Below, piece by piece: positions 1 through 64,000 of a stretch of 64,000 nucleotides of DNA. Source of the stretch: Acidiphilium sp. (lineage in GTDB: Bacteria; Pseudomonadota; Alphaproteobacteria; Acetobacterales; Acetobacteraceae); assembly GCA_028688905.1 (NCBI GenBank), contig JAQTXH010000001.1, positions 973,770 to 1,037,769 of the forward strand, read 5' to 3'. The stretch's first letter is position 1; every line of letters begins with the position of its first letter. Under the pieces are notes generated by a model. The model made no database searches. It saw nothing but the letters and a program-made list of their open reading frames with translations, and was not told the origin of the DNA. The translations under genes were made by a program, and so were the position numbers.

Positions 1-230
1 CCCTTTGCGCAAGAGCGCGGCCATAAATCGCCCTTTGCGCAAGAGCGCGGCCATAAATCGCCCTTTGCGCAAGAGCGCGGCCATAAATCGCCCTTTGCGC
101 AAGAGCGCGGCCATAAATCGCCCTTTGCGCAAGAGCGCGGCCATAAATCGCCCTTTGGGCAAGAGCGCGGCCATAAATCGCCCTTTGGGCAAGAGCGCGG
201 CCATAAATCGCCCTTTGGGCAAGAGCGCGG
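1..230. repeat. 30-bp tandem repeat array, at least 7.7 copies
   Basis: Head-to-tail 30-bp units run from the window edge to about 230, so the array may extend further left. Units 1-5 carry TTTGCGC and units 6-8 carry TTTGGGC; the rest is identical. Each unit contains a small GCGC-AAGA-GCGC hairpin. Because 30 is divisible by 3, both strands stay open; on the minus strand every unit supplies an in-frame ATG (ATGGCCGCGCTC). The array starts directly after the stop codon of the minus-strand gene at 233. Near-perfect identity suggests recent expansion by slippage or recombination. I read it as an intergenic VNTR; it could instead be a repetitive N-terminus of a minus-strand gene beyond the left edge. 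Confidence 0.9.
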
Positions 231-232
231 TT

Positions 233-856
233 TCAGCCGCCGAGCAATTGGGCGAGCATTTGCGGTGGTAGGGAGACACTCGAATATCCTGATGGCACAG
301 CGAAATCGTCCGGCGGTTGTGGGGCGTCGACCATTTGAAGTGCTGTGACGGTCAGGGAACCCCGATCGTCCTTGCCGGTTGCGGCAAGCACCACACCGCC
401 GGGGGTGATGCAGGCCGAGCCGTCGCCCCTGCGTTTGAGAACAAGGTAACGGGTACACTGGTGTCCGGCGATGGTAGCCTGACCCAACCGCGTGAAATGG
501 CTGTCGTTCCGGTCGAGCACCTTATGGATCAGGCCGGACAAACCGGGTACCGCAACAACCGCATGCATCTGCGGCACCACCACGTTTGCCGAGCCGGCCG
601 CCAGATCCAACAGGACCGCGATCCCCGTCGCCTGCCCCGACAGGCTGACAGCGCGCAGCATCTGGTTTGCCGCCGAATAACGGACTCGCCAAGTCTGGGT
701 TGGGTGGCCGGGTTGGGCAATTTGATACACGCCCATCGCGTCGTGATCGGGGATCATGCGCGGCGTGGCCGCGTGGGCGACCCCCATTGCGGCAAAGGCC
801 GCAGAACCGATTGCGGCAAGGGTGGCAAAACCGATCGCGGCAGTGCGAAACGTCAT
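233..856 (-). CDS. Secreted protein of unknown function, DUF4412-like
   Basis: A 207-residue protein with an N-terminal signal peptide (residues 1-29, ending in an AHA-A type cleavage site). The mature part begins with a 'TPRMIPDHD' segment and has a single-domain, beta-rich look resembling small periplasmic proteins annotated DUF4412 or LolA-like. That family resemblance is a weak judgement by eye. A Cys pair (in GHQCTR and GSACITP) could form a disulfide. Its ATG overlaps the stop of aat by 4 nt (ATGA), so the two are almost certainly cotranscribed. No function can be assigned. Confidence 0.75.
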   Translation of the reverse strand: MTFRTAAIGFATLAAIGSAAFAAMGVAHAATPRMIPDHDAMGVYQIAQPGHPTQTWRVRYSAANQMLRAVSLSGQATGIAVLLDLAAGSANVVVPQMHAVVAVPGLSGLIHKVLDRNDSHFTRLGQATIAGHQCTRYLVLKRRGDGSACITPGGVVLAATGKDDRGSLTVTALQMVDAPQPPDDFAVPSGYSSVSLPPQMLAQLLGG

Positions 857-1539
857 GTGGGGTCCTTGGGGTTGGTGGCGAGCATGGTCGCGATATCGTT
901 CATGATGGTGGCTTGGTCGAGATCGTTGGACCAGCGCGCCGGCAGGGCCACCGCTTCTGCCAGCAACTCGTGATAGGTGGCGCGCGACACCTCCCGCGCG
1001 CCGAATCGTGCCAGGTGGTCGGTCAGGAATTGGGTGTCCAGCAGCGCAAACCCGCCGAGGCGAAGCCGCGCGACCAGATGCGCAAGGGCGAGTTTCGAAG
1101 CATCGCGCACCAACGAAACCATGCTTTCACCGAAAAATGCCCCACCGATCGCGAGACCATACAGCCCGCCAACCAACTGTGCGCCATCCCACACCTCGAC
1201 ACTGTGGGCGTGGCCCAGATTATGGAGTTCGACGAACAATTGTTCGATTTCGCGGTTGATCCAGGTTTCGGGACGCAGCGCCCGACTTGCCGCACAGGTG
1301 GCGATCAGGCCGGGGAAATCGCGATTGGCGGCGACCACTAGGGGCGTGGTTCGCAGGGTGCGATAGAGCCGGCGCGGCAGATGGAACCCATTGAGCGGCA
1401 AAACACCGCGCCGGTCGGGATCGAGAAAATGTAGCGTTTTCGACCGGCGCGTTTCCGCCATCGGGAACATGCCGAGCCGGTAGGCACGCAACAACATATC
1501 GGCATTCAGAACCAGTTCGCGCACTGCCATGCCGGACAA
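853..1539 (-). CDS. aat: Leucyl/phenylalanyl-tRNA--protein transferase
   Basis: This cytoplasmic enzyme of the N-end rule pathway transfers Leu or Phe from aminoacyl-tRNA to proteins with N-terminal Arg or Lys, marking them for ClpS/ClpAP. At 228 residues it has family-typical length. Visible family blocks are 'AYRLGMFPMAE' near the N-terminus, 'HSVEVWDGAQLVGGLYG' in the middle, 'FFGESMVS', and 'LLDTQFLTDHLARFGA' towards the C-terminus. Start is uncertain between Met1 and Met4; the longer form is given. It overlaps the downstream secreted-protein gene by 4 nt. Confidence 0.95.
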   Translation of the reverse strand: MSGMAVRELVLNADMLLRAYRLGMFPMAETRRSKTLHFLDPDRRGVLPLNGFHLPRRLYRTLRTTPLVVAANRDFPGLIATCAASRALRPETWINREIEQLFVELHNLGHAHSVEVWDGAQLVGGLYGLAIGGAFFGESMVSLVRDASKLALAHLVARLRLGGFALLDTQFLTDHLARFGAREVSRATYHELLAEAVALPARWSNDLDQATIMNDIATMLATNPKDPT

Positions 1540-1590
1540 TCGCGCGGATCACGGCCTGCGGCAAGCGTGCGGCTCCATCAAGCGTGCTGT

Positions 1591-1845
1591 TCAATAATGC
1601 GGGCCGCCCGGGCCACCGCCGTAGCCCCCCTGCGGACCACCAGGACCATGCTCCGGGCCGGGACCGCCATGATATTCGCCGGGACCGCCATAGCCGCCAG
1701 GATGACCATAGCCGGGACCATGGCCGTATCGGTAGCCGCCGCAAGCGTACGCGCCGAACGGCCCACAGCCGCAGCCGGACAGCGACGCAGCCGTGATGAC
1801 CAAGGCGAACGTGCCTAAAATCCGTGACTTATACGCTTCAATCAT
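1591..1845 (-). CDS. Small Gly/Pro/His-rich putative lipoprotein
   Basis: An 84-residue protein with a hydrophobic N-terminal segment ending in a lipobox-like LSGC (Cys about residue 25), then a tail dominated by Gly, Pro, Tyr and His in GGP/GYG/GPG patterns. The start is well supported: a perfect AAGGAGG lies 5 nt upstream of the ATG. It stands alone between aat and a sulfotransferase gene. Low-complexity His/Gly-rich lipoproteins of this sort are common but uncharacterised; metal binding by the His residues is a guess. No family is recognised. Confidence 0.65.
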   Translation of the reverse strand: MIEAYKSRILGTFALVITAASLSGCGCGPFGAYACGGYRYGHGPGYGHPGGYGGPGEYHGGPGPEHGPGGPQGGYGGGPGGPHY

Positions 1846-1977
1846 GAAACCTCCTTCAGTGAACCAGACTGACCCATACAGGGCCGTCCACGTCTGGCGA
1901 TATGCGCAGACATGTAGAATGGGTCACTCGGGGGATGCGTGCGCGTATCGTGGCGGGCAGTTCTAGCGATCTTGCCG

Positions 1978-3147
1978 TCAGGTAAAGGCAAGTTCCGTGT
2001 TCTGGTACGCCCTGTCCTTAAATTTTGCCAAAGCTTCGGCGTAAATCACCCGGTCAAGCACGGTGCAGCGATCAAGCTCCGCCTCGATTTCAGGCGTGAT
2101 ATTGACCCGATCCACCCGGCGGAACCAGCCGCTGGGATCGGCATGATTTTCCACCGCGACATTACCGCGCACCAAGCTTTCGGGCGGTTTTGCTCCGATC
2201 AACGTGGCAAGGCATTTCACGGTTTCATCCATATGCTCGGTGATTCCGACAAAATTGAGCCGGTTCAAACCGGCACGGGCTTCCGTCAGAGCGCGGGTGG
2301 GATTGGCGGCGAGCGAGTCGTGCATTGCACCTGTCTGATAACGTCCGGTCAGGCGGCGGACGTAGAAATTATCGATATAGTCGCGCAATGAAGGTTCGGG
2401 ATCACGCAGGAATTCGAGCAGGTCGTTGCGATGTGCCGAGCCGACGATCGGGTCGTGCTCAAGGTCATCGATCATCGCCGGATTGACGGCACGCCAGTAA
2501 CTATAAAGCGAGACAATCCGGGCGCGAGGGTCGCGAAGGACCGTGAAAATGAAGCGCTCCGGATCGATCCGTTCAAGCGCGGGCAGACCGAAATGGCCCC
2601 ATAGCAGCGGATAGCGCGCGACCTCGCGGCCAATGCCGGGAGGGGCACGGTAGAATTGGTGGGGAGGAGCCGCGCGTAGCGGATCGGGGTCGATCTGGTT
2701 GGGGTGGAACTGGTCGGCAAGCCAGCGCATCACCGCCACGCCGCCACATTTTTCGAGATGCAGAAACCCGATTTTCGGACCGGTCCAGGCGGTGAAAATA
2801 TTGCCGATCAGGTCGGGTATTTCAGGAAACCCGTTGGCATGGCGTACCTTCGACGGCAATTGGTCGGCGCGTACGCCTACAGGGCCGACAAACCAGATCA
2901 TCCGCAGAATGGGCGGGAGCATGGCCTGAATGTCCGGCTGCACCATCAAACCACGTATCAATGGCGGAAAACATATGTATGGGAGGCGAAATGCCCGACG
3001 AAACTGTACACGCTCCTCGCGCCAGGGCCAGCGGCTGAGAGCGAGCCTGAGGATCAGGGGGCCGAGCGTGAGGGCAATCACGTCGGCGATGGCGGCACGG
3101 CCCCACGCGGGCAGGAGCCCATGTGCTACTCTGCGTTGCTGTGTCAT
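1978..3147 (-). CDS. Sulfotransferase family 2-like protein
   Basis: A 389-residue protein. The PAPS-binding 5'-phosphosulfate loop is seen as 'IGFLHLEKCGGVAVMRWL' (about residues 127-143) and the 3'-phosphate-binding segment as 'FIFTVLRDPRARIVSLYSYW' (about 200-220), the two signatures of Sulfotransfer_2 proteins. The ~120-residue N-terminal extension is not recognised and the true start may lie further in. Such enzymes usually sulfate glycans. Its position beside the surface-glycan block at 3.3-10.6 kb, although on the opposite strand, makes a polysaccharide acceptor a reasonable inference. Confidence 0.75.
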   Translation of the reverse strand: MTQQRRVAHGLLPAWGRAAIADVIALTLGPLILRLALSRWPWREERVQFRRAFRLPYICFPPLIRGLMVQPDIQAMLPPILRMIWFVGPVGVRADQLPSKVRHANGFPEIPDLIGNIFTAWTGPKIGFLHLEKCGGVAVMRWLADQFHPNQIDPDPLRAAPPHQFYRAPPGIGREVARYPLLWGHFGLPALERIDPERFIFTVLRDPRARIVSLYSYWRAVNPAMIDDLEHDPIVGSAHRNDLLEFLRDPEPSLRDYIDNFYVRRLTGRYQTGAMHDSLAANPTRALTEARAGLNRLNFVGITEHMDETVKCLATLIGAKPPESLVRGNVAVENHADPSGWFRRVDRVNITPEIEAELDRCTVLDRVIYAEALAKFKDRAYQNTELAFT

Positions 3148-3301
3148 GGGATACGACTAAATACCCCAGCCCCAGGGATCAAGCGTTGTAAGATGTCCAA
3201 TTGTTACAGACTGGCGAGTCTTGCAACCCGTGAAGGAGGTTGCCAGAACACGAACGTGAAACAGCAACTGACGCCGAAACTGCCACAAGGAGTGAACCGG
3301 G

Positions 3302-4657
3302 TTGAAAATCGCGATCATCGGCGGTGGCTATGTCGGCCTGGTTTCGGCGGCGTGTTTTGCGGAATTCGGGGTTGAGGTCGTTGTCGCCGAAACTGATCCG
3401 GCGCGGCTGGACCGATTACTGGCTGGTGAGATGCCAATTTACGAACCGGGGCTGGACGCACTGGTCGCGGCCAACCGCGCCGCCGGGCGGCTTGACTTCA
3501 CGGGTACCCTGCCCGAGGCGATTGTGGGCGCGGAGGCTGTGTTCATCGCGGTTGGCACTCCCTCGCGCCGGGGCGGTGGTCACGCCGATCTGACCTACGT
3601 GTTCGCCGCCGCCGAGCAGGTGGTGATGGCACTCGATCATTCGGCGGTGCTGGTCACCAAATCGACCGTCCCGGTGGGTACCGGGCGCAAACTCGCCGCA
3701 CTGGCGGCGCGGTTGCGTCCGGACCTTGAAATCGAGGTGGCGTCGAACCCTGAGTTTCTGCGTGAGGGCAGTGCTATCGGCGATTTCATGCGGCCGGACC
3801 GTGTCGTGGTTGGGGCTGAAACCGAGCAAGCACGATCGGTGCTGCGCGCGCTGTATCGTCCGCTTAACCTGATCGAAACGCCGATTCTGATGACCGGCCT
3901 GGAAACCGCCGAGCTGATCAAATACGCAGCCAACACGTTTCTTGCGATGAAGGTGACGTTTATCAATGAGATGGCCGATCTTTGCGAATCGGTGGGGGCC
4001 GACGTGCATGATGTGGCGCGCGGCATGGGGCTGGATGGGCGGATCGGGCGTAAGTTTCTGCATCCCGGTCCGGGGTTCGGCGGCTCGTGTTTCCCCAAGG
4101 ATACGCTGGCCCTGGCACGCATTGCCCAGGATGCCCGCGCGCCAAGCCGCCTGACCGAGGCGGTGGTCGCGGTGAACGAGGCGCGCAAGGCGGGGCTGGG
4201 CCGCCGGATTATCGATGCCGCCGGCGATGACCTGCGCGGGCGGCGGATCGCGGTGCTCGGACTCGCATTCAAGCCTGAAACCGATGACATGCGCGATTCC
4301 CCGGCGATCCCCGCGATCGAAGCGCTGGCGGAAACCGGCGCGATCGTCGTGGCGTATGACCCTGCGGCGATGACCGCCGCAAAGCCACTGCTACCGGCGA
4401 CGATCCGGTTTGGCGAAACCGCATTGCAGGCGATCGAAGGGGCGGATGTGCTGGTGGTGATGACCGAGTGGAACGAGTTCCGCTCCCTCGCCCCGGTTCG
4501 GCTGGCTCAGGCGATGCATGGGCGGGTGATCGTCGATTTACGCAATATTTTTGATCCGGGCGCGATGCGTGCGGCGGGATTCGTGTATCATGGCGTGGGG
4601 CGCGGCGACCGGCCGGTCACCGACAGCGGCGCGGACAAGGACAGCGAGCATGGATGA
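3302..4657 (+). CDS. ugd: UDP-glucose 6-dehydrogenase
   Basis: Makes UDP-glucuronate from UDP-glucose with two NAD+, supplying acidic sugar for surface polysaccharide. The 451-residue protein opens with the Rossmann motif GGGYVGLVSAACFAE. It has 'EFLREGSAIGDF' in the substrate region and the catalytic Cys263 in GFGGSCFPKD. A C-terminal UDP-binding domain (GLAFKPETDDMRDSP) follows. The start is a TTG behind a good AAGGAG. It begins the glycan operon; the next gene overlaps its stop codon. Confidence 0.96.
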   Translation: MKIAIIGGGYVGLVSAACFAEFGVEVVVAETDPARLDRLLAGEMPIYEPGLDALVAANRAAGRLDFTGTLPEAIVGAEAVFIAVGTPSRRGGGHADLTYVFAAAEQVVMALDHSAVLVTKSTVPVGTGRKLAALAARLRPDLEIEVASNPEFLREGSAIGDFMRPDRVVVGAETEQARSVLRALYRPLNLIETPILMTGLETAELIKYAANTFLAMKVTFINEMADLCESVGADVHDVARGMGLDGRIGRKFLHPGPGFGGSCFPKDTLALARIAQDARAPSRLTEAVVAVNEARKAGLGRRIIDAAGDDLRGRRIAVLGLAFKPETDDMRDSPAIPAIEALAETGAIVVAYDPAAMTAAKPLLPATIRFGETALQAIEGADVLVVMTEWNEFRSLAPVRLAQAMHGRVIVDLRNIFDPGAMRAAGFVYHGVGRGDRPVTDSGADKDSEHG

Positions 4658-6407
4658 TATCATCACGGTACACGAGACCACCGCTTACCAGCAGCGCGAT
4701 CACCACGGAATTCCGATGATCGGCGCGTATCCCGATTTTGCCAACCCGGACCTGCTGGACGCAATTCCGCTCGTGGCGCGCACCGTGATCGATGTTGGGT
4801 GCGGCGGCGGCGCACTGGGGGCCGCGTTCCGGTGCCGCAACCCCCGCGCGCGGGTGCTCGGCGTCGATCTCGATCCCGGTTCGATCGCCGTCGCGCAGAC
4901 CCGCCTTTCCGAAGCGGCGCTCTGCGACGTCCAGACCGAGGCGTTCCCGTTCGACCTGCCGGACGGGATCGACTGTCTGATTTATGGCGACGTGATGGAA
5001 CATTTGTCCGACCCGTGGGAAGTGCTGACGCGTCACGTCGAACAGCTCAATCCGGATGGCACCGTGGTGGTGTGTTTTCCCAACGTCGAACATTGGAGCA
5101 TCGCCTACCGGCTGCTCAAGGGCAGCTTTGACTATGAGGAGGAGGGGTTGCTGGACCGGACGCATCTGCGCTGGTTCACCCCGCGCACGATGGGAGCGGC
5201 CCTCGAACGCGCCGGGCTTTCGTTATGCGACGTACGGCCCCGCCCCACCGATCGGACCGCGGCGGTTCGCTTCGTCGAGGCGGTTGCCCCGGCGCTCGTG
5301 GCCATCGGGGTCGAACCGGCGGAATATCTCAACCGCGCCATTCCGATCCAGTTCATCTGGCGCGCGAAAAAACAACCCCGGCCACGTTTGGTCCTGGGTG
5401 CCACCATGCTGCCGCCGGTGGGCGGGGTTTCGGATGTGCGGGTGATCGAACCGGTGCGCGCGTTGGCGACCGATGCTTCGGTACTTGCCGGCGTTCGCCC
5501 TGAGAGCGAGATCGGCCCGGTCCTCCAGAACGCGCCGCATATCGCGGTGCTGCACCGACCCCTGCTATTGGGCGAGCCGGGGCTGGCGCGGGTGCGCGCG
5601 CTGATCGAACGCGGCTACATGGTGGTGACCGAGTTCGACGATCATCCGGGCTTTCTGGAAGATCGGGGCGTGGCGGTGGCGGATTTGCTGACCTTCACCG
5701 CCGTTCACGCGGTGCAGGTCAGCACCGAGGCGCTGGCCGCGGTGTTGACCGCCTTCAACCCGGAGATCGCGGTATTTCCCAATGCGGTGAGCGAACTATT
5801 CGAGCCGCGCAACTTCACCGACCCGGACCGGATGACGCTGTTTTTTGGGGCGCTGAACCGCGAAGAGGACTGGGCACCCTGCATGCCGGTTCTGAACGAG
5901 GTGTTGCGCGCCGTCGGCTCGCGACTGGCGGTGTCGGTGATGCACGATCGCGGGTTTTTCGACGCGCTCGATACCGCGAACAAGGTTTTCATCCCCACCA
6001 GCGATTACGGGACCTATCGCAAAACCCTGGCGGGGTCCGAAATTTGCTTTATGCCGCTGGCGGACACCGTGTTCAACCGGGCGAAGTCTGATTTGAAGTT
6101 CGTCGAGGCCAGTGCCGCGCGAGCGGTCTCGCTGGCCAGCCCGGTGGTGTATGAAGCGAGTATCAGGGATGGCGAGACCGGGCTGCTGTTCCGCTCGCCG
6201 GATCATTTGCGGATGCAGTTGTTGCGCCTGCTTGCCTATCCCGAGGCGGCAAAGCGGCTGGCGGAAGCGGCACGGGCGGAAATCGCCGCCGAGCGGATGC
6301 TGGCGTATCAGTTGCGCGCCCGAACCGACTGGTACCATGCGCTGTGGGCGCGGCGGGACGAACTGACCGAGGCGTTGCGCGCGCGCGTGCCGGCCCTGTT
6401 CGCTTGA
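4650..6407 (+). CDS. Methyltransferase-glycosyltransferase fusion protein
   Basis: A 585-residue two-domain protein. The N-terminal class I SAM methyltransferase has motif I 'VIDVGCGGGALG' at residues 46-57 and 'LIYGDVMEHL' at the post-II position. The C-terminal half resembles GT4-type glycosyltransferases acting on a bound glycan ('VVTEFDDHPGF', 'IAVFPNAVSELF', then 'CFMPLADTVFNRAKSDLKFVE'). ATG 4650 overlaps the ugd stop (TGA 4655-4657), so the proteins are translationally coupled. Such fusions occur in O-antigen or capsule loci, where they modify or cap the glycan. The exact sugar is unknown. Confidence 0.8.
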   Translation: MDDIITVHETTAYQQRDHHGIPMIGAYPDFANPDLLDAIPLVARTVIDVGCGGGALGAAFRCRNPRARVLGVDLDPGSIAVAQTRLSEAALCDVQTEAFPFDLPDGIDCLIYGDVMEHLSDPWEVLTRHVEQLNPDGTVVVCFPNVEHWSIAYRLLKGSFDYEEEGLLDRTHLRWFTPRTMGAALERAGLSLCDVRPRPTDRTAAVRFVEAVAPALVAIGVEPAEYLNRAIPIQFIWRAKKQPRPRLVLGATMLPPVGGVSDVRVIEPVRALATDASVLAGVRPESEIGPVLQNAPHIAVLHRPLLLGEPGLARVRALIERGYMVVTEFDDHPGFLEDRGVAVADLLTFTAVHAVQVSTEALAAVLTAFNPEIAVFPNAVSELFEPRNFTDPDRMTLFFGALNREEDWAPCMPVLNEVLRAVGSRLAVSVMHDRGFFDALDTANKVFIPTSDYGTYRKTLAGSEICFMPLADTVFNRAKSDLKFVEASAARAVSLASPVVYEASIRDGETGLLFRSPDHLRMQLLRLLAYPEAAKRLAEAARAEIAAERMLAYQLRARTDWYHALWARRDELTEALRARVPALFA

Positions 6408-9400
6408 TTGCACTGCACGTGCCGGAGACGTCCTGCCCCACGATCCGGGTTTTTTGGCCAGCGACGCGGCAGCCAGATTACGAGGGGCAATGCCCTAATT
6501 GTGGCGTGGGTGGCGCAAAGCCCCATTTGCTTGATGTCGCCTGGACTGCACCGAAGCTGCCCAAGGGAGACCGCAAACCGGTGTTTCTCTGCCCGGTTTG
6601 CGACGCGCGGTTTTACCCGCCACTGTCGGTACCAAATTACCATGATCCGGACGTGATGGATTGGGGCTGGCACCAGTTCCACATCCAGCAGGGTGCGGGG
6701 CTGGTGCCGATTACTGAAACGCTGGGGCGAATTGCCCGGCCAGCTGGCACGCGGTTTCTGGAAATTGGCTGTGGGTACGGGTTCGGGCTGGATTACGCGA
6801 CCCATGCCCTGGCTTGGCAAGGCATGGGCATCGACCCCTCGCCAATGGCGCGGCTGGGGGCGGATGATTTGGGTTTAACCATCCGCGACGGGTATTTTCC
6901 GCAGGCCGATTCGGATGCCGCGTTGTGGGACGTGATCGCCGCGACCGAGATGATCGAGCATGTCGAACGCCCGGCGGATTTGCTAGCAGCATTGCGCGCC
7001 CGCCTCGCGCCGGACGGTATTTTGTTGTTGACCACGCCGGACGGTGCCGCAATCGATCGCGCAACGCCTGATGCGGCGCTGGTGCAGCTGCTGGCACCCG
7101 GCATTCATATGGTATTCCAGACTGAAAGAAGTTTGCGCCGCCTGTTCGATCAGGCCGGATTCGATGGGGCGGTGATCACCCGCGACGGGCTGACGCTGAT
7201 TGCATATATTGGCGCAATCGACGGCGCGTTGATCGAGAATGGATTGGCCCATCGGCAGCGGTTTCGCGCCTATCTTGCGTCACGCGCGATCCAGGTGCCC
7301 GCCACCAGCGATTTGGGCCTGGGGTTTGCCGGACGGGCCATGTTTGAGGCGGCGATCGATTTGGACTGGCCATCCTGCCGCAATGCGCGCGGCTTGCTGT
7401 GGCCGGCGATTCGTGCGCGATTTGGTCTCGATCCGGATACGATGATTGAAATTCCGCCGGATTTTACCGCTCTGGGTCTTGCTGCCCTGAAGGACGCGAT
7501 GCCGCTCAATCTCGGCATGATCCTGTATGCCGAGGCCAGCCGGCTGCGGGCCGACCCAGCATTGCGCCCCCGGGCGGGGGCGATGTTCGCGCTGGCGGGC
7601 GATGCGGCGGCGGCGCTGCACGCGGCACTCGCCAAGGCGACGCTGAACGATGGTTTGGCCGAGGAACTCGTCTGGCGGGGCGCCGCGGAAGCGGCGATCG
7701 AGGCTGCGCGGGTGGCGGCACCGGAAACGCTGGAGCGTCTGGCATCCCTGCATCGTCTTGGTATGACCGATACAGAGCGCCAGAGTATTTTCTGGCGCGG
7801 CGCGATCGAGTTGACCAATCAGGGTGCCATCGATGCCGCGCGGCAATTGATCGCGCGCGAAGACTTGACGGCATCGCTCGATGACATGCCGGCTGATTTA
7901 CAGCGCGATGCGCGCATTGTGCTTGGGCAGAGTGCGCTGGCGGAAGGCGGCGATCCGATGCAGGCCATCGCGATGGCCGATGCGCTTGGCCCGGACGATC
8001 CAGATGCCGCTGATTTGCTGCTTGGCGGTTTCATCCGGCTCGTCAATCAGTCGCGCTACGCCGAACTGGCTCCACGGATTGCGGCGGTAAGCGTCGTTTG
8101 TGAGGGGCGTGATGATGCAGCAGGCCAGGATGGGCGGGACGCTTTGGCGATCGTGATCGAGCATTGCGCCGATCCGGCTGCCATCCCTGCCCTGCTGCGC
8201 CCCCTCGCGATTGATCAGGTACGACGCGACGGAATTGTTCTGGAAGCGTTCTGCCGCCTGGTGAACGATTCCCGCTATGATGAAGCGGCGGCCGTGGCTG
8301 ATAGCGAGAACATCGTGAGCCGGGCGGTTGCGCGCGACGATGCGGCCGGGCGTGACGCGCGCCTTGCTCTTGCGCTGCTTGATCTTGCAACCGGCGACCC
8401 GATGGACGTGCCGGCGCGCCTGACCGGGCTGGAAATCGATGAACAGCGGCGGCGGGATATTCTGGTGGGTGCGTTCTCACGGCTGGTGAATACAATGCGC
8501 TATGGCGATGCCAAGAGTTTTGCCGAAGAACAGATGATCGAGATGTTTGTTTGTAATGATGAAGCCGGGCGTGATGCGGCTATCGGGCTGGCAATCCTCG
8601 ATCTGGTGATCGGTGATCCGGTAGAGGCACCGCGACGGATTGCGGGTGTGGATATCGATGATGAGCGCCGGCGGCAGATTACGCTGGGGTCTTTCGTCAC
8701 ATTGGTCAACCGCGCGCGCTACGATGAGGCGATTACCCTTCGCTCGGATGCGCCGATCGAATTATGGACGGCAGCACCGCGCGATGAAGATGGTGCCGAC
8801 GCCTCGATTGCCTTGATCGCGCTGGCACTGGCGACGGGCGACCCGACGGAGGTTCCGTTGCTGCTTGACCGGCTGCCCAATATTTCGGATGACGCACGAG
8901 CCGACGCACGGGCACAAGCAACTTTGCGCCTGATCCATCTTGGACGGCTGGACGAAGCACGACCCCTGATTGCCGCCACCGATTTATCGCTGCTCGACCC
9001 GGCTAGCCGAGTCGATCTTGTGGCGACCGAAGCGCATTTCGCGATCGAGGACGACGATATTTCAGCTCTGACCGCGATACTTGAAGCCCTAGATGTTGAT
9101 GGAGCCGAACCCGCACGGGTAAAGGCACTGGCGGTGCGTGGTTTTGTCACTGCGGTCAACCGGGGGGATTTCGCGGGGGCGGCACGGCTGCGCCATAGGA
9201 TCGAGCCTGATTTCGTCAATTATGCCAAGGCGACGACCGCCTCTCTGCGCAGTGCCGGGTTTGCGCTCGGCGTGCTCGATTTGCAGGAGCCGCCGCAACC
9301 GTATCGCGCCGAGGCGGCGTTTGCGGCAGTGCGCCGGGGATTTGCGGCTGAACTGAGCGAAGGCGAGTCCGCGCCGGCACTCTTCTGGGAATCCCTACGC

Positions 9401-9529
9401 GGCGAGATTATCGCGCTGCATCAGACTGGTCGCGCCGCCGAAGCGACTGCCCTGGGGCGTGCAATGCTCGTGCGGTTTCAAGGCGCGCCGGATGATTTGA
9501 TCCAAGAGCTTACTGGCGGACTTCACTGA
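6404..9529 (+). CDS. Large methyltransferase with zinc ribbon and seven ~73-residue repeats
   Basis: About 1041 residues. The start is taken as a TTG overlapping the previous stop, since in-frame codons further upstream lie inside the previous gene. Residues ~30-65 carry a CPNC...CPVC zinc-ribbon pair. A class I SAM methyltransferase follows ('FLEIGCGYGFGLDYA', 'IAATEMIEHVERP'). After a helical linker, seven repeats of 73-77 residues begin near residues 468, 543, 616, 691, 764, 841 and 914. Their consensus core is G-x-F-x-R-L-V-N-x-x-R-Y-D-E-A, then D-E-A-G-R-D-A and L-A-T-G-D-P. The repeats look like a TPR/alpha-solenoid scaffold. Role in surface-glycan assembly is inferred from the operon. 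Confidence 0.75.
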   Translation: MIALHVPETSCPTIRVFWPATRQPDYEGQCPNCGVGGAKPHLLDVAWTAPKLPKGDRKPVFLCPVCDARFYPPLSVPNYHDPDVMDWGWHQFHIQQGAGLVPITETLGRIARPAGTRFLEIGCGYGFGLDYATHALAWQGMGIDPSPMARLGADDLGLTIRDGYFPQADSDAALWDVIAATEMIEHVERPADLLAALRARLAPDGILLLTTPDGAAIDRATPDAALVQLLAPGIHMVFQTERSLRRLFDQAGFDGAVITRDGLTLIAYIGAIDGALIENGLAHRQRFRAYLASRAIQVPATSDLGLGFAGRAMFEAAIDLDWPSCRNARGLLWPAIRARFGLDPDTMIEIPPDFTALGLAALKDAMPLNLGMILYAEASRLRADPALRPRAGAMFALAGDAAAALHAALAKATLNDGLAEELVWRGAAEAAIEAARVAAPETLERLASLHRLGMTDTERQSIFWRGAIELTNQGAIDAARQLIAREDLTASLDDMPADLQRDARIVLGQSALAEGGDPMQAIAMADALGPDDPDAADLLLGGFIRLVNQSRYAELAPRIAAVSVVCEGRDDAAGQDGRDALAIVIEHCADPAAIPALLRPLAIDQVRRDGIVLEAFCRLVNDSRYDEAAAVADSENIVSRAVARDDAAGRDARLALALLDLATGDPMDVPARLTGLEIDEQRRRDILVGAFSRLVNTMRYGDAKSFAEEQMIEMFVCNDEAGRDAAIGLAILDLVIGDPVEAPRRIAGVDIDDERRRQITLGSFVTLVNRARYDEAITLRSDAPIELWTAAPRDEDGADASIALIALALATGDPTEVPLLLDRLPNISDDARADARAQATLRLIHLGRLDEARPLIAATDLSLLDPASRVDLVATEAHFAIEDDDISALTAILEALDVDGAEPARVKALAVRGFVTAVNRGDFAGAARLRHRIEPDFVNYAKATTASLRSAGFALGVLDLQEPPQPYRAEAAFAAVRRGFAAELSEGESAPALFWESLRGEIIALHQTGRAAEATALGRAMLVRFQGAPDDLIQELTGGLH

Positions 9530-10575
9530 TGGCGAGTGCGCTGCGGAACCTTTGGCTGGGAATGAGCGCGGTGCGGGCCGCGGTCACGCTCGCGGTCGCG
9601 GGTGTACTGGGGCGGTTGCGCAGTCCGCATCAGGTGATCACCAGCAAACCCTCGACCGGGATCGTGTTGCAGCCGAAAGTCGTGCTGTTTTTGCACTGGG
9701 ATCACGGCGGGCGGGTGCGTGAGGCATTGTTCACGTATATTGCGCAACTCGCGGAATCCGGCCGGTCGGTGGTGTTCATCACCAACGCAGGCAAGATCGA
9801 ACCGAATGCCGAGGCGCGGTTGCTGACGCTGTGTGCCGGCGTGTTGATCAGGCGTAATGTCGGCTACGATTTTGGCGGCTGGCGCGATGCGATTGAGACC
9901 CTGAATTTGCCGCAGGCCGAGACCGAGGAAATCATCATCGTCAACGACAGCGTGTTCGGCCCTGTCCGGCCGCTGGAAGCGACGCTGCTGCGGCTCGATT
10001 ATGCCGATGCCGATGTCTGGGGACTTACCGAAAGCTGGCAGCGACGTTACCATTTGCAGTCCTACTTCGTCGCCTTCGGACCGCGTGCGATCCGCTCGAC
10101 CTCGTTCCGCACGTTCTGGAGTCAGGTGATCCCAGCTCCTTCGAAAGCTTACGTGATCGGCAAATACGAGATCGGGATGACCCAGGCGATGATAAAAGCC
10201 GGACTGCGGGTGGCCGTGTTGTGGCCCTACGAGATGCTGACCAAGCAGATCACCCGCGATCAGTTGGATGGCTACCTGGGCGGCGATGCAACCGCCGGTG
10301 CGCGCAACGACCCGCTCGATCTGACCCGTTGGTTACACATTCTACGTCTGCGCGATGCAATCGCCAGGCGCAAACCGCTCAACCCAACTTCGGATTTGTG
10401 GCGGCATTTGCTGCTGTCCGGTTATCCGTTCATCAAGCGCGAATTGCTCCGCGATAACCCGACGCGGGTTGAGGACGTCGGCGACTGGGCGGATGTGCTG
10501 CGCGACACCCTCGGGGTCGATCCGGCACCGATTATTGCCGATTTGCGGACGATGTTGCGTGGCGACGCACCATGA
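9529..10575 (+). CDS. Rhamnan synthesis F (RgpF)-like glycan protein
   Basis: A 348-residue protein with the core of the RgpF family (PF05045 type): 'VLFLHWDHGGRVREALFTYI', 'VIRRN/LIRRNVGYDFGGWRDAI' and 'IIIVNDSVFGPVRPLE'. Family members take part in elongating rhamnose-containing polysaccharides and are often GT-like proteins at the inner face of the cytoplasmic membrane. The ATG overlaps the preceding stop (TGATG). This supports a role in building the same glycan as the genes from 3.3 kb onward; the sugar specificity cannot be read from sequence. Confidence 0.8.
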   Translation: MASALRNLWLGMSAVRAAVTLAVAGVLGRLRSPHQVITSKPSTGIVLQPKVVLFLHWDHGGRVREALFTYIAQLAESGRSVVFITNAGKIEPNAEARLLTLCAGVLIRRNVGYDFGGWRDAIETLNLPQAETEEIIIVNDSVFGPVRPLEATLLRLDYADADVWGLTESWQRRYHLQSYFVAFGPRAIRSTSFRTFWSQVIPAPSKAYVIGKYEIGMTQAMIKAGLRVAVLWPYEMLTKQITRDQLDGYLGGDATAGARNDPLDLTRWLHILRLRDAIARRKPLNPTSDLWRHLLLSGYPFIKRELLRDNPTRVEDVGDWADVLRDTLGVDPAPIIADLRTMLRGDAP

Positions 10576-10610
10576 TAAGTATGCGTGGTGACGCGCCCTG
10601 ATGGATATTT

Positions 10611-11396
10611 GTGGCGAAGCGCCCTGAATTCATCGGGACCACGCGGATGCTGGTCCGGCTGATCGCGTTTCTGGCCTGGACGCTGACGTTGCTGCCGGTT
10701 CAACTGGCGCTGATCCACCTGAAGGGTAACGCGAAACAGCGGTTGCCGATGGTATACTGGAGCGGGGTGGCGCGGATACTGGGGTTGCGGCTGAGGGTGA
10801 GCGGCGTTGTGGCCGATGGGGCCGGCCGGCCGGTGATTTTTGTCGCCAATCATTGTTCTTGGCTCGATGTCGTGGCACTCGGCGCGGTGCTACCGGGGTG
10901 TTTTGTCGCCAAGGGCGAGATCGCGGGGTGGCCGGGAATCAAATATATTGCTGCGGCGGGCCGCACCGTGTTCGTCTCGCGCCGGCATCACCGCACCAAA
11001 CACGAGCGCAACGCCATGCAGACGCGATTGGCGCAGGGCGATAACCTGATTCTGTTTCCCGAGGGAACAACGTCGGACGGCGTACGCGTGATGCCGTTCC
11101 ATCCGGCGTTTCTGGCGCTCGCGAACGATGCGTCGGCACCGATCATTCAGCCTGTAACAATCGTTTACGATCAAATGGATGCACTGCCGATTTGCCGGCG
11201 AAACCGGCCTTTCGTTTCGTGGTACGGCGACATGGACATCGCTTCGCACTACGCGCGCCTGGGGCGGCATAACTGGCGGGTGAGCATTGTGCTCGACGAT
11301 CCGATCGAGATCGCAGGCGGGCGCAAGGCTTTGAGCGCCGAGTTGGAGACCAGGATTGCGGCGCAAGCGGCGCGGATGCGTCAAGGGCGTGCATGA
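10611..11396 (+). CDS. plsC: 1-acyl-sn-glycerol-3-phosphate acyltransferase
   Basis: A 261-residue membrane-associated acyltransferase that makes phosphatidate from lysophosphatidate. It has the catalytic NHxSxxD box (NHCSWLD), a substrate-binding FPEGT block and a hydrophobic N-terminal segment (residues ~13-36). The start is a GTG. It lies 35 nt behind the glycan operon and may be cotranscribed. Ornithine-lipid OlsA acyltransferases look alike. Since an OlsB-like gene occurs at 56.6 kb, an ornithine-lipid role cannot be excluded. Confidence 0.88.
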   Translation: MAKRPEFIGTTRMLVRLIAFLAWTLTLLPVQLALIHLKGNAKQRLPMVYWSGVARILGLRLRVSGVVADGAGRPVIFVANHCSWLDVVALGAVLPGCFVAKGEIAGWPGIKYIAAAGRTVFVSRRHHRTKHERNAMQTRLAQGDNLILFPEGTTSDGVRVMPFHPAFLALANDASAPIIQPVTIVYDQMDALPICRRNRPFVSWYGDMDIASHYARLGRHNWRVSIVLDDPIEIAGGRKALSAELETRIAAQAARMRQGRA

Positions 11397-11555
11397 CTGC
11401 GCCATGGAAGCGTCACCGAAAAACCCTTGACAGAACCTATGGCCTGTCTGCGATACTGGCAGCCATGGAATCGGGAGTGGTATTATTCGCGCGCGCTTGA
11501 CCGCCCAGGCTTCTGGGCACATCCACGGGCAAAACGCTTGCCCGGATGATCAGGA

Positions 11556-12926
11556 ATGACCAAAACCTCCGAAACGCCCATCGCCCAACCACTTCGCACG
11601 CTGCATATCATGACCTGGGGCTGCCAGATGAACGCTTACGATAGCGGGCGGATGGCGGATGTGCTGCGTCCCCTGGGGTATCGGCAGGTCGCTACCCCGG
11701 ATGCCGACATGGTCATTCTGAACACGTGTCACATTCGGGAGCGCGCGGCGGAAAAGCTGTTTTCCGAACTCGGACGCTTGCGCGCGGTGAAAGATGCGCG
11801 AGGCGGAGCGATGATGATCGCGGTCGCGGGGTGTGTCGCCCAGGCCGAGGGAGCGGAGATTTTCGTCCGCGCACCTTATGTCGATCTGGTGGTGGGATCG
11901 CAGGCCTATCACAAATTGCCGGAACTGATCGCGGCGGTCGAGGCTAAGCGCGCTGCGGTGATCGATACCGATTTTTCCGCCGCACCGAAATTTGACTTTC
12001 TGCCGGAAGCGCAAGCCAGCCAGGGGCCGATCGCGAATTTGGCGGTGCAGGAAGGCTGCGACAAATTCTGCACTTTTTGCGTGGTGCCCTACACCCGTGG
12101 CGTCGAGCAGAGCCGGCCAGCCGCCGCCATTATCGCCGAAGCACGGCGGCTGGTGGCAGGCGGGGCGCGCGAGATTGCGTTGCTCGGGCAGAACGTCAAC
12201 GCTTGGCATGGCGAGGGACTGGATGGGCGGGACTGGTCGCTGGCGCGATTGCTGGCTGAACTTGCGGGCATCCACGACATTGCCCGTCTGCGCTACACAA
12301 CGTCGCACCCGCGCGACATGGGCGATGATTTGATCGCGGCGCATCGCACCAACGAAAAACTCATGCCGTTCCTGCATCTGCCGGTGCAATCGGGATCGGA
12401 TTCTGTCTTGCGGGCGATGAACCGGCGGCACGGAATTGACCGGTTCCGGCGCATTGTCGCCGATCTGCGGGCGGCACGGCATGATATTGCGTTTTCGAGC
12501 GACTTCATTGTCGGGTTTCCCGGCGAGACCGACGCCGATTTCGACGCCACGATGCGTCTGGTGCGTGAGACCGAGTTCGCCCTTGCCTATAGTTTTGTCT
12601 ATTCGCGGCGTCCCGGCACGCCGGCCGCCGATGCGCCGGATCAAGTCCCGGAATCGTTAAAACATAGCCGCTTGCTAGAGTTACAGGCGGTGCTGCGCGA
12701 CCAGCAGCATGCGTTCAACCGTGCCCAAGTGGGGCGGCGGTTCGACGTGTTGTTCACCGGCACCGGTCGTCATCCTGGCCAGATCGCTGGGCGTTCGCCG
12801 TATCTGCAACCGGTCGTTGTCGATAATGCCGATCTTGCGCCGGGTACCGTCCACACCGTGACAATCGTTGCCGCCAACCCCAATTCCCTCATGGCTACAC
12901 TTAACCAGGAGCAGATTGCCGCTTGA
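11556..12926 (+). CDS. miaB: tRNA-2-methylthio-N6-dimethylallyladenosine synthase
   Basis: Radical-SAM enzyme that adds the methylthio group to i6A37 of tRNAs. In 456 residues the three MTTase parts are visible: the UPF0004 domain ('[12 protein letters not shown]', 'NTCHIRERA', '[10 protein letters not shown]'), the radical-SAM core with Cx3Cx2C ([15 protein letters not shown]), and a C-terminal TRAM region ('[11 protein letters not shown]'). Its stop overlaps the TTG start of the PhoH-like gene. This begins the conserved alphaproteobacterial miaB-ybeZ-ybeY-ybeX order. Confidence 0.97.
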
Positions 12927-13921
12927 GCCAGATCATTGAACCACAGGCTTCGTTCTCCCGCACATTGACTTTCAATAACAATGGGTTGTTGTCTGTTCTT
13001 GTCGGCGACCATGATCGTAACCTTGCCCGCATCGAATTGCGCCTCGGGGTGCGGGTCGCCTGCCGGGGTAACCGGGTGGCCATTTCGGGGGAAGCAAGCC
13101 GGGTCGAAGCGGCCGAGATTGCACTGTCCTCGCTTTATGAACGGCTGGCGCGCGGCGAAGCGATTTCGGTCGCCGAGGTCGATGCCGCCGCCCGTCTGGC
13201 CGATCCCGCCGCCGATCCCCGGTTGCCGCTGTCCGATCTGCCAGCAATCCGGACCCGAAAGGGTGCGGTTGGCCCGCGCAGCCCTGGCCAGACAAGCTAT
13301 ATCGAAATGCTGTCGCGCCATGAAATGGTGTTTGCCATCGGCCCCGCCGGTACCGGCAAGACCTATCTCGCGGTGGCCCAGGCGGTCGCGATGCTGATTT
13401 CGGGCCGGGTCGATCGCATCGTGCTGTCACGCCCGGCGGTGGAAGCGGGTGAGCGACTCGGGTTTCTGCCCGGCGACATGAAGGAAAAGGTCGATCCTTA
13501 TCTGCGCCCGCTGTACGACGCGCTGCAAGATTTGCTGCCCGGCGATCTGATGACGCGGCGAATGGCGGCGGGTGAAATCGAAATCGCCCCCCTCGCCTTC
13601 ATGCGCGGCCGCACCCTGGCCCATGCGTTCGTCATTCTCGACGAGGCGCAGAACACCACGCCGGTCCAGATGAAAATGTTCCTGACCCGGATGGGCGAAG
13701 GGACGCGCATGGTGGTTACCGGCGATCTCTCGCAGATCGATTTACCGACCGGCGCGCGCTCCGGCCTCGCAGACGCGCTCGATACGCTGGAAGGCGTCGC
13801 CGGCATCGGGGTTTCGCGCTTTACCGTGAACGACGTGGTGCGCCACCCGCTGGTTGCGCGCATCATTGATGCCTACGATCAGCGGATGACGGCGCAACAG
13901 GAGCGCGAGCGCGGCAACTGA
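12923..13921 (+). CDS. ybeZ: PhoH-like ATPase (YbeZ)
   Basis: A 332-residue PhoH-family P-loop NTPase: Walker A '[14 protein letters not shown]', Walker B '[12 protein letters not shown]', and '[11 protein letters not shown]' as a helicase-like motif. An N-terminal KH-like nucleic-acid binding region (about residues 15-75) precedes the ATPase. YbeZ works with YbeY in rRNA processing and ribosome quality control. The TTG start overlaps the miaB stop and its own stop overlaps the ybeY start (TGATG), so translation of the three is coupled. Confidence 0.94.
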
Positions 13922-14385
13922 TGGAGTCACCACAAGAGCCGTACAGTAAATCCCCCCGTGCCGGTCCTTCGGTGCGGGGGGTGATCACGATTGCCGATCC
14001 GCGTTGGCGCTGCTTCGTTCCTGCCCCTGAACGCCTGATCGGTCGCGCCCTTGCGGTGGCGGGCTATGCGCCCTCGGTGATTCTGGCCGATGACGCTACG
14101 GTGAAACGCCTGAACGCGCGTGATCGTGGCCGCAATAAACCGACGAATGTGCTGACCTACGAGGTGCCGCCGGAAATCATCCTTGCCCTTGGCACTGTGC
14201 TGCGTGAAGCGCGCGCAGCCGGCAAGCGCCCGGCGCATCATTTGGCGCATCTGGTCATCCATGGTGCCCTGCACCTTGCCGGGGAAGACCATCACAATGC
14301 GGGTGAAGCACGGCGGATGGAGCGGCTTGAAAGCCGTCTGCTCTCCCGCATCGGCGTGCCCAATCCCTGGAAATACTCGACATGA
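13921..14385 (+). CDS. ybeY: Endoribonuclease YbeY
   Basis: A 154-residue metal-dependent RNase for 16S rRNA 3'-end maturation. The diagnostic HGxLHLxGxDH zinc motif appears as HGALHLAGEDHH. 'RDRGRNKPTNVLTY' upstream matches the family's conserved RNKDYPTDVLSF-like region. Family proteins normally run 150-170 residues. It sits between ybeZ and ybeX in the classical order. Confidence 0.95.
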   Translation: MESPQEPYSKSPRAGPSVRGVITIADPRWRCFVPAPERLIGRALAVAGYAPSVILADDATVKRLNARDRGRNKPTNVLTYEVPPEIILALGTVLREARAAGKRPAHHLAHLVIHGALHLAGEDHHNAGEARRMERLESRLLSRIGVPNPWKYST

Positions 14386-14467
14386 TAGCGCGCTGGGCCG
14401 ATGGGGCGGCTGCATGCCGACAATGGACGCATCGTAATCGTAATAGACCTCAAAAGAGTTTATTTCG

Positions 14468-15316
14468 ATGAGCGGGTCGTGGTTCACCAAACTGCTCCAC
14501 AAAATCCGCGAGCAACCCGATTTGCGCCAGCAGATTGGCGATCTCATGGAGGAAGCCAATGCGGAAATCGATGCCGAGGACGGCGGCACCGGCCTTGATC
14601 GGCAGGAACGCGCATTGATTGCCAATGTGCTGCACTTGCGCGGCTTTACCGCCGATGATGTAATGATCCCCCGCGCCGATATTGTCGCGATGCGTGCCGA
14701 CGTCACGCTGGAGCAGGCGATCAATCAGATCCGTAGCGAGGGTCATTCTCGCATGCCGGTGTTCGGCGAGCATCTCGATGACGTGCTAGGGATGGTCCAT
14801 ATCAAGGACGTGGTAGGCTATACCGGCCCGCCGGAAGCGTTCTCGCTTCGCACCATTTTGCGCAAACCCCTGATGGTCGCGCCGCAAATTCCGGTGCTCG
14901 ATCTGCTGCTGCAAATGCGCCAGCGCCGCACCCATCTCGCCCTGGTGATCGACGAGTATGGCGGCGTCGATGGGTTGGTCACCATCGAAGACCTGGTGGA
15001 AACCATCGTCGGTGATATCGACGATGAGCACGACGAGATTGAAGGCCCGTTGATGATCGAACGCGACGATGGCAGCGTCGATCTCAACGCGCGGCTGCCG
15101 ATTGAAGATTTCGTTGCCCGATATGGCGATATTCTGACCGAGGAAGAGCGCGAGGCCGACTTAGATACCGTCGGTGGGCTGGTTTTCACCCTCGCCGGCA
15201 GGGTGCCGACCCGTGGCGAGATTCTGCTGCATCCCTCGGGTATCGAGTTTCTCGTGGTGGACGCCGATGCACGCCGGATCCGACGGTTGCGGGCGCGCCA
15301 GATGAGCGCCGTTTGA
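14468..15316 (+). CDS. ybeX: CBS-domain CorC/HlyC-type protein (YbeX)
   Basis: A 282-residue soluble protein with a pair of CBS domains (about residues 70-190: '[14 protein letters not shown]', '[22 protein letters not shown]', '[20 protein letters not shown]') and a C-terminal CorC_HlyC domain ('[21 protein letters not shown]'). The family is tied to magnesium/cobalt efflux and, through YbeX, to ribosome metabolism. It closes the miaB-ybeZYX operon, 82 nt after ybeY. No transmembrane DUF21 part is present, as expected for the short CorC form. Confidence 0.92.
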
Positions 15317-15494
15317 GTTCAAAAACCCTGCATTTCAACGGAATCCGATGCCGGACCGCGACATCATAATTGATAATTGCTCTACTCCCGCGCAAACGTT
15401 AACTGATCCCAGTTTTTAGAAATTTTGTCAGGATATTTTACACTACAATCGTTCCCAGGCGATTAACCCTCTGATTTATCGTCACAAATGCTCC

Positions 15495-15510
15495 TGGCAC
15501 CAAACTTGCC
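15495..15510 (+). promoter_or_regulatory. Sigma-54 (-24/-12) promoter for the PEP-CTERM gene
   Basis: TGGCAC-CAAAC-TTGCC matches the RpoN consensus TGGCAC-N5-TTGCW, with GG and GC exactly 10 nt apart. Expected transcription start is near 15521, giving a ~43-nt leader before the ATG at 15564. An inverted repeat AATCG...CGATT (15447-15464) just upstream is a candidate activator site. Known context: PEP-CTERM/exosortase systems are often controlled by the PrsK/PrsR system acting through sigma-54. Confidence 0.75.
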
Positions 15511-15563
15511 TTATCACCACACTGAGAGAGTCCAATACCAAACTATAAAATAGGAAGATCACG

Positions 15564-16151
15564 ATGCGGATAATTAGAATATTAGCGGCTTCTGGAATTG
15601 CGGTGCTGCTGACCATTGGTGCCGCCGAGGCGACTGTAATCAGCGGGACGGCGATTTTCGTTGATAACGGACCCACGAACGGCGTGACGTTTCACGGAAC
15701 GGCCGACAACAGCCAACTCGCCAATCTCAGCCTGTCACAGAACACGCCGGTGACGCTCAGCGATTTCCTGACACTGAGGGCCTCTTCCAACCCATTTCTG
15801 GGCAACGCGACCGATAATGTCGAGACGGATTTCACTTTTACCCTGCCCAGCGCCGCGCTGGGGAGCGTTGGTGGCTCCGGGAGCACGGTAATTCGTGCTT
15901 GGGGCCTGATCGACAATGGTAAGATCACCTGGAATAATCCAGGCGTCGTCACGTTCGCGAACGGTGCCATTCTTGATATTTCATTGAGTAATACCTTGTT
16001 TAATCTCAATTTGTTTAACGGCTATCATAATACCGCCGATGTCGATGCAACACTCAACCTGGTTCAGGTTCCCGAACCTGGCTCCCTCGCCCTGCTCGGC
16101 ACCGGCCTGATGGCGCTGGGCATGATCATCCGCCGTCGCGCCAAAGCCTGA
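15564..16151 (+). CDS. PEP-CTERM sorting-domain exported protein
   Basis: A 195-residue protein with a cleavable N-terminal signal (residues 1-24, ending AEA). The Thr/Asn/Ser-rich beta-type middle has no recognised domain. The C-terminal sorting signal is VPEPGSLALLGTGLMALGM followed by the basic RRRAKA tail. PEP-CTERM proteins are processed by an exosortase and displayed or released in extracellular polymer; no exosortase lies in this window. A good AGGAAG precedes the ATG and a sigma-54 promoter lies ~54 bp upstream. It is followed by a strong hairpin. Confidence 0.92.
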   Translation: MRIIRILAASGIAVLLTIGAAEATVISGTAIFVDNGPTNGVTFHGTADNSQLANLSLSQNTPVTLSDFLTLRASSNPFLGNATDNVETDFTFTLPSAALGSVGGSGSTVIRAWGLIDNGKITWNNPGVVTFANGAILDISLSNTLFNLNLFNGYHNTADVDATLNLVQVPEPGSLALLGTGLMALGMIIRRRAKA

Positions 16152-16169
16152 TCGCTCACCTGCTGACCG

Positions 16170-16208
16170 CCTTCGGAGCACGACGAGATGGCCGTGGCGC
16201 TCCGAAGG
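16170..16208. terminator. Bidirectional hairpin terminator
   Basis: Perfect 10-bp inverted repeat CCTTCGGAGC (16170-16179) / GCTCCGAAGG (16199-16208), with extra inner CACG/CGTG pairing. It lies between the PEP-CTERM gene (+) and the convergent Tat-exported gene (-). The T-tract is poor, so strength is uncertain. Confidence 0.65.
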
Positions 16209-16239
16209 TACCTTACCTAATATTTGGTGAAAAGGGCTG

Positions 16240-17061
16240 TCACTTCGCGTATTCATAGCCGGCGCGTTGCAGGTACAGCATTGTTGCCACCACACCCGGA
16301 GTCAGGATAACGCCGGGAATCAGGTGATTGGTGAACTCTGCCGCAATCTCGTTATGCGACAATTTATCGGGATTGATGCCTTTTTTTAGTAATTTTCCGG
16401 TCAATTCCCAGATTGCGTTGTGGCACCCCATGAACACCACGCCCCGACGTTGCAGAACAGTCAGCGAATTATCGTTTGGCGAAAATATACCGTTGATATC
16501 ATTAAAGTTCTTTGGATCGGTCGAGGCTGCCGGCGGCGTGTCGATCAGACTGTTGCGGGTGAACTTGCCCTCGGTCAATTTTGCCAGTTGATATTTATCC
16601 CAAAGCTCCTGATTGAACAGAGCCAGATGGGCGAGAGCATGGGTGACCGACACCGCCAGGAAGTCGGGCTTCTTGAATGAATAGATCTGCACATTGACTG
16701 CGTTGCGCATCAGATTGAGCCACGGCCCCGCCAGACCGGTGTTGTCCCAGACTTGCTTGGGTTCACCTTTGTAGTCAATCAGTTCCTGAATCGCCTCGCT
16801 GTCCCAATCGTTCTTGTCGGTCAAGATCATCGGTACCGTCTTGAAGTCGCGACGGTGCGGTGCTTTGGCGAGGCGTTCCAGCAAATCCTTCAATGTTGCG
16901 GCCCCTGAAGATACCAGGCTGGATTGGTCGACAGTCGCCGCCCTGGCGGCTATCGGCGCTGCGGTCACTGCCATCAGTCCGGCAGTTCCGGCCGATATCC
17001 CCATGTTACGAAGCATTACGCGGCGTGGTGTTGCGGCTGACGTTGGCACAGAATTGGTCAT
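16240..17061 (-). CDS. Tat-exported DsrE-like protein
   Basis: A 273-residue protein with a long N-terminal leader (about residues 1-42) containing an Arg pair (TPRRVMLRNMG), a hydrophobic stretch and an AARA-A cleavage site; this fits Tat export. The C-terminal half has the DsrE-like pattern 'VVFMGCHNAIWELTGKLLKKG' ... 'LIPGVILTPGVVATMLYLQRAGYEY', with one Cys in the usual active position. DsrE-like proteins often handle sulfane sulfur, but this periplasmic form is uncharacterised. It lies between a PEP-CTERM gene and a porin gene (same strand as the porin, 52 nt away). The family call is by eye. Confidence 0.65.
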   Translation of the reverse strand: MTNSVPTSAATPRRVMLRNMGISAGTAGLMAVTAAPIAARAATVDQSSLVSSGAATLKDLLERLAKAPHRRDFKTVPMILTDKNDWDSEAIQELIDYKGEPKQVWDNTGLAGPWLNLMRNAVNVQIYSFKKPDFLAVSVTHALAHLALFNQELWDKYQLAKLTEGKFTRNSLIDTPPAASTDPKNFNDINGIFSPNDNSLTVLQRRGVVFMGCHNAIWELTGKLLKKGINPDKLSHNEIAAEFTNHLIPGVILTPGVVATMLYLQRAGYEYAK

Positions 17062-17113
17062 ATTGGTCTTTCATTGAAGTGTGAGTCGAGGGGATATGAT
17101 CCGAACCGAAACG

Positions 17114-18463
17114 TCAGAAACTCAAAACCAGTTCGGCGGTGAATTCATTGTCGATCGATTGCGAAATACTTTTAACGATGGCGCGGCTAGCCGATGGTGC
17201 TGCATCCGGATAGGGAACCGCCAGGCTGCGGATGGCATAGTTGATCATGATTTTGTTCAGCGGGGTGAAGTGGTACTGAACTCCGGTGGTGAAGGTTTTG
17301 AATACTCGGTTCTGTGCTTTGTTATTTGGCAGTCGATTATAATAATCGTAACGGAAATCGATATCGATCCGAGGAACGACGAACACGCCAAATCCGGCAT
17401 AATAACCATAGGCGTGGTTATCGATACCAGGATAGACCTGGGTATTGTAGAGTGAGGGGGTCTTGATCGTGGCTAGGTTGATTCCGAATGCCGGGGGAGT
17501 ATCGATCATGCCGGCACCTTGCATGTATTCGGCTTTGAACCAGTGTCCGCCTTGCTCCATATAATTCTGCATGTAAGTCACGCCTAAGCCTTCCCGGCTA
17601 AGGGCATAGAACCGATCGTTGAATTGCGGGTGGGCATATTGATACCAGGCGAAGGCGGTGATGTCGCTGCGGTAGGTGCCGTGGCCACTGAATATATAAG
17701 ATTGCTGCATACGAGCCGCGAAAATCGGGCCATCACCTGGCTGGCCGATCGCTGTTGGAGGCGAAAAGCTGCCCACCATCGTGTCGTAAGCGAACTCCCA
17801 TGGGCCAGACCTGAACCAGTCCTCCGCCGCTATCCCGGTATAGCGAAACGCATTCGATCCCTGGATTCCGGATTCCGGCACCAAATAGCCGCCGGCGCTG
17901 GCGGTATAGTGAGTGGTCGGGCGTGGATTATAAAAATTCTGGAACATCAACTGCTGAATCACGGCTGGAAACGCCGTAAAATTATAGGCCATATAGCCTT
18001 GCATGGCGTCTTCCGGCCCTGGCGCACGAATGATACCGGCCGACACGCGCACATCTGGAATGTAACTAACGGTGACATGTCCGTCCTGCAACTCCGGCGC
18101 ATAGCCGGTTCCAGGATTGGTGTATCCATTATTGCCGAATTCACCCGCAATGAAATACGACAGATATTGATTGATATACCCACGTATAATTAGTCGCGCG
18201 CGTAGAGCATTCAAAACATCACTTGAGTTAAGTCCAGGACCGATCATGTTCTCGTTTGGAACTACACCGTTTATTGTTCGTGTGCCATTAGTAACTGAAT
18301 ACAGAGGCTCAAAAAATCCTGAGATACGAACTGTTGGTGCTGAAGCCGGCGACACTGCTTGAAGCTTGATCCAATTTGTTGCCTCCGCACTTTTAATATA
18401 AACAGTGACGTTTAAACATAAACTCAAACCAAAAATATACTTGAATGACCGATTCAAACGCAC
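17114..18463 (-). CDS. Outer-membrane porin
   Basis: A 449-residue predicted beta-barrel: N-terminal signal (about residues 1-28), many alternating aromatic/hydrophobic strands, and a C-terminal strand ending in Phe (ELVLSF), as needed for BAM insertion. Motifs such as 'RISGFFEPLY' and 'ARLIIRGYINQYLSYFIAGEFG' resemble phosphate-selective O/P-type porins. The gene and its surroundings are clearly more A+T-rich than the housekeeping genes. It is followed 52 nt downstream by the DsrE-like gene on the same strand, so the two may be cotranscribed. Substrate unknown. Confidence 0.8.
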   Translation of the reverse strand: MRLNRSFKYIFGLSLCLNVTVYIKSAEATNWIKLQAVSPASAPTVRISGFFEPLYSVTNGTRTINGVVPNENMIGPGLNSSDVLNALRARLIIRGYINQYLSYFIAGEFGNNGYTNPGTGYAPELQDGHVTVSYIPDVRVSAGIIRAPGPEDAMQGYMAYNFTAFPAVIQQLMFQNFYNPRPTTHYTASAGGYLVPESGIQGSNAFRYTGIAAEDWFRSGPWEFAYDTMVGSFSPPTAIGQPGDGPIFAARMQQSYIFSGHGTYRSDITAFAWYQYAHPQFNDRFYALSREGLGVTYMQNYMEQGGHWFKAEYMQGAGMIDTPPAFGINLATIKTPSLYNTQVYPGIDNHAYGYYAGFGVFVVPRIDIDFRYDYYNRLPNNKAQNRVFKTFTTGVQYHFTPLNKIMINYAIRSLAVPYPDAAPSASRAIVKSISQSIDNEFTAELVLSF

Positions 18464-18682
18464 TTTCCCCTAACTTTTTTCTTGAAAATTATTGGTAATT
18501 TCATGTCAGAACTTAGCGCTACCGGTTGTCCGATTGTCGCTCACGTTAGTGCGAGTGGTAGCGGTGTTTGAATGCCGGGACAATACATTATTGTATCAGA
18601 ATATAATATTGTTCTGATCTGCCAGGGAGATTGATTGCGCGAAAGTATGGCCAGCAACCGGTCCGGCCGAGCAGAACGCCGA
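18464..18682. promoter_or_regulatory. Structured A+T-rich intergenic region upstream of the porin
   Basis: Holds several inverted repeats: CGCTACC (18517-18523) with GGTAGCG (18557-18563), and ATCAGAA with TTCTGAT near 18596-18619. There is also a TTGTCC element (~18526) facing GGGACAA (~18577), which resembles the inverted repeat before mmoX at 44131-44170. It probably contains the porin promoter (minus strand) and the end of moaA. No ORF is supported here. Confidence 0.45.
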
Positions 18683-19669
18683 TCAGCCGCCGGTGACACT
18701 CATGTGGCGCGCTAACGCGGGCTGTTTGTGATCGCGGTCGATCACAAAATCATGACCCCTCGGCTTGCGCGCAATTGCCGCCCGGATCGCGTCTTCAAGT
18801 GCCGTATCATCGTCGCTCGCCCGCAGCACGCCGCGCAAATCCGCCGCATCATTCTGGCCTAGGCACATGTAGAGCGTACCCGTGCAGGTGAGCCGCACCC
18901 GGTTGCAGCCTTCGCAGAAATTGTGAGTCAGCGGCGTGATGAAACCAAGTCTGGTACCGGTTTCCGCGACGTCGTAGTATCGCGCCGGGCCGCCGGTTGC
19001 ATATGCGGTGGGGGTAAGGGTCCAGTTTTGCGCGAGTCGAGCGCGCACAACCGAGAGCGGCAAATACTGCTCCATCCGGTCACCGTCGATCTCGCCGAGC
19101 GGCATGGTCTCGATCAGGCACAGATCGAAGCCGTGCTCGCCGCACCATGCCAGCATGCCATCGAATTCGTGCTCGTTGACGTCTTTCAGTGCAACGGTAT
19201 TGATTTTAACATGCAATCCCGCCGACTTCGCCGCCATCACCCCTTCGAGCACCTGTGGCAAACGACCCCAGCGGGTGATCGCAACAAATTTCTCAACATC
19301 CAGCGTATCGATACTCACATTCACCCGCCGCACCCCGGCGGCCGCCAGTTCTTCGGCGAATCGGGTCAACTGGCTGCCATTGGTCGTCAGCGTCAGTTCA
19401 TCCAGCCCTTGGCCAAGTTGCAAGCCGAGGCGGTTGAACAACCCTATCACCCCGCGCCGTACCAGAGGCTCGCCGCCGGTCAGGCGCAATTTGCGCACGC
19501 CCAGGCGGACGAAGGTGCTAGCCAGGCGTTCCAGTTCCTCGAGCGATAACAGATCGCTTTTGGGCAGAAAATTCATATCCTCGGCCATACAATAGACGCA
19601 GCGAAAATCGCATCGGTCGGTGACCGAGATGCGCAAATAGGTGATGGAGCGGCCAAATGGGTCGATCAT
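18683..19669 (-). CDS. moaA: GTP 3',8-cyclase
   Basis: First enzyme of molybdenum cofactor synthesis. The radical-SAM Cx3Cx2C motif (CDFRCVYC) lies near the N-terminus and the second [4Fe-4S] site is the C-terminal [11 protein letters not shown]...C. '[12 protein letters not shown]' and 'LTTNGSQL' are typical SAM-fold blocks. At 328 residues with the start at 19669 (MIDPFGRSI...) it matches the usual length. A longer in-frame start at 19774 would add 35 residues with no family support and overlap the trcR upstream region. The C-terminal GG dipeptide needed for activity is present (SVTGG). Confidence 0.95.
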
Positions 19670-19848
19670 GGCGATTATGTTTACCTTCCCGCCGTTCAGC
19701 GCAAGAGAGCGCGGGGGCGATCTGCAATGATCGCAGTGTTGAATGACTTGACCGAGGCGATAACTCTGCACCATATCACCAGGGCTAAATTATGTCGGCT
19801 ATGCCGAGGAACGAACTTGGCCGCCTGCCGCACTCTCTGAGGTATAAA

Positions 19849-20430
19849 ATGACGCTGCCCCTGATGCCGAAAGCCACCGCCGTGTGGTTGATCGAAAAGA
19901 CCGCCTTGACCTTTCAGCAGATCGCAGATTTTTGCGGTATGCATCCGCTTGAGATCCAGGCCATCGCGGATGGCGAGGTCGCACAAGGCATTGTCGGCTA
20001 CGATCCGGTTGCCAACAAGCAGACCACCGCCGAGCAGATCAAGCGCTGCGAAGCCGACCCGACGGCGCGGCTGAAGGTGATCGAGTCTTCCTTGCCGGGA
20101 ACAAAACGCAACAAGGGGGCACGCTACACTCCGGTTGCGAAGCGGATCGACCGGCCGGATGCCATTGCGTTCGTGCTACGCAACTTCCCGCTGGTGCAGG
20201 ATGCGCAGATTGTGAAGTTGCTCGGCACCACAAAGGAAACCATCCAGAAAGTGCGCGAGCGCAGCCATTGGAACAGCGCCAATATCAAACCGCGCGACCC
20301 GGTTATTTTGGGTCTTTGCAAGCAGTCGGACCTGAACGATGCGGTAAGTGCAGCAAATACCCGCGCAGTGCGCGAAGGCCAACCGATTCCGCCCCCCCCG
20401 CCGTTGCATTCCGAAGACGAAGCGGCCTGA
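19849..20430 (+). CDS. Cell-cycle transcriptional regulator TrcR (DUF1013)
   Basis: A 193-residue protein of the alphaproteobacterial DUF1013 family ('MPKATAVWLIEKTALTFQQIA', 'CGMHPLEIQAIADGEVA', 'IVGYDPVANKQTT', 'AIAFVLRNFPLVQDAQIVKLLGTT'). In Rhodobacter and relatives this RNA-polymerase-associated factor is linked to the CtrA-type cell cycle. Start chosen at 19849 because the family begins with MxLPLMPKATAVWL; in-frame ATG 19792 would add 19 atypical residues. A strong hairpin follows its stop. Confidence 0.9.
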   Translation: MTLPLMPKATAVWLIEKTALTFQQIADFCGMHPLEIQAIADGEVAQGIVGYDPVANKQTTAEQIKRCEADPTARLKVIESSLPGTKRNKGARYTPVAKRIDRPDAIAFVLRNFPLVQDAQIVKLLGTTKETIQKVRERSHWNSANIKPRDPVILGLCKQSDLNDAVSAANTRAVREGQPIPPPPPLHSEDEAA

Positions 20431-20437
20431 AAACCGT

Positions 20438-20460
20438 CTGAGCCGGCGTGGCCGGCTCAG
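20438..20460. terminator. Bidirectional intrinsic terminator between trcR and a DUF465 gene
   Basis: Perfect 10-bp stem CTGAGCCGGC / GCCGGCTCAG with a GTG loop. It begins 8 nt after the trcR stop and ends 14 nt before the stop of the convergent DUF465 gene. A-rich and T-rich flanks allow function on both strands. Confidence 0.85.
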
Positions 20461-20473
20461 ATGTCCGTTTTGG

Positions 20474-20647
20474 TCATTGGCGCGTCCGTAGCCGCTCCAT
20501 TTCCTCTTTCAGACGGAGTTTTTCCAGTTTGAGCCGCGCGAGGTTGTCGTCATCAGGTCGGGGCCGGCGGTCTTCATCGGTAATGCGGGTCTCCAGGCCG
20601 GCGTGGCGCATTTTCAATGACTCAAGTCTCGCTTCCATGCTCATCAT
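20474..20647 (-). CDS. DUF465 (YdcH-like) coiled-coil protein
   Basis: A 57-residue, highly charged helical protein: 'MEARLESLKMRHAGLETRI ... LARLKLEKLRLKEEMERL', the DUF465 pattern of two antiparallel helices. The start at 20647 is chosen for a GGAG 5 nt upstream; an upstream Met lies within that SD. Function is unknown for the family. It is convergent with trcR, and a second DUF465 gene follows on the other strand at 20843. Confidence 0.8.
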   Translation of the reverse strand: MMSMEARLESLKMRHAGLETRITDEDRRPRPDDDNLARLKLEKLRLKEEMERLRTRQ

Positions 20648-20842
20648 CGTCTCCATTTCCAAGAGAAGAAAAACGCTGTGTCAACGCATTGGCACCGGAT
20701 TGGGGGTGCTAAAGTCAAGACTAATCCCATCCTGCGCCGGTTGTCATCAATCTTTTATGCAACGCGATGGCCACCCTATGCATGGATTGACCATCGAAAC
20801 CAGAGTAGGACGGGATCGCGACCCTGTGCTAAGGAGCCGACT

Positions 20843-21046
20843 ATGCTGACCGACAAGGATAATCTGCTCCGCCAGTTGCACGGGATGCGCAGTGAGCACC
20901 GCGACCTTGATACCGTGATCGCCCGGTTGGGTGATCAGGCCGCAATCGATCAATTGCAGGTCCAGCGGCTGAAGAAACGCAAGCTGCTGCTGCGCGACCA
21001 GATTTTGCGGCTGGAGAGCCGGCTGATCCCCGACAACATCGCATGA
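20843..21046 (+). CDS. DUF465 (YdcH-like) coiled-coil protein
   Basis: A 67-residue protein ('[21 protein letters not shown] ... [20 protein letters not shown]'), a second DUF465 member, typical in alphaproteobacteria just before purE. Start at 20843 follows AAGGAG. Its stop overlaps the purE ATG by 4 nt, which ties it to the purE-purK operon. Function unknown. Confidence 0.9.
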
Positions 21047-21528
21047 CCGCCAAGGTCATCGGGGTTATCATGGGCAGCCAGTCGGACTGGCCGACCATGC
21101 GGCACGCCACCGAAATCATCGAGGCCCTTGGCGTCGCGTTCGAGGTGCGCGTGATTTCCGCCCATCGCACGCCGGAACGCATGGTCGAATATGCCAAAAC
21201 CGCCCGGGCGCGGGGTTTGCAGGCGATCATTGCCGGTGCCGGCGGGGCGGCGCATCTGCCCGGCATGGTCGCATCATTGACCACGCTGCCGGTGCTCGGG
21301 GTACCGGTGGAATCCGCTGCATTGCGGGGGGTCGATAGTCTGTATTCGATTGTCCAGATGCCGGGTGGCGTGCCGGTTGCCACCTTTGCGATCGGCAAGG
21401 CGGGAGCGATCAATGCCGGGTTATTTGCTGCTTCGATTTTAGCACTCTCCGACGCTGCCCTCGCTGCCCGAATCGATGCCTGGCGCGCGGCCCAGACGGC
21501 CAGCGTTCCGCACACCCCGGAAGACTAA
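21043..21528 (+). CDS. purE: N5-carboxyaminoimidazole ribonucleotide mutase
   Basis: Converts N5-CAIR to CAIR in purine synthesis. The 161-residue protein shows the class I PurE motif GSQSDWPTM, '[10 protein letters not shown]' with the catalytic His, and '[13 protein letters not shown]'. Operon: DUF465-purE-purK, with 4-nt and 3-nt junctions. Confidence 0.97.
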
Positions 21529-21531
21529 AAA

Positions 21532-22686
21532 ATGACGTTTCCGCTCCCGCCCAATGCCACCATCGGCATCGTTGGCGGCGGCCAGTTGGGCCGCATGTCC
21601 GCGATGGCGGCCGCGCGGCTAGGTTATCGGTGCCATATTTTCACGCCCGAACCCGACGCTCCGGCCTCGCAGGTGGCAAGCGCGACCACGTTGGCCGATT
21701 ACGACGATAACGCCGCCCTGATCCGCTTTGCCGATGCGGTGGACGTGATCACCTTCGAGTTTGAGAACATTTCCGCTGAAGGGCTTGATCTGCTGGCCGA
21801 GCGCAAGCCGGTGCGGCCAGGGCCGGATATTCTGCGAATCAGCCAGGACCGGATCGCGGAAAAAACCTTCCTCAACGCCGCCGGCGTGCGAACCACGCCT
21901 TGGGCAGCGGTGGAAACCCTCGCCCAGCTGCGCGGCGCGATTGAAAGTATCGGCCTGCCTGCGGTGCTGAAAACCACCCGCTTCGGCTATGATGGTAAAG
22001 GGCAGGCGTTGATCCAGTCTCCTGGCGAGGCCGAAATCGCGTTTGCGCTTCTCAACCCAAAACCGTTGATCCTGGAAGGGTTCGTCGATTTCGCCTGCGA
22101 GTGCTCGGTGATTGCCGCGCGCGGCACCGATGGCAGCATCACCGCGTTCGACACGGTGGAAAACCGCCACCGTGACCACATCCTCGACCTCACCTTGGCC
22201 CCTGCCCCGTTCGATCCGGATTTGCGCCGTGAAGCTCAGGACATGGCAATGCGGGTTGCCGAACATCTAGAACTCGTCGGCCTGATGGCGGTGGAGTTTT
22301 TTATCGACGCGAAAGGCAGGATACTTGCCAACGAAATCGCACCCCGCCCGCATAATTCGGGCCATTGGACGATCGACGCCTGCCCGGCCAGCCAGTTCGA
22401 ACTGCACATCCGCGCCGTCGCGGGCCTGACCCTGCCGCCCGCAATCCGCCATTCCGATGCGGTGATGAAAAACCTGGTCGGTCCGGCGGATATTGCGCAA
22501 TGGTCACAGGTTATTGCGACGCCGGGGCTGATCCCGCATCATTACGGCAAGACCGCTGCGCGGGACGGGCGGAAACTCGGGCATGTCACTACGCTGTTTC
22601 CGCACAGCGCGCTGCCGGGCGCGTTTGGGATCGCGGCGGCGCTGGGGCCATTGGCGACTCAGGACTCCATCGTGATTTTTCCATAA
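21532..22686 (+). CDS. purK: N5-carboxyaminoimidazole ribonucleotide synthase
   Basis: ATP-grasp enzyme making N5-CAIR from AIR, bicarbonate and ATP for the preceding PurE. 384 residues: N-terminal 'GIVGGGQLGRM', ATP-grasp core 'VLKTTRFGYDGKGQ', and 'GRILANEIAPRPHNSGHWTIDAC' in the metal/substrate region. Full length for the family. No clear terminator follows. Confidence 0.96.
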   Translation: MTFPLPPNATIGIVGGGQLGRMSAMAAARLGYRCHIFTPEPDAPASQVASATTLADYDDNAALIRFADAVDVITFEFENISAEGLDLLAERKPVRPGPDILRISQDRIAEKTFLNAAGVRTTPWAAVETLAQLRGAIESIGLPAVLKTTRFGYDGKGQALIQSPGEAEIAFALLNPKPLILEGFVDFACECSVIAARGTDGSITAFDTVENRHRDHILDLTLAPAPFDPDLRREAQDMAMRVAEHLELVGLMAVEFFIDAKGRILANEIAPRPHNSGHWTIDACPASQFELHIRAVAGLTLPPAIRHSDAVMKNLVGPADIAQWSQVIATPGLIPHHYGKTAARDGRKLGHVTTLFPHSALPGAFGIAAALGPLATQDSIVIFP

Positions 22687-22949
22687 TCTAGCCATTCTAA
22701 TCCAATGCATCCGCGCCGAAGCAATGGCTTTTTTTCTGGAATGACCGTTTCAACCATGGACTGAGAACTCACGAGACGTTTCATTGGCCAATCTGGCCGA
22801 CAAGGTGCTAATAACTGCCAGAGGCGTAGAGAAGTCTCGGATAGATCAGGTCTTGTTGCCGGCTTTACACTCATGTTTATCGGCTCCCGCGCGCAGATTC
22901 ATTTTTATGCAGACGGATATTATGTAGTTTCAGGCTGTCAGCCACCATA

Positions 22950-23028
22950 GCCGTTCTATCTGCCCGCAGCACCGCAGTCTCTGCCTCATGCTCGGCAATG
23001 CGGGCAGGGTGATCGTGACGTCGGTCAG
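22950..23028 (-). pseudogene. Decayed copy of the coiled-coil ORF at 23768-24025
   Basis: Read on the minus strand from 23028, the sequence CTGACCGACGTC...CTGCCCGCATTGC... aligns base for base with the part of the 23768-24025 gene encoding LTDIRDCLARIAELEAEN. It carries a one-base deletion and several substitutions, so the frame is lost. Apart from this relic, the interval 22687-23095 holds no supported gene. Confidence 0.6.
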
Positions 23029-23095
23029 TTGGTCGATAAGTCGGAGCACGCCATTACCATCTGACGACGAAGACACTCAGCTTTTTTTCATGAAA

Positions 23096-23641
23096 TCAGA
23101 GTTCAGATACGCCCCTGAATTTTTCCACCGCGAAAGTTACGCGTTCTGTAATCGGGGCAACAGCGCGCTCAGTGACTTTTAGCGACAGGTCAAGGATCTT
23201 GCTCGTGTCGGCGATAACTTTTTCACTCATCGTGTGGGCATAACCTGACTGGAACTCAATGAACTCCTTTACCGATTTCATGCCGGCAAGTTTCTTAGTC
23301 ATCGTCATCGCATTTTCGACCGAATCCTGCGTGCTCGCGGCGATTTGCTTGGACAAATCTTGCATCCCGGTCGAAAAAATCTGCCCTGCACTTATGAAGG
23401 CATCTAGATTTCCCTTGCTGAAGGCGACCATGTCTTCCATCGTTTTCATCGATTTTGCCATGGTCTCTTTTGTTTTAGCCTGTGTGGCTCCGAAAACTTT
23501 TGTGGTGCTTTCCATGGAGTCCTTCATCATGGTGCTAGCCTTTTCGAATCCAGGCACCATCACCCGGCTTTGACCCTCATCAATCTCACTGCTCATGACT
23601 TCTTCCTGAGGTACCGTGGTCGATTTAATTTTTCCGCTCAT
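23096..23641 (-). CDS. Phasin family protein
   Basis: A 181-residue, helical, Ala/Lys/Met-rich protein with the Phasin_2-type core: 'AKTKETMAKSMKTMEDMVAFSKGNLDAFISAGQIF', 'SVKEFIEFQSGYAHTMSEK' and 'LSLKVTERAVAPITERV' (in pieces along residues 55-175). Phasins coat polyhydroxyalkanoate granules, which suggests carbon storage in this organism. No PHA synthase is in the window. It stands alone between two copies (one decayed) of a small coiled-coil gene. Confidence 0.88.
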   Translation of the reverse strand: MSGKIKSTTVPQEEVMSSEIDEGQSRVMVPGFEKASTMMKDSMESTTKVFGATQAKTKETMAKSMKTMEDMVAFSKGNLDAFISAGQIFSTGMQDLSKQIAASTQDSVENAMTMTKKLAGMKSVKEFIEFQSGYAHTMSEKVIADTSKILDLSLKVTERAVAPITERVTFAVEKFRGVSEL

Positions 23642-23767
23642 CGTGATCGTTCCATTTCATTGTTTGCTGTTTAGTCGATGTGTGCGGCCGCCCCTGTGTG
23701 CGTTGTAGCTACAATTCCATGCGTGGATTTGCATTGCTGGATTTGACGTCCGTTGCCCAGCTGTGGA

Positions 23768-24025
23768 TCAAGCCTGGTGCCAGAATTCGGTTGACATTCC
23801 ATCGGGGCTGCCCGCTTGCTCCCAGAGTAGATAAGCCCGGTCACGTCGATCGATCTCAATTCGTAGTGCTGCGTTCTCCGCTTCAAGCTCTGCAATGCGG
23901 GCAAGGCAATCACGGATATCGGTCAGTCCGATCACACGATTCGCCGAACCAGCAGCAACTGGTAGCGGGTGAACCAGATTGAACGCAGCCTCAAGTTTGA
24001 ATTTAGAATGGAATTGAGACGTCAT
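23768..24025 (-). CDS. Small coiled-coil protein of unknown function
   Basis: 85 residues from ATG 24025 (MTSQFHSKFKLEAAFNL...). A predicted coiled coil at residues ~40-62 (DIRDCLARIAELEAENAAL) is the main visible feature. No SD is obvious, and the start sits within the first of three direct repeats. A frameshifted relic of the same gene exists at 22950-23028, evidence that this was once a real, duplicated gene. No family recognised. Confidence 0.45.
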   Translation of the reverse strand: MTSQFHSKFKLEAAFNLVHPLPVAAGSANRVIGLTDIRDCLARIAELEAENAALRIEIDRRDRAYLLWEQAGSPDGMSTEFWHQA

Positions 24026-24170
24026 ACGGATATATGTAGAAACCACAATCCGATCTGGCTGTCAGGTTCCATACATCATACGTAGAAACCACAATCCGAT
24101 TAGCTATCATATTCCATATGTCATACGTAGAAACCGCAGTCCAATCTGGCGGTGGGGTTCGATAGATCGG
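24026..24170. repeat. Three imperfect ~45-bp direct repeats
   Basis: Units with the core GTAGAAACCACAATCCGAT begin at 24036, 24082 and 24127 (period 46 and 45 bp), drifting in sequence from first to third. They lie between the start of the coiled-coil gene and the palindromic element at 24171. They may be regulatory or a relic of a mobile element. Confidence 0.75.
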
Positions 24171-24231
24171 CCAGTGTCTGTCAAACGCTGATAGAAGCGC
24201 CTGACAGACACTGGCTTTTGACAGACACTGG
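24171..24231. repeat. 34-bp palindromic element (copy 1) with an extra half-site
   Basis: A perfect 13-bp inverted repeat CCAGTGTCTGTCA (24171-24183) / TGACAGACACTGG (24202-24214), plus a second copy of the right arm at 24219-24231. The inner 34 nt (24176-24209), read on the minus strand, match 52532-52565 at 32 of 34 positions. Inverted arms around an asymmetric centre suggest a recombinase site, transposon end or solo MITE; no transposase lies near either copy. Confidence 0.75.
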
Positions 24232-24373
24232 CTCTTGTTTGAACGTGTGATTCAAGCTTTCGCCGATCACACTCTGGGCAGTACTAGCAGCCTGATCGTT
24301 TAAGGACGAACAGGCTCTATCGCTGTTTTTGCGAGCAATTTCATCGCATTCGGTTGCCGCAAGGGCGTCAACC

Positions 24374-25096
24374 TCAAGCAATATTGCTTTTGCCGAGCAG
24401 CACGGAGAACCGCTTTTTGACTACACCGTAGCACTCGCAGCACGCAGCTTCGAGGCCGAGACGGTCAAGCACGGTAATCTGGCCTCCAGCGTATCGGATC
24501 AGCCCCGCCCGTTGCAAAATGCCTGCGGTCACTGAGATGCTGGGACGATGTACACCGAGCATCATGGCCATGAATTCCTGGGTTAACGGCAGAACATCGC
24601 CATCGATACAATCAAGTGCCATCAGGAGCCACCTTGCGAGACGCTGCTCCAACCCGTGACGCCCGTTGCAAGCCGCAGTTTGCATAGCCTGGGCATAGCG
24701 GGCCTCGTTGTAGCGAAGCAGGAGCATCCGGAAGGGAGTGTTCATGTCAACCTCATGGCGAAAGTCGTGGGCTTTCATCCGCAATCCGACGCCGGGCATC
24801 TGTACCATGGCTTCAACGAACGGCGTGTCGATGCCTGAGAGAAGCGCCGTCCCGAGCATGCCTTCCCGACCGATGATTCCTACCTCGGCTTGCATCCCAT
24901 CGTCCAGGTTGGCGACGAGCGAGATCATGCCGGATGTCGGAAAATAGACCGCTTCGATAGCCAACTCCTGTTTGTAGAGGGGAAGCCGCACTGGAAGCTC
25001 CACCGGGCAGAGCTTCGGCAGCAACCGAGTCAAAGCATCAAGCGGTAAAGCTGACAGCAAGTGATTGAAAGAAGTCGCAGATTGTGAAATCGCCAT
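24374..25096 (-). CDS. Crp/Fnr-family transcriptional regulator
   Basis: 240 residues from ATG 25096. The N-terminal cyclic-nucleotide-binding-like barrel ('LYKQELAIEAVYFPTSGMISLVANLDDGMQAEVGIIGREGMLG', seen in parts) lacks Fnr-type N-terminal cysteines, so it is not an obvious Fe-S O2 sensor. The C-terminal wHTH is 'LPLTQEFMAMMLGVHRPSISV'. This subgroup (with 'GREGMLG') is common in alphaproteobacteria and its ligand is unknown. Three Cys residues cluster late (EAACCECYG). Neighbours give no clear target. Confidence 0.88.
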   Translation of the reverse strand: MAISQSATSFNHLLSALPLDALTRLLPKLCPVELPVRLPLYKQELAIEAVYFPTSGMISLVANLDDGMQAEVGIIGREGMLGTALLSGIDTPFVEAMVQMPGVGLRMKAHDFRHEVDMNTPFRMLLLRYNEARYAQAMQTAACNGRHGLEQRLARWLLMALDCIDGDVLPLTQEFMAMMLGVHRPSISVTAGILQRAGLIRYAGGQITVLDRLGLEAACCECYGVVKKRFSVLLGKSNIA

Positions 25097-25403
25097 ATAG
25101 CACGCCTCGCTTACCTGGACGGGAGTGCTGGTCTCTCTCAGTCGCATGCGGCGGGATTGGGTGCAGCGATGTATATAACGTAGTCCTACACTGGCGCGCC
25201 CGCAATCCATTACGTTCAAGAATAGGCTTGGGCTGGAATGTTCCACCACACACAAATACGTCATTCAATGCCGGATCTGAGCCTTCTGTCCGCCCGCCGT
25301 ATCATCTGTTCGGCCGGTCGTCACGCGTTACGCCAATCATCGCCGACTATGACTTCGGTCCAAAAATGATTTGCCTTAGCAGATCGATGCAAAGCAATTC
25401 ATT

Positions 25404-27029
25404 TTATTGAGACATTTTCATCTGGTCCGTCGGACTCATCTGGTCCATCGGACTGCTTCGCTCTGCACCGATCAGCCGCGCCGCCGTCGCCAGCGTGTCC
25501 GCTTCAGCGGCCGGTTTGTCCGACCGCAGCCGCAAAATGCGGGGAAATCGGAGCGCGATCCCGGATTTGTGCCGGGTCGAGCGTTGGGCGGCGTCGAAGC
25601 CGATTTCGAGGACGATTCCTTGTTCTACCTCGCGCACCGGACCGTAGGTGGCAACCGTGTGGGTGCGGATCCATTTGTCAAGGATGAGCAGTTCGGCGTC
25701 AGTGTAGCCTGAATAGGCTTTGCCAATCGGGACGAGTTTGCCCTCGCCAGTCCAGACGCCGAACGTGTAGTCGGAATAGAATGACGACCGTTTGCCGTGG
25801 CCACGTTGGGCGTACATCAGAACGCAGTCGAGGCTGAGCGGATCGCGTTTCCATTTCCACCAATGGCCTTTGGGGCGGCCGGCGAGATAGAGGCTTGTCC
25901 TCGATTTGAGCATGAGGCCTTCGATGCCCTCGTCGCGGGCGGCATCGCGCAGGGCGGCGAGGTCGGCTTCGGTATGGAAGGGGATTTGGGGCGAAAGATC
26001 CATGCGGGCGGGTTGCGTGGTCGCGAACCAGGAGTCCAGGCGGGCGCGGCGGGTGTCGAATGGGAGCGCGCGCAGGTCCTCCGCGCCGTCGAACAGCATG
26101 TCGTACAGCCGCACGCCTACCGGATAGTCCGCGCGGCGTTTGGCGGTGACGGTTTTGCGGTTGAGGCGTTGTTGCAGATCGGCGAAGGGGGCGATGATGC
26201 CGTCGCGGATGACCAGCAACTCACCGTCGAGCACGGCGGCAAAATCCATTGCGGCGATGATTTCGGGAAAGGTTGCCGAGATGTCATCGGCACTGCGGGA
26301 GTAAAGGCGTTTGCCGCTCGGGGTCGCGACCAGTTGAACGCGAATGCCATCCCATTTCCATTCGGCGCGGTAGTTGGACCAGTCGAGACCGGCACGGTCG
26401 GAATCCCCGATTGGGTGAGCCAGCATCGGCGGCCGGAAGACCGGGGCGGTGCCGGGGGCGGGGCGCGCGATGTGACCTTCCAGCCAGTCAAACAGCGGTT
26501 GGTAGGGTGGTTCGAGTCCGTACCAGATTTCCTCGATATGATCAACATCGACCTCGAATCGCTGGGCGAGTGCCAACTTGGCGAGGCGCAGCGAGGCACC
26601 GACGCGCAGGCCGCCGGTGATCAGCTTGATCAAGGCGATGCGGGTGGAAACATCGCTGGTGTCGAGCCAGGTGGCGATCAGGGCGGGGATCGCGTCGCGT
26701 GGCGTGGTACGCAGGGTCGCGACAACGTCGGGGAGTTCAGGCGGGGCTTCGGTGGCGGCTTTCGGCCAGATCAGGGCGATGGCTTCGGCGAGGTCGCCGA
26801 CGTAGTCGTAGGAGAGGGCGAAGAGTTCGGGGTCGGTGCGAGTCGCGACGAGGGCGCGTAGGATGGCTGGTTTCGCACCGGGGAAATCAAGTTTCCCGGC
26901 GATGGCGGCAAGCGCAAAACCGCGTTCGGGGTTGGGGCGGGTGGCGAAATAATCGGCCAGGACCACGATTTTGGCGTTGCGGCCCTGGGTGTAGAGCAGG
27001 CGTTCGAGCAGGTCGGCAAAGGGTTTCAT
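25404..27029 (-). CDS. ATP-dependent DNA ligase (ligase-associated repair cluster)
   Basis: 541 residues: N-terminal DNA-binding domain (1-200), adenylation domain with nucleophile Lys225 in EWKWDGIR, and an OB domain with 'GLMLKSRTSLYLAGRPKGHWWKWK' (in parts). This is the ligase of the four-gene ligase-associated DNA damage response set. The C-terminus ends in a repeated SPMDQM/SPTDQM tail, coded by a small tandem duplication at 25420-25455. Its start overlaps the exonuclease gene stop (ATGA). Confidence 0.94.
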   Translation of the reverse strand: MKPFADLLERLLYTQGRNAKIVVLADYFATRPNPERGFALAAIAGKLDFPGAKPAILRALVATRTDPELFALSYDYVGDLAEAIALIWPKAATEAPPELPDVVATLRTTPRDAIPALIATWLDTSDVSTRIALIKLITGGLRVGASLRLAKLALAQRFEVDVDHIEEIWYGLEPPYQPLFDWLEGHIARPAPGTAPVFRPPMLAHPIGDSDRAGLDWSNYRAEWKWDGIRVQLVATPSGKRLYSRSADDISATFPEIIAAMDFAAVLDGELLVIRDGIIAPFADLQQRLNRKTVTAKRRADYPVGVRLYDMLFDGAEDLRALPFDTRRARLDSWFATTQPARMDLSPQIPFHTEADLAALRDAARDEGIEGLMLKSRTSLYLAGRPKGHWWKWKRDPLSLDCVLMYAQRGHGKRSSFYSDYTFGVWTGEGKLVPIGKAYSGYTDAELLILDKWIRTHTVATYGPVREVEQGIVLEIGFDAAQRSTRHKSGIALRFPRILRLRSDKPAAEADTLATAARLIGAERSSPMDQMSPTDQMKMSQ

Positions 27030-28045
27030 GTGTCGTCCGCATCTTCACCATAGCCGATCAGGCTGAGGGCGCGACCTCTGCGGCCGAGTTTGCCGAGCTG
27101 GTAGATCAGGGCGGCTTCGTTACCGTGGGTGACCCAGATTTCCGGGGCTTGCACGTCTTCGGCGGTTTTCAGGAGTTCGTCCCAGTCGGCATGGTCGGAG
27201 ATGATCAGCGGCAGTTCGACGCCGCTGGCTTTGGCACGCTGGCGCACGCGCATCCAGCCCGAGGCGACCGCGACGACCGGGTCTTCCAGCCGGCGTGCCC
27301 AGCGGTCGGCCACTGCCGAGGGCGGAGCGATGACGACGGCACCGCGGAGCGAGGATTTGTCGGCGACGGTGGCTGAGCGGATGTCGCCCAGGGGGACGCC
27401 CAGTTCGACATAGAGGTCGCAGAGTTTGGCGAGCGCGCCGTGCAGGTAGATTGGGGCGTCGTATCCGACGGCGCGCAGCAGGGCGATCATGCGTTGCGAT
27501 TTGCCGAGGCCGTAAGCGCCGATCAGATGCGGGCGATCTGGGAAGATCGCCATTGAATGCAGGAGCTTGGCGATCTCCTTGCCAGTCGCCGGGTGACGGA
27601 AGACCGGCAGGCCGAAGGTCGCTTCGGTAACGAACACGTCGCACGCCACCGGCACGAAGGCCGCACAGGTTGGGTCGGTGTGGCGCTTGTAGTCGCCCGA
27701 GACGACAGCACGGCTGCCCTGGTAGCTCATCACCACCTGGCAGGAGCCGAGCACGTGGCCGGCGGGGACCAGCGAGACATCGACAGCGCCGATCCGCAGC
27801 ATCTCGCCGGGGGCAAGGGCTTGCTGGGTGACGCCTGCCCTGCCCTCGCCCAGGCGTGCGCGCATGATCGCCAGGGTTTCGGCGCTGGCGAGTACGTGTT
27901 GATGGCCGGAGCGAGCGTGGTCTGCGTGGCCATGGGTGATGATCGCGCGATCGACCGCACGGGTCGCATCGATGAAAAAGCCGCCGGGGATGCAATAGAG
28001 GCCCTCAGGGCGGGGTTGGAGCCAGGTTTCGGGGTGCGGTGCCAC
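27026..28045 (-). CDS. Ligase-associated DNA exonuclease (MBL fold)
   Basis: A 339-residue metallo-beta-lactamase/beta-CASP-type nuclease. The metal motif HGHADHARSGH is visible near residue 37, 'VSGDYKRH' supplies a further ligand, and 'HLIGAYGLGKSQRMI' belongs to the beta-CASP part. It is the standard partner of the ligase with a 4-nt overlap. A divergent helicase gene starts 55 bp away, so a shared promoter region is likely. Confidence 0.94.
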   Translation of the reverse strand: MAPHPETWLQPRPEGLYCIPGGFFIDATRAVDRAIITHGHADHARSGHQHVLASAETLAIMRARLGEGRAGVTQQALAPGEMLRIGAVDVSLVPAGHVLGSCQVVMSYQGSRAVVSGDYKRHTDPTCAAFVPVACDVFVTEATFGLPVFRHPATGKEIAKLLHSMAIFPDRPHLIGAYGLGKSQRMIALLRAVGYDAPIYLHGALAKLCDLYVELGVPLGDIRSATVADKSSLRGAVVIAPPSAVADRWARRLEDPVVAVASGWMRVRQRAKASGVELPLIISDHADWDELLKTAEDVQAPEIWVTHGNEAALIYQLGKLGRRGRALSLIGYGEDADDT

Positions 28046-28100
28046 TTGGTTCAGATGGAAAGTGATTGTGCAAAAAAATAGGGGCGTTAGACTTCAAATC

Positions 28101-30548
28101 GTGAACAAAAGCAAAACATCGCTGCCGTCCCGGTTCGGCGACTGGTTCGCCGCACGGAAGTGGATAGTGCGGCCGCATCAATTGGCGGTGCTTGCGGCGA
28201 TCGAGTCGGGCGACAATGCTTTGCTGATCGCGCCGACCGGTGGCGGCAAGACGCTAGCGGGGTTTCTGCCAAGTTTGATCGCTCTCGCAGATGATCCGCA
28301 CCCGCGCCTGCATACGCTGTATATCAGCCCATTGAAGGCGCTGGCGACCGATATTGCACGCAATCTGGAGGTACCGATTGCCGAGATAGGATTGCCGATC
28401 CGGGTCGAAACCCGCACCGGCGATACGCCGGCAAACCGGCGGGCGCGGCAACGGATTGCGCCACCGCATATATTGCTGACCACGCCGGAGAGCCTCGCCC
28501 TGTTGCTGTATAGCCCGGATGCCGCGGCGTATTTCGCCGATCTGCGGCTGATCGTAATCGATGAAATCCATGCACTGGCCGGGACCAAGCGGGGCGATCA
28601 ACTCGCCCTCTGCCTGGCGCGGCTCCACCGTTTGGCCCCGCAGGCGCTGCGGATCGGGTTATCGGCGACTATCGCGTATCCTGAGGCGATCCGCGCCTGG
28701 CTCTCGCCCGATGGCCAGGGTGTGGCGACACGTCTGGTGCTGGGCGAAGCGGGAGCACCGCCCGAGATCGGGCTGCTGATCGCTCCGGGGCGGATGCCGT
28801 GGTCGGGTCACATGGGCCTGATGGCGGCGGAGGCGATTTTACACCGCATCCGCGCCACGCGGATGACGATCGTGTTCGTCAACACCCGTGCCCAGGCGGA
28901 ACTGATATTTGAGGCGCTGTGGCGGCACAATGAAGAGACGCTGCCGATCGCGCTGCACCATGGCAGCCTCGATGTGAACCAGCGCCGCAAGGTCGAGGCC
29001 GCGATGGCGGCGGGGAAATTGCGCGCGGTGGTCGCAACCTCGTCGCTCGATCTGGGCATCGACTGGGCTGCGGTGGATCAGGTGATCCAGGTTGCGGCCC
29101 CTAAGGGCGTGTCGCGGCTGATGCAGCGACTGGGCCGGGCAAATCACCGGATGGACGAGCCCTCGCGCGCCCTGCTCGTGCCGGCCAACCGGTTCGAGGT
29201 ACTGGAATGCGCCGCCGCGATCGCAGGAGTGGCCGAGGGCGATCTGGATGGCGATCCGCCACGCGGGGGTGGGCTCGATGTGCTGGCGCAGCACGTGTTA
29301 GGTTGCGCGTGTGCGGCACCGTTCCATCCGGACGATTTATTCGCCGAAATCCGCGCAGCTTCGCCCTACGCCGATCTGACGCGGCAGGATTTCGACGACG
29401 TGCAGCACTTCGTCGAAAATGGTAGCTACGTGCTCGCGGTTTACGAGCGGTATCGCAAATTATTCCGCGATTCCGAGGGGATGGTGCATGTGCGCAACGC
29501 ACGGGTTGTGCGGCAGTTGCGGATGAATGTCGGCACCATTGTGGAGGCACCGTTGCTGAAAGTGCGTCTGGGCGGACAGCGGGGGTTTGGTGGGGCGACG
29601 CTGGGCGAGATCGAGGAATATTTTGCCGCGATGCTGACGCCGGGGGATACGTTTTTATTCGCTGGGCGACGATTGCGGTTTCTCGGCATTCGCGAGACCA
29701 GCGTGCTGGTGGCCGAGGGGGGTATTGGCGAGCCGAAAATCCCCGCCTATGCCGGGGGGCAGATGCGGATGTCGACCCATCTGGCAAATCGGGTGCGCGC
29801 GATGTTGCATGCGCGCGATCAATGGGAGCATTTTCCAGAGCCGGTGCGCGAATGGCTTGCCTTGCAGGCGCTGCGTTCCGATCTGCCCGGCCCCGACGAT
29901 TTGCTGGTGGAAACCTTTCCGCGCGGCGGGCGGTGGTATCTGGTCGCCTATTGTTTCGAGGGGCGGCAGGCGCATCAGGCGTTGGGTATGCTGCTCACCC
30001 GCCGGCTGGAGCGGTTCGGCGACCAGCCTATCGGGTATGTCGCCACCGATTACGTGCTGGGGGTTTGGTGCGCCCGCGAACCTGCGAATATTCCCCGGCT
30101 GTTCGAGGAAGATATGCTCGGCGACGATTTGGAAGCGTGGATGGCCGAGAGTTCCATGCTCAAGCGCAGCTTCCGGAATGTCGCGGTGATTGCCGGGCTG
30201 ATCGAGCGGATGCATCCGGGCGGCGAACACAGCCGTAGACATGTCACAGTTAATACCGACCTGATTTACGATGTGCTCCGCAAACACGATCCCAACCATG
30301 TCCTGCTCCGCGCCACAAGGGCCGATGCCGCGCATGGCTTGGTCGATCTCGCCCATATCGCCGGAATGCTTGCGCGGGTCCGCGGGCGAGTGCGCCACCG
30401 GCGGCTCGACCGGGTTTCGCCGTTGGCGATCCCGGTGCTGCTCGACATCGGGCGTGAGCGCGTCCAGGGCGGCAATGCCGAGGAGGCATTGCTTGCCGAG
30501 ACCGCGGCACTCGTCGCCGAGGCGATGGGGACCGAGACTCTGGCGTGA
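28101..30548 (+). CDS. Ligase-associated DEXH-box DNA helicase (Lhr-like)
   Basis: About 815 residues from GTG 28101 (MNKSKTSLPSRFGDWF...). SF2 helicase with Walker A 'APTGGGKT', DEXH box 'VIDEIHALAGTKRGDQ', motif III 'GLSATIAYP', motif VI-like 'RLMQRLGRANHR', and a large Lhr-type C-terminal region. It belongs to the ligase-associated repair set, where helicase, nuclease and ligase are thought to act together on DNA damage. An alternative GTG at 28062 would add 13 residues with no family support. Confidence 0.94.
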   Translation: MNKSKTSLPSRFGDWFAARKWIVRPHQLAVLAAIESGDNALLIAPTGGGKTLAGFLPSLIALADDPHPRLHTLYISPLKALATDIARNLEVPIAEIGLPIRVETRTGDTPANRRARQRIAPPHILLTTPESLALLLYSPDAAAYFADLRLIVIDEIHALAGTKRGDQLALCLARLHRLAPQALRIGLSATIAYPEAIRAWLSPDGQGVATRLVLGEAGAPPEIGLLIAPGRMPWSGHMGLMAAEAILHRIRATRMTIVFVNTRAQAELIFEALWRHNEETLPIALHHGSLDVNQRRKVEAAMAAGKLRAVVATSSLDLGIDWAAVDQVIQVAAPKGVSRLMQRLGRANHRMDEPSRALLVPANRFEVLECAAAIAGVAEGDLDGDPPRGGGLDVLAQHVLGCACAAPFHPDDLFAEIRAASPYADLTRQDFDDVQHFVENGSYVLAVYERYRKLFRDSEGMVHVRNARVVRQLRMNVGTIVEAPLLKVRLGGQRGFGGATLGEIEEYFAAMLTPGDTFLFAGRRLRFLGIRETSVLVAEGGIGEPKIPAYAGGQMRMSTHLANRVRAMLHARDQWEHFPEPVREWLALQALRSDLPGPDDLLVETFPRGGRWYLVAYCFEGRQAHQALGMLLTRRLERFGDQPIGYVATDYVLGVWCAREPANIPRLFEEDMLGDDLEAWMAESSMLKRSFRNVAVIAGLIERMHPGGEHSRRHVTVNTDLIYDVLRKHDPNHVLLRATRADAAHGLVDLAHIAGMLARVRGRVRHRRLDRVSPLAIPVLLDIGRERVQGGNAEEALLAETAALVAEAMGTETLA

Positions 30549-30576
30549 ACCCGGCCGTTATGGAATGGATTGGCCC

Positions 30577-31245
30577 ATGCATGCCGCCCCGATCCACCGC
30601 GCCGCCGAACGCTTCATGCTCGACCCCGCCGGCGTCGTTTTCTGGCCACGCCGGCGCACCCTGATCGTCGCCGATCTGCACCTTGAAAAAGCGTCGTCGC
30701 AGGCCGGGCGCGGGCAGTTATTGCCACCCTACGACAGCCGCACGACGCTTGACCGGCTGGCCCTGCTGGTTCGCCATTACGCGGCGGAACGGGTTATTGC
30801 CCTGGGCGATTCCTTCCACGACCGGCATGGTGCTGCGCGCCTGGCCCCCGAGGATGCCGCCCGCGTTGCCCGAATGGAGATGGGCCAGACATTCATCTGG
30901 ATCATGGGCAACCATGATCCGAGCGACGCAGCCCTGAGTGAGCTGCGGGAAGGCGAGGTGATCTTTCGCCATCAGGCGGGGGAGGTTGCGGCCGGGGGCA
31001 TCGAGTTTTCCGGACATTTCCATCCTAAGGCCCGCATCGCGACGCGAGCCGCCGCCATCGCCCGTCCCTGTTTCGTGGTGGATCAACACCGGGTGCTGTT
31101 ACCGTCGTTCGGGGCCTATACAGGCGGACTCGATGTCGCATCACCACCGCTCCGGGCGCTGTTCCCGCGTGGCGGACAGGTGTTTTTGCTGGGCCGCGAC
31201 CGGCTGTACGCATTTCCGCTTACACATGCCGCCCACGCGGCATAA
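30577..31245 (+). CDS. pdeM: Ligase-associated DNA damage response endonuclease PdeM
   Basis: A 222-residue calcineurin-like metallophosphoesterase. Metal-binding motifs: 'VADLHLEKASS' (DxH), 'ALGDSFHD' (GD), 'IMGNHDPSD' (GNHD) and 'FSGHFHPKA' (GHxH). It is the fourth member of the repair set, following the helicase at 28 nt. Start taken at the first of two overlapping ATGs (ATGCATG), 30577. Confidence 0.93.
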   Translation: MHAAPIHRAAERFMLDPAGVVFWPRRRTLIVADLHLEKASSQAGRGQLLPPYDSRTTLDRLALLVRHYAAERVIALGDSFHDRHGAARLAPEDAARVARMEMGQTFIWIMGNHDPSDAALSELREGEVIFRHQAGEVAAGGIEFSGHFHPKARIATRAAAIARPCFVVDQHRVLLPSFGAYTGGLDVASPPLRALFPRGGQVFLLGRDRLYAFPLTHAAHAA

Positions 31246-31289
31246 TGATTCGTATCGGACGCGCAACCTGATGTCGCACGGGTAGCCCG

Positions 31290-31506
31290 ATGGCCTTCAC
31301 AATCCTCTGGCTGCGCAACGATTTGCGGCAGGCTCAGAAAGCTCTGTATTCCTTTATGAAGTTTCGGGACGGACTCCGAGCACCGTGTAGGCTTGAAGTT
31401 GCGGGACTACCGGGATGTGTCGGAAACCTTCGACCGTATTGCCTCGATCGAGATGTTCGAGGCGGTGGGCGAACGATTGCGGCTTTGGCAATATTATCTG
31501 GCATAG
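31290..31506 (+). pseudogene. Photolyase N-terminus fused to a cfa internal fragment (deletion scar)
   Basis: From ATG 31290 the reading 'MAFTILWLRNDLR' is the start of a DNA photolyase (typical WLRNDLRLxDNPAL). About 60 nt later, in another frame from 31390, 'GLKLRDYRDVSETFDRIASIEMFEAVGE' (shown in pieces) is an internal piece of cyclopropane-fatty-acyl-phospholipid synthase, ending at TAG 31504-31506. Both genes often sit in one operon in alphaproteobacteria; a deletion seems to have removed everything between and after. Nothing here is likely functional. Confidence 0.8.
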
Positions 31507-31645
31507 CTGATTTTGGTGCGGGTAAATCAAAGACCTTGCCAATGGAGTCCCATTGGTCTTGTTTCCATCATGTGCGACCCTATCCTTCATGCGCCCAATG
31601 CCTCCTGCTGCTGCTGATTCAAGTCGTGGCGATTGCCGCCCGAGC

Positions 31646-32323
31646 ATGATCCCGCCTGGGGTTCCGCTACGGATTGTCGGCGATGTTCATGGCGATGCCA
31701 AAGGCTTGGCCGCGGCGGCCGCGACCGATCGGTTCATCGTCCAGCTTGGTGATCTGGTCGATGACGGACCAGACACGCCGGGGGCGCTACGGCTGATGTT
31801 CGACCTGATCGATGCGGGACGCGGGATGTTCCTGCTCGGCAACCACGATTTCAAGCTGGCACGGGCGTTGCGCGGCGACGGGGTGCAGTACGGGCCGGGA
31901 CTTGCCGCGACGCTGGCTACGCTCGATCCGGCAACCGCCTCCCGTGCCCTGATCGAAATCATGCGCGCCCCGGCGTGGATTGCAGCACCGCAAACGTTGT
32001 TCGTGCATGGCGGATTTCATCCCGCCATGCTCACTAATGCGCCGCCGGGTTTTCCGCCGGGTCGTCCGGATCGGCTGCTCGCCCGCGCGCTGTATGGCCA
32101 GACCACCGGCCGCGTCACCGGAGCGGGCAAGCCTGAACGACTGTTGTCGTGGGTCGATCGAATTCCTGCAAAGACGATTGTATACTGTGGCCACGATCGG
32201 CGCAGCACCGATGGACGACCGCTGACCTTGGCCGGTGCGATGGGTGGCAGTGCAGTGTTCTTGGATACCGGTGCCGGCAAGGGTGGGCATTTGTCGTGGA
32301 TCGACGTGCCGGCGTTGAACTGA
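31646..32323 (+). CDS. Calcineurin-like (PPP-type) metallophosphatase
   Basis: 225 residues with GDxHG (GDVHGDAKG), GDxxDxG (GDLVDDGPD) and GNHD (LGNHDFKLA) metal motifs and late His ligands (VHGGFHP, YCGHDRR). It resembles bacterial Ser/Thr phosphatases or ApaH-like hydrolases; the substrate is unknown. The start at 31646 is chosen because the family begins just before the GDVHG motif; upstream in-frame ATGs would extend into the pseudogene scar. Confidence 0.82.
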   Translation: MIPPGVPLRIVGDVHGDAKGLAAAAATDRFIVQLGDLVDDGPDTPGALRLMFDLIDAGRGMFLLGNHDFKLARALRGDGVQYGPGLAATLATLDPATASRALIEIMRAPAWIAAPQTLFVHGGFHPAMLTNAPPGFPPGRPDRLLARALYGQTTGRVTGAGKPERLLSWVDRIPAKTIVYCGHDRRSTDGRPLTLAGAMGGSAVFLDTGAGKGGHLSWIDVPALN

Positions 32324-32371
32324 CCGGTGATTCATGCGTTGAGTTGAGACGAAGTCAAAAGGAGACCACGT

Positions 32372-32803
32372 ATGAGCAAACTTACCCTTGCCGCCGCCGA
32401 AACAATCATCGCGGCCGCCCGTGCGAAAGGGCGTGAGCTCAAACTGGCACCATTGACGATTGTGGTGCTCGATGCCGGCGGCCACATGGTGGCGCTGGCG
32501 CGGGAAGATCGATCAGGGATCGCACGGGTCGAGATTGCAACCGGCAAGGCATGGGGTGGCCTCGCGATCGGAGCCGGGTCGCGCGCATTGTTTGATCGCT
32601 GGAACAGCGGTGCCGGATTTGTCACCGCGCTTGCAGCAGTAACGCAGGGACGGATGGTGCCGGTGCCGGGCGGCGTACTGATCATCAGCGGCGACGGCGA
32701 GATTATCGGTGCGGTCGGAATTTCCGGGGATATTTCCGACAATGACGAAGCCTGCGCTATTGCCGGGGTCGAAGCAGCGGATTTTACCCCGCGCGCGGGG
32801 TAG
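32372..32803 (+). CDS. GlcG/HbpS-family heme-binding-like protein
   Basis: 143 residues matching the small single-domain GlcG/HbpS fold: 'LTLAAAETIIAAARAKGRE', 'IVVLDAGGHMVALAREDRSG', 'PVPGGVLIISGDGEIIGAVGISG' (in parts) and a C-terminal 'DEACAIAGVEAA'. Some homologues bind heme or cobalamin, others act in unknown pathways. A good AAAGGAG lies before the ATG. Convergent with htrA. Confidence 0.88.
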   Translation: MSKLTLAAAETIIAAARAKGRELKLAPLTIVVLDAGGHMVALAREDRSGIARVEIATGKAWGGLAIGAGSRALFDRWNSGAGFVTALAAVTQGRMVPVPGGVLIISGDGEIIGAVGISGDISDNDEACAIAGVEAADFTPRAG

Positions 32804-32805
32804 TT

Positions 32806-34218
32806 CTATCCGGATTTGGCGGCTTTTACCGGCTTGCCGAGGGAGACGGAAATCCATGATGTTCCTTGTGGGCCATCGACCAGCAAGGCCGCCGCGTGCT
32901 TGTGTGCCAGATGATCGCGCAGTGCTTTCGGCGTAGTGACGAAATCGGGGCCGACGGCTTCGATCAGGCTGTCCGGGTGTAAACCGGCGCGAGCGGCAGC
33001 GCTGTCCTTGTCGACCGAGACGATAATGACCCCCTGAGCGCCAGGATGGGTCATGACACCAACGCCGAGGGCCGCGATCACCTCGGGTTTGGGCGGTTCG
33101 GGCGTCGCTGTCGATTGCGCTTCCGGCTTTGGCGACTTCGGCGGCACCGCGACGGTGATCGCAGCGTCATGCAGGGTACCGCCGATCTGGTAGTGCATCC
33201 GCGCCGTCTGCCCAGCCGGGATTTCGGCAAGGGCAACCTTGAACGCGTGAACGTCATCGATCGGGTGGTCATTGATCGCGGTGATCACGTCGGCGGGGGC
33301 AAGTTTGCCTGCCGAGGGGCCGTCCTCGACCACGCCGCCCACCACAACGCCATCGCTGGATTTGAGGTGCCAAGCCTGTTCCATATCTTGTGAAACATCT
33401 TCAATTCTGAGACCAGCCCAGCCGCGCGTCATCGCGCCATGCGCGATCAGCGACTCGGTGACCGGCTTGACCATGCTGGAGGGGATGGCGAAGCCGATGC
33501 CAACCGATCCCCCGGAGGGGGAGTAGATGGCGGAATCGACGCCTACGACATGGCCATTGGCATCGAGCATCGGACCGCCGGAGTTGCCGCGATTGATCGC
33601 CGCGTCGGTCTGGATGAAATTATCGTAAGGGCCGGAGTCGATATCGCGGTGCAAGGCGCTGACCACGCCAGCCGAAACGCTGAACCCGAGGCCGAACGGG
33701 TTGCCGATCGCCACCACCCAGTCACCGAGATCGAGTTTGCTACTGTCGCCGAAGTGAAGATAGGGCAGTGGACGGCCCGTATTGATTTTCAGCACCGCCA
33801 GATCGGCTTTTTTGTCGGCACCAATCAGTTTGGCGGTGAAAATCTGGCCATCATGCAGGGTAACCTTGATCTCGCTTGCCCCGGCGATGACGTGGTGATT
33901 GGTGACAATATAACCTTTGGGACTGACAAAAAATCCGGTTCCCAGCGCCTGTTCGGCACGGGGTGGCACGATGAGCGTGCCGGTATCGGCTTTTTCGGTG
34001 GCGGTTTTCTGAAACCTGCCATCGCCCGGTTTGGTCGCGGCACCGCTGGGGCTCTTCGGCTTCATCGGGTCGATGCTCTCGATATCGACCACGGCGGGAA
34101 GTGCGGTGCCGGCGATTTTCGCGATCGCCGGCGGTGCGGGGGGCGATGCAAAAGCAGTGCCCCCAGCGAGGAGCACGGCGGAGAAGAAGGGCGGGATCAG
34201 GATTTTGCGCGATGTCAT
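32806..34218 (-). CDS. Periplasmic Do-family serine protease (DegP/HtrA-like)
   Basis: 470 residues from ATG 34218 with a signal peptide (ends AFA), a trypsin-like domain with catalytic His in VTNHHVIAG, Asp in KKADLAVLKI and Ser in RGNSGGPML. Two PDZ domains follow ('GWAGLRIEDVSQDM...', 'GVMTHPGAQGVIIVSVD'). The family removes or refolds damaged envelope proteins. The longer in-frame Met at 34254 lacks signal-peptide shape. It is transcribed with gluQ upstream (5-nt gap). Confidence 0.93.
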   Translation of the reverse strand: MTSRKILIPPFFSAVLLAGGTAFASPPAPPAIAKIAGTALPAVVDIESIDPMKPKSPSGAATKPGDGRFQKTATEKADTGTLIVPPRAEQALGTGFFVSPKGYIVTNHHVIAGASEIKVTLHDGQIFTAKLIGADKKADLAVLKINTGRPLPYLHFGDSSKLDLGDWVVAIGNPFGLGFSVSAGVVSALHRDIDSGPYDNFIQTDAAINRGNSGGPMLDANGHVVGVDSAIYSPSGGSVGIGFAIPSSMVKPVTESLIAHGAMTRGWAGLRIEDVSQDMEQAWHLKSSDGVVVGGVVEDGPSAGKLAPADVITAINDHPIDDVHAFKVALAEIPAGQTARMHYQIGGTLHDAAITVAVPPKSPKPEAQSTATPEPPKPEVIAALGVGVMTHPGAQGVIIVSVDKDSAAARAGLHPDSLIEAVGPDFVTTPKALRDHLAHKHAAALLVDGPQGTSWISVSLGKPVKAAKSG

Positions 34219-34223
34219 AATGA

Positions 34224-35069
34224 TCAGAGTGAGGGGATTGGGCCGATCCGGCAAGAGATGATTTTGCGGATGTCTGCGGGGGTGGTGCCTGCGGTGCGCA
34301 GATCGCGGATTGTGGCAGCGTGATCACGCTTGGCAAGGCGGCGTCCGGTGGCGTCGGTCAGCAAGGGGTGATGGGCATAGGCTGGGGTTGGCCAGCCAAG
34401 CAGGCGTTGCAGCAGCACGTGAATCGGGGTGGCTTCGCGCAGATCGGCACCACGGGTGACCAGGGTGACGCCTTGCAAGGCATCGTCATGGGTCACGCAG
34501 AGGTGATAGCTGGCGGGAACGTCCTTGCGAGCGAGCACGATGTCGCCGAGCGGGTTCGGGTTGGCGGTGAGCCAGCCGTCGCCGTCCTCATGGTAGCGCA
34601 GAGTGCCGGCGCGGGCGGCGGCGGCGGCGGTGCGCAGGCGAAGCGCATAGGCATCGCCATGGGCGATCCGGTCTGCGGCGATAGCAGGGTCGAGCCGACG
34701 ACAGGTGCCGGGATAGATGGTTTCGGTGCCGTGTGGCGCGCCCATCGCGGCAGCGATTTCGGCCCGGCTGCAAAAACAGGGGTAGAGCAGATCCATCGCA
34801 TCGAGCCGGTCGATGGCGGTACGATAGTCGGCCATGTGGCAGGACTGGATGTGGGGCTGATCACGCCAGGTGATGCCGAGCCAGGTCAGGTCTTCGATGA
34901 TCGCTTTGGTATATTCGGGGCGGCAGCGCGACGCATCGATATCCTCGATGCGGAGCAGGAACCGGCCCTTGGCGTTGCTGGCTCGAGCGAACCCGATCAA
35001 TGCCGATGCGGCGTGGCCGAGATGCAGATAGCCGGTGGGGCTGGGGGCGAAGCGGGTGACGATGGACAT
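34224..35069 (-). CDS. gluQ: Glutamyl-Q tRNA(Asp) synthetase
   Basis: A 281-residue truncated GluRS paralogue that attaches Glu to the queuosine base at position 34 of tRNA(Asp). HIGH motif as HLGH in 'APSPTGYLHLGHAASAL', zinc site CFC...C ('PCFCSRAEI', 'PGTCRRLD'), and KMSKS-like 'RRLAKRDHA'. It lacks the anticodon-binding domain, as is typical. Start set at 35069 (MSIVTRFAPSPTG); upstream in-frame sequence overlaps the divergent esterase gene. It depends on queuosine made by the genes at 60-63.7 kb. Confidence 0.95.
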   Translation of the reverse strand: MSIVTRFAPSPTGYLHLGHAASALIGFARASNAKGRFLLRIEDIDASRCRPEYTKAIIEDLTWLGITWRDQPHIQSCHMADYRTAIDRLDAMDLLYPCFCSRAEIAAAMGAPHGTETIYPGTCRRLDPAIAADRIAHGDAYALRLRTAAAAARAGTLRYHEDGDGWLTANPNPLGDIVLARKDVPASYHLCVTHDDALQGVTLVTRGADLREATPIHVLLQRLLGWPTPAYAHHPLLTDATGRRLAKRDHAATIRDLRTAGTTPADIRKIISCRIGPIPSL

Positions 35070-35117
35070 CGGCGGACACGATGATACGCTTGGACATAGA
35101 AGCAAAGCGAGGATGCA

Positions 35118-35801
35118 ATGGCTGAATGGGGCAATACTGAACTCGATGGACCGCGCTGGGGTCCGGCCAGCGGCAGCGCGGCGAAGCAATTGGTAGTATT
35201 GTGCCATGGTCTTGGTGCGGACGGCAACGACCTGATCGACCTTGCGCCCTATTGGTCGCGCGCGGTGCCGGATGCGGTGTTCGTCGCCCCGCACGCGCCG
35301 GAGCCATTTGCGATGACCCCCCATGGACGGCAATGGTTCCCGATCGATAATCTTGACCCGGCGACCATGGGCGCTGGGGTGCGCCTAGCACGGGTGGCGC
35401 TGGATCGGTTTCTCGATGCCGAACTTGCGCGCCTGGATCTGCCGGCGGATGCCTATGCGCTGATGGGGTTCAGCCAGGGAGCAATGACGGCGCTGTTCAC
35501 CGGATTGCGGCGGCAGGTGGCACCCCGCGCGATTCTGGCATTTTCCGGCGCGCTGATCGAACCCGAGTCGCTGCCAAAAGAAATCACCGCGCGACCGCCG
35601 GTGCTACTGGTCCACGGCGAAGAAGATCCCGTGGTGACAGTGTCGCGCTCGCGGGAGGCCGAGACCGTGTTGCGGGCGAACGGGGTGCCGGTACAAGGGC
35701 TGTACGTGCCGAAGTTGGAGCATGGCATTGAAGATGCCGGGCTTTCGGCGGGAGCCTTATGGCTTCAGAAGGGCTTCGCGACCGGTGTTGAACTTTCATG
35801 A
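35118..35801 (+). CDS. Carboxylesterase/phospholipase-family alpha/beta hydrolase
   Basis: 227 residues. Catalytic elements: 'VVLCHGLGADGND' (oxyanion region), nucleophile elbow GFSQG (Ser about residue 117), Asp in 'HGEEDPVV' and His in 'LEHGIED'. This is the acyl-protein thioesterase/YtpP-like group; the physiological substrate is unknown. Divergent from gluQ with 48 bp between starts, so the promoters must be compact or overlapping. Confidence 0.9.
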   Translation: MAEWGNTELDGPRWGPASGSAAKQLVVLCHGLGADGNDLIDLAPYWSRAVPDAVFVAPHAPEPFAMTPHGRQWFPIDNLDPATMGAGVRLARVALDRFLDAELARLDLPADAYALMGFSQGAMTALFTGLRRQVAPRAILAFSGALIEPESLPKEITARPPVLLVHGEEDPVVTVSRSREAETVLRANGVPVQGLYVPKLEHGIEDAGLSAGALWLQKGFATGVELS

Positions 35802-35948
35802 CAAGGTTTTGATGGTGAACCGTCCGGCTTGCGGATGTTGCTGGTCTTTGTCATAACTCACGCATGAATTCGGCCTGCCACCAGATATGGCGTACTGACT
35901 TCCGAAGCGCGCAGTATATTGTGTCCCCGTTCTGGGACCGGTTCAGTT

Positions 35949-36509
35949 ATGCCTGACGGCGGGCAAAATTTCCCCGCTCTCGTACTGAATGCGGATTTTC
36001 GTCCGCTCTCCTATTTTCCGTTATCGCTCTGGGCTTGGCAGGATGCCGTGAAAGCGGTGTTTCTCGACCGGGTCTCGGTGCTGTCCGAATATGAGCACGA
36101 GGTACACTCGGTATCGTTCGCGATGAAACTGCCCTCGGTGATCGCGCTGAAGGATTTCGTCCCCTCGATGCGGCAACCCGCGTTCACCCGGTTCAACGTG
36201 TTCCTGCGCGACGGGTTCACCTGCCAGTATTGCCATGGCCGGCTGCCGGCACCGGATCTGACGTTCGACCATGTGATCCCGCGCGCGCGCGGGGGGCGGA
36301 CGACGTGGGAAAACGTGGTGACCGCCTGCGGGCGATGCAATTTGCGCAAGGGTTCGAAACTGCCGCGCGAGTGCAAGATGTTTCCGTACGAAACGCCACG
36401 GCGGCCCAATTCCTGGGAGTTGCAGGACCGCGGGCGGGCGTTTCCCCCAAACTATCTGCATGAAAGCTGGCGGGATTATCTGTATTGGGATAGCGAGCTG
36501 GAGACCTAG
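35949..36509 (+). CDS. HNH endonuclease
   Basis: 186 residues. Zinc/HNH core: 'CQYCHGRLPAPDLTFDHVIPRARGG' (in parts), 'WENVVTACGRCNLRKG', with Cx2C pairs and the DHV...N catalytic arrangement. The N-terminal 'LVLNADFRPLSYFPLSLW' is typical of a widely conserved chromosomal HNH family with no proven role, not of restriction enzymes. Start chosen at 35949 from the family N-terminus. Confidence 0.92.
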   Translation: MPDGGQNFPALVLNADFRPLSYFPLSLWAWQDAVKAVFLDRVSVLSEYEHEVHSVSFAMKLPSVIALKDFVPSMRQPAFTRFNVFLRDGFTCQYCHGRLPAPDLTFDHVIPRARGGRTTWENVVTACGRCNLRKGSKLPRECKMFPYETPRRPNSWELQDRGRAFPPNYLHESWRDYLYWDSELET

Positions 36510-36577
36510 ATTATCATCGGTTCGACCTGCTGCGGGTGAACCGATGATGATGGCTCAAACAACGACGGGAGGCGTCG

Positions 36578-37219
36578 ATGGCTGATGATCTGGTATTTTA
36601 CACCAATCCGATGTCGCGCGGGCGGATCGTCCGCTGGATGTTGGAGGAGGTTGGCCAGCCGTATCGCGCCGAAATCCTCGACTATGGGACAACAATGAAA
36701 GCGGCCGCCTATCTGGCGATCAATCCGATGGGCAAGGTTCCCACCCTCCGCCATGGCGATACCGTGGTGACCGAGGTGGCCGCGATCTGCGCCTATCTGG
36801 CCGATGTGTTTCCCGACGCCGGGCTGGCCCCACCACCCGGTGATCGCGCGCGCGGGGCCTATTATCGGTGGTTGTTCTTCGCCGCAGGACCGCTGGAGGC
36901 GGCCGTGTCGAATCAGGCGCTGGGATTCACCGTCCCGGCGGGGCGCGAACGGATGATGGGTTATGGGTGCTACGCCGATGTCATGAATGCAGTGGAACGC
37001 GCGGTTTCGCAGGGTGATTTTCTGGCGGGTGACCGGTTCAGTGCGGCGGATGTCTACCTGGGATCGCATCTCGGTTTCGGGATGCAGTTTGGCACGATCG
37101 AAAAAAAACCGGCGTTTGAGGCGTATTGGGCGCGGCTGGCTGCGCGCCCCGCAGCGGTGCGGGCGCGGCAGATCGACGATGCGCTGATCGCCGAAGCGGA
37201 AAAAGCCAAGCGCGGATAG
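36578..37219 (+). CDS. Glutathione S-transferase family protein
   Basis: 213 residues: N-terminal thioredoxin fold ('[20 protein letters not shown]' with Ser in the active-site position; '[22 protein letters not shown]' as the glutathione-binding block) and an all-helical C-terminal domain with '[15 protein letters not shown]'. Role probably detoxification or redox; substrate unknown. Start preceded by GGGAGG. Confidence 0.93.
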
Positions 37220-37269
37220 GTTTCATCGCTGTCTTATTTCGGCTATCCGAACCGGAACGGAGAGCCACC

Positions 37270-38484
37270 ATGAACAAACCGATCCCGAATTCCCTGCGCA
37301 ACCTGCCCGACGAACGGGGCCGCTTCGGCGAGTTCGGGGGGCGGTTCGTCGCCGAAACCCTAATGCCGCTGATTCTGGAACTTGAAGCCGCCTATGAGAC
37401 CGCCAAGGGCGATCCGGCGTTTCAGGCCGAATTCGACTATTACATGAAGCATTATGTCGGAAGGCCGAGTCCGATGTGGTTTGCCGAACGGCTGACCAAA
37501 AAGCTCGGCGGCGCGAAAATCTATTTCAAGCGCGACGAACTGAACCACACCGGCGCGCACAAGATCAACAATTGCATCGGCCAGATATTGCTCGCCAAGC
37601 GCATGGGCAAGACGCGGATCATCGCGGAAACCGGTGCCGGGCAGCACGGAGTTGCGACCGCGACGGTGGCCGCCTTGTTCGGCCTGCCCTGCGTGATTTA
37701 CATGGGCGCGGTCGATGTCGAGCGCCAGCAACCCAATGTGTTCCGGATGAAATTGCTGGGAGCCGAGGTGAGGCCGGTGACATCGGGGGCCGCGACCTTG
37801 AAGGATGCGATGAACGATGCGCTGCGCGACTGGGTCGCGAACGTGCGCGACACGTTCTATATCATCGGCACGGCGGCGGGGCCGCACCCTTACCCGGCCA
37901 TGGTGCGCGATTTCCAGTCGGTGATCGGCGTCGAGGCGCGGGCGCAGATGCTCGAAGCCGAGGGGCGGCTGCCGGATGTCGCGGTTGCCGCGATCGGCGG
38001 CGGGTCGAACGCGATCGGGTTGTTTCATCCGATGCTCGATGACGATGTGCGGATGATCGGGGTCGAAGCGGCCGGGCGCGGACTGGATTCGGGCGAGCAC
38101 GCGGCATCGCTGTCGCGCGGCCGGCCTGGCGTACTGCACGGCAACAAGACCTATCTGTTGCAGGATGCCGATGGCCAGATTCTCGAAGCCCATTCGATTT
38201 CGGCGGGGCTGGATTATCCCGGCGTCGGACCGGAACATTCGTACCTGCACGATATCGGCCGGGTCGAATACGTCGCGGTGACCGATGACGAAGCATTGGC
38301 GGCGTTTCAGCTCTGCTGCGCGACCGAGGGGATCATTCCCGCGCTGGAGCCGGCGCATGCTCTGGCCTACGTCGCGAAAATCGCCCCCGAGATGGCGGCG
38401 GATCAGATTATTTTGATGAATTTGTGCGGTCGGGGCGACAAGGATATTTTCACCGTCGCCAAGCATCTGGGAGAACGGCTTTGA
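37270..38484 (+). CDS. trpB: Tryptophan synthase beta chain
   Basis: 404 residues; PLP enzyme joining indole and serine. PLP Lys in '[13 protein letters not shown]', '[19 protein letters not shown]', phosphate loop '[12 protein letters not shown]', and 'GRGDKDI' near the C-terminus. Normal length. The start at 37270 follows a GGAG and matches the family N-terminus. Overlaps trpA by 4 nt. Confidence 0.97.
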
Positions 38485-39326
38485 ACCGGATTGCCGCGAC
38501 TTTCGCACGGTTGAAGGCCGAAGGGCGGGCCGGGCTGATCACTTTTGTCGAGGCGTTCGATCCGGACCGGGCGACCTCGGCGGCCTTGCTCGCCGGCATG
38601 GCGGCGCGCGGTGCCGATATCATCGAGATCGGGATGCCGTTCTCTGATCCGATGGCCGATGGCCCGACCATCCAGCTTGCCGGGCGGCGGGCGCTGCACG
38701 CCGGCGCGACCGTTGCGGGCACGCTCGACCTGGTTCGGGAATTCCGCGCCGGCAACGACACCCTGCCGCTGGTTCTCATGGGGTATCTCAACCCAATTTT
38801 ATCCTACGGTATCGAGCGGTTTGCGGCGGACGCCGCGCGGTTCGGCGTCGATGGCGTGATCGTGGTCGATCTGCCGACCGAAGAGAGTGACATGATGCTG
38901 CCCAGCCTGCGGGCGAACCGGATCGACCTGATCCGGCTGGTGGCACCCACCACGTCCGATGAGCGGTTGCCTGTGGTGCTGAAGGAGTCATCGGGGTTTG
39001 TGTATTACGTGTCGATCACCGGCATCACCGGTACGCGCACCGCCTCGGCCGATGATTTGGCGCGCGACATTCCCCGGCTACGGCGCGCGACGGATTTGCC
39101 GATTGCAGTGGGGTTTGGCGTGCGCACGCCTGAACAAGCGGCAATCGTGGCGCAATATGCCGATGCGGCGGTGGTGGCTTCGGCGCTGATCGATCGGATG
39201 GCGGCGGGGTTGGATGGCAACGGGCATGCATCACCGGCTCTGATCGGGCAGGTGCTCGACGATGTTTCGGCTTTGGCGGCGGCGATGCGTTTGGAGCCGC
39301 GAGTGGCTTACGCATCATTGGCATGA
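38481..39326 (+). CDS. trpA: Tryptophan synthase alpha chain
   Basis: 281 residues; cleaves indole-3-glycerol phosphate and channels indole to TrpB. Catalytic Glu in '[19 protein letters not shown]', '[12 protein letters not shown]', 'VDLPTEES', and '[10 protein letters not shown]'. The TTG start overlaps the trpB stop. No accD or folC follows, unlike many alphaproteobacteria. Confidence 0.97.
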
Positions 39327-39416
39327 TAACGCCGCAGTAGCCGGGCAAAAATCGGCGCGCTTGCCGCCCTGTCGATCGTCGATAGTGTAGCGATACTGCG
39401 GGACGATGAGGTTTCG

Positions 39417-40076
39417 ATGCGCGTTGCGATCTATTATGCCCCGGAGGACGATGATCCTCTCTGGGGTGCCGGTATCGCTTGGCTCGGGCGCGATCCGGCG
39501 CGCGATGCTTCCGTGGCGCAGCCCGATCATCCGGGTATTGCGGACGCGACCGCGTCACCCCGGCGTTATGGATTTCATGCCACGCTGAAACCACCCATGG
39601 AACCTGCGCAGGGGCTGGGGCCGTTGCTCGATGATGTGCGTGAACTGGCGGCTGGGTTGTCGCCCTTCGCGGCACCGGCCTTTACGGTTGGCCGAATCGA
39701 CGGGTTTCTGGCCATTGTCGAGGCCACACCGTCCGCCGCATTGCACGCGCTGGCCGATACGTGTGTATCAGTGCTCGATCATCACCGAGTCGCCGAGCCG
39801 GCAGCGGTGCAGGCGCGCCGTGCCGAAGGGCTTGACCCGACTGGCAAGGTCTATCTGGAGCGGTTCGGCTACCCCTATGTGATGGATCGCTGGCGCTTTC
39901 ACATGACGCTCAGCGAGCGCCTGAAAGTGCCGCATGAGCTTGAGGATGCCGCGCGCCGCCACTTTGCCCCGGCCTGTGCGTCCGCCAGGGTGATCGGCGG
40001 CATTGCCCTTTTCATCGAACCGGAACCGGGAGCGCCGTTCCACCTTGCCAAGCGGTTTTACTTCGGAAGACCGTAG
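39417..40076 (+). CDS. DUF1045 2H-phosphoesterase-like protein
   Basis: 219 residues with two HxT motifs of the 2H phosphoesterase fold: 'YGFHATLKPPM' and 'WRFHMTLSERL'. DUF1045 proteins are often named phosphonate metabolism-associated because some occur in phn operons (PhnN-linked). No phn gene lies nearby, so the substrate here is open. Monocistronic, followed by tRNA-Lys on the other strand. Confidence 0.88.
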   Translation: MRVAIYYAPEDDDPLWGAGIAWLGRDPARDASVAQPDHPGIADATASPRRYGFHATLKPPMEPAQGLGPLLDDVRELAAGLSPFAAPAFTVGRIDGFLAIVEATPSAALHALADTCVSVLDHHRVAEPAAVQARRAEGLDPTGKVYLERFGYPYVMDRWRFHMTLSERLKVPHELEDAARRHFAPACASARVIGGIALFIEPEPGAPFHLAKRFYFGRP

Positions 40077-40094
40077 AGCAAGAGAAAATTGTTT

Positions 40095-40170
40095 TGGTGA
40101 GCCCGGAGGGAATCGAACCCTCGACCCCAAGATTAAAAGTCTCGTGCTCTACCAGCTGAGCTACAGGCTC
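40095..40170 (-). tRNA. tRNA-Lys (anticodon TTT)
   Basis: Read on the minus strand: 7-bp acceptor stem GAGCCTG/CGGGCTC (one G-T), D-arm GTAGCTCAGCTGGTAGAGC, anticodon loop ACTTTTAAT, T-arm GAGGGTTCGATTCCCTC, discriminator A and encoded CCA. Length 76 nt. Confidence 0.97.
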
Positions 40171-40185
40171 TCACCAAAACCGTCG

Positions 40186-40212
40186 CCCGCCGGAAAGACC
40201 AATTCCGGCGGG
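40186..40212. terminator. Hairpin terminator between tRNA-Lys and the cyclophilin gene
   Basis: Perfect 10-bp stem CCCGCCGGAA / TTCCGGCGGG with loop AGACCAA, then TTT on the plus side. On the minus strand it follows the cyclophilin stop and precedes the tRNA. Confidence 0.75.
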
Positions 40213-40244
40213 TTTCGTCAAGTGCCGTTAATGGATGGCTGCGA

Positions 40245-40796
40245 TTACGCGGCAAGTTCCATCTTGATGATTTTGGTCGGATCGGTCACGCGCCCGCTCT
40301 GGCCCTGGCCTTTTTTGATCTGATCGACAAATTCCATGCCCTCGGTAACCTGGCCGAACAAAGTATATTTATCGTCAAGGAAGGTTGCCGGCGCGAAGCA
40401 GATGAAAAACTGGCTGTTGCCGCTGTTGGGATCGTTGGTGCGGGCCATGCCGAGTGTGCCGGTCAAGAAGCTGGCCTCGGTGGTGAATTCGGCGGGTACA
40501 TTGGGCAGGTTGCTGCCGCCGGAGCCGGTGTTGGAGGGATCACCGGTCTGCGCCATGAACCCCGCGATCACCCGGAAGAATTCGCAGCCATTGTAAAATC
40601 CCTGCCCGGTCAGCGTTTTGATCTGCGCGACGGTTTTTGGGGCCAGATCGGGGCGCAGCACGATGGTGACGCGACCGAACGGCAGGGTCAGATAGATGGT
40701 GTTGGTCAAGTCGGCGGCGGCGGCGGTATCGGACATGAGGACTCCAGCAAGTGGTGAAGCCGCGGCGGCGGCAAGGATAGTACGACGTGTTATCAT
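40245..40796 (-). CDS. Peptidyl-prolyl cis-trans isomerase (cyclophilin), exported
   Basis: 183 residues. N-terminal twin-Arg leader ([18 protein letters not shown]...AAAA) suggests Tat or Sec export. Cyclophilin core: 'GCEFFRVIAGFMAQTGDP', 'GTLGMARTNDPNSGNSQFFI', 'YTLFGQVTEGMEFVD'. It accelerates proline isomerisation, here probably in the periplasm. ATG overlaps the coaD stop. Confidence 0.93.
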   Translation of the reverse strand: MITRRTILAAAAASPLAGVLMSDTAAAADLTNTIYLTLPFGRVTIVLRPDLAPKTVAQIKTLTGQGFYNGCEFFRVIAGFMAQTGDPSNTGSGGSNLPNVPAEFTTEASFLTGTLGMARTNDPNSGNSQFFICFAPATFLDDKYTLFGQVTEGMEFVDQIKKGQGQSGRVTDPTKIIKMELAA

Positions 40797-41305
40797 GTTG
40801 TTCTGCCAACCCTGCGAAGGGTTCTCTCCATAGTCAGTTGCGGAACGAAACTCGATATGTCCCCGCCTAGCTTGGCGATTTCCTTGACGAAGCGCGATGA
40901 GATGAACTGATGCCGTTCGCTCGCCATCAAAAAAATAGTCTCGATCGAATGATCGAGACGGGCATTCATACCGGCCATCTGGAACTCGTAGTCGAAGTCC
41001 GAGACCGCACGCAAGCCACGCACGATCACATGCGCACCAATTTCCTGCGCGAAGCCGATCAACAGCGTCTCGAAAGGGCGGACCTCAATGATGGTGCCGG
41101 TGCGGGCGGCGATCGGTTTGACCTCGGCGCACACGAGTTCAACCCGCTCGTCGCTTGGGAACAGCGGCCCCTTGCCGACGTTGCCCGCCACCCCGATCAC
41201 CAGCCTGGCGCAAAGCGTTGCGGCGCGGTTGATGATGTCGAGATGTCCGTTGGTGATCGGGTCGAACGTGCCGGGGTATAACCCGGTCAGCGCCCGCTCA
41301 CGCAC
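40793..41305 (-). CDS. coaD: Phosphopantetheine adenylyltransferase
   Basis: Penultimate step of CoA synthesis. Nucleotidyltransferase TxGH motif in '[18 protein letters not shown]', '[18 protein letters not shown]', and '[15 protein letters not shown]'. Start taken as GTG 41305 (about 170 residues, fitting the family), overlapping the gyrA stop by 8 nt. An upstream ATG at 41347 would add 14 residues inside gyrA. Confidence 0.95.
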
Positions 41306-44060
41306 TGGTTGCGCCCTCGGGGGGGGCTTGGTCGCCACCGTTATCATTGGTCCCCTCGTCGGTGCCGTCGTCGATTACCGGGAACACGCTGGTCACCTGC
41401 TCGTCCTTGTCGACCCGCACCAGTGTTACCCCCATCGCCTGCCGGCCAGTGATCCGCACCTGATCGATCGGCGCGCGGATCAGCTTGCCCTGATCGGTGA
41501 CCAGCATGATGTCATCTCCCGCGCGCACCGGGAAGCTCGCGACGACCGCTTTTCCGTTGCGGGCGGCAAGCGCGATGTTGGTGATCCCCTGCCCGCCTCT
41601 GCCGGTGACGCGATATTCATAGGCCGAGGAGCGCTTGCCGAAGCCGCCCGTCGTGACCGTAAGCAGCATGTCCTCGGATTCGGTGAGTTGAGCGGTTCGT
41701 TCCGGTGCCAAAGTGATATCGGCGGCGACTTCGTCAGACTCGACCGCCTCCAATTCGGCCTCCTCGCCGTTTCGCCGTTGGGCGGCTGCAAGTTTGAGAT
41801 AGGCGGCGCGCTCCTCGACGGTTGCCTCGACATGGCGGAGCACCGAGAGCGAGATCACTTCGTCGTCCTTGCCCAGCCGGATGCCGCGCACGCCGTTGGA
41901 ATCCCGCCCGGCAAACACCCGCAGCGTGTCATCGGTAATCTGGAACCGGATGCAGCGGGCGAGACGGGTAGCAAGGAAAACATCGTCGCCCTCGCGGCAG
42001 GTGGCGACGCCGACCAGATGGTCGCCCTCGTCCAGCTTCATCGCGATCAGGCCAGAGGACCGCACGTTGCGGAAATCGGCCAGCCGGTTGCGCCGGACAT
42101 TGCCCGAGGCGGTGGCGAACACCAGGTGCAGATCGTTCCACAGGCTTTCATCCTGCGGCAACGGCAGCACGGTGGTGACAGCATCGCCGTTGAGTTCGGG
42201 CAGGATGTTCACGATCGCACGGCCCTTAGCGGCGGGAGCGGATTCCGGCAGGCGCCAGACTTTCTCGCGAAACACCTTGCCGCCCTGGCTGAAAAACAGC
42301 ACGAACTGATGGGTGTGGGCGTTGAAACTGCGGGTGATCACATCATCGCCACGCATCGAAGCCGCCGCCCTGCCCCGCCCGCCGCGATTCTGCGCCCGAA
42401 AGGCTTCCAGTGGTGTGCGCTTGATGAAACCATCGCGCGTCATGGTGACGACCATCTGCCCTGGCTCGATCAGACTCTCGTCATCCTGATCGGCGACGTT
42501 GTCCTCGATGCTGGTCCGCCGCGGCGAGCCGATTCGCGCACACACTGCGATCAGTTCCTCGCGCATCACTTCCAGCCGGCGCGGTCGTGAACCGATAATC
42601 GCGAGCAGTTCACCGATCTTTTCGCCGACCTCGCGCAATTCCGCCTGGATCTTGTCGCGCTCCAGTCCGGTCAGGCGTTGCAGGCGCAGTTCCAATATGC
42701 CGCGCGCCTGCGCTTCGGTGAGACGGACGGTGCCGGACTCGGTGACCTGATTGCCATGATCATCGATCAGGGCAAGCAGCGGCAGCACATCGCCGGCCGG
42801 CCAGTCCCGCGCCATCAGGCCCACGCGCGCAGCCGCGGCATCAGGGGCGGCGCGGATCAGGGCGATCACCGCATCGATATTGGCGACTGCGATGCCGAGA
42901 CCGACCAAAAGATGCGCCCGGTCACGCGCCTTGTTCAGGTCGAACCGGGCGCGGCGGAGGATGACATCCTCGCGGAAGGTGATGAAGCAGTCGAGCGCGT
43001 CGCGCAGACCCAACTGGCGCGGCCGTCCGCCATCGAGTGCCAGCATGTTGATGGCAAACCCGGCCTGCAACTGGGTGAAGCGATAGAGCTGGTTCAGAAC
43101 GACCTCGGGTGTGGCGTCGCGCTTGAGTTCGACCACCATGCGCATGCCATCGCGGTCGCTCTCGTCACGCAGATCGGAAATGCCTTCGACTTCCTTGTTG
43201 CGCACCAGATCGGCAATGCGTTCGAGCAGGGTGGCCTTGTTCACCTGATACGGCAGTTCGCTGACCACGATGGCAAGACGGTCCTTGCGGATCTCCTCGA
43301 TCGTGGCGCGTGCCCGCACCACGATCGACCCACGCCCGGTTTCAAATGCACTGCGGATGCCGGCACGGCCAAGAATCATCGCCCCCGTGGGGAAATCCGG
43401 GCCGGGAACGATCTTCATCAGATCATCGAGCGTCGCCTCGGGATGTCCCAGCAGATGCAGCGTGGCGTCGATGATCTCGGTCGGGTTGTGCGGTGGAATA
43501 TTGGTGGCCATGCCGACCGCGATGCCGTTGGCACCATTGACCAGCAGGTTGGGATAGGACGCCGGCAGCACGCGGGGTTCGGTATCGGATTCATCGTAGG
43601 TGGGCTGGAAATCGACGGTATCGCGGTCGATATCGGTGAGGAGCGCCATCGCGGCGTCGGCGAGGCGCGCTTCGGTATAACGCATCGCCGCCGGCGGATC
43701 GCCATCGACGGAGCCGAAATTGCCCTGGCCGTCGATCAGCGGCACCCGCATCGAAAAACTCTGGGCCATGCGCACCGCGGCGTCATAAATCGCGGAATCG
43801 CCGTGCGGATGGTATTTACCCATGACCTCGCCGACCATGCGGGCGGATTTCCGGTAGGGTTTGTCTGGCGTGTTGCCCGATTCGGCCATCGCATACAAAA
43901 TGCGTCGATGCACGGGTTTCAGCCCGTCCCGGGCGTCTGGCAGGGCGCGCGAAACGATGACGGACATCGCATAATCGAGGTAGGAGCGGCGCATCTCCTG
44001 CTCGATGGTCACGGGTGAAAGCCCGCGCGGGCCTTCGGTCTGGTCGGTCTGATCGGTCAT
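41298..44060 (-). CDS. gyrA: DNA gyrase subunit A
   Basis: 920 residues. Catalytic Tyr in '[12 protein letters not shown]', QRDR '[17 protein letters not shown]' with Ser and Asp at the Ser83/Asp87 equivalents (fluoroquinolone-sensitive type), and C-terminal beta-pinwheel blades including the GyrA box 'QNRGGRGR'. The C-terminal tail is extended and acidic. It is the core gene directly upstream of, and divergent from, the sMMO cluster, so the cluster sits at a gyrA flank. Confidence 0.97.
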
Positions 44061-44130
44061 GAAGATATCATACCATTAGTGCTGCGTCGCTGCGAGAGAC
44101 CCCGGGATGCAGCATTCCGCGTGGTGCAGA

Positions 44131-44170
44131 TTGTCCCGATCTCATGAGTGTCACGCTTCATCTGGGACAA
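44131..44170. promoter_or_regulatory. Inverted repeat upstream of the sMMO promoter (candidate activator site)
   Basis: TTGTCCC (44131-44137) and GGGACAA (44164-44170), 26 nt apart, centred ~70 bp upstream of the -24 element, the usual location for a sigma-54 enhancer-binding protein. A second small repeat GGGA/TCCC lies at 44187-44199. The binding protein is unknown. Confidence 0.5.
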
Positions 44171-44219
44171 ATTGACCCAATGAACCGGGAAAATCTCCCA
44201 AAATTCAGGCGCTACGGTG

Positions 44220-44235
44220 TGGCACGGTTTTTGCT
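44220..44235 (+). promoter_or_regulatory. Sigma-54 (-24/-12) promoter of the sMMO operon
   Basis: TGGCAC-GGTTT-TTGCT is a full match to TGGCAC-N5-TTGCW with GG to GC spacing of 10 nt. Predicted start near 44246, giving a leader of about 417 nt before mmoX. Known precedent: mmoX of methanotrophs and bmoX of Thauera are sigma-54 dependent. The interval 44061-44662 otherwise holds A+T-rich leader sequence without a supported gene. Confidence 0.85.
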
Positions 44236-44531
44236 ATCCAGATCAGTGCGAACTGACCTGCGCCAAATGTGGGTCTTGCAAAACAAAAGGTGGCCCGAGG
44301 GAGGTGCCGAAAACAATATATGATTAATGATCTACCCGATTTGAACGCGGTGGAGTGGAATCGCATGATTACGCGCGATGTGCATGACCGCCTATATAAG
44401 AATTGCATAAGATAAACGTGAAATTCATTCGAAATATACAATATATTATGTTGCTTAATATCATTTTATGTATTTTTTGGATTGCAGAATCAGGACAACA
44501 AGAGTACTCATGATAGTGTTATCTCCGCTAA

Positions 44532-44567
44532 CCTCCATGTATGTGGCGTGAGCATCAGACATGGAGG
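44532..44567 (+). promoter_or_regulatory. Hairpin in the mmoX leader
   Basis: Perfect 9-bp inverted repeat CCTCCATGT / ACATGGAGG with an 18-nt loop. The right arm holds a GGAGG and an in-frame ATG (44561), so the structure could mask an alternative start 34 codons upstream of the true mmoX start, or act in mRNA stability. Confidence 0.55.
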
Positions 44568-44662
44568 AATTGATATCTACGCCGGATCGAATCACTCACA
44601 ATGTGCAAGTTCGGTCGCAGCTTCGAGTTAGCCAAGAAACCTTTGGGAAAGGAGTAAATGTC

Positions 44663-46240
44663 ATGGCGTTAAGCGCCGCTACTACCGCAGCAACTGAAGC
44701 TTTAAAGGTCAATCGTGCTCCTACGGGTGTGAATCCGCAGGAAGTGCATCGTTGGATGCAAAGCTTCAACTGGGACTTCGCCAAAAATCGGACCAAGTAT
44801 CCGACGAAATACCACATGGCGAATGATACCAAGGAACAGTTCAAGATCATCGCCAAAGAATATGCCCGGATGGAAGCCATTAAGGATGAACGGCAATTCG
44901 GGACGCTTCTCGATGGCCTTTCGCGCCTTGGTGCCGGAAATCGGATGCATCCGAAGTGGGGCGAGACTATGAAGGTCGCCTCGAATTTTCTGGAGGTCGG
45001 CGAATACAACGCGATTGCAGCCGCTGCCATGCTTTGGGACTCGGCGACGGCTTCGGAGCAGAAGAACGGATATCTCGCACAGGTGATGGACGAAATTCGC
45101 CATACCCACCAGTGCGCGTTCATCAACCACTTCTACTCCAAGCACTATCACGATCCGGCGGGCCACAACGATGCGCGTCGGACTCGCGCAATCGGGCCGC
45201 TCTGGAAGGGCATGAAGCGCGTGTTCGCTGATGGCTTCATTTCAGGTGACGCCGTTGAGTGCTCGGTCAATCTGCAGCTGGTCGGCGAGGCTTGCTTTAC
45301 CAACCCGCTTATCGTTGCCGTTACCGAATGGGCCTCGGCCAATGGCGACGAAATCACGCCGAGCGTCTTCCTCTCCATCGAAACCGACGAACTGCGTCAC
45401 ATGGCGAACGGCTACCAGACGGTAGTGTCGATTGCCCATGATCCGGCTTCGTCCAAATACCTGAACACCGACTTGAACAACGCGTTCTGGACCCAGCAGA
45501 AGTACTTCACGCCGGTTCTTGGTATGCTTTTCGAATATGGTTCGAAGTATAAGGTCGAGCCTTGGGTTAAGACCTGGAACCGTTGGGTGTACGAGGATTG
45601 GGGTGGAATCTGGATCGGCCGCCTCGGCAAATTCGGCGTGCAGTCACCTCCCTCGCTGAAAGACGCCAAGCAGGATGCCTATTGGGCGCATCACGATCTG
45701 TTCCTGCTTGCTTATGCGCTGTGGCCAACCGGCTTCTTCCGTCTGGCTCTGCCGGACGAGGAAGAGATGCAGTGGTTCGAAGCCAACTATCCGGGTTGGT
45801 ATGACCACTACGGCAAGATCCTGAACGAGTGGCGTGCCCTTGGCTGCGAAGATCCGAGCAGCAAGTTCATCCCGATCCAGTGGCTCGAGAAGAATGGTCA
45901 CAAGGTCTACGTCGATCGTGTCTCGCAGGTGCCTTTCTGCCCGAGCCTTGCAAAGAGCACGAACACCTTGCGCATCCACGAATACAACAACCAGTTGCAT
46001 TCGTTCAGCGATGACTGGGGCGAACGCATGTGGCTTACGGAGCCGGAACGCTATGAATGCCAGAGTGTGTTCGAGCAGTACGCGGGCCGCGAAATTTCCG
46101 AAGTCGTTGTCGAAGGGCACGGCGTGCGTGCCGACGGCAAGACGCTGATCGGACAACCTCACGTGCGGGGCGACAAGCTCTGGACGGTCGAGGATCTCCG
46201 GGCAGCCGGTTGCGTATTCAGCGATCCTTTGCGGAATTGA
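44663..46240 (+). CDS. mmoX: Soluble methane monooxygenase hydroxylase alpha subunit
   Basis: 525 residues; catalytic subunit of the (alpha-beta-gamma)2 hydroxylase that oxidises methane to methanol at a diiron centre. The start at 44663, behind AAAGGAG, gives residue numbers that coincide with Methylococcus MmoX: ligands Glu114, Glu144, His147, Glu209, Glu243 and His246. Gate/cavity residues Leu110, Asn116, Cys151 and Phe282 are all of sMMO type. Butane monooxygenases instead have Gly, Thr and Leu at the last three (from published BMO mutagenesis, as recalled). One departure is Phe324 where sMMO has Tyr. The longer frame from 44561 adds 34 residues unlike the family. First gene of a sigma-54 driven operon. 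Confidence 0.98.
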   Translation: MALSAATTAATEALKVNRAPTGVNPQEVHRWMQSFNWDFAKNRTKYPTKYHMANDTKEQFKIIAKEYARMEAIKDERQFGTLLDGLSRLGAGNRMHPKWGETMKVASNFLEVGEYNAIAAAAMLWDSATASEQKNGYLAQVMDEIRHTHQCAFINHFYSKHYHDPAGHNDARRTRAIGPLWKGMKRVFADGFISGDAVECSVNLQLVGEACFTNPLIVAVTEWASANGDEITPSVFLSIETDELRHMANGYQTVVSIAHDPASSKYLNTDLNNAFWTQQKYFTPVLGMLFEYGSKYKVEPWVKTWNRWVYEDWGGIWIGRLGKFGVQSPPSLKDAKQDAYWAHHDLFLLAYALWPTGFFRLALPDEEEMQWFEANYPGWYDHYGKILNEWRALGCEDPSSKFIPIQWLEKNGHKVYVDRVSQVPFCPSLAKSTNTLRIHEYNNQLHSFSDDWGERMWLTEPERYECQSVFEQYAGREISEVVVEGHGVRADGKTLIGQPHVRGDKLWTVEDLRAAGCVFSDPLRN

Positions 46241-46249
46241 TCTAAATAG

Positions 46250-46276
46250 GCGGGGTGGAGCTTGCCTTCACCCCGC
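46250..46276 (+). terminator. Hairpin between mmoX and mmoY
   Basis: GCGGGGTG (46250-46257) and CACCCCGC (46269-46276), a perfect 8-bp G+C stem with an 11-nt loop followed by TACTTTT. It begins 10 nt after the mmoX stop. It may be a partial terminator or a 3'-stabilising structure giving excess mmoX mRNA. A TATAAC (46310-46315) before mmoY could be a weak -10; no convincing -35 is seen. Confidence 0.7.
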
Positions 46277-46353
46277 TACTTTTCGCTCATACCATTAACA
46301 TACGGCCCATATAACTGGTCGAGGTGACTGGGGAGGGGCCGCAGGAGGAAACG

Positions 46354-47535
46354 ATGGCACAAGAAACCACGCGTACAACGAGGCGCGGCCTGCTCGATCC
46401 GGAAAGAGCAGCCGCCATTCTTAAGGTGATCCCGCCGAACGCACTCGATACGCAGCGGCGGATGGGTTACTTCGTCGAACCGCGCTGGAAGCGGCTCAGC
46501 GAATACGAGGCGCTGACCTGCTACAGCCAGCCGACACCGGACTGGATTCCTGGTGGCCTCGATTGGGGTGATTGGACCCAGAAATTCCATGGCGGGCGTC
46601 CCTCCTGGGGCAACGAACTTACCGAACTCCGGAGTTCGGATTGGCATAAACACCGCGATCCGGCGCGCCGCTGGCATCACCCGTACGTCAAGAATAAATC
46701 TGAGGAAGCTGGTTACACGCAACGCTTTCTTCAGGGGTATTCCGCCGAAGGACAAATCCGCACCATGGATCCGTTCTGGCGCGATGAGATGATAAGCAAG
46801 TACTGGGGCGCGATGATCTTCAATGAATACGGGATGTTCAACGCGCATTCATCGGTGGTCCGCGATTGCCTTGGTGACACAATCCGTAGTTCCGCGACCT
46901 TCGCCGCCTTTGATAAAAACGATAACGCCCAGATGATCCAGATGGAGCGCGTTTTTATCTCGAAGGTTCTTTCAGGATTCCCGGAATCAACCGACGAGCC
47001 GAAACTCGTATGGACAACCGATCCCGTCTATCGCGGTGCTCGGGTGCTGATTGAGGAACTGTGGCAGGGTATTCAGGACTTCAATGAGATTCTCTGGTCC
47101 ACCCACTGCGTTTACGATCCGCTGTTCGGCCAGTTCGTCCGCCGGGAGTTCTTTTTGCGCCTTGCCCCGTTCTTTGGCGACTCGCTGACCCCGTTCTTCA
47201 TCAATCAGACGCAGACCTATTTCCAGACCACTCGCGACGCGATGTCGGATCTCTATTTGACGACCCTGTGTGACGATATGCAGTTTTCGTCTCTTAACCG
47301 CCGTTTCTTGCGGCTCTGGACTGACAAGTGGCTTAGCCAGACCGTGACGGCATTGAAGGATTTCATGGGGCTGTATGATAAAGTCCCGGTAATCGCCGGC
47401 GTGACGGATGAGGCTTCGGTGAAGGAAGCGCTGACCCGCGTGTTCTCTGACTGGGTGCATGACTATGTCGATAAAATCGATGGCAAAGTCGACACCAAGA
47501 AAATAATCGACCTCATCATGACCGGTTACAAATAG
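46354..47535 (+). CDS. mmoY: Soluble methane monooxygenase hydroxylase beta subunit
   Basis: 393 residues (Methylococcus MmoY 389 as recalled). Structural subunit of the hydroxylase without iron ligands. Family blocks: 'MGYFVEPRWKRLSEYEALT', 'GGLDWGDWTQKFHGGRPSWG', 'RFLQGYSAEGQIRTMDP', 'LFGQFVRREFFLRLAP' and 'TPFFINQTQTYFQTTRD'. Start at 46354 behind GGAGGAA; an in-frame codon at 46324 has no support. Its stop overlaps the ribosome-binding site of mmoB (AGGAGA at 47534-47539). Confidence 0.97.
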   Translation: MAQETTRTTRRGLLDPERAAAILKVIPPNALDTQRRMGYFVEPRWKRLSEYEALTCYSQPTPDWIPGGLDWGDWTQKFHGGRPSWGNELTELRSSDWHKHRDPARRWHHPYVKNKSEEAGYTQRFLQGYSAEGQIRTMDPFWRDEMISKYWGAMIFNEYGMFNAHSSVVRDCLGDTIRSSATFAAFDKNDNAQMIQMERVFISKVLSGFPESTDEPKLVWTTDPVYRGARVLIEELWQGIQDFNEILWSTHCVYDPLFGQFVRREFFLRLAPFFGDSLTPFFINQTQTYFQTTRDAMSDLYLTTLCDDMQFSSLNRRFLRLWTDKWLSQTVTALKDFMGLYDKVPVIAGVTDEASVKEALTRVFSDWVHDYVDKIDGKVDTKKIIDLIMTGYK

Positions 47536-47546
47536 GAGATCGTTTC

Positions 47547-47957
47547 GTGACAAAAAATGCATATAACTACGGCATCATGGAGAAAACCGGCAAAGCCTTC
47601 GCCGACGAATTTTTTGCCGAAGAGAACCAGGTCGTCCATGAATCCAACGCGATCGTGTTGGTTCTCATGCAAAGCGACGAGATCGATACGATCGTTGAGG
47701 AAATGATCCTCAAAGAGGGCAAAAAGCACAATCCATCGATCACTGTGGAAGATCGCAGTGGGTTCTGGTGGATCAAGGCCGACAATAAAATTGAGGTCGA
47801 TTGCGCTGAAGCCAGCGAAATGCTTGGAAAGACCTATAGTGTTTACGACTTCTTGGTTAACGTCTCGTCAACCATAGGTCGTGCCTACACGATCGGTGAT
47901 AAGTTCGTGATTACTTCCGAGTTAATGGGACTTGACGTTAAACTCAAAGATATCTGA
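47547..47957 (+). CDS. mmoB: Methane monooxygenase regulatory (coupling) protein B
   Basis: 136 residues. MmoB docks on the hydroxylase, opens the substrate path and raises O2 reactivity. Conserved blocks: 'GKAFADEFFAEENQVVHESN', 'VNVSSTIGRAYTIGDKF' and 'ITSELMGLDVKL'. GTG start with AGGAGA 7 nt upstream. The N-terminal tail, which orders on hydroxylase binding, is present but a few residues shorter than in Methylococcus. Confidence 0.97.
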   Translation: MTKNAYNYGIMEKTGKAFADEFFAEENQVVHESNAIVLVLMQSDEIDTIVEEMILKEGKKHNPSITVEDRSGFWWIKADNKIEVDCAEASEMLGKTYSVYDFLVNVSSTIGRAYTIGDKFVITSELMGLDVKLKDI

Positions 47958-47977
47958 TTTCAAGGGAGCTGACTTCC

Positions 47978-48499
47978 ATGGCAAACTATCCAATTCACGA
48001 AAACCCAACGCGCGATGAGTGGGCTGCGAAAATTGACCGGCTGACCACACTGAAAGACGCGTCAAAGGCGATCAAAGACTTTCGCAAAGACAACACGTCA
48101 CCTTTCCGCAAGAACTATGATCTGGACATTGATTACCTCTTTATCGAGTGCAAGCTTGAAGAGAAGCTGGCCGACATGAAGGGGCAACACATGAAGGACG
48201 ACGATCTGCTCACCAAAACGGCCGACGGCGAATGCCCGGAGGAGATCTCGAATGCCTGGATCGCCAAGATGAAAAGCGCGAAAGATAAATTCGTCGCAGA
48301 AAAAGTCTTGATCGAATTCCGGCAGACCTATAAGCCGCCGGTGATGCCCGTCAATGCGTTCCTTCGTGCGGATGCGACTCTCGGCTCACTCCTGATGGAA
48401 GTCCGTAATACCGATTATTACGGAACGACGCTCGGGGAACTGCGCAAGCAGCGTGGCGTTCGGGTTGTCCACCTACAGGATGGATTGGCTACGGCATAA
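47978..48499 (+). CDS. mmoZ: Soluble methane monooxygenase hydroxylase gamma subunit
   Basis: 173 residues. Small helical subunit that completes the hydroxylase dimer. Conserved with the family: 'HENPTRDEWAAKIDRLTTL', 'FRQTYKPPVMPVNAFL', and the C-terminal 'LGELRKQRGVRVVHLQ'. AAGGGAG precedes the ATG, 20 nt after mmoB. Confidence 0.96.
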   Translation: MANYPIHENPTRDEWAAKIDRLTTLKDASKAIKDFRKDNTSPFRKNYDLDIDYLFIECKLEEKLADMKGQHMKDDDLLTKTADGECPEEISNAWIAKMKSAKDKFVAEKVLIEFRQTYKPPVMPVNAFLRADATLGSLLMEVRNTDYYGTTLGELRKQRGVRVVHLQDGLATA

Positions 48500-48564
48500 C
48501 GACATCGAACCGGGTGCGGTGCTCAGTTTGGCCGCGCCCGGGCCTTTGCTTGGAGGGGAGACCG

Positions 48565-48909
48565 ATGAAACAACCAGATCCAGTCGCAGAGATGGAAGTA
48601 TTTTTAAAGGGAATGGACGGCGAAGAAGTAGACGTGCTTGCCGACAATACCAGCGTTATTGAAATTGCTGCTGGGGAAGTTGTTGGTGAGCGTATCGAGT
48701 TGCACAATGGGGTGATATATCAGGCCTTCGCTGAAGATCTTGGTTTCATGTGGCGCTGGGAAATTCACCGTAGTGGTAAGCCAGTACAATCGGGCTGCTC
48801 ACTGTCCGAAAGATCGGCGCGTGAGGCGGTCGACCATGTGTTGGCCTTTTTTCAAAACCTGGCTACCGCGCAAGCTGAGGCCGAGAGCGATGACCCACGT
48901 GACGATTAA
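48565..48909 (+). CDS. mmoD: sMMO accessory protein MmoD
   Basis: 114 residues. MmoD binds the hydroxylase and blocks MmoB, and has a proposed role in the copper switch or diiron assembly. The recognisable core is 'FAEDLGFMWRWEIHRSG' followed by 'SGCSLSERSAREAVDHVLAFF'. N-terminal ~50 residues and the acidic tail are divergent. ATG 48565 follows GGAGGGGAG. A 238-nt gap without a gene separates it from mmoC. Confidence 0.93.
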   Translation: MKQPDPVAEMEVFLKGMDGEEVDVLADNTSVIEIAAGEVVGERIELHNGVIYQAFAEDLGFMWRWEIHRSGKPVQSGCSLSERSAREAVDHVLAFFQNLATAQAEAESDDPRDD

Positions 48910-49147
48910 CAACTTAGCAATGCGGTGCAGTTCACGGGTAACTTGAAGCACTAAGTAGGTAACAACTCTCCCTCCCTTTTTGAAGGATGTGGAACGTATG
49001 CGGGGTTTGCTGCCAGTTTTGGACGTTAAAATCCATAAATTGGCCACATTTTCCTAAAAATCCGTTCGGAATTGGCTTCTGGGGTAGAGGTTGCGCGGTT
49101 ACCGGGGCGTGGTGCCAAAACAAAATGAAAATTTGGGAAGGGAACTA

Positions 49148-50188
49148 ATGTACACTGTAGAAGCGATTACTGAAGACGATAAGAAGGTGGAGTTTGAGTG
49201 CGGACCGAATGAAGATCTGATTACGGCCGCCTTGCGTAATAACGTCATTTTGCTTTCGTCCTGCCGGGAGGGTAGCTGTGCTACCTGCAAGGCGGAATGT
49301 ATTGAAGGCGAGTTCGAACTTTCTAACTGCAGTGTGCAAGCGCTTCCTTCAAATGAGGAGGAAGACGGCTTCGTTCTAATGTGTGGAATGTATCCCCGCA
49401 GCGACATCGTGGTGCGGCTTCCCTATGTTTATGAGCGAATCTCATTCGGTAAACAAAATGTGGACTGGACGGGGGACGTTGTTGCCTGTGATCGTTTGTC
49501 CTCAAATGTGTTTCGGCTCGTGATCCAATGCAAAGATCCGGACACCAACGCGCCGTTGCCGATGCCGTTCACCGCCGGCCAGTACGTCAATATTGAAATA
49601 CCTGGCACGGGGATCTCTCGTTCGTTCTCCATGGCCAATCCGCCCGGGAGCACGGATCTCGAATTCCTTATTCGTATGCTGCCTACGGGACGCTTTTCGG
49701 AATTCCTGGCAAACGGGGTCGCTGTCGGGCAGGCCATTAAATTCCGCGGACCGACCGGGATTTTCGCATTGCGCGAGAATGGCCTTCGCCCACGGTATTT
49801 TATTGCGGGAGGTACGGGCCTTTCACCGGTGCTGTCCATGATCCGACGGATGAGGGATGTGAGAGATCCTCACCCGGTGAAACTATTCTTTGGTGTGACG
49901 CATCAGCATGAATTGTTTTACGAAGAGGAACTTGAGGAACTACGGCGTTCGATGCCGATGCCGAATATGCTTGTCAATATCGCAGTGATGAATCCATCTG
50001 ACACCTGGCACGGGTTCAAAGGAACGGTCGTTGACCTCCTTCGGACTGAACTGAGTCAAAGCAACGAGAAGCCGGATATATATATGTGCGGGCCGCCGGC
50101 GATGATCGAAGCGACAGTGGCGGCGGCCGTTGCCGCCGAGGTTCCCGATGGAAGCATCTACTTCGAAAAATTCCTTGCGTCCGGGTGA
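49148..50188 (+). CDS. mmoC: Methane monooxygenase reductase (component C)
   Basis: 346 residues; passes electrons from NADH to the hydroxylase. N-terminal [2Fe-2S] plant-type ferredoxin domain with Cys39, Cys44, Cys47 and Cys79 (SSCREGSCATC...MC). FAD domain with 'SRSFSMANPP' and the NAD domain with 'YFIAGGTGLSPVLSMIR' and 'YMCGPPAMIEATV'. Start at 49148 behind GGAAGGGA matches family length (348 as recalled). Upstream, 48910-49147 shows no gene. Confidence 0.97.
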   Translation: MYTVEAITEDDKKVEFECGPNEDLITAALRNNVILLSSCREGSCATCKAECIEGEFELSNCSVQALPSNEEEDGFVLMCGMYPRSDIVVRLPYVYERISFGKQNVDWTGDVVACDRLSSNVFRLVIQCKDPDTNAPLPMPFTAGQYVNIEIPGTGISRSFSMANPPGSTDLEFLIRMLPTGRFSEFLANGVAVGQAIKFRGPTGIFALRENGLRPRYFIAGGTGLSPVLSMIRRMRDVRDPHPVKLFFGVTHQHELFYEEELEELRRSMPMPNMLVNIAVMNPSDTWHGFKGTVVDLLRTELSQSNEKPDIYMCGPPAMIEATVAAAVAAEVPDGSIYFEKFLASG

Positions 50189-50279
50189 AACAGGATGAAT
50201 AACAGATCGTGTGAGGCTTTGGTTGCTGAAATGGACGGCCAACAGTAGGCTTCACACGATAAATTCGGGGGTACTGGCA

Positions 50280-50615
50280 ATGAATGAGGATGACCAAGAC
50301 TTCTTGAGAGAAATGGCCAAAAGCTTGGATGCCACCTTGTATGAACTGAACGCACGAGAAGAGGAACTGCTTGATGTCCTTGGTGACGAGCGGGCCGAAG
50401 ATTTGCAGAGCTATTATGACCGCAGGCTTGACCCCGAGGAAGCTGAGCAGTTCCGTGAAATGTTGGATTATGATGATCGCCAGATGATTTCAGTGTGGAA
50501 CAGGCTGTTGCGTGTGAAGGAACAACGCTTGCTGGTTGGACGGCTCCTGATGCGGAATATCATAATAGAAACAGTGTCGGGAATTAAGGCTGCGTCCAGC
50601 GACCGTCCGACCTGA
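50280..50615 (+). CDS. Unrecognised 111-residue protein between mmoC and mmoG
   Basis: Starts at ATG 50280 (MNEDDQDFLREMAKSLD...). The protein is acidic in the first half (many Asp/Glu) and basic later, and appears entirely helical; a coiled coil at ~24-65 (ELNAREEELLDVLGDE) is likely. No Cys, signal peptide or TM segment. SD is weak (GGGGG 11 nt upstream). It is not a component of the classical mmoXYBZDC set. Its site in the cluster, same strand, between reductase and chaperonin, suggests an accessory or assembly role. That is inference only. Confidence 0.7.
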   Translation: MNEDDQDFLREMAKSLDATLYELNAREEELLDVLGDERAEDLQSYYDRRLDPEEAEQFREMLDYDDRQMISVWNRLLRVKEQRLLVGRLLMRNIIIETVSGIKAASSDRPT

Positions 50616-50682
50616 GCGAGCAGAACGACAAAAACAAGCATTAACCCGGGATAACGCCACCGGGAATGCAAATGGAGGAATT

Positions 50683-52404
50683 ATGGCCCGTGCTATCATC
50701 TTCGGGAACTCAGCCCGACGGCAGTTGATGAGCGGTATCGACCGATTGGCCGATGTCGTTGGCGTTACCTATGGGCCGCGAGGTCGTAGTGTTCTCATCC
50801 AGCATCGTACGGCTGGCCTTCCACCCATCGCAACGCGCGACGGCGCTTTGGTCACCCAATATTTCGAGCAGGATGGCTTAGCTGCAAATATCGGTCTCGC
50901 CCTCGTACGCCAGGTGGTGAATTCCGTGGTAAAGGAGGTGGGCGATGGTACTTCCACCTGCGTTGTCCTCACACGCTACATTGCCTCGGCGGTCATCAAG
51001 GGGATGGCGGCTGGCTTGAACCCGCGTGAAATTCGCATAGGCATGAATCGGGCCGTTGATATGGCCGTCGCCAATCTGGAGCAGCTGGCCAAACGCGACT
51101 GCGAACCGGCGATGATCGCGGCCATTGCCGCTATGGCGGGGCATGGTGACGAAGAAATCGGCAGACTTGTCGCCGACGCAGTCGCGCACTCCGGCCCCAC
51201 CGGTCCGGTAGCGATCGAACTGGGCACTGGATTCACGGACGAAATAGAACTTGTCGAAGGAATTAAATGGGAACAGGGCTACCTCTCGCCCTATTTCATA
51301 ACCGACAAGGATCGGCGCGTTGCCGAATTGGATGATCCGTATATTCTCATCTACGATCGTGTGATCCACGAGTTCGACGAGTTCCTGCCCGTGCTGGAAC
51401 TTGTTCGCCAGCAGAACCGGCCACTGCTCATTGTGGCCGAGAATGTTAGTGAAGCGGCACTTCCCGGCGTTCTTCTCAATCATATACGGCGTACCCTGCA
51501 AGCCGTCGCTGTGCGGTCACCGGGTCATGGCGACGCCAAATTCGCCCGTCTGGACGACCTCGCCGCTCTGACGGGAGGCCGGAGCCTGCTGGAATGCCAG
51601 GGGGACAGTCTTGCGGGAATCACGCTCGCCGATTTAGGACAGGCCCGAAAAGTCGTAATAACCGATGATTCCACCACAATTACAGGTGCCAAAGGTGATC
51701 CTTTGGTGATCAAGGAGCGTCTGACGAGCCTGCAATTTCAACTTGATGGTCTGCGGAATGGCGATCTTTCCAAAGGTTCAGCATTGGGCCGTGTCCACGA
51801 CGCCGATGAATTGGAAGATCGCATCAGGTCTCTGTCCGCGCGGTTTGCGGTCATCAAGATTGGTGGCCGAAACGAGATTATCGCGAAGGAGCGGCTCCAG
51901 TTGGTCTCCAATGCGCATGCCGCGGTTTTGAATGCGCTCGCCGATGGTGTGATCCCGGGCGGAGGGGTTGGCCTGCTGCACAGTGCCGAAGGGCTTGATG
52001 CTTTGGATAGCGATAGCTTGGGAGAGCGCTATGGCATTGATACTATTCGCCGTGCGCTTGAGGAGCCGCTTCGGAAGATCGCGGAGACTTTAGGTCTTGA
52101 AGCACCCGAGGTGCTGTTCACGGCGCGCCGATCGGAAAATCGTTCCTGGGGCCTCGATGCTCGCACTGGCCTCTACGGCGACTTATATGAGATGGGCATC
52201 ATCGATTCCCTGCGTTGCATCAGCTCTACTTTGCAGCAGGCCGCCAGCACGGCCGGTATGCTGATGACGACAGAGTGCGTGGTGGCGACTTTGCCTCCAG
52301 ACGATCCTTCGTTCGGCTTCACTGACGAGTGGGCTGCAGCAACGCGCGAGGATCCGCGGGATAATTTGCCCCAAAAGAAGGTAAAAGTGGGGACGGACAC
52401 ATGA
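50683..52404 (+). CDS. mmoG: sMMO-associated GroEL-like chaperonin MmoG
   Basis: 573 residues, a divergent HSP60. ATP site motifs 'GVTYGPRGRSVLIQ', 'TRDG' (GroEL Asp52 equivalent) and 'VGDGTSTCVVLTRYI' (Asp87 region) are retained. The catalytic Asp398 equivalent is Asn (in LVSNAHAAVLNALADG). The C-terminus ends '...DEWAAATREDPRDN...' like other MmoG/BmoG, with no GGM repeats. MmoG is thought to fold the hydroxylase and to help the sigma-54 activator MmoR. GGAGG precedes the ATG. Confidence 0.94.
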   Translation: MARAIIFGNSARRQLMSGIDRLADVVGVTYGPRGRSVLIQHRTAGLPPIATRDGALVTQYFEQDGLAANIGLALVRQVVNSVVKEVGDGTSTCVVLTRYIASAVIKGMAAGLNPREIRIGMNRAVDMAVANLEQLAKRDCEPAMIAAIAAMAGHGDEEIGRLVADAVAHSGPTGPVAIELGTGFTDEIELVEGIKWEQGYLSPYFITDKDRRVAELDDPYILIYDRVIHEFDEFLPVLELVRQQNRPLLIVAENVSEAALPGVLLNHIRRTLQAVAVRSPGHGDAKFARLDDLAALTGGRSLLECQGDSLAGITLADLGQARKVVITDDSTTITGAKGDPLVIKERLTSLQFQLDGLRNGDLSKGSALGRVHDADELEDRIRSLSARFAVIKIGGRNEIIAKERLQLVSNAHAAVLNALADGVIPGGGVGLLHSAEGLDALDSDSLGERYGIDTIRRALEEPLRKIAETLGLEAPEVLFTARRSENRSWGLDARTGLYGDLYEMGIIDSLRCISSTLQQAASTAGMLMTTECVVATLPPDDPSFGFTDEWAAATREDPRDNLPQKKVKVGTDT

Positions 52405-52531
52405 CAGGACGTGACCACGAGTTTGAGACTCCGGGGCGGTCGATTAGCATTATAGCGACTTTATAGGCCGCCCAGCCTCCATAAATGGGAGAGCATGGAT
52501 TTCGGCAAACGGCGTCAGGGGGTTTCAATTG

Positions 52532-52565
52532 GTCTGTCAGGCGGTTCTATCAGCGTCTGACAGAC
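52532..52565. repeat. 34-bp palindromic element (copy 2)
   Basis: Arms GTCTGTCAG (52532-52540) and CTGACAGAC (52557-52565) flank an asymmetric centre GCGGTTCTATCAGCGT. Matches the minus strand of 24176-24209 at 32 of 34 positions. It lies 128 nt after the end of mmoG, at the right edge of the sMMO cluster. The rest of 52405-52582 shows nothing else. Confidence 0.8.
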
Positions 52566-52582
52566 TCTAAACTCTAGTCGGC

Positions 52583-53308
52583 TCAAGAGCCGCCCATGGG
52601 AAGCAGCGGACCAGAGAACACGATGGGGGTGTCGGGCTGACCTGTGGGTGAACCGCCTGGCGGTTCCACCGTGACGGCCATCAGGATTTCGGGTTTGCGC
52701 ATGTCCGCAGGCATGTCGTTGCGCGGCAGCGCGGTGCGGCGGGGTTCGACGAAGCCCACCGGAATCGGCTTCTCCCCACCGGCTACCGCCCAAAGCTGCC
52801 AGACTTTGCCGGCGGGCGGCGCAATAGGGGCGACGGGGGCGATGCTCATTGCCCCGTCACTGCGCAATGCGACGGTAAACATCGGGCCGGATGCGTTTGC
52901 AAGCACGGCCACCATGTGCGGTGCCGCCGACGGTTGCGGGCGCAACACCACCAAAGCGATGGCAGCGGCTGCTGCCAAGGCACCGAAGCCTCGCCAAACC
53001 GCGATATTGTCCCACCAGATTTCGCGCCAGGACGAACGGCGGTGCCATGCAATGCGCGGCAACGGGGTGGCCGCGGCGTCACGCGGTGAAAGGATGCGCT
53101 CAATTTCTTGCCAGACGGTGTGCGACGGTTCGACTGGTGGGATAGCGAGCGACAACGGCAACAAACGAACTTCCCAGGCGGCAACCTCAAGGCTCAATGC
53201 CGGGTCAGTCGCGAGGTCGGCCTCGAAATCGCACCGTTCCTGCCCGCGCAGCAGGCCAAGCACGTAAAGCCCGGCGCGATCCGGGGTCGGGGTGATGTGA
53301 TCACTCAT
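52583..53308 (-). CDS. RskA-type anti-sigma factor
   Basis: 241 residues. N-terminal cytosolic zinc-less anti-sigma part with 'AGLYVLGLLRGQERCDFEADL' and 'LPLSLAIPPVEPSHTVWQEIE', one TM segment (~residues 107-123), and a periplasmic RskA domain ('MFTVALRSDGAMSIAP', 'GKVWQLWAVAGGEKPIPVGF'). Overlaps the ECF sigma gene stop by 4 nt, so the pair is coupled. It would hold the sigma factor inactive until an envelope signal triggers release. Signal unknown. Confidence 0.9.
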   Translation of the reverse strand: MSDHITPTPDRAGLYVLGLLRGQERCDFEADLATDPALSLEVAAWEVRLLPLSLAIPPVEPSHTVWQEIERILSPRDAAATPLPRIAWHRRSSWREIWWDNIAVWRGFGALAAAAAIALVVLRPQPSAAPHMVAVLANASGPMFTVALRSDGAMSIAPVAPIAPPAGKVWQLWAVAGGEKPIPVGFVEPRRTALPRNDMPADMRKPEILMAVTVEPPGGSPTGQPDTPIVFSGPLLPMGGS

Positions 53309-53826
53309 CGTTCAAGGCACTTCTTTAGGGCATCAAGCGCTCGGACGATCCAGCTTTTGATCGTGCCGAGCGGTGTTTTGGTGAGATCGGCGATCTCGCT
53401 GTGCGAATACCCCTCGACATAGGAGAGGACTACCGAACGACGCCAGTTTTCCGGCAATTCACCGATGCAAGAGGAAAGGGCGCGGCTGTCTTCAATATCG
53501 ACCGGCATATCGGCCGCAACGTCGGGCAGTTCGTCGGTGCCGGTGTGGCGGCGCTCGGTTTCCAGCCGATCAAGCGCGCGGTAGCGCAGAATGCCGATCA
53601 TCCAGGCTTTCGGCGAGCCGCGTGACGTGTCGAACCGATCCGCATTGCGCCAGATTTGCAGAAACGCGTCCTGTAGGGTTTCCTCCGCATGGGGGCGATT
53701 GCGCAGCAGCCTCAAGGCCACCCCGAGCATCGTCGGTGCCATGGCGTCATACAAAGCGCGCAACGCCAGCGGGTCACGTTCAGCGCATCGCCGCAGGAGT
53801 TGGGTAAGGTCATCCTCGGCAGCCAT
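53305..53826 (-). CDS. ECF RNA polymerase sigma factor (SigK-like)
   Basis: About 173 residues from ATG 53826 (MAAEDDLTQLLRRCAERD...). Sigma region 2 'TLQDAFLQIWRNADRFD' and region 4 'VVLSYVEGYSHSEIADLTKTPLGTIKSW' (in parts). Typical SigK group partner of RskA. Other starts (GTG 53847, or ATGs up to 53976) are possible. Likely targets include its own operon and perhaps the neighbouring DUF3034/haemoglobin/HiPIP genes; this is inference. Confidence 0.9.
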   Translation of the reverse strand: MAAEDDLTQLLRRCAERDPLALRALYDAMAPTMLGVALRLLRNRPHAEETLQDAFLQIWRNADRFDTSRGSPKAWMIGILRYRALDRLETERRHTGTDELPDVAADMPVDIEDSRALSSCIGELPENWRRSVVLSYVEGYSHSEIADLTKTPLGTIKSWIVRALDALKKCLER

Positions 53827-54282
53827 TCCGGCTACATTTTCCGTCACCCAGTTGAGTTCCGTGCCATCGAACATCTTGTAGGTGACTACGCGCACCGAGG
53901 CAATCCGGATGCGGGATCGCCGTTCCTGTGTCTGTTTATAGAGTTTGTACATCTTGGATGGCTGTGGACTGAACATTTATTCGGAAGGCCTGCCTTTGTT
54001 CCTGGGCCACGACAAAAAAGTTGCCTTGTATGCATCCAAAGTGGCAGCGGCACGGTAACTCAAATGACCGCAGACTGAATATGTAGCGACCCAGGCTCGT
54101 AGGTTTGGTTGCGATGGTATCATTGTTATCGCGAATATTAAATAAAATTGTAATATTAAAAAATCGTAAACTGCAAAATATCGTATCATAAAAAATTAAA
54201 AATTCTACTCAATAATTAAACCATAAATTAAACCATAAATTAAACGGAGCCGACTCAAAAAATCTACAATAGGAGGGACATA
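53827..54282. other. Intergenic region, A+T-rich, divergent promoters
   Basis: Separates the sigma/anti-sigma operon (-) from the DUF3034 operon (+). The right half is very A+T-rich and contains three copies of an ATAAATTAAAC(C) motif at about 54222-54245. AGGAGGG stands 6 nt before the DUF3034 ATG. No sigma-54 match or RNA gene seen. Confidence 0.5.
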
Positions 54283-55260
54283 ATGGGACTAATTCCGATC
54301 AAACAACGTCTAAAATTTTCGTCTGCCATCGGTAGCATCGCCCTGATGGTGGCTGCACTGACAATATCGGCACCATATGCGCAAGCCAGGAGTGGTATGT
54401 TCGACGAGGGCGGGCTTACCGCCACCGGTGGCGTAACCTCAATCAGCGGCACGGCCGGTGGTGGCTTGAACCCCCTCGCTTTCATCGGTGGCTATGAAAC
54501 CGACACTCAAATTGGTGGCACGGCGTTTTACACACATTTAATTGCCGGCAGTTTCACGATGAATGCAGGTGGTGCCTTGATCGGCATCGATAATCGTTTT
54601 GAGATTTCGGTTGCGAGACAAAATTTCAATCTTGGATCGCCGGGAGCGAGCTTGGGTCTAGGGTCCGATTTCAACCTTCGCCAGAATATTTTCAGTGCGA
54701 AGCTGCGTCTTTTCGGCAATGCGGTGTATGACCAAAATTCGCTTGAACCTGTCGTGTCGGTGGGCGTTCAATATCACGAGAATATCAGCCCAGCCTATCC
54801 TGGCACCGGGCGCAACATCGTCGATATTCTCGGCTCCCATCCGGATGGGACGACCTACTACATCGTCGCAACCAAATTGTGGCTCGACGGTTTGTTAGGA
54901 CACTACACCGTGTTGAGCGGCGGCCTGCGCTTGACCAACTCCAACTACAACGGTTTGCTGGGCTTCGGTGGCACCAATGATGCGGGTGTGTATAAATCGG
55001 GCTATCATGTCGAACCATTTGTTACCACCGCCTATTTCTTGAACCGTCAAATTGCGGTTGGCTACGAGTATCGGGGAAATCCGCATTTCAATGTTGGCGG
55101 ACCCGCGAATTTTAGCTCGACCAGTGCATGGCAAGATGCGTTTATCGCTTACTTTCCCACGAAAAACATTTCGATCACCGCTGCTTATGTCAACCTAGGT
55201 ACCGTTTTGAACACAAAAAATTCGAACGGCCTCTACTTGTCGCTTACCGGTTACTTCTGA
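54283..55260 (+). CDS. DUF3034 outer-membrane beta-barrel protein
   Basis: 325 residues with a signal peptide (cleavage after AQA, ~residue 35) and a barrel-like mature part ending in Phe (LSLTGYF). DUF3034 blocks: 'GLTATGGVTSISGTAGGGLNPLAFIGGYET', 'GGTAFYTHLIAGSFTM', 'LFGNAVYDQNSLEPVVSVGVQYH' and 'AFIAYFPTKNISITAAYVNLG' (in parts). DUF3034 genes often sit beside a group 1 truncated haemoglobin, as here; function is unknown. Strong SD AGGAGGG. Its A+T content resembles the nearby sMMO cluster more than the core genes. Confidence 0.85.
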   Translation: MGLIPIKQRLKFSSAIGSIALMVAALTISAPYAQARSGMFDEGGLTATGGVTSISGTAGGGLNPLAFIGGYETDTQIGGTAFYTHLIAGSFTMNAGGALIGIDNRFEISVARQNFNLGSPGASLGLGSDFNLRQNIFSAKLRLFGNAVYDQNSLEPVVSVGVQYHENISPAYPGTGRNIVDILGSHPDGTTYYIVATKLWLDGLLGHYTVLSGGLRLTNSNYNGLLGFGGTNDAGVYKSGYHVEPFVTTAYFLNRQIAVGYEYRGNPHFNVGGPANFSSTSAWQDAFIAYFPTKNISITAAYVNLGTVLNTKNSNGLYLSLTGYF

Positions 55261-55285
55261 TCAAAAATATCGAGGAATGAACTTC

Positions 55286-55720
55286 ATGAACAAGTTACAC
55301 GTTGCACTCGTCGCGAGTGCCATAGCGGTGGCGATTGGTGCTGCAACCGTGGTGCCCGCTCGGGCCGCCACAAGTTACTATCAGGATTTCGGGGGCAAAC
55401 CGGGCATTACCGTCCTGATTGACCAGTTTGTCGGCAATGTTGCCGCCGACAAGCGGATCAATTTCTATTTTGCCCACACCAATATTCCGGCACTGAAGGC
55501 AGCGCTGGTGGAACAAGTATGCAACCTGGAAGGAGGGCCGTGCCCGTTCGCCATGAGCATGCCCAAAATCCACAAGCACATGGGTGTCACACAAAACGCG
55601 TTCAACGCGCTCGCCGAGGACATGATCCGCGCGATGGATCACGAGCAGATTTCAACGGCGGCACAGAATAATCTGCTCGCCAAACTAGCCGCGATGGAAC
55701 CGCAAATCGTCACGAGGTAG
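55286..55720 (+). CDS. Exported group 1 truncated haemoglobin
   Basis: 144 residues: Sec signal (MNKLHVALVASAIAVAIG...ARA) then a 2/2 globin with 'YYQDFGGKPGITVLIDQFV', 'FFYFA'-type CD corner (INFYFAHTN) and the proximal His in 'KIHKHMGVTQNAFNAL'. Periplasmic location is unusual for trHbN; O2 or NO handling is plausible. Two start ATGs (55277, 55286) exist; 55286 has better SD spacing (GAGGA, 8 nt). It is 16-25 nt after the DUF3034 gene. Confidence 0.88.
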   Translation: MNKLHVALVASAIAVAIGAATVVPARAATSYYQDFGGKPGITVLIDQFVGNVAADKRINFYFAHTNIPALKAALVEQVCNLEGGPCPFAMSMPKIHKHMGVTQNAFNALAEDMIRAMDHEQISTAAQNNLLAKLAAMEPQIVTR

Positions 55721-55772
55721 TGTAGCGAACATTGCGAGTGAACCAATGGCGACTGAACCAATGGAGATCGGC

Positions 55773-56042
55773 ATGGCTGACAACGGCATCAATCGCCGGG
55801 CATATCTCAAGGCCGCAATCATCGGGACGGCGGGTTCGGTGTTCGTGCTGACCGCACTGCGTAGGGCGCAGGCATCAAGCAAGGCGACCAGAGTCTCGGC
55901 TGGTTATATCGGACATCCGGCGTCTGACGGGTCGAAATGTTCGACGTGTGCGAACTATATTTCCGCCGGTTCAAAGTGCGAACAGGTGGCGGGTATCGTT
56001 TCCCCGAACGGGTTTTGTAACTTTTATACGCCCAGGGGATAG
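55773..56042 (+). CDS. High-potential iron-sulfur protein (HiPIP)
   Basis: 89 residues: twin-Arg leader (INRRAYLKAAIIG...AQA) and a small mature domain with four Cys in HiPIP order: CSTC, then SKCEQVAG and NGFCNFY. HiPIPs are periplasmic electron carriers, mostly in phototrophs and some acidophiles. ATG 55773 with GGAG 7 nt upstream is preferred over ATG 55746. It may cotranscribe with DUF3034 and trHb. Confidence 0.9.
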   Translation: MADNGINRRAYLKAAIIGTAGSVFVLTALRRAQASSKATRVSAGYIGHPASDGSKCSTCANYISAGSKCEQVAGIVSPNGFCNFYTPRG

Positions 56043-56147
56043 AAAAGGCCTCCGATTCGGGGGGATCATCACACTGAGTTTTACGCCGGGGCCTTCGGGG
56101 TTCGATTGGGGTGGACCGGACGGCCCAGATGGTTCACAACGCGCTTG

Positions 56148-56615
56148 ATGGAGACCCGCATCGAGCGTCTGTGTACGGCCAACGGGCTCAAAATGACCGG
56201 CCCGCGCCGGATCATTGCGCAAATCCTGTCCGAGGCCAATGATCATCCCGATGTTGATGAACTGCACCAAATGGCCCACACGCGCGACCCGCGCATTTCG
56301 CTTGCCACTGTCTATCGGACGGTGCGGTTATTCGAGCAGCATGGCATATTGGAGCGGCGCAATCTGGGAAGCCGGCGGGCGCGGTACGAAATGTCCGGCG
56401 AACGGGATCATTTTCATCTGGTCGATCAGGAGAGCGGCAAGATCATCGAGTTCGACGAGCCGGAAACCGAGGTCCTGATGCGCCGGATTGCCGCCCGCCA
56501 TGGGTTTGATCTGGTATCGCTCAAGATCGAGTTGTTTGGCCGCAGGCTTCATGCCGAAACCTCACCCGGCGAGCCGCCGACAGCCGACGAACCCGCCAAG
56601 AGCGCCGCGCAATGA
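56148..56615 (+). CDS. Fur-family metalloregulator
   Basis: 155 residues. DNA-binding helix 'DPRISLATVYRTVRLFEQHG' and the dimer/metal part 'RDHFHLVDQESGKIIEFDEPE'. No C-terminal Cys pairs, as in many alphaproteobacterial Fur/Mur proteins. It could sense Fe or Mn; specificity unclear. It begins a run of overlapping genes (fur-olsB) in which stop and start codons overlap. Confidence 0.93.
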   Translation: METRIERLCTANGLKMTGPRRIIAQILSEANDHPDVDELHQMAHTRDPRISLATVYRTVRLFEQHGILERRNLGSRRARYEMSGERDHFHLVDQESGKIIEFDEPETEVLMRRIAARHGFDLVSLKIELFGRRLHAETSPGEPPTADEPAKSAAQ

Positions 56616-57415
56616 TCCGCGAGGAAGCGCTGGGACGAAAGGCGGGATTCGAAGAGCTGCGAGCGGGCAATCTGGGGGTGCGGCTGGCAACGAGCGCCGA
56701 GGAGATCGATGCGATTCAGGCTCTGCGATTTCGGGTATTTTACGATGAACTCGGTGCCAAGCCGGACGCATCGACGCTGGCGAGCGCACGCGATCGTGAT
56801 GAATTCGATTCTATCGCCGATCACTTGCTGGTGGTCGATCATGATATCGCGGCGGACGCGCGCGGTGTGGTCGGCACCTACCGGCTGATCCGCCAGGAGG
56901 CTGCGGCAAAGATCGGCCGGTTCTACTCCGCCGATGAGTTCGATCTGGCACCCTTGGAGCGATTTCCCGGGAGGTTACTCGAATTGGGGCGCTCCTGTGT
57001 CGATCAGGCGTACCGGTCGCGGGCGGTGATGCAATTGCTATGGCGCGGCATCGCGGCCTACGTGTTTCAGTACGATATCGAACTTATGTTTGGCTGTGCC
57101 AGTTTGCGTGGTACCGATCTTGATGCGCTCGCCCCTGACCTGACCTATTTATATGCGCATCATCTTGCCCCGGAGCCGATCAGGCCACGCGCGGTGGCGG
57201 ACCGTTACGTCGATATGCGCCGGCTGGACGATAGTGCGATCGACCAAAGGCGAGTGCTTGGCGGGTTACCACCGCTGATCAAGGGCTATCTCCGGCTCGG
57301 CGGCTTCGTGGGTGACGGCGCGGTGATCGACTGGCAGTTCAACACCACCGATATCGCGGTGGTGGTGCAGACCGATCTGGTGACAGAAAAATATTACCGT
57401 CATTATGCCCGCTGA
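56612..57415 (+). CDS. olsB: L-ornithine N-alpha-acyltransferase (OlsB-like)
   Basis: 267 residues, GNAT-like hemolysin-type acyltransferase that attaches 3-hydroxyacyl groups to ornithine, the first step of ornithine lipids. Blocks: 'IQALRFRVFYDELGA', 'VVGTYRLIRQEAA', 'LLELGRSCVDQAYRSRAVMQLLW' and 'PPLIKGYLRLGGFVGDGAVID' (in parts). OlsA may be the plsC-like gene at 10.6 kb or elsewhere. Overlaps the fur stop by 4 nt. Confidence 0.88.
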   Translation: MIREEALGRKAGFEELRAGNLGVRLATSAEEIDAIQALRFRVFYDELGAKPDASTLASARDRDEFDSIADHLLVVDHDIAADARGVVGTYRLIRQEAAAKIGRFYSADEFDLAPLERFPGRLLELGRSCVDQAYRSRAVMQLLWRGIAAYVFQYDIELMFGCASLRGTDLDALAPDLTYLYAHHLAPEPIRPRAVADRYVDMRRLDDSAIDQRRVLGGLPPLIKGYLRLGGFVGDGAVIDWQFNTTDIAVVVQTDLVTEKYYRHYAR

Positions 57416-57533
57416 CCCGCGGGCCTGACGGTTGGCCTTGCGCCGGTTGCGCGCTATGCGTGCGCGACCCGATTACCGTCCAGTTCAATGTCCCAGTTCA
57501 ACGTCCCCGCTCAACTTCAAAGCAGATTGTTCC

Positions 57534-58043
57534 ATGGCAGAAGACGATATCCCGATTCCCGAAAGCCTGTTGCCCTATGATTTGTGGACCGAGGAGGCGC
57601 TGCGATTCGTGGCGCTGCGGGCGTTGCAGTTCGCTGAACGCGAGGGGCTGCCAGGGCTGCATCATTTTTATGTGACATTCGACACCCGGCATCCCGGCGT
57701 GGTGATGCCGGATCGGCTGCGCGCTCAGTTTCCCGAGGAAATGACCATCGTGCTGCAACACCAGTTCCGGGATCTGCATGTCGATGAAGCGGCGCGACGG
57801 TTTTCGGTCAAGCTCTCGTTCGGCGGGGTGCCGTCGACGCTGGATATTCCGCTGGCTGCGTTGACCGCGTTCGCCGACCCCGAGGTGCGGTTTGGTTTGC
57901 AGTTCGTGATGCAGGATGAACCGACGTCCGAAGCGGTAATCGAACCAGCAGCCGCGACCGAAACCGAGCCACCGGCGGACACCGGGCCGGCGGACGTCGT
58001 CAGCCTTGATGCGTTCCGCCGCCGCCCCCCCACCAAGGATTGA
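57534..58043 (+). CDS. sspB: SspB-alpha ClpXP adaptor
   Basis: 169 residues. Delivers ssrA-tagged peptides to ClpXP. Alpha-type SspB blocks: 'LPYDLWTEEALRFVALRALQF', 'HFYVTFDTRHPGVVMPDRLR' and 'FSVKLSFGGVPSTLDIPLAAL'. The acidic, variable tail ends in 'VVSLDAFRRRPP', a common alpha-type C-terminal ClpX-tethering-like end. Start 57534 chosen from the family N-terminus. Confidence 0.93.
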   Translation: MAEDDIPIPESLLPYDLWTEEALRFVALRALQFAEREGLPGLHHFYVTFDTRHPGVVMPDRLRAQFPEEMTIVLQHQFRDLHVDEAARRFSVKLSFGGVPSTLDIPLAALTAFADPEVRFGLQFVMQDEPTSEAVIEPAAATETEPPADTGPADVVSLDAFRRRPPTKD

Positions 58044-58058
58044 GTTCGGAGATTTGCG

Positions 58059-59705
58059 ATGAATGCGATTGCCAGGCAGACGCCCAAATTCAGCTTCACC
58101 ACGATGTTTCCGCTCGGGCACGACGATACCCATTGGCGCAAGCTGGAGATCGGCGGGGTTTCGACGATCGAGGCGGACGGCAAAACGATCGTGCGGATCG
58201 CGCCGGAAACGCTCTCGACCCTCGCCTTCACCGCGTTTCACGATGTCTCGCATCTGCTGCGCCCCGCGCATCTGCGGCAGTTGCGCGCGATTCTGGATGA
58301 TCCCGAAGCCTCGCCGAACGATCGCTACGTCGCGATGGAGTTTTTGAAGAACGCCAATATCGCGGCGGGCGGCGTGCTGCCGATGTGCCAGGATACCGGC
58401 ACCGCGATCGTGTTCGGCAAAAAGGGCCAGCGCATCTGGGTCGATGGCGACGAGGAGGAGGCGTTTTCGCGCGGCGTCTATCGCATTTTCACCGAGACTA
58501 GCCTGCGTTATTCGCAGATGGCACCGCTGAGCATGTATGACGAGGTCAACACCAGCACCAACTTGCCGGTGCAGTGTGATATTCTGGCCGCACCGGGTGA
58601 ATCGCACGCCGAGGAATTCGATCTGATGTTCGTCGCCAAGGGTGGCGGCTCGGCGAACAAAAGTTTTCTGTATCAGGAAACACGGGCGATCCTAAATCCG
58701 AAGAATCTTATGGAATTTATTGAAACTAAAGTAAAAACTCTTGGTACATCGGCTTGCCCCCCCTATCATCTGGCGATCGTGATCGGCGGCACATCGGCGG
58801 AAACGACAATGAAGACGGTGAAACTGGCTTCGACCAAATGGCTTGATGCCCTACCGGCCACCGGCGATGCGACCGGCCATGCGTTCCGCGATCTGGTTCT
58901 GGAACAGGAAATTCTGGAGATGACGCGCCGGATCGGCATCGGCGCGCAGTTTGGCGGCAAGTATTTCTGTCACGATGTGCGGGTGGTGCGCCTGCCCCGG
59001 CATGGCGCGTCGCTGCCGGTCGGCATCGGCGTGTCGTGTTCGGCGGATCGCCAGATCAAGGCCAGAATCACCAAGGACGGGGTGTTTCTGGAGAAGTTGG
59101 AGACCGAACCCGCGAAATATCTGCCGGAAGTGACCGACGATCATCTTGGCGGTGACGTCGTGCGGATCGATCTGGCGCGGCCGATGCTGGAAATTTTGGC
59201 GGAATTGTCGAAACATCCGATCAAGACTCGGGTGGCGCTGACCGGAACCATCGTGGTCGCGCGCGATATCGCGCACGCCAAGCTGAAGGAACGACTCGAT
59301 TCCGGCGAAGGTCTGCCGGATTATCTCAAGAACCACCCGGTCTATTACGCCGGCCCGGCCAAGACGCCGGAAGGTATGGCGACGGGAAGCTTCGGCCCGA
59401 CCACGGCCGGGCGGATGGACAGTTACGTCGAAGCATTCCAGGCCGCGGGTGGTTCGCTGATCATGCTCGCCAAGGGCAATCGCTCACGCACGGTGCGCGA
59501 TGCCTGCAAGGCGCATGGCGGGTTCTACCTCGGCTCGATCGGCGGCCCGGCGGCGGTGCTGGCGCGCGACAACATCCGCCATGTCGAAGTGCTGGAATAC
59601 CCCGAACTGGGCATGGAGGCGGTGTGGAAAATCGAGGTGGAGGATTTCCCGGCCTTCATCGTGATCGACGACAAGGGCAACGATTTTTTTTCGGAACTCG
59701 CATGA
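58059..59705 (+). CDS. fumA: Class I fumarate hydratase
   Basis: 548 residues, oxygen-sensitive [4Fe-4S] fumarase of the TCA cycle. N-terminal alpha part with '[22 protein letters not shown]' (Cys ligand), central '[19 protein letters not shown]' and C-terminal beta part '[29 protein letters not shown]' (in parts). A 60-nt stretch at 58691-58750 is A+T-rich and uses codons rare in the rest of the gene. Overlaps the VOC gene. Confidence 0.96.
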
Positions 59706-60097
59706 AATTCACCATCGATCGGATCGACCACGTGGTGCTGACCTGTAGTGACCTCGATGTCACGGCGGACTGGTATGAGCGGGTGCTCGGGATGGAGCGC
59801 GAGGAGTTCGGGCCGGACAAGCGGATCGCCATGCGGTTCGGCGCGCAAAAGATCAATCTGCACCAGGCTGGCACCGAGTCCAGCCCGCATGCGGCGAAAC
59901 CGCAGCCCAGCGCGCTCGATATCTGTTTCATCGCCGCACTCGGCACCGAGGATATCGTGGCGCATCTCGGCGAGCAGGAGGTGCCGGTGGTCGAGGGGCC
60001 GGCGGCGAAAACCGGCGCGCTGGGGGCGATGCGTTCGGTGTATTGCCGCGACCCGGATGGCAACCTGATCGAGATTTCCAGCTACCTCGAAGAATGA
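59702..60097 (+). CDS. VOC-family (glyoxalase/dioxygenase-like) protein
   Basis: 131 residues, one vicinal-oxygen-chelate domain: '[24 protein letters not shown]' and '[15 protein letters not shown]', with His/Glu metal positions. Substrate unknown. Overlaps the fumA stop (ATGA) and the queA start (ATGA). Confidence 0.9.
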
Positions 60098-61131
60098 ATC
60101 TCGCCGATTTTGACTATTTTCTCCCACCCGATCTGATCGCGGCGGCACCGGCACGGCCGCGCGATGCCGCGCGGTTGCTGCACGTTGCGACCGAGGGGTT
60201 GCATGACCGGGTCGTCGGCGATCTGCCGTCGCTCCTGCATCCGGGCGACTGCCTGGTGGTCAACGATACCAGGGTCATCCCGGCGCAACTGACCGGGCGG
60301 CGCGGCGATGCCGTCATCGGCATCACGCTCGATCGGCCGATGCCGGAAGGCACCTGGCGGGTGCTGCTGCGCAACGCGCGACGAGCGCGGGTGGGCGAGA
60401 TCATTATGATCGAGGGCGGTGACGGGTTCGCCGCACGGGTGGTTTCGCGCACCGATGATGGCTCGGCGCTGCTACGGTTCAATGCCGAGGGTGCGGCATT
60501 TCGGGCCGCCCTCGATCGCGTCGGGGCGCTCGCCCTGCCGCCCTATATTCCGCGCGAGCAGGGGCTGACCGCGAGCGATCAGGCCGATTATCAGACCATG
60601 TTCGCCCTCCATGACGGCGCGGTCGCCGCGCCGACCGCCGGGCTGCACTTCACCCCTGCCCTGCTCGCCGCGCTCACCGCGCGCGGTATCACGACCGCGC
60701 GCGTAACGTTGCATGTCGGGGCCGGAACATTTCTGCCGGTGCGCACCGAAAGCCTCGCCGCGCATAAAATGCACGCCGAGCGCGGGATCGTCACCGCCGA
60801 AACCGCGCGCGCCATCAACGCCGCGCGCGCGGCCGGCGGCCATGTGGTCGCGGTCGGCACCACCAGCCTGCGGGTGCTGGAAACCGCCGCGGGTGACACC
60901 GGGTCGATCCAGCCCTTCGCGGGCGAGACCGACCTGTTCATCCTGCCCGGCTACCGGTTTCGCGCGGTCGATCGGTTGATGACCAATTTCCATCTGCCGC
61001 GCTCGACTTTGTTGATGCTGGTGGCGGCGTTTGCCGGTCAAGCGCGGATCAAATCGGCCTACGACCACGCGATCGCTTCGGGGTACCGGTTCTATTCCTA
61101 TGGCGATGCCTGCTTGCTGGAACCGGCATGA
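60094..61131 (+). CDS. queA: S-adenosylmethionine:tRNA ribosyltransferase-isomerase
   Basis: 345 residues. Builds epoxyqueuosine on tRNA from preQ1. Family blocks: '[24 protein letters not shown]', '[16 protein letters not shown]', '[14 protein letters not shown]' and '[20 protein letters not shown]' (in parts). Start at 60094 overlaps the VOC stop; stop overlaps tgt start. Confidence 0.96.
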
Positions 61132-62246
61132 CAGCCTTCGGATTTTCGCTCTTGGCACAAGACGGTGCCGCGCGACGCGGCCAGATCACGTCGGCGCACG
61201 GCGCGGCGCAGACCCCGGCGTTCATGGCCGTCGGCACCGCCGGCACGGTGAAGGCGATGACCGCCGATCAGGTACGCGCCACCGGCACCGAGATCGTGCT
61301 GGGCAACACCTATCATCTGATGCTGCGGCCCGGTGCCGATCGGGTCGCGGCCTTGGGTGGGCTGCACCGGATGATGGACTGGCCGGGGATCATTCTGACC
61401 GATTCCGGTGGGTTTCAGGTGATGTCGCTCGCCAAACTGCGCAAACTCGACGAGGTGGGGGTGACGTTCCGCTCCCATATCGACGGTTCGGCGCATCATC
61501 TGACTCCGGAAACCTCGACCGCGATTCAGCACAAGCTCGATGCCACGATTACCATGGCATTCGATGAATGCACGCCGTTTCCGGCCACCTATGACGAAGC
61601 CGCAGCCTCGATGCGGCGGTCGATGCGTTGGGCAAAACGCTCGCGCGCGGCGTTCATGCCGCGGCAGGGCTATGGCCAGTTCGGTATTGTGCAAGGCGGC
61701 ATTTACCCCGATCTGCGCGCGGAATCGGCGGCGGCGCTGCAAAGCATCGGCTTCGAGGGTTACGCGATCGGCGGTCTGGCGGTGGGAGAAGGCCAGCCAG
61801 CGATGTTCGAGACGCTGGAAGCGTTAATCCCCCTACTCTGCCCCGATGCCCCGCGCTATCTCATGGGTGTCGGCACGCCGGACGATCTGCTGGGGTCGAT
61901 CGCGCGTGGGGTCGATATGTTCGACTGCGTGATGCCGACCCGTGCCGGCCGCACTGGGCGCGCCTATACTTCGCGCGGGGTGTTCAATCTGCGCAACGCC
62001 CGCTTCGCCGACGATGCCGCCCCGCTCGATCCAGGTTGCCCCTGCGTGCTCTGCACTCGCCACACCAGCGCCTATCTGCATCATCTGTTCCGCTGCGAGG
62101 AAATGCTGGGACCGATGCTGCTGACCGGGCATAATCTGACCTATTATCAAACGCTGATGCAGGACGCGCGCGCGGCGATCGAGCAGCGCCGGTTCGCGAC
62201 CTATGCCGACGCGGCGCGAGCCGGATGGAGACAGGCCGATGACTGA
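61128..62246 (+). CDS. tgt: tRNA-guanine(34) transglycosylase
   Basis: 372 residues. Swaps G34 for preQ1 in GUN tRNAs. Catalytic region '[19 protein letters not shown]', '[13 protein letters not shown]', '[18 protein letters not shown]', and zinc site [18 protein letters not shown]. Overlaps queA by 4 nt and queF by 8 nt. Confidence 0.97.
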
Positions 62247-62703
62247 CGAGCGTTATGCCGGGCTACACCAGCTTGGAAAATACACCAAAGCACCGGAAAC
62301 ACCGGAGCAGGCAGAGTTGGAACGGGTCGCCGCGCCGGCACCCGGGCGTGAGTATGTCATTCGCTTCACCTGCCCGGAATTCACCTCGCTCTGCCCGATG
62401 ACCGGGCAACCAGATTTCGCGCATATCGTGATCGACTACATCCCGAAGGCATGGATTGTCGAAAGCAAATCGCTCAAACTGTTCATGGCGTCGTTTCGCA
62501 ACCACGGCGCATTTCATGAAGCCTGCACCATGATGATCGCGGAACGGCTGGTCGATCTGCTGGCACCGCGCTGGCTGCGGATTGGGGCGTATTGGTATCC
62601 GCGCGGCGGCATTCCGATCGATGTGTTCTGGCAGACCGGCGCACCGCCCGAGGGCGTGTTTTTGCCCGATCAGGGTGTCGCCCCTTTTCGTGGCCGTGGC
62701 TGA
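62239..62703 (+). CDS. queF: NADPH-dependent preQ0 reductase
   Basis: 154 residues of the single-domain YkvM type. Reduces preQ0 to preQ1. Catalytic Cys/Asp region '[19 protein letters not shown]', then '[20 protein letters not shown]' and '[15 protein letters not shown]'. Starts inside the end of tgt. queC, queD and queE are not in the window. Confidence 0.96.
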
Positions 62704-63736
62704 AGCAGCTGCGACCAAGGTAGCAATCGGCGCACGGGCGGCGGCGCTGGGTTTCGATGCGATCGGGTTCACCCGTGCCGCGCTGAGCGCACGGGAACGG
62801 GCAGGTTTGCAGGCGTATCTCGCCGCCGGAAATCACGGCACGATGGGGTGGATGGCGTCGCGCGCCGATCAGCGCGGCGACCCCGGCATGCTCTGGCCGG
62901 AGGCAGTGAGCGTGATCTCGCTCGGCCTGTCCTACGCACCACCGGGCGATGCCTTGGCGACGATCGCGCGACCGGATCGCGGTAATATTTCGGTCTATGC
63001 CCGTAACCGGGATTACCACGACATCATCAAGGGCAAGCTCAAACATCTGGCGCAATTCATCGCATCGCGCGGCGGTAGCGTGAAGGTGTTCGTCGATACC
63101 GCGCCGGTGATGGAAAAGCCGCTGGCCCACGCGGCAGGGGTGGGTTGGCAGGGCAAGCATACCAATCTGGTCTCGCGAAGCCATGGCTCGTGGTTGCTGC
63201 TTGGCGAGATCATGACCACGCTCGATCTGCCGCCCGACGCGCCGCACGCCGATCGTTGCGGGTCTTGCACGAAATGCCAGACCGCCTGCCCCACGGATGC
63301 GTTTCCTGCTCCCTATCAACTTGATGCGCGGCGCTGCATCTCCTACCTGACGATCGAGCACGAGGGACCGATCCCGCATGAGTTCCGCACCGCGATCGGC
63401 AACCGGATTTATGGTTGCGATGATTGCCTCGCGGTTTGCCCGTGGAACAAATTCGCAGCGGTGGGGCGCGAACACAAACTGGCGGCGCGGGATGATCTGA
63501 CCGCTCCCAGCCTTGCTGCATTGGCGGCACTCGACGACGCCGGATTTCGTACCATGTTCGCGGGCGGTCCGATCAAGCGGATCGGGCGCAACCGCTTCAT
63601 ACGTAATGTTGCCATCGCGATCGGCAATTCCGGCGATGCCCGGTTGCGCCAAAGCGCCGTGGGGCTGGCCTTTGACGCCGATCCCGTCGTTGCCGAGGCT
63701 GGAGATTGGGCGGCAAGCCGCCTGGTTAGTCTTTAA
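62690..63736 (+). CDS. queG: Epoxyqueuosine reductase
   Basis: About 348 residues; cobalamin and two [4Fe-4S] clusters reduce epoxyqueuosine to queuosine. Ferredoxin-like motifs [16 protein letters not shown] and [10 protein letters not shown]; '[25 protein letters not shown]' (in parts) is the family core. Start inferred as GTG 62690 (or 62696), overlapping queF; family alignment begins near [14 protein letters not shown]. An ATG at 62582 lies too deep in queF. Confidence 0.93.
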
Positions 63737-63801
63737 TTTGATGCTGGAAAGCTGCGAAAGAATGATCTACAGCCATGTAACATAACATCCCGGAGGGATC
63801 G

Positions 63802-64000
63802 ATGTCCCAATCATTCCGACCGAAAACACCCGGCTGGGTTGACGAGTTCAAGACCTTTCTGTTGCGGGGCAACGTCGTCGATCTGGCCGTCGCGGTGGTC
63901 ATCGGTGCCGCCTTCACCGGTATCGTGTCCAGCTTGGTGGCGGATATCATCAATCCGGTCATCGGACTGATCACCGGCGGGGTCGATTTTTCCAATCATT
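63802..64000 (+). CDS. mscL: Large-conductance mechanosensitive channel MscL (partial)
   Basis: First 66 residues up to the window edge: '[31 protein letters not shown]' (in parts) is the MscL S1/TM1 region and '[17 protein letters not shown]' follows. GGAGGG lies 7 nt before the ATG. The rest lies beyond the window. Confidence 0.95.

Follow-up and report, generated by a model that had tools for sequence, protein, structure and literature searches.

The window (the whole stretch of DNA that was analyzed, 64,000 nucleotides) carries an sMMO operon that we think was gained by a methylotrophic member of Acetobacteraceae, lost its regulator gene mmoR and is now driven by an activator linked to the host's xoxF, with a separate butane-type operon (BMO) serving for short alkanes; we put this reading at roughly 70%. 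The substrates, growth on methane and the switch of activator we infer from sequence. MmoXYZ with MmoB and MmoC would convert methane to methanol, XoxF methanol to formaldehyde, Gfa/FrmA formaldehyde to formate and FdsABG formate to CO2 with release of NADH; CO2 would be fixed through the cbb operon, while MmoD, the product of a small orf and MmoG would probably help in assembly. Sigma-54 would drive the sMMO operon, probably with a resident GAF/AAA+/Fis activator, encoded divergently from xoxF at L138:7548-9668 and acting via a common upstream element, and the butane-type operon would handle short alkanes via propionate.

The earlier note had described the sMMO operon as intact and complete. 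The structural genes bear this out, all eight reading frames in the order mmoXYBZDC-orf-mmoG (44663-52404) being open and full length (Table 1), but mmoR, present in the operons of relatives, is absent here. We assigned the gene starts in the present analysis and judged the NCBIfam scan by curated cut-offs. MmoX matched no NCBIfam model; its nearest solved structures are methane monooxygenase hydroxylase alpha chains, matched over the full length. MmoB scored 233 bits against a cut-off of 245 for NF045804, in a shorter form scanned without the first 10 residues, and mmoG is 40-56% identical to the mmoG of the scanned sMMO operons. The small orf matched no Pfam or NCBIfam model and gave no PDB match at E <= 0.001 in a fold search; it is kept directly 5' of the GroEL-like gene across many sMMO and BMO operons, and mmoR directly precedes it in several relatives. 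Genes for DUF3034, globin and HiPIP, considered as companions of sMMO/BMO operons, were found in none of 22 such loci scanned from other genomes.

Table 1. Features at the sMMO locus, in window positions
Feature	Position	Strand	Basis
gyrA, chromosomal anchor of the sMMO operon	41298..44060	-	protein comparison with same-genus genomes and a Rhodopila MAG
putative activator-binding region	44127..44170	+	resemblance to xoxF upstream element
sigma-54 -24/-12 promoter TGGCACGGTTTTTGCT	44220..44235	+	sole perfect match in window
mmoX, hydroxylase alpha subunit, 525 aa, ATG start	44663..46240	+	structure-relative search, tree, residues
mmoY, hydroxylase beta subunit, 393 aa	46354..47535	+	NF045802 above curated cut-off
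mmoB, regulatory protein, 136 aa, GTG start	47547..47957	+	NF045804 below cut-off; PF02406
mmoZ, hydroxylase gamma subunit, 173 aa	47978..48499	+	NF045805 above cut-off; PF02964
mmoD, sMMO-binding protein, 114 aa	48565..48909	+	TIGR04550 above cut-off (scanned from 48559)
mmoC, reductase, 346 aa	49148..50188	+	NF045803 above cut-off (scanned from 49151)
orf, small helical protein, 111 aa	50280..50615	+	position conserved among sMMO/BMO operons
mmoG, GroEL-like chaperonin, 573 aa	50683..52404	+	PF00118

As judged by clade and active site, the window enzyme is a true sMMO. Alignment with Methylococcus confirmed the earlier reading of the active site: the six iron ligands (E114, E144, H147, E209, E243 and H246) are all present and identical, and the residues N116, C151 and F282 are of the methane type, as in Methylococcus. 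In the MmoX tree, the protein is nested among alphaproteobacterial sMMO sequences, apart from BMO, and thus falls in the sMMO clade and not in that of the butane/propane monooxygenases; G116/T151/L282, the residues of BMO members, are not found in it. The presence of mmoX, Y, B, Z, D and C at full length in one operon agrees with the SDIMO group III methane clade. The trees disagree on the nearest neighbors, MmoX alone grouping with Methylocella and Methyloceanibacter (support 99/95) and the whole operon with Skermanella and Rhodopila (94/95). A single gain within Acetobacteraceae, with a common origin of the window and Rhodopila operons, was neither supported nor rejected by AU p values of 0.34 for MmoX and 0.052 for the operon. 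The earlier list of sMMO families (Methylococcaceae, Methylocystaceae and Beijerinckiaceae) is too narrow, as an MmoX 84-87% identical to that of the window occurs in Methyloceanibacter methanicus, in Skermanella aerolata and in two Rhodopila MAGs as well.

From gene content, the operon's dedicated activator gene seems to have disappeared. A sigma-54 activator gene adjoins the sMMO operon in all 13 loci compared (L007-L019), whereas the window operon contains no mmoR and no orthologue was detectable in the genome. The best MmoR match among the resident activators of the host, encoded on contig C26, scored 273 bits, in comparison with 545-1212 bits for nine MmoR orthologues; orthologues of the C26 activator in same-genus genomes adjoin ethanol-type dehydrogenase genes.

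Upstream of mmoX, the window has one perfect sigma-54 box against an expectation of 0.06, and the box agrees with the core of the mmoX consensus as quoted in PMC5874634. The putative activator-binding region contains CAGATTGTCCC (44127-44137), TGTCAC and the inverted repeat TTGTCCC-N26-GGGACAA (44131-44170), and a similar element lies upstream of xoxF in the host and in same-genus genomes. The pattern CAGANTGTCMC-N-TGTCAC, composed after both sites were seen, has two copies in the host genome, 5' of mmoX and 5' of xoxF, and its reversed control occurred in none of 17 genomes; half-site spacing differs between the two sites (17 vs. 21 bp). Given the missing mmoR orthologue, the perfect sigma-54 box and the xoxF-like element, we infer with moderate confidence that the sMMO operon was captured by a resident xoxF-linked activator. 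The idea that a TGTATA-type MmoR site is the rule was dropped, since just 19 of 67 upstream regions contain one or more copies.

A less likely but plausible reading is that another resident sigma-54 activator, such as the C26 one, drives the sMMO operon and that the likeness of the upstream element to that of xoxF arose by chance. The C26 protein is, after all, the top MmoR match in the genome, and the longer pattern is missing in three of seven XoxF-bearing same-genus genomes (G004, G007 and G010). Free local alignment of the mmoX and xoxF upstreams was likewise not significant: its best score was 12.0, other operons reached up to 13.0, and 124 of 2,000 block shuffles scored at least 12.0. 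Against chance, the shorter CAGAKTGTCMC, derived from the xoxF promoters of same-genus genomes only, has a single match in the window, 93 bp upstream of the box, with 0.10 expected per 64 kb, scaled to about 0.001 for the 602-bp upstream region; one further match (L136) was found in the host-genome stretches examined. Three half-sites within 45 bp were obtained in 5 of 20,000 shuffles, and of the 67 upstream regions in which a box was scored, that of the window operon alone has at least two such half-sites. Capture by the xoxF-linked activator could mean that an acquired sMMO without a dedicated activator joined the host xoxF regulon, one resident and possibly methanol-sensing sigma-54 activator serving both methane and methanol oxidation, a proposal to which we give slightly less than even odds.

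The earlier note had seen no methanol dehydrogenase in the window. Outside it, the genome encodes two XoxF methanol dehydrogenases and one ethanol-type enzyme, while no fae was found. One XoxF lies on contig C18 in a cluster XoxF-XoxJ-cytochrome c-Gfa-FrmA-TonB and the second on C10; pqqC is found in the genome, the formaldehyde route is of the glutathione type, and both a formate dehydrogenase (FdsABG) and a cbb operon are encoded on contig C11. By gene presence, the aerobic-methanotroph set of methanol dehydrogenase, formaldehyde and formate oxidation, and carbon assimilation is thus represented. Among same-genus genomes, an XoxF orthologue is found in 7 of 12 and RuBisCO in 6 of 7.

Contig C18 also carries a second operon of the BMO clade (Thauera) with residues A116/T151/L282, followed by prpE-, prpD-, prpC- and prpB-like genes of the methylcitrate cycle; no bmoR-type linked activator was seen in the C18 stretch read, and the host genome has no third MmoX relative at E <= 0.001. 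Seven of the 12 same-genus genomes hold distant MmoX relatives, which we read as propane-type enzymes. Together, these make short alkanes a probable growth substrate of the lineage, and the sMMO-type enzyme might itself serve chiefly for ethane and propane or for co-oxidation and not for growth on methane. We consider this unlikely: the separate butane-type operon fills that role, the window enzyme has N116/C151/F282 and belongs to the methanotroph clade, and a route from methanol to CO2 fixation is present. At the propane-type loci of same-genus genomes, TGTCGC-like half-sites were seen by eye, their letter set differing from that of the xoxF element.

The host genome is a 3.4-Mb draft in 26 contigs (completeness 99.99%, contamination estimate 1.89%), and the operon sits on a 1.3-Mb contig about 600 bp from gyrA. 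GyrA is 88-93% identical to that of three same-genus genomes and 75% to that of one Rhodopila MAG. This comparison and the family-level placement uphold the claim of an Acetobacteraceae-like genome, GyrA not placing the contig in a known methanotroph family; by sequence, the host and the Rhodopila-named MAG I3b_bin-088 belong to one family, Acetobacteraceae. Horizontal gain of the sMMO operon, also suggested earlier, is likely, because MmoX is found in none of the 12 same-genus genomes (some just 78-88% complete) and the operon has a GC content of 54% against 61-63% in the flanks. That the operon is instead a misplaced contaminant is very improbable: the low GC and the 26-contig draft would fit, but the nearby gyrA on a long contig, the contamination estimate and an upstream element shared with xoxF promoters of the same genus speak against it. 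As same-genus genomes often have methanol and CO2-fixation genes but no sMMO, the operon looks like a late acquisition by a resident methylotroph. Three same-genus genomes were compared for an empty site next to gyrA and showed none; at the blastn level they have only gyrA in common with the window, and with the upstream 14-16 kb unmatched, no insertion boundary was set.

If the activator switch is real, the evolutionary path from methylotroph to methanotroph would be short, one operon gained and its promoter re-targeted, and the question of how the one becomes the other comes down to testing a single promoter and a single regulator. Caution is due in surveys: weak MmoX-like matches (E <= 0.001) occur in 25 of 195 relatives, the host genome included, and most such matches in Acetobacteraceae are distant enzymes, true MmoX being present in 2 of 397 sampled genomes.

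Among known systems, the C18 protein shares its clade and T151/L282 with the butane monooxygenase of Thauera butanivorans but has A116 in place of G116, and the host operon differs in the prp-type genes that follow and in showing no bmoR-like linked activator in the stretch read. The pairing of sMMO with a BMO-like operon recalls Methylocella sp. PC1/PC4, reported to have sMMO, PrMO and bmoXYBZDCG in one genome (PMC6778391); the host has no third MmoX relative at the above threshold. In Methylocella tundrae isolate 2 (L072), the second-type protein belongs to a clade other than the Thauera clade of the host's BMO-type protein. Methylocella silvestris and M. tundrae (mmoXYBZDC-mmoR-orf-mmoG) resemble the window in gene content and active site (L012 checked), with MmoX 86-87% identical, but have mmoR; the host combines XoxF with glutathione and CBB routes and yielded no fae, a gene that is present in the genome of M. 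silvestris TVC. The Rhodopila MAGs B12_bin-2215 and I3b_bin-088, neighbors in the operon tree with MmoX 87% identical to the host's, have kept mmoR and have fae and larger genomes (6.7-7.1 Mb). The landfill MAGs STB_66 and STC_13, of the same family and compared here by their published description, carry mmoX with predicted sMMO; the passages of PMC10654671 that describe them contain no regulatory analysis. Since these MAGs are already published and the two Rhodopila MAGs hold complete operons, the novelty for the family implied earlier falls away, and the host operon is a variant, not the first.

The sMMO operon comprises eight open, full-length genes (table below), and its GC content is 54%, with flanks of 61% and 63%. 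MmoY, MmoZ, MmoD and MmoC matched NCBIfam models above the cut-off, MmoB, scanned 10 residues short, scored slightly below it (233 vs. 245 bits), and MmoX was matched by no NCBIfam model; the Pfam family assignments agreed, with none for MmoD or the small orf. Among solved structures, MmoX matched seven sMMO hydroxylase alpha chains, presumably from Methylosinus and Methylococcus, at >1000 bits, and toluene and phenol hydroxylases at ≤70 bits. Its six iron ligands and N116, C151 and F282 (Methylococcus numbering) are the same as in Methylococcus, Methylosinus and Methylocella, confirming the complete operon with a methane-type active site described in the earlier note. On the 3' side lie a gene pair for an ECF sigma factor and an anti-sigma-like protein (named by eye) and a GC-poor block (53%) encoding a DUF3034 protein, a truncated globin whose N-terminus looks signal-like, and a HiPIP-like protein, with the last two labels given by eye; the genes of this block were found in none of 22 loci scanned from other genomes.

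Locations of the features discussed (window, positions in the stretch; C, contigs; L, loci; G, genomes)
Feature	Location	Strand	Remark
CAGAKTGTCMC match	window 44127		
Perfect sigma-54 box, TGGCAC-N5-TTGCW	window 44220-44235		
sMMO operon	window 44663-52404	+	mmoX-Y-B-Z-D-C-orf-mmoG
End of mmoC	window 50188		next gene starts at 50280
Small all-helical protein	window 50280-50615	+	directly precedes GroEL-like gene
ECF sigma/anti-sigma-like pair	window 52583-53976	-	between sMMO operon and DUF3034 block
DUF3034/globin/HiPIP-like block	window 54283-56042		
Butane-type operon, intact	C18:36800-44534		bmoX-Y-B-Z-(two small orfs)-C-orf-bmoG
Perfect sigma-54 box of bmo operon	L003 16441-16456		
TonB-dependent receptor	L138 15317-17440		end of xoxF-gfa-frmA cluster
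Tandem MmoX copies, Methylophilaceae MAG P-RSF-NP-02	L045 10001-11644 and 12038-13627		
Methanol dehydrogenase, Rhodopila MAG I3b_bin-088	G196:C30:18787-20367		directly after mmoG

The small-orf protein (AlphaFold pLDDT 90) has relatives of 74-116 aa, with starts in other genomes set by us, and in many sMMO and BMO operons its gene stands just 5' of that for the GroEL-like protein (the window and loci L007-L012, L014, L015, L017-L021, L068, L074-L076 and L004). A glycine, two arginines and a methionine are invariant in an alignment of 17 sequences. It was not detected in L013, L016, L070 and L072; Pfam gave nothing above cut-off for the window protein and four relatives, NCBIfam nothing for the window protein, and a PDB fold search nothing significant. 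We regard it as a candidate partner of MmoG/BmoG.

The host genome (3,409,192 bases in 26 contigs, 99.99% complete, 1.89% contamination) belongs to the Acetobacteraceae; the window spans C10:973770-1037769 in it. For GyrA, whose gene lies ~600 bp from mmoX, identity was 88-93% with three same-genus genomes, 75% with a Rhodopila MAG, 72-74% with four further members of the family and 57-60% with Skermanella, Methylocystis, Methylocella, Methyloceanibacter and Xanthobacter; besides these identities, the MmoX locus of G479, the only other MmoX-bearing genome among 397 searched in the family, is letter-for-letter part of a locus (L009) from an uncultured Rhodopila sp. listed under Acetobacteraceae. 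The earlier note's Acetobacteraceae-like assignment was borne out by the GyrA comparison, and its interpretation mostly stood; a first report for the family it is not, since PMC10654671, in the part available, includes two Acetobacteraceae MAGs with mmoX. The same part describes complete pMMO and/or sMMO gene sets in several genomes of the family trees studied and mmoZ missing from many near-complete sMMO sets, and the accessible part of PMC7677001 reports mmoXCYB in Acidiphilium. At E ≤ 1e-150, true MmoX was present in 2 of the 397 family genomes and in none of 12 same-genus genomes, some only 78-88% complete. Some MmoX match was found in 25 of 195 relatives, host included, the best outside the host (214 bits, 32% identity) being at a level that suggests distant propane-type enzymes, and some published annotations of sMMO genes may be propane-type look-alikes. 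Two MAGs labelled Rhodospirillales with BMO-type operons (L068, L069) have GyrA identities of 57-59% over most of the length, with one 121-residue fragment at 79%, and are thus not close to the host's family.

The MmoX tree was built on 83 rows: 80 of the 90 loci found, a further copy from L045 and two host proteins. The window protein fell in the sMMO group with Methyloceanibacter and Methylocella (99/95), not with the Thauera BMO clade, and Rhodopila MAGs, Skermanella and L013 formed the sister group (83/78). In a tree of six concatenated operon proteins (22 rows, that of L036 with two of six), the window instead adjoined Skermanella and Rhodopila (94/95, not starred). A single window-Rhodopila clade was not rejected for MmoX (p 0.34) and only just escaped rejection for the operon (p 0.052). 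The simplest reading is a horizontal gain, the trees pointing to no one donor; with 66% identity to the nearest row over the six proteins, no recent donor is visible, and a search beside gyrA in three same-genus genomes found no empty insertion site. A single contig of the P-RSF-NP-02 MAG carries four copies of MmoX, including a tandem pair (L045, L036, L037). A third clade (L070-L072; Xanthobacter AM3/AM5 and Methylocella tundrae isolate 2) was drawn between sMMO and BMO, with a mixed N116/T151/F282 active site checked in L070 and L072.

The second operon encodes a BmoX 64% identical to the host MmoX, grouping with Thauera butanivorans BMO (100/99, MmoX tree) and carrying A116, T151 and L282. 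After it come genes resembling prpE (710 bits against a cut-off of 955), RamB (436 against 700, on the opposite strand) and prpD (837 against 950), together with prpC and prpB, both over cut-off, from which we infer a putative use of propane or odd-chain alkanes via propionate.

A genome search for xoxF, formaldehyde oxidation and CO2 fixation, proposed in the earlier note, found two xoxF, gfa/frmA and a cbb operon outside the window. One contig (C18) carries a row of xoxF, a MoxJ/XoxJ-like gene just below cut-off, cytochrome c, gfa, frmA and a TonB receptor. This receptor, distantly similar to PqqU (542 bits against a cut-off of 1200), may serve in the uptake of lanthanides or PQQ. Both host XoxF have XoxF as best solved match and keep, by eye, the D-Y-D motif that we take to be the lanthanide signature; a third dehydrogenase is of ethanol type, and pqqC is present. 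Another contig (C11) holds FdsABG-type genes and an operon with fbp, prk, fba, cbbL (identified by PF00016), cbbS (named from translation), cbbX and rpe. Fae was found in Rhodopila MAGs and Methylocella and not in the host, any of seven same-genus genomes searched or Skermanella. Given XoxF orthologues (84-92%) in 7 of 12 same-genus genomes, and RuBisCO and pqqC each in 6 of 7 tested, the host was probably a methylotroph before sMMO arrived.

A sigma-54 activator gene stands beside the sMMO operon in 13 of 13 loci (L007-L019), between mmoC and mmoG in Methylocella, Methyloceanibacter, Rhodopila MAGs, Skermanella, L013 and L019; in Methylococcus (L020), none was found beside the operon with the query used. 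The part of PMC5874634 available describes MmoR as the sole regulator in the M. silvestris operon, with homologues near mmo operons of other methanotrophs. With Methylocella MmoR as query (E ≤ 1e-60), only two host activators matched (273 and 243 bits), whereas nine MmoR orthologues scored 545-1212 bits in a comparison that left out those of L011, L014 and L018; L019 gave one 327-residue stretch (386 bits), and for the Thauera activator the score was 290 bits. In the activator tree, where long branches separate MmoR from the resident-activator groups, the host's two fall outside the MmoR clade and group with sibling activators beside xoxF or ethanol-type dehydrogenases. Hence no mmoR was detected in the host, as far as its draft genome allows.

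We put a probability of roughly 0.45 on a resident, xoxF-linked activator having taken over the sMMO operon through a shared promoter element. The candidate, divergent from xoxF, has GAF, sigma-54 AAA+ and Fis domains. The sigma-54 box 5' of mmoX is the only perfect one in the window (0.06 expected); the bmo operon has one too. On the 5' side of the mmoX box, TGTCCC, TGTCAC and GGGACA stand together in a stretch of 45 bp, a clustering that arose in 5 of 20000 shuffled versions of the intergenic region and was found nowhere else in 304 kb of host genome scanned; the upstream region also holds an exact inverted repeat, TTGTCCC-N26-GGGACAA. Of the 67 upstream regions in which a box was scored, that of mmoX alone has at least two TGTCMC-type half-sites within the 170 bp preceding the box. 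Sibling xoxF promoters carry CAGAKTGTCMC in a comparable position, the letters of the motif being drawn solely from G003, G006, G010 and G011; the window has one match, with 0.10 expected per 64 kb and, by proportion, about 0.001 in the 602-bp mmoX upstream region. The motif occurred in 19 of 186 loci: 4 copies of the mmoX site, 12 loci near xoxF or its activator, which come from six siblings and include repeats (the longer pattern had fetched four of the 12), and 3 at other places, among them L136 in the host genome. The longer CAGANTGTCMC-N(8-18)-TGTCAC, composed after both sites had been seen, occurs twice in the host, 5' of mmoX and of xoxF, and once in each of four siblings, directly 5' of xoxF in three and at a contig end in G012; the reversed pattern gave 0 in 17 genomes. 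Three siblings with a XoxF orthologue (G004, G007, G010) lack the longer element. Against the takeover count a free local alignment of the mmoX and xoxF upstream regions, which gave nothing special, and a half-site spacing of 17 rather than 21 bp.

The novelty lies in the genomic setting: a methane-type and a butane-type operon in one genome, a route through XoxF, glutathione and CBB for which no fae was detected, and an apparent loss of mmoR with a putative xoxF-like element 5' of the sMMO operon. In the Rhodopila MAG I3b_bin-088, a XoxF-like PQQ methanol dehydrogenase, 57% identical to host XoxF, shares the contig with the sMMO operon. The two enzymes are coupled there by position; in our host, if the resident activator did take over the operon, they would be coupled by promoter.
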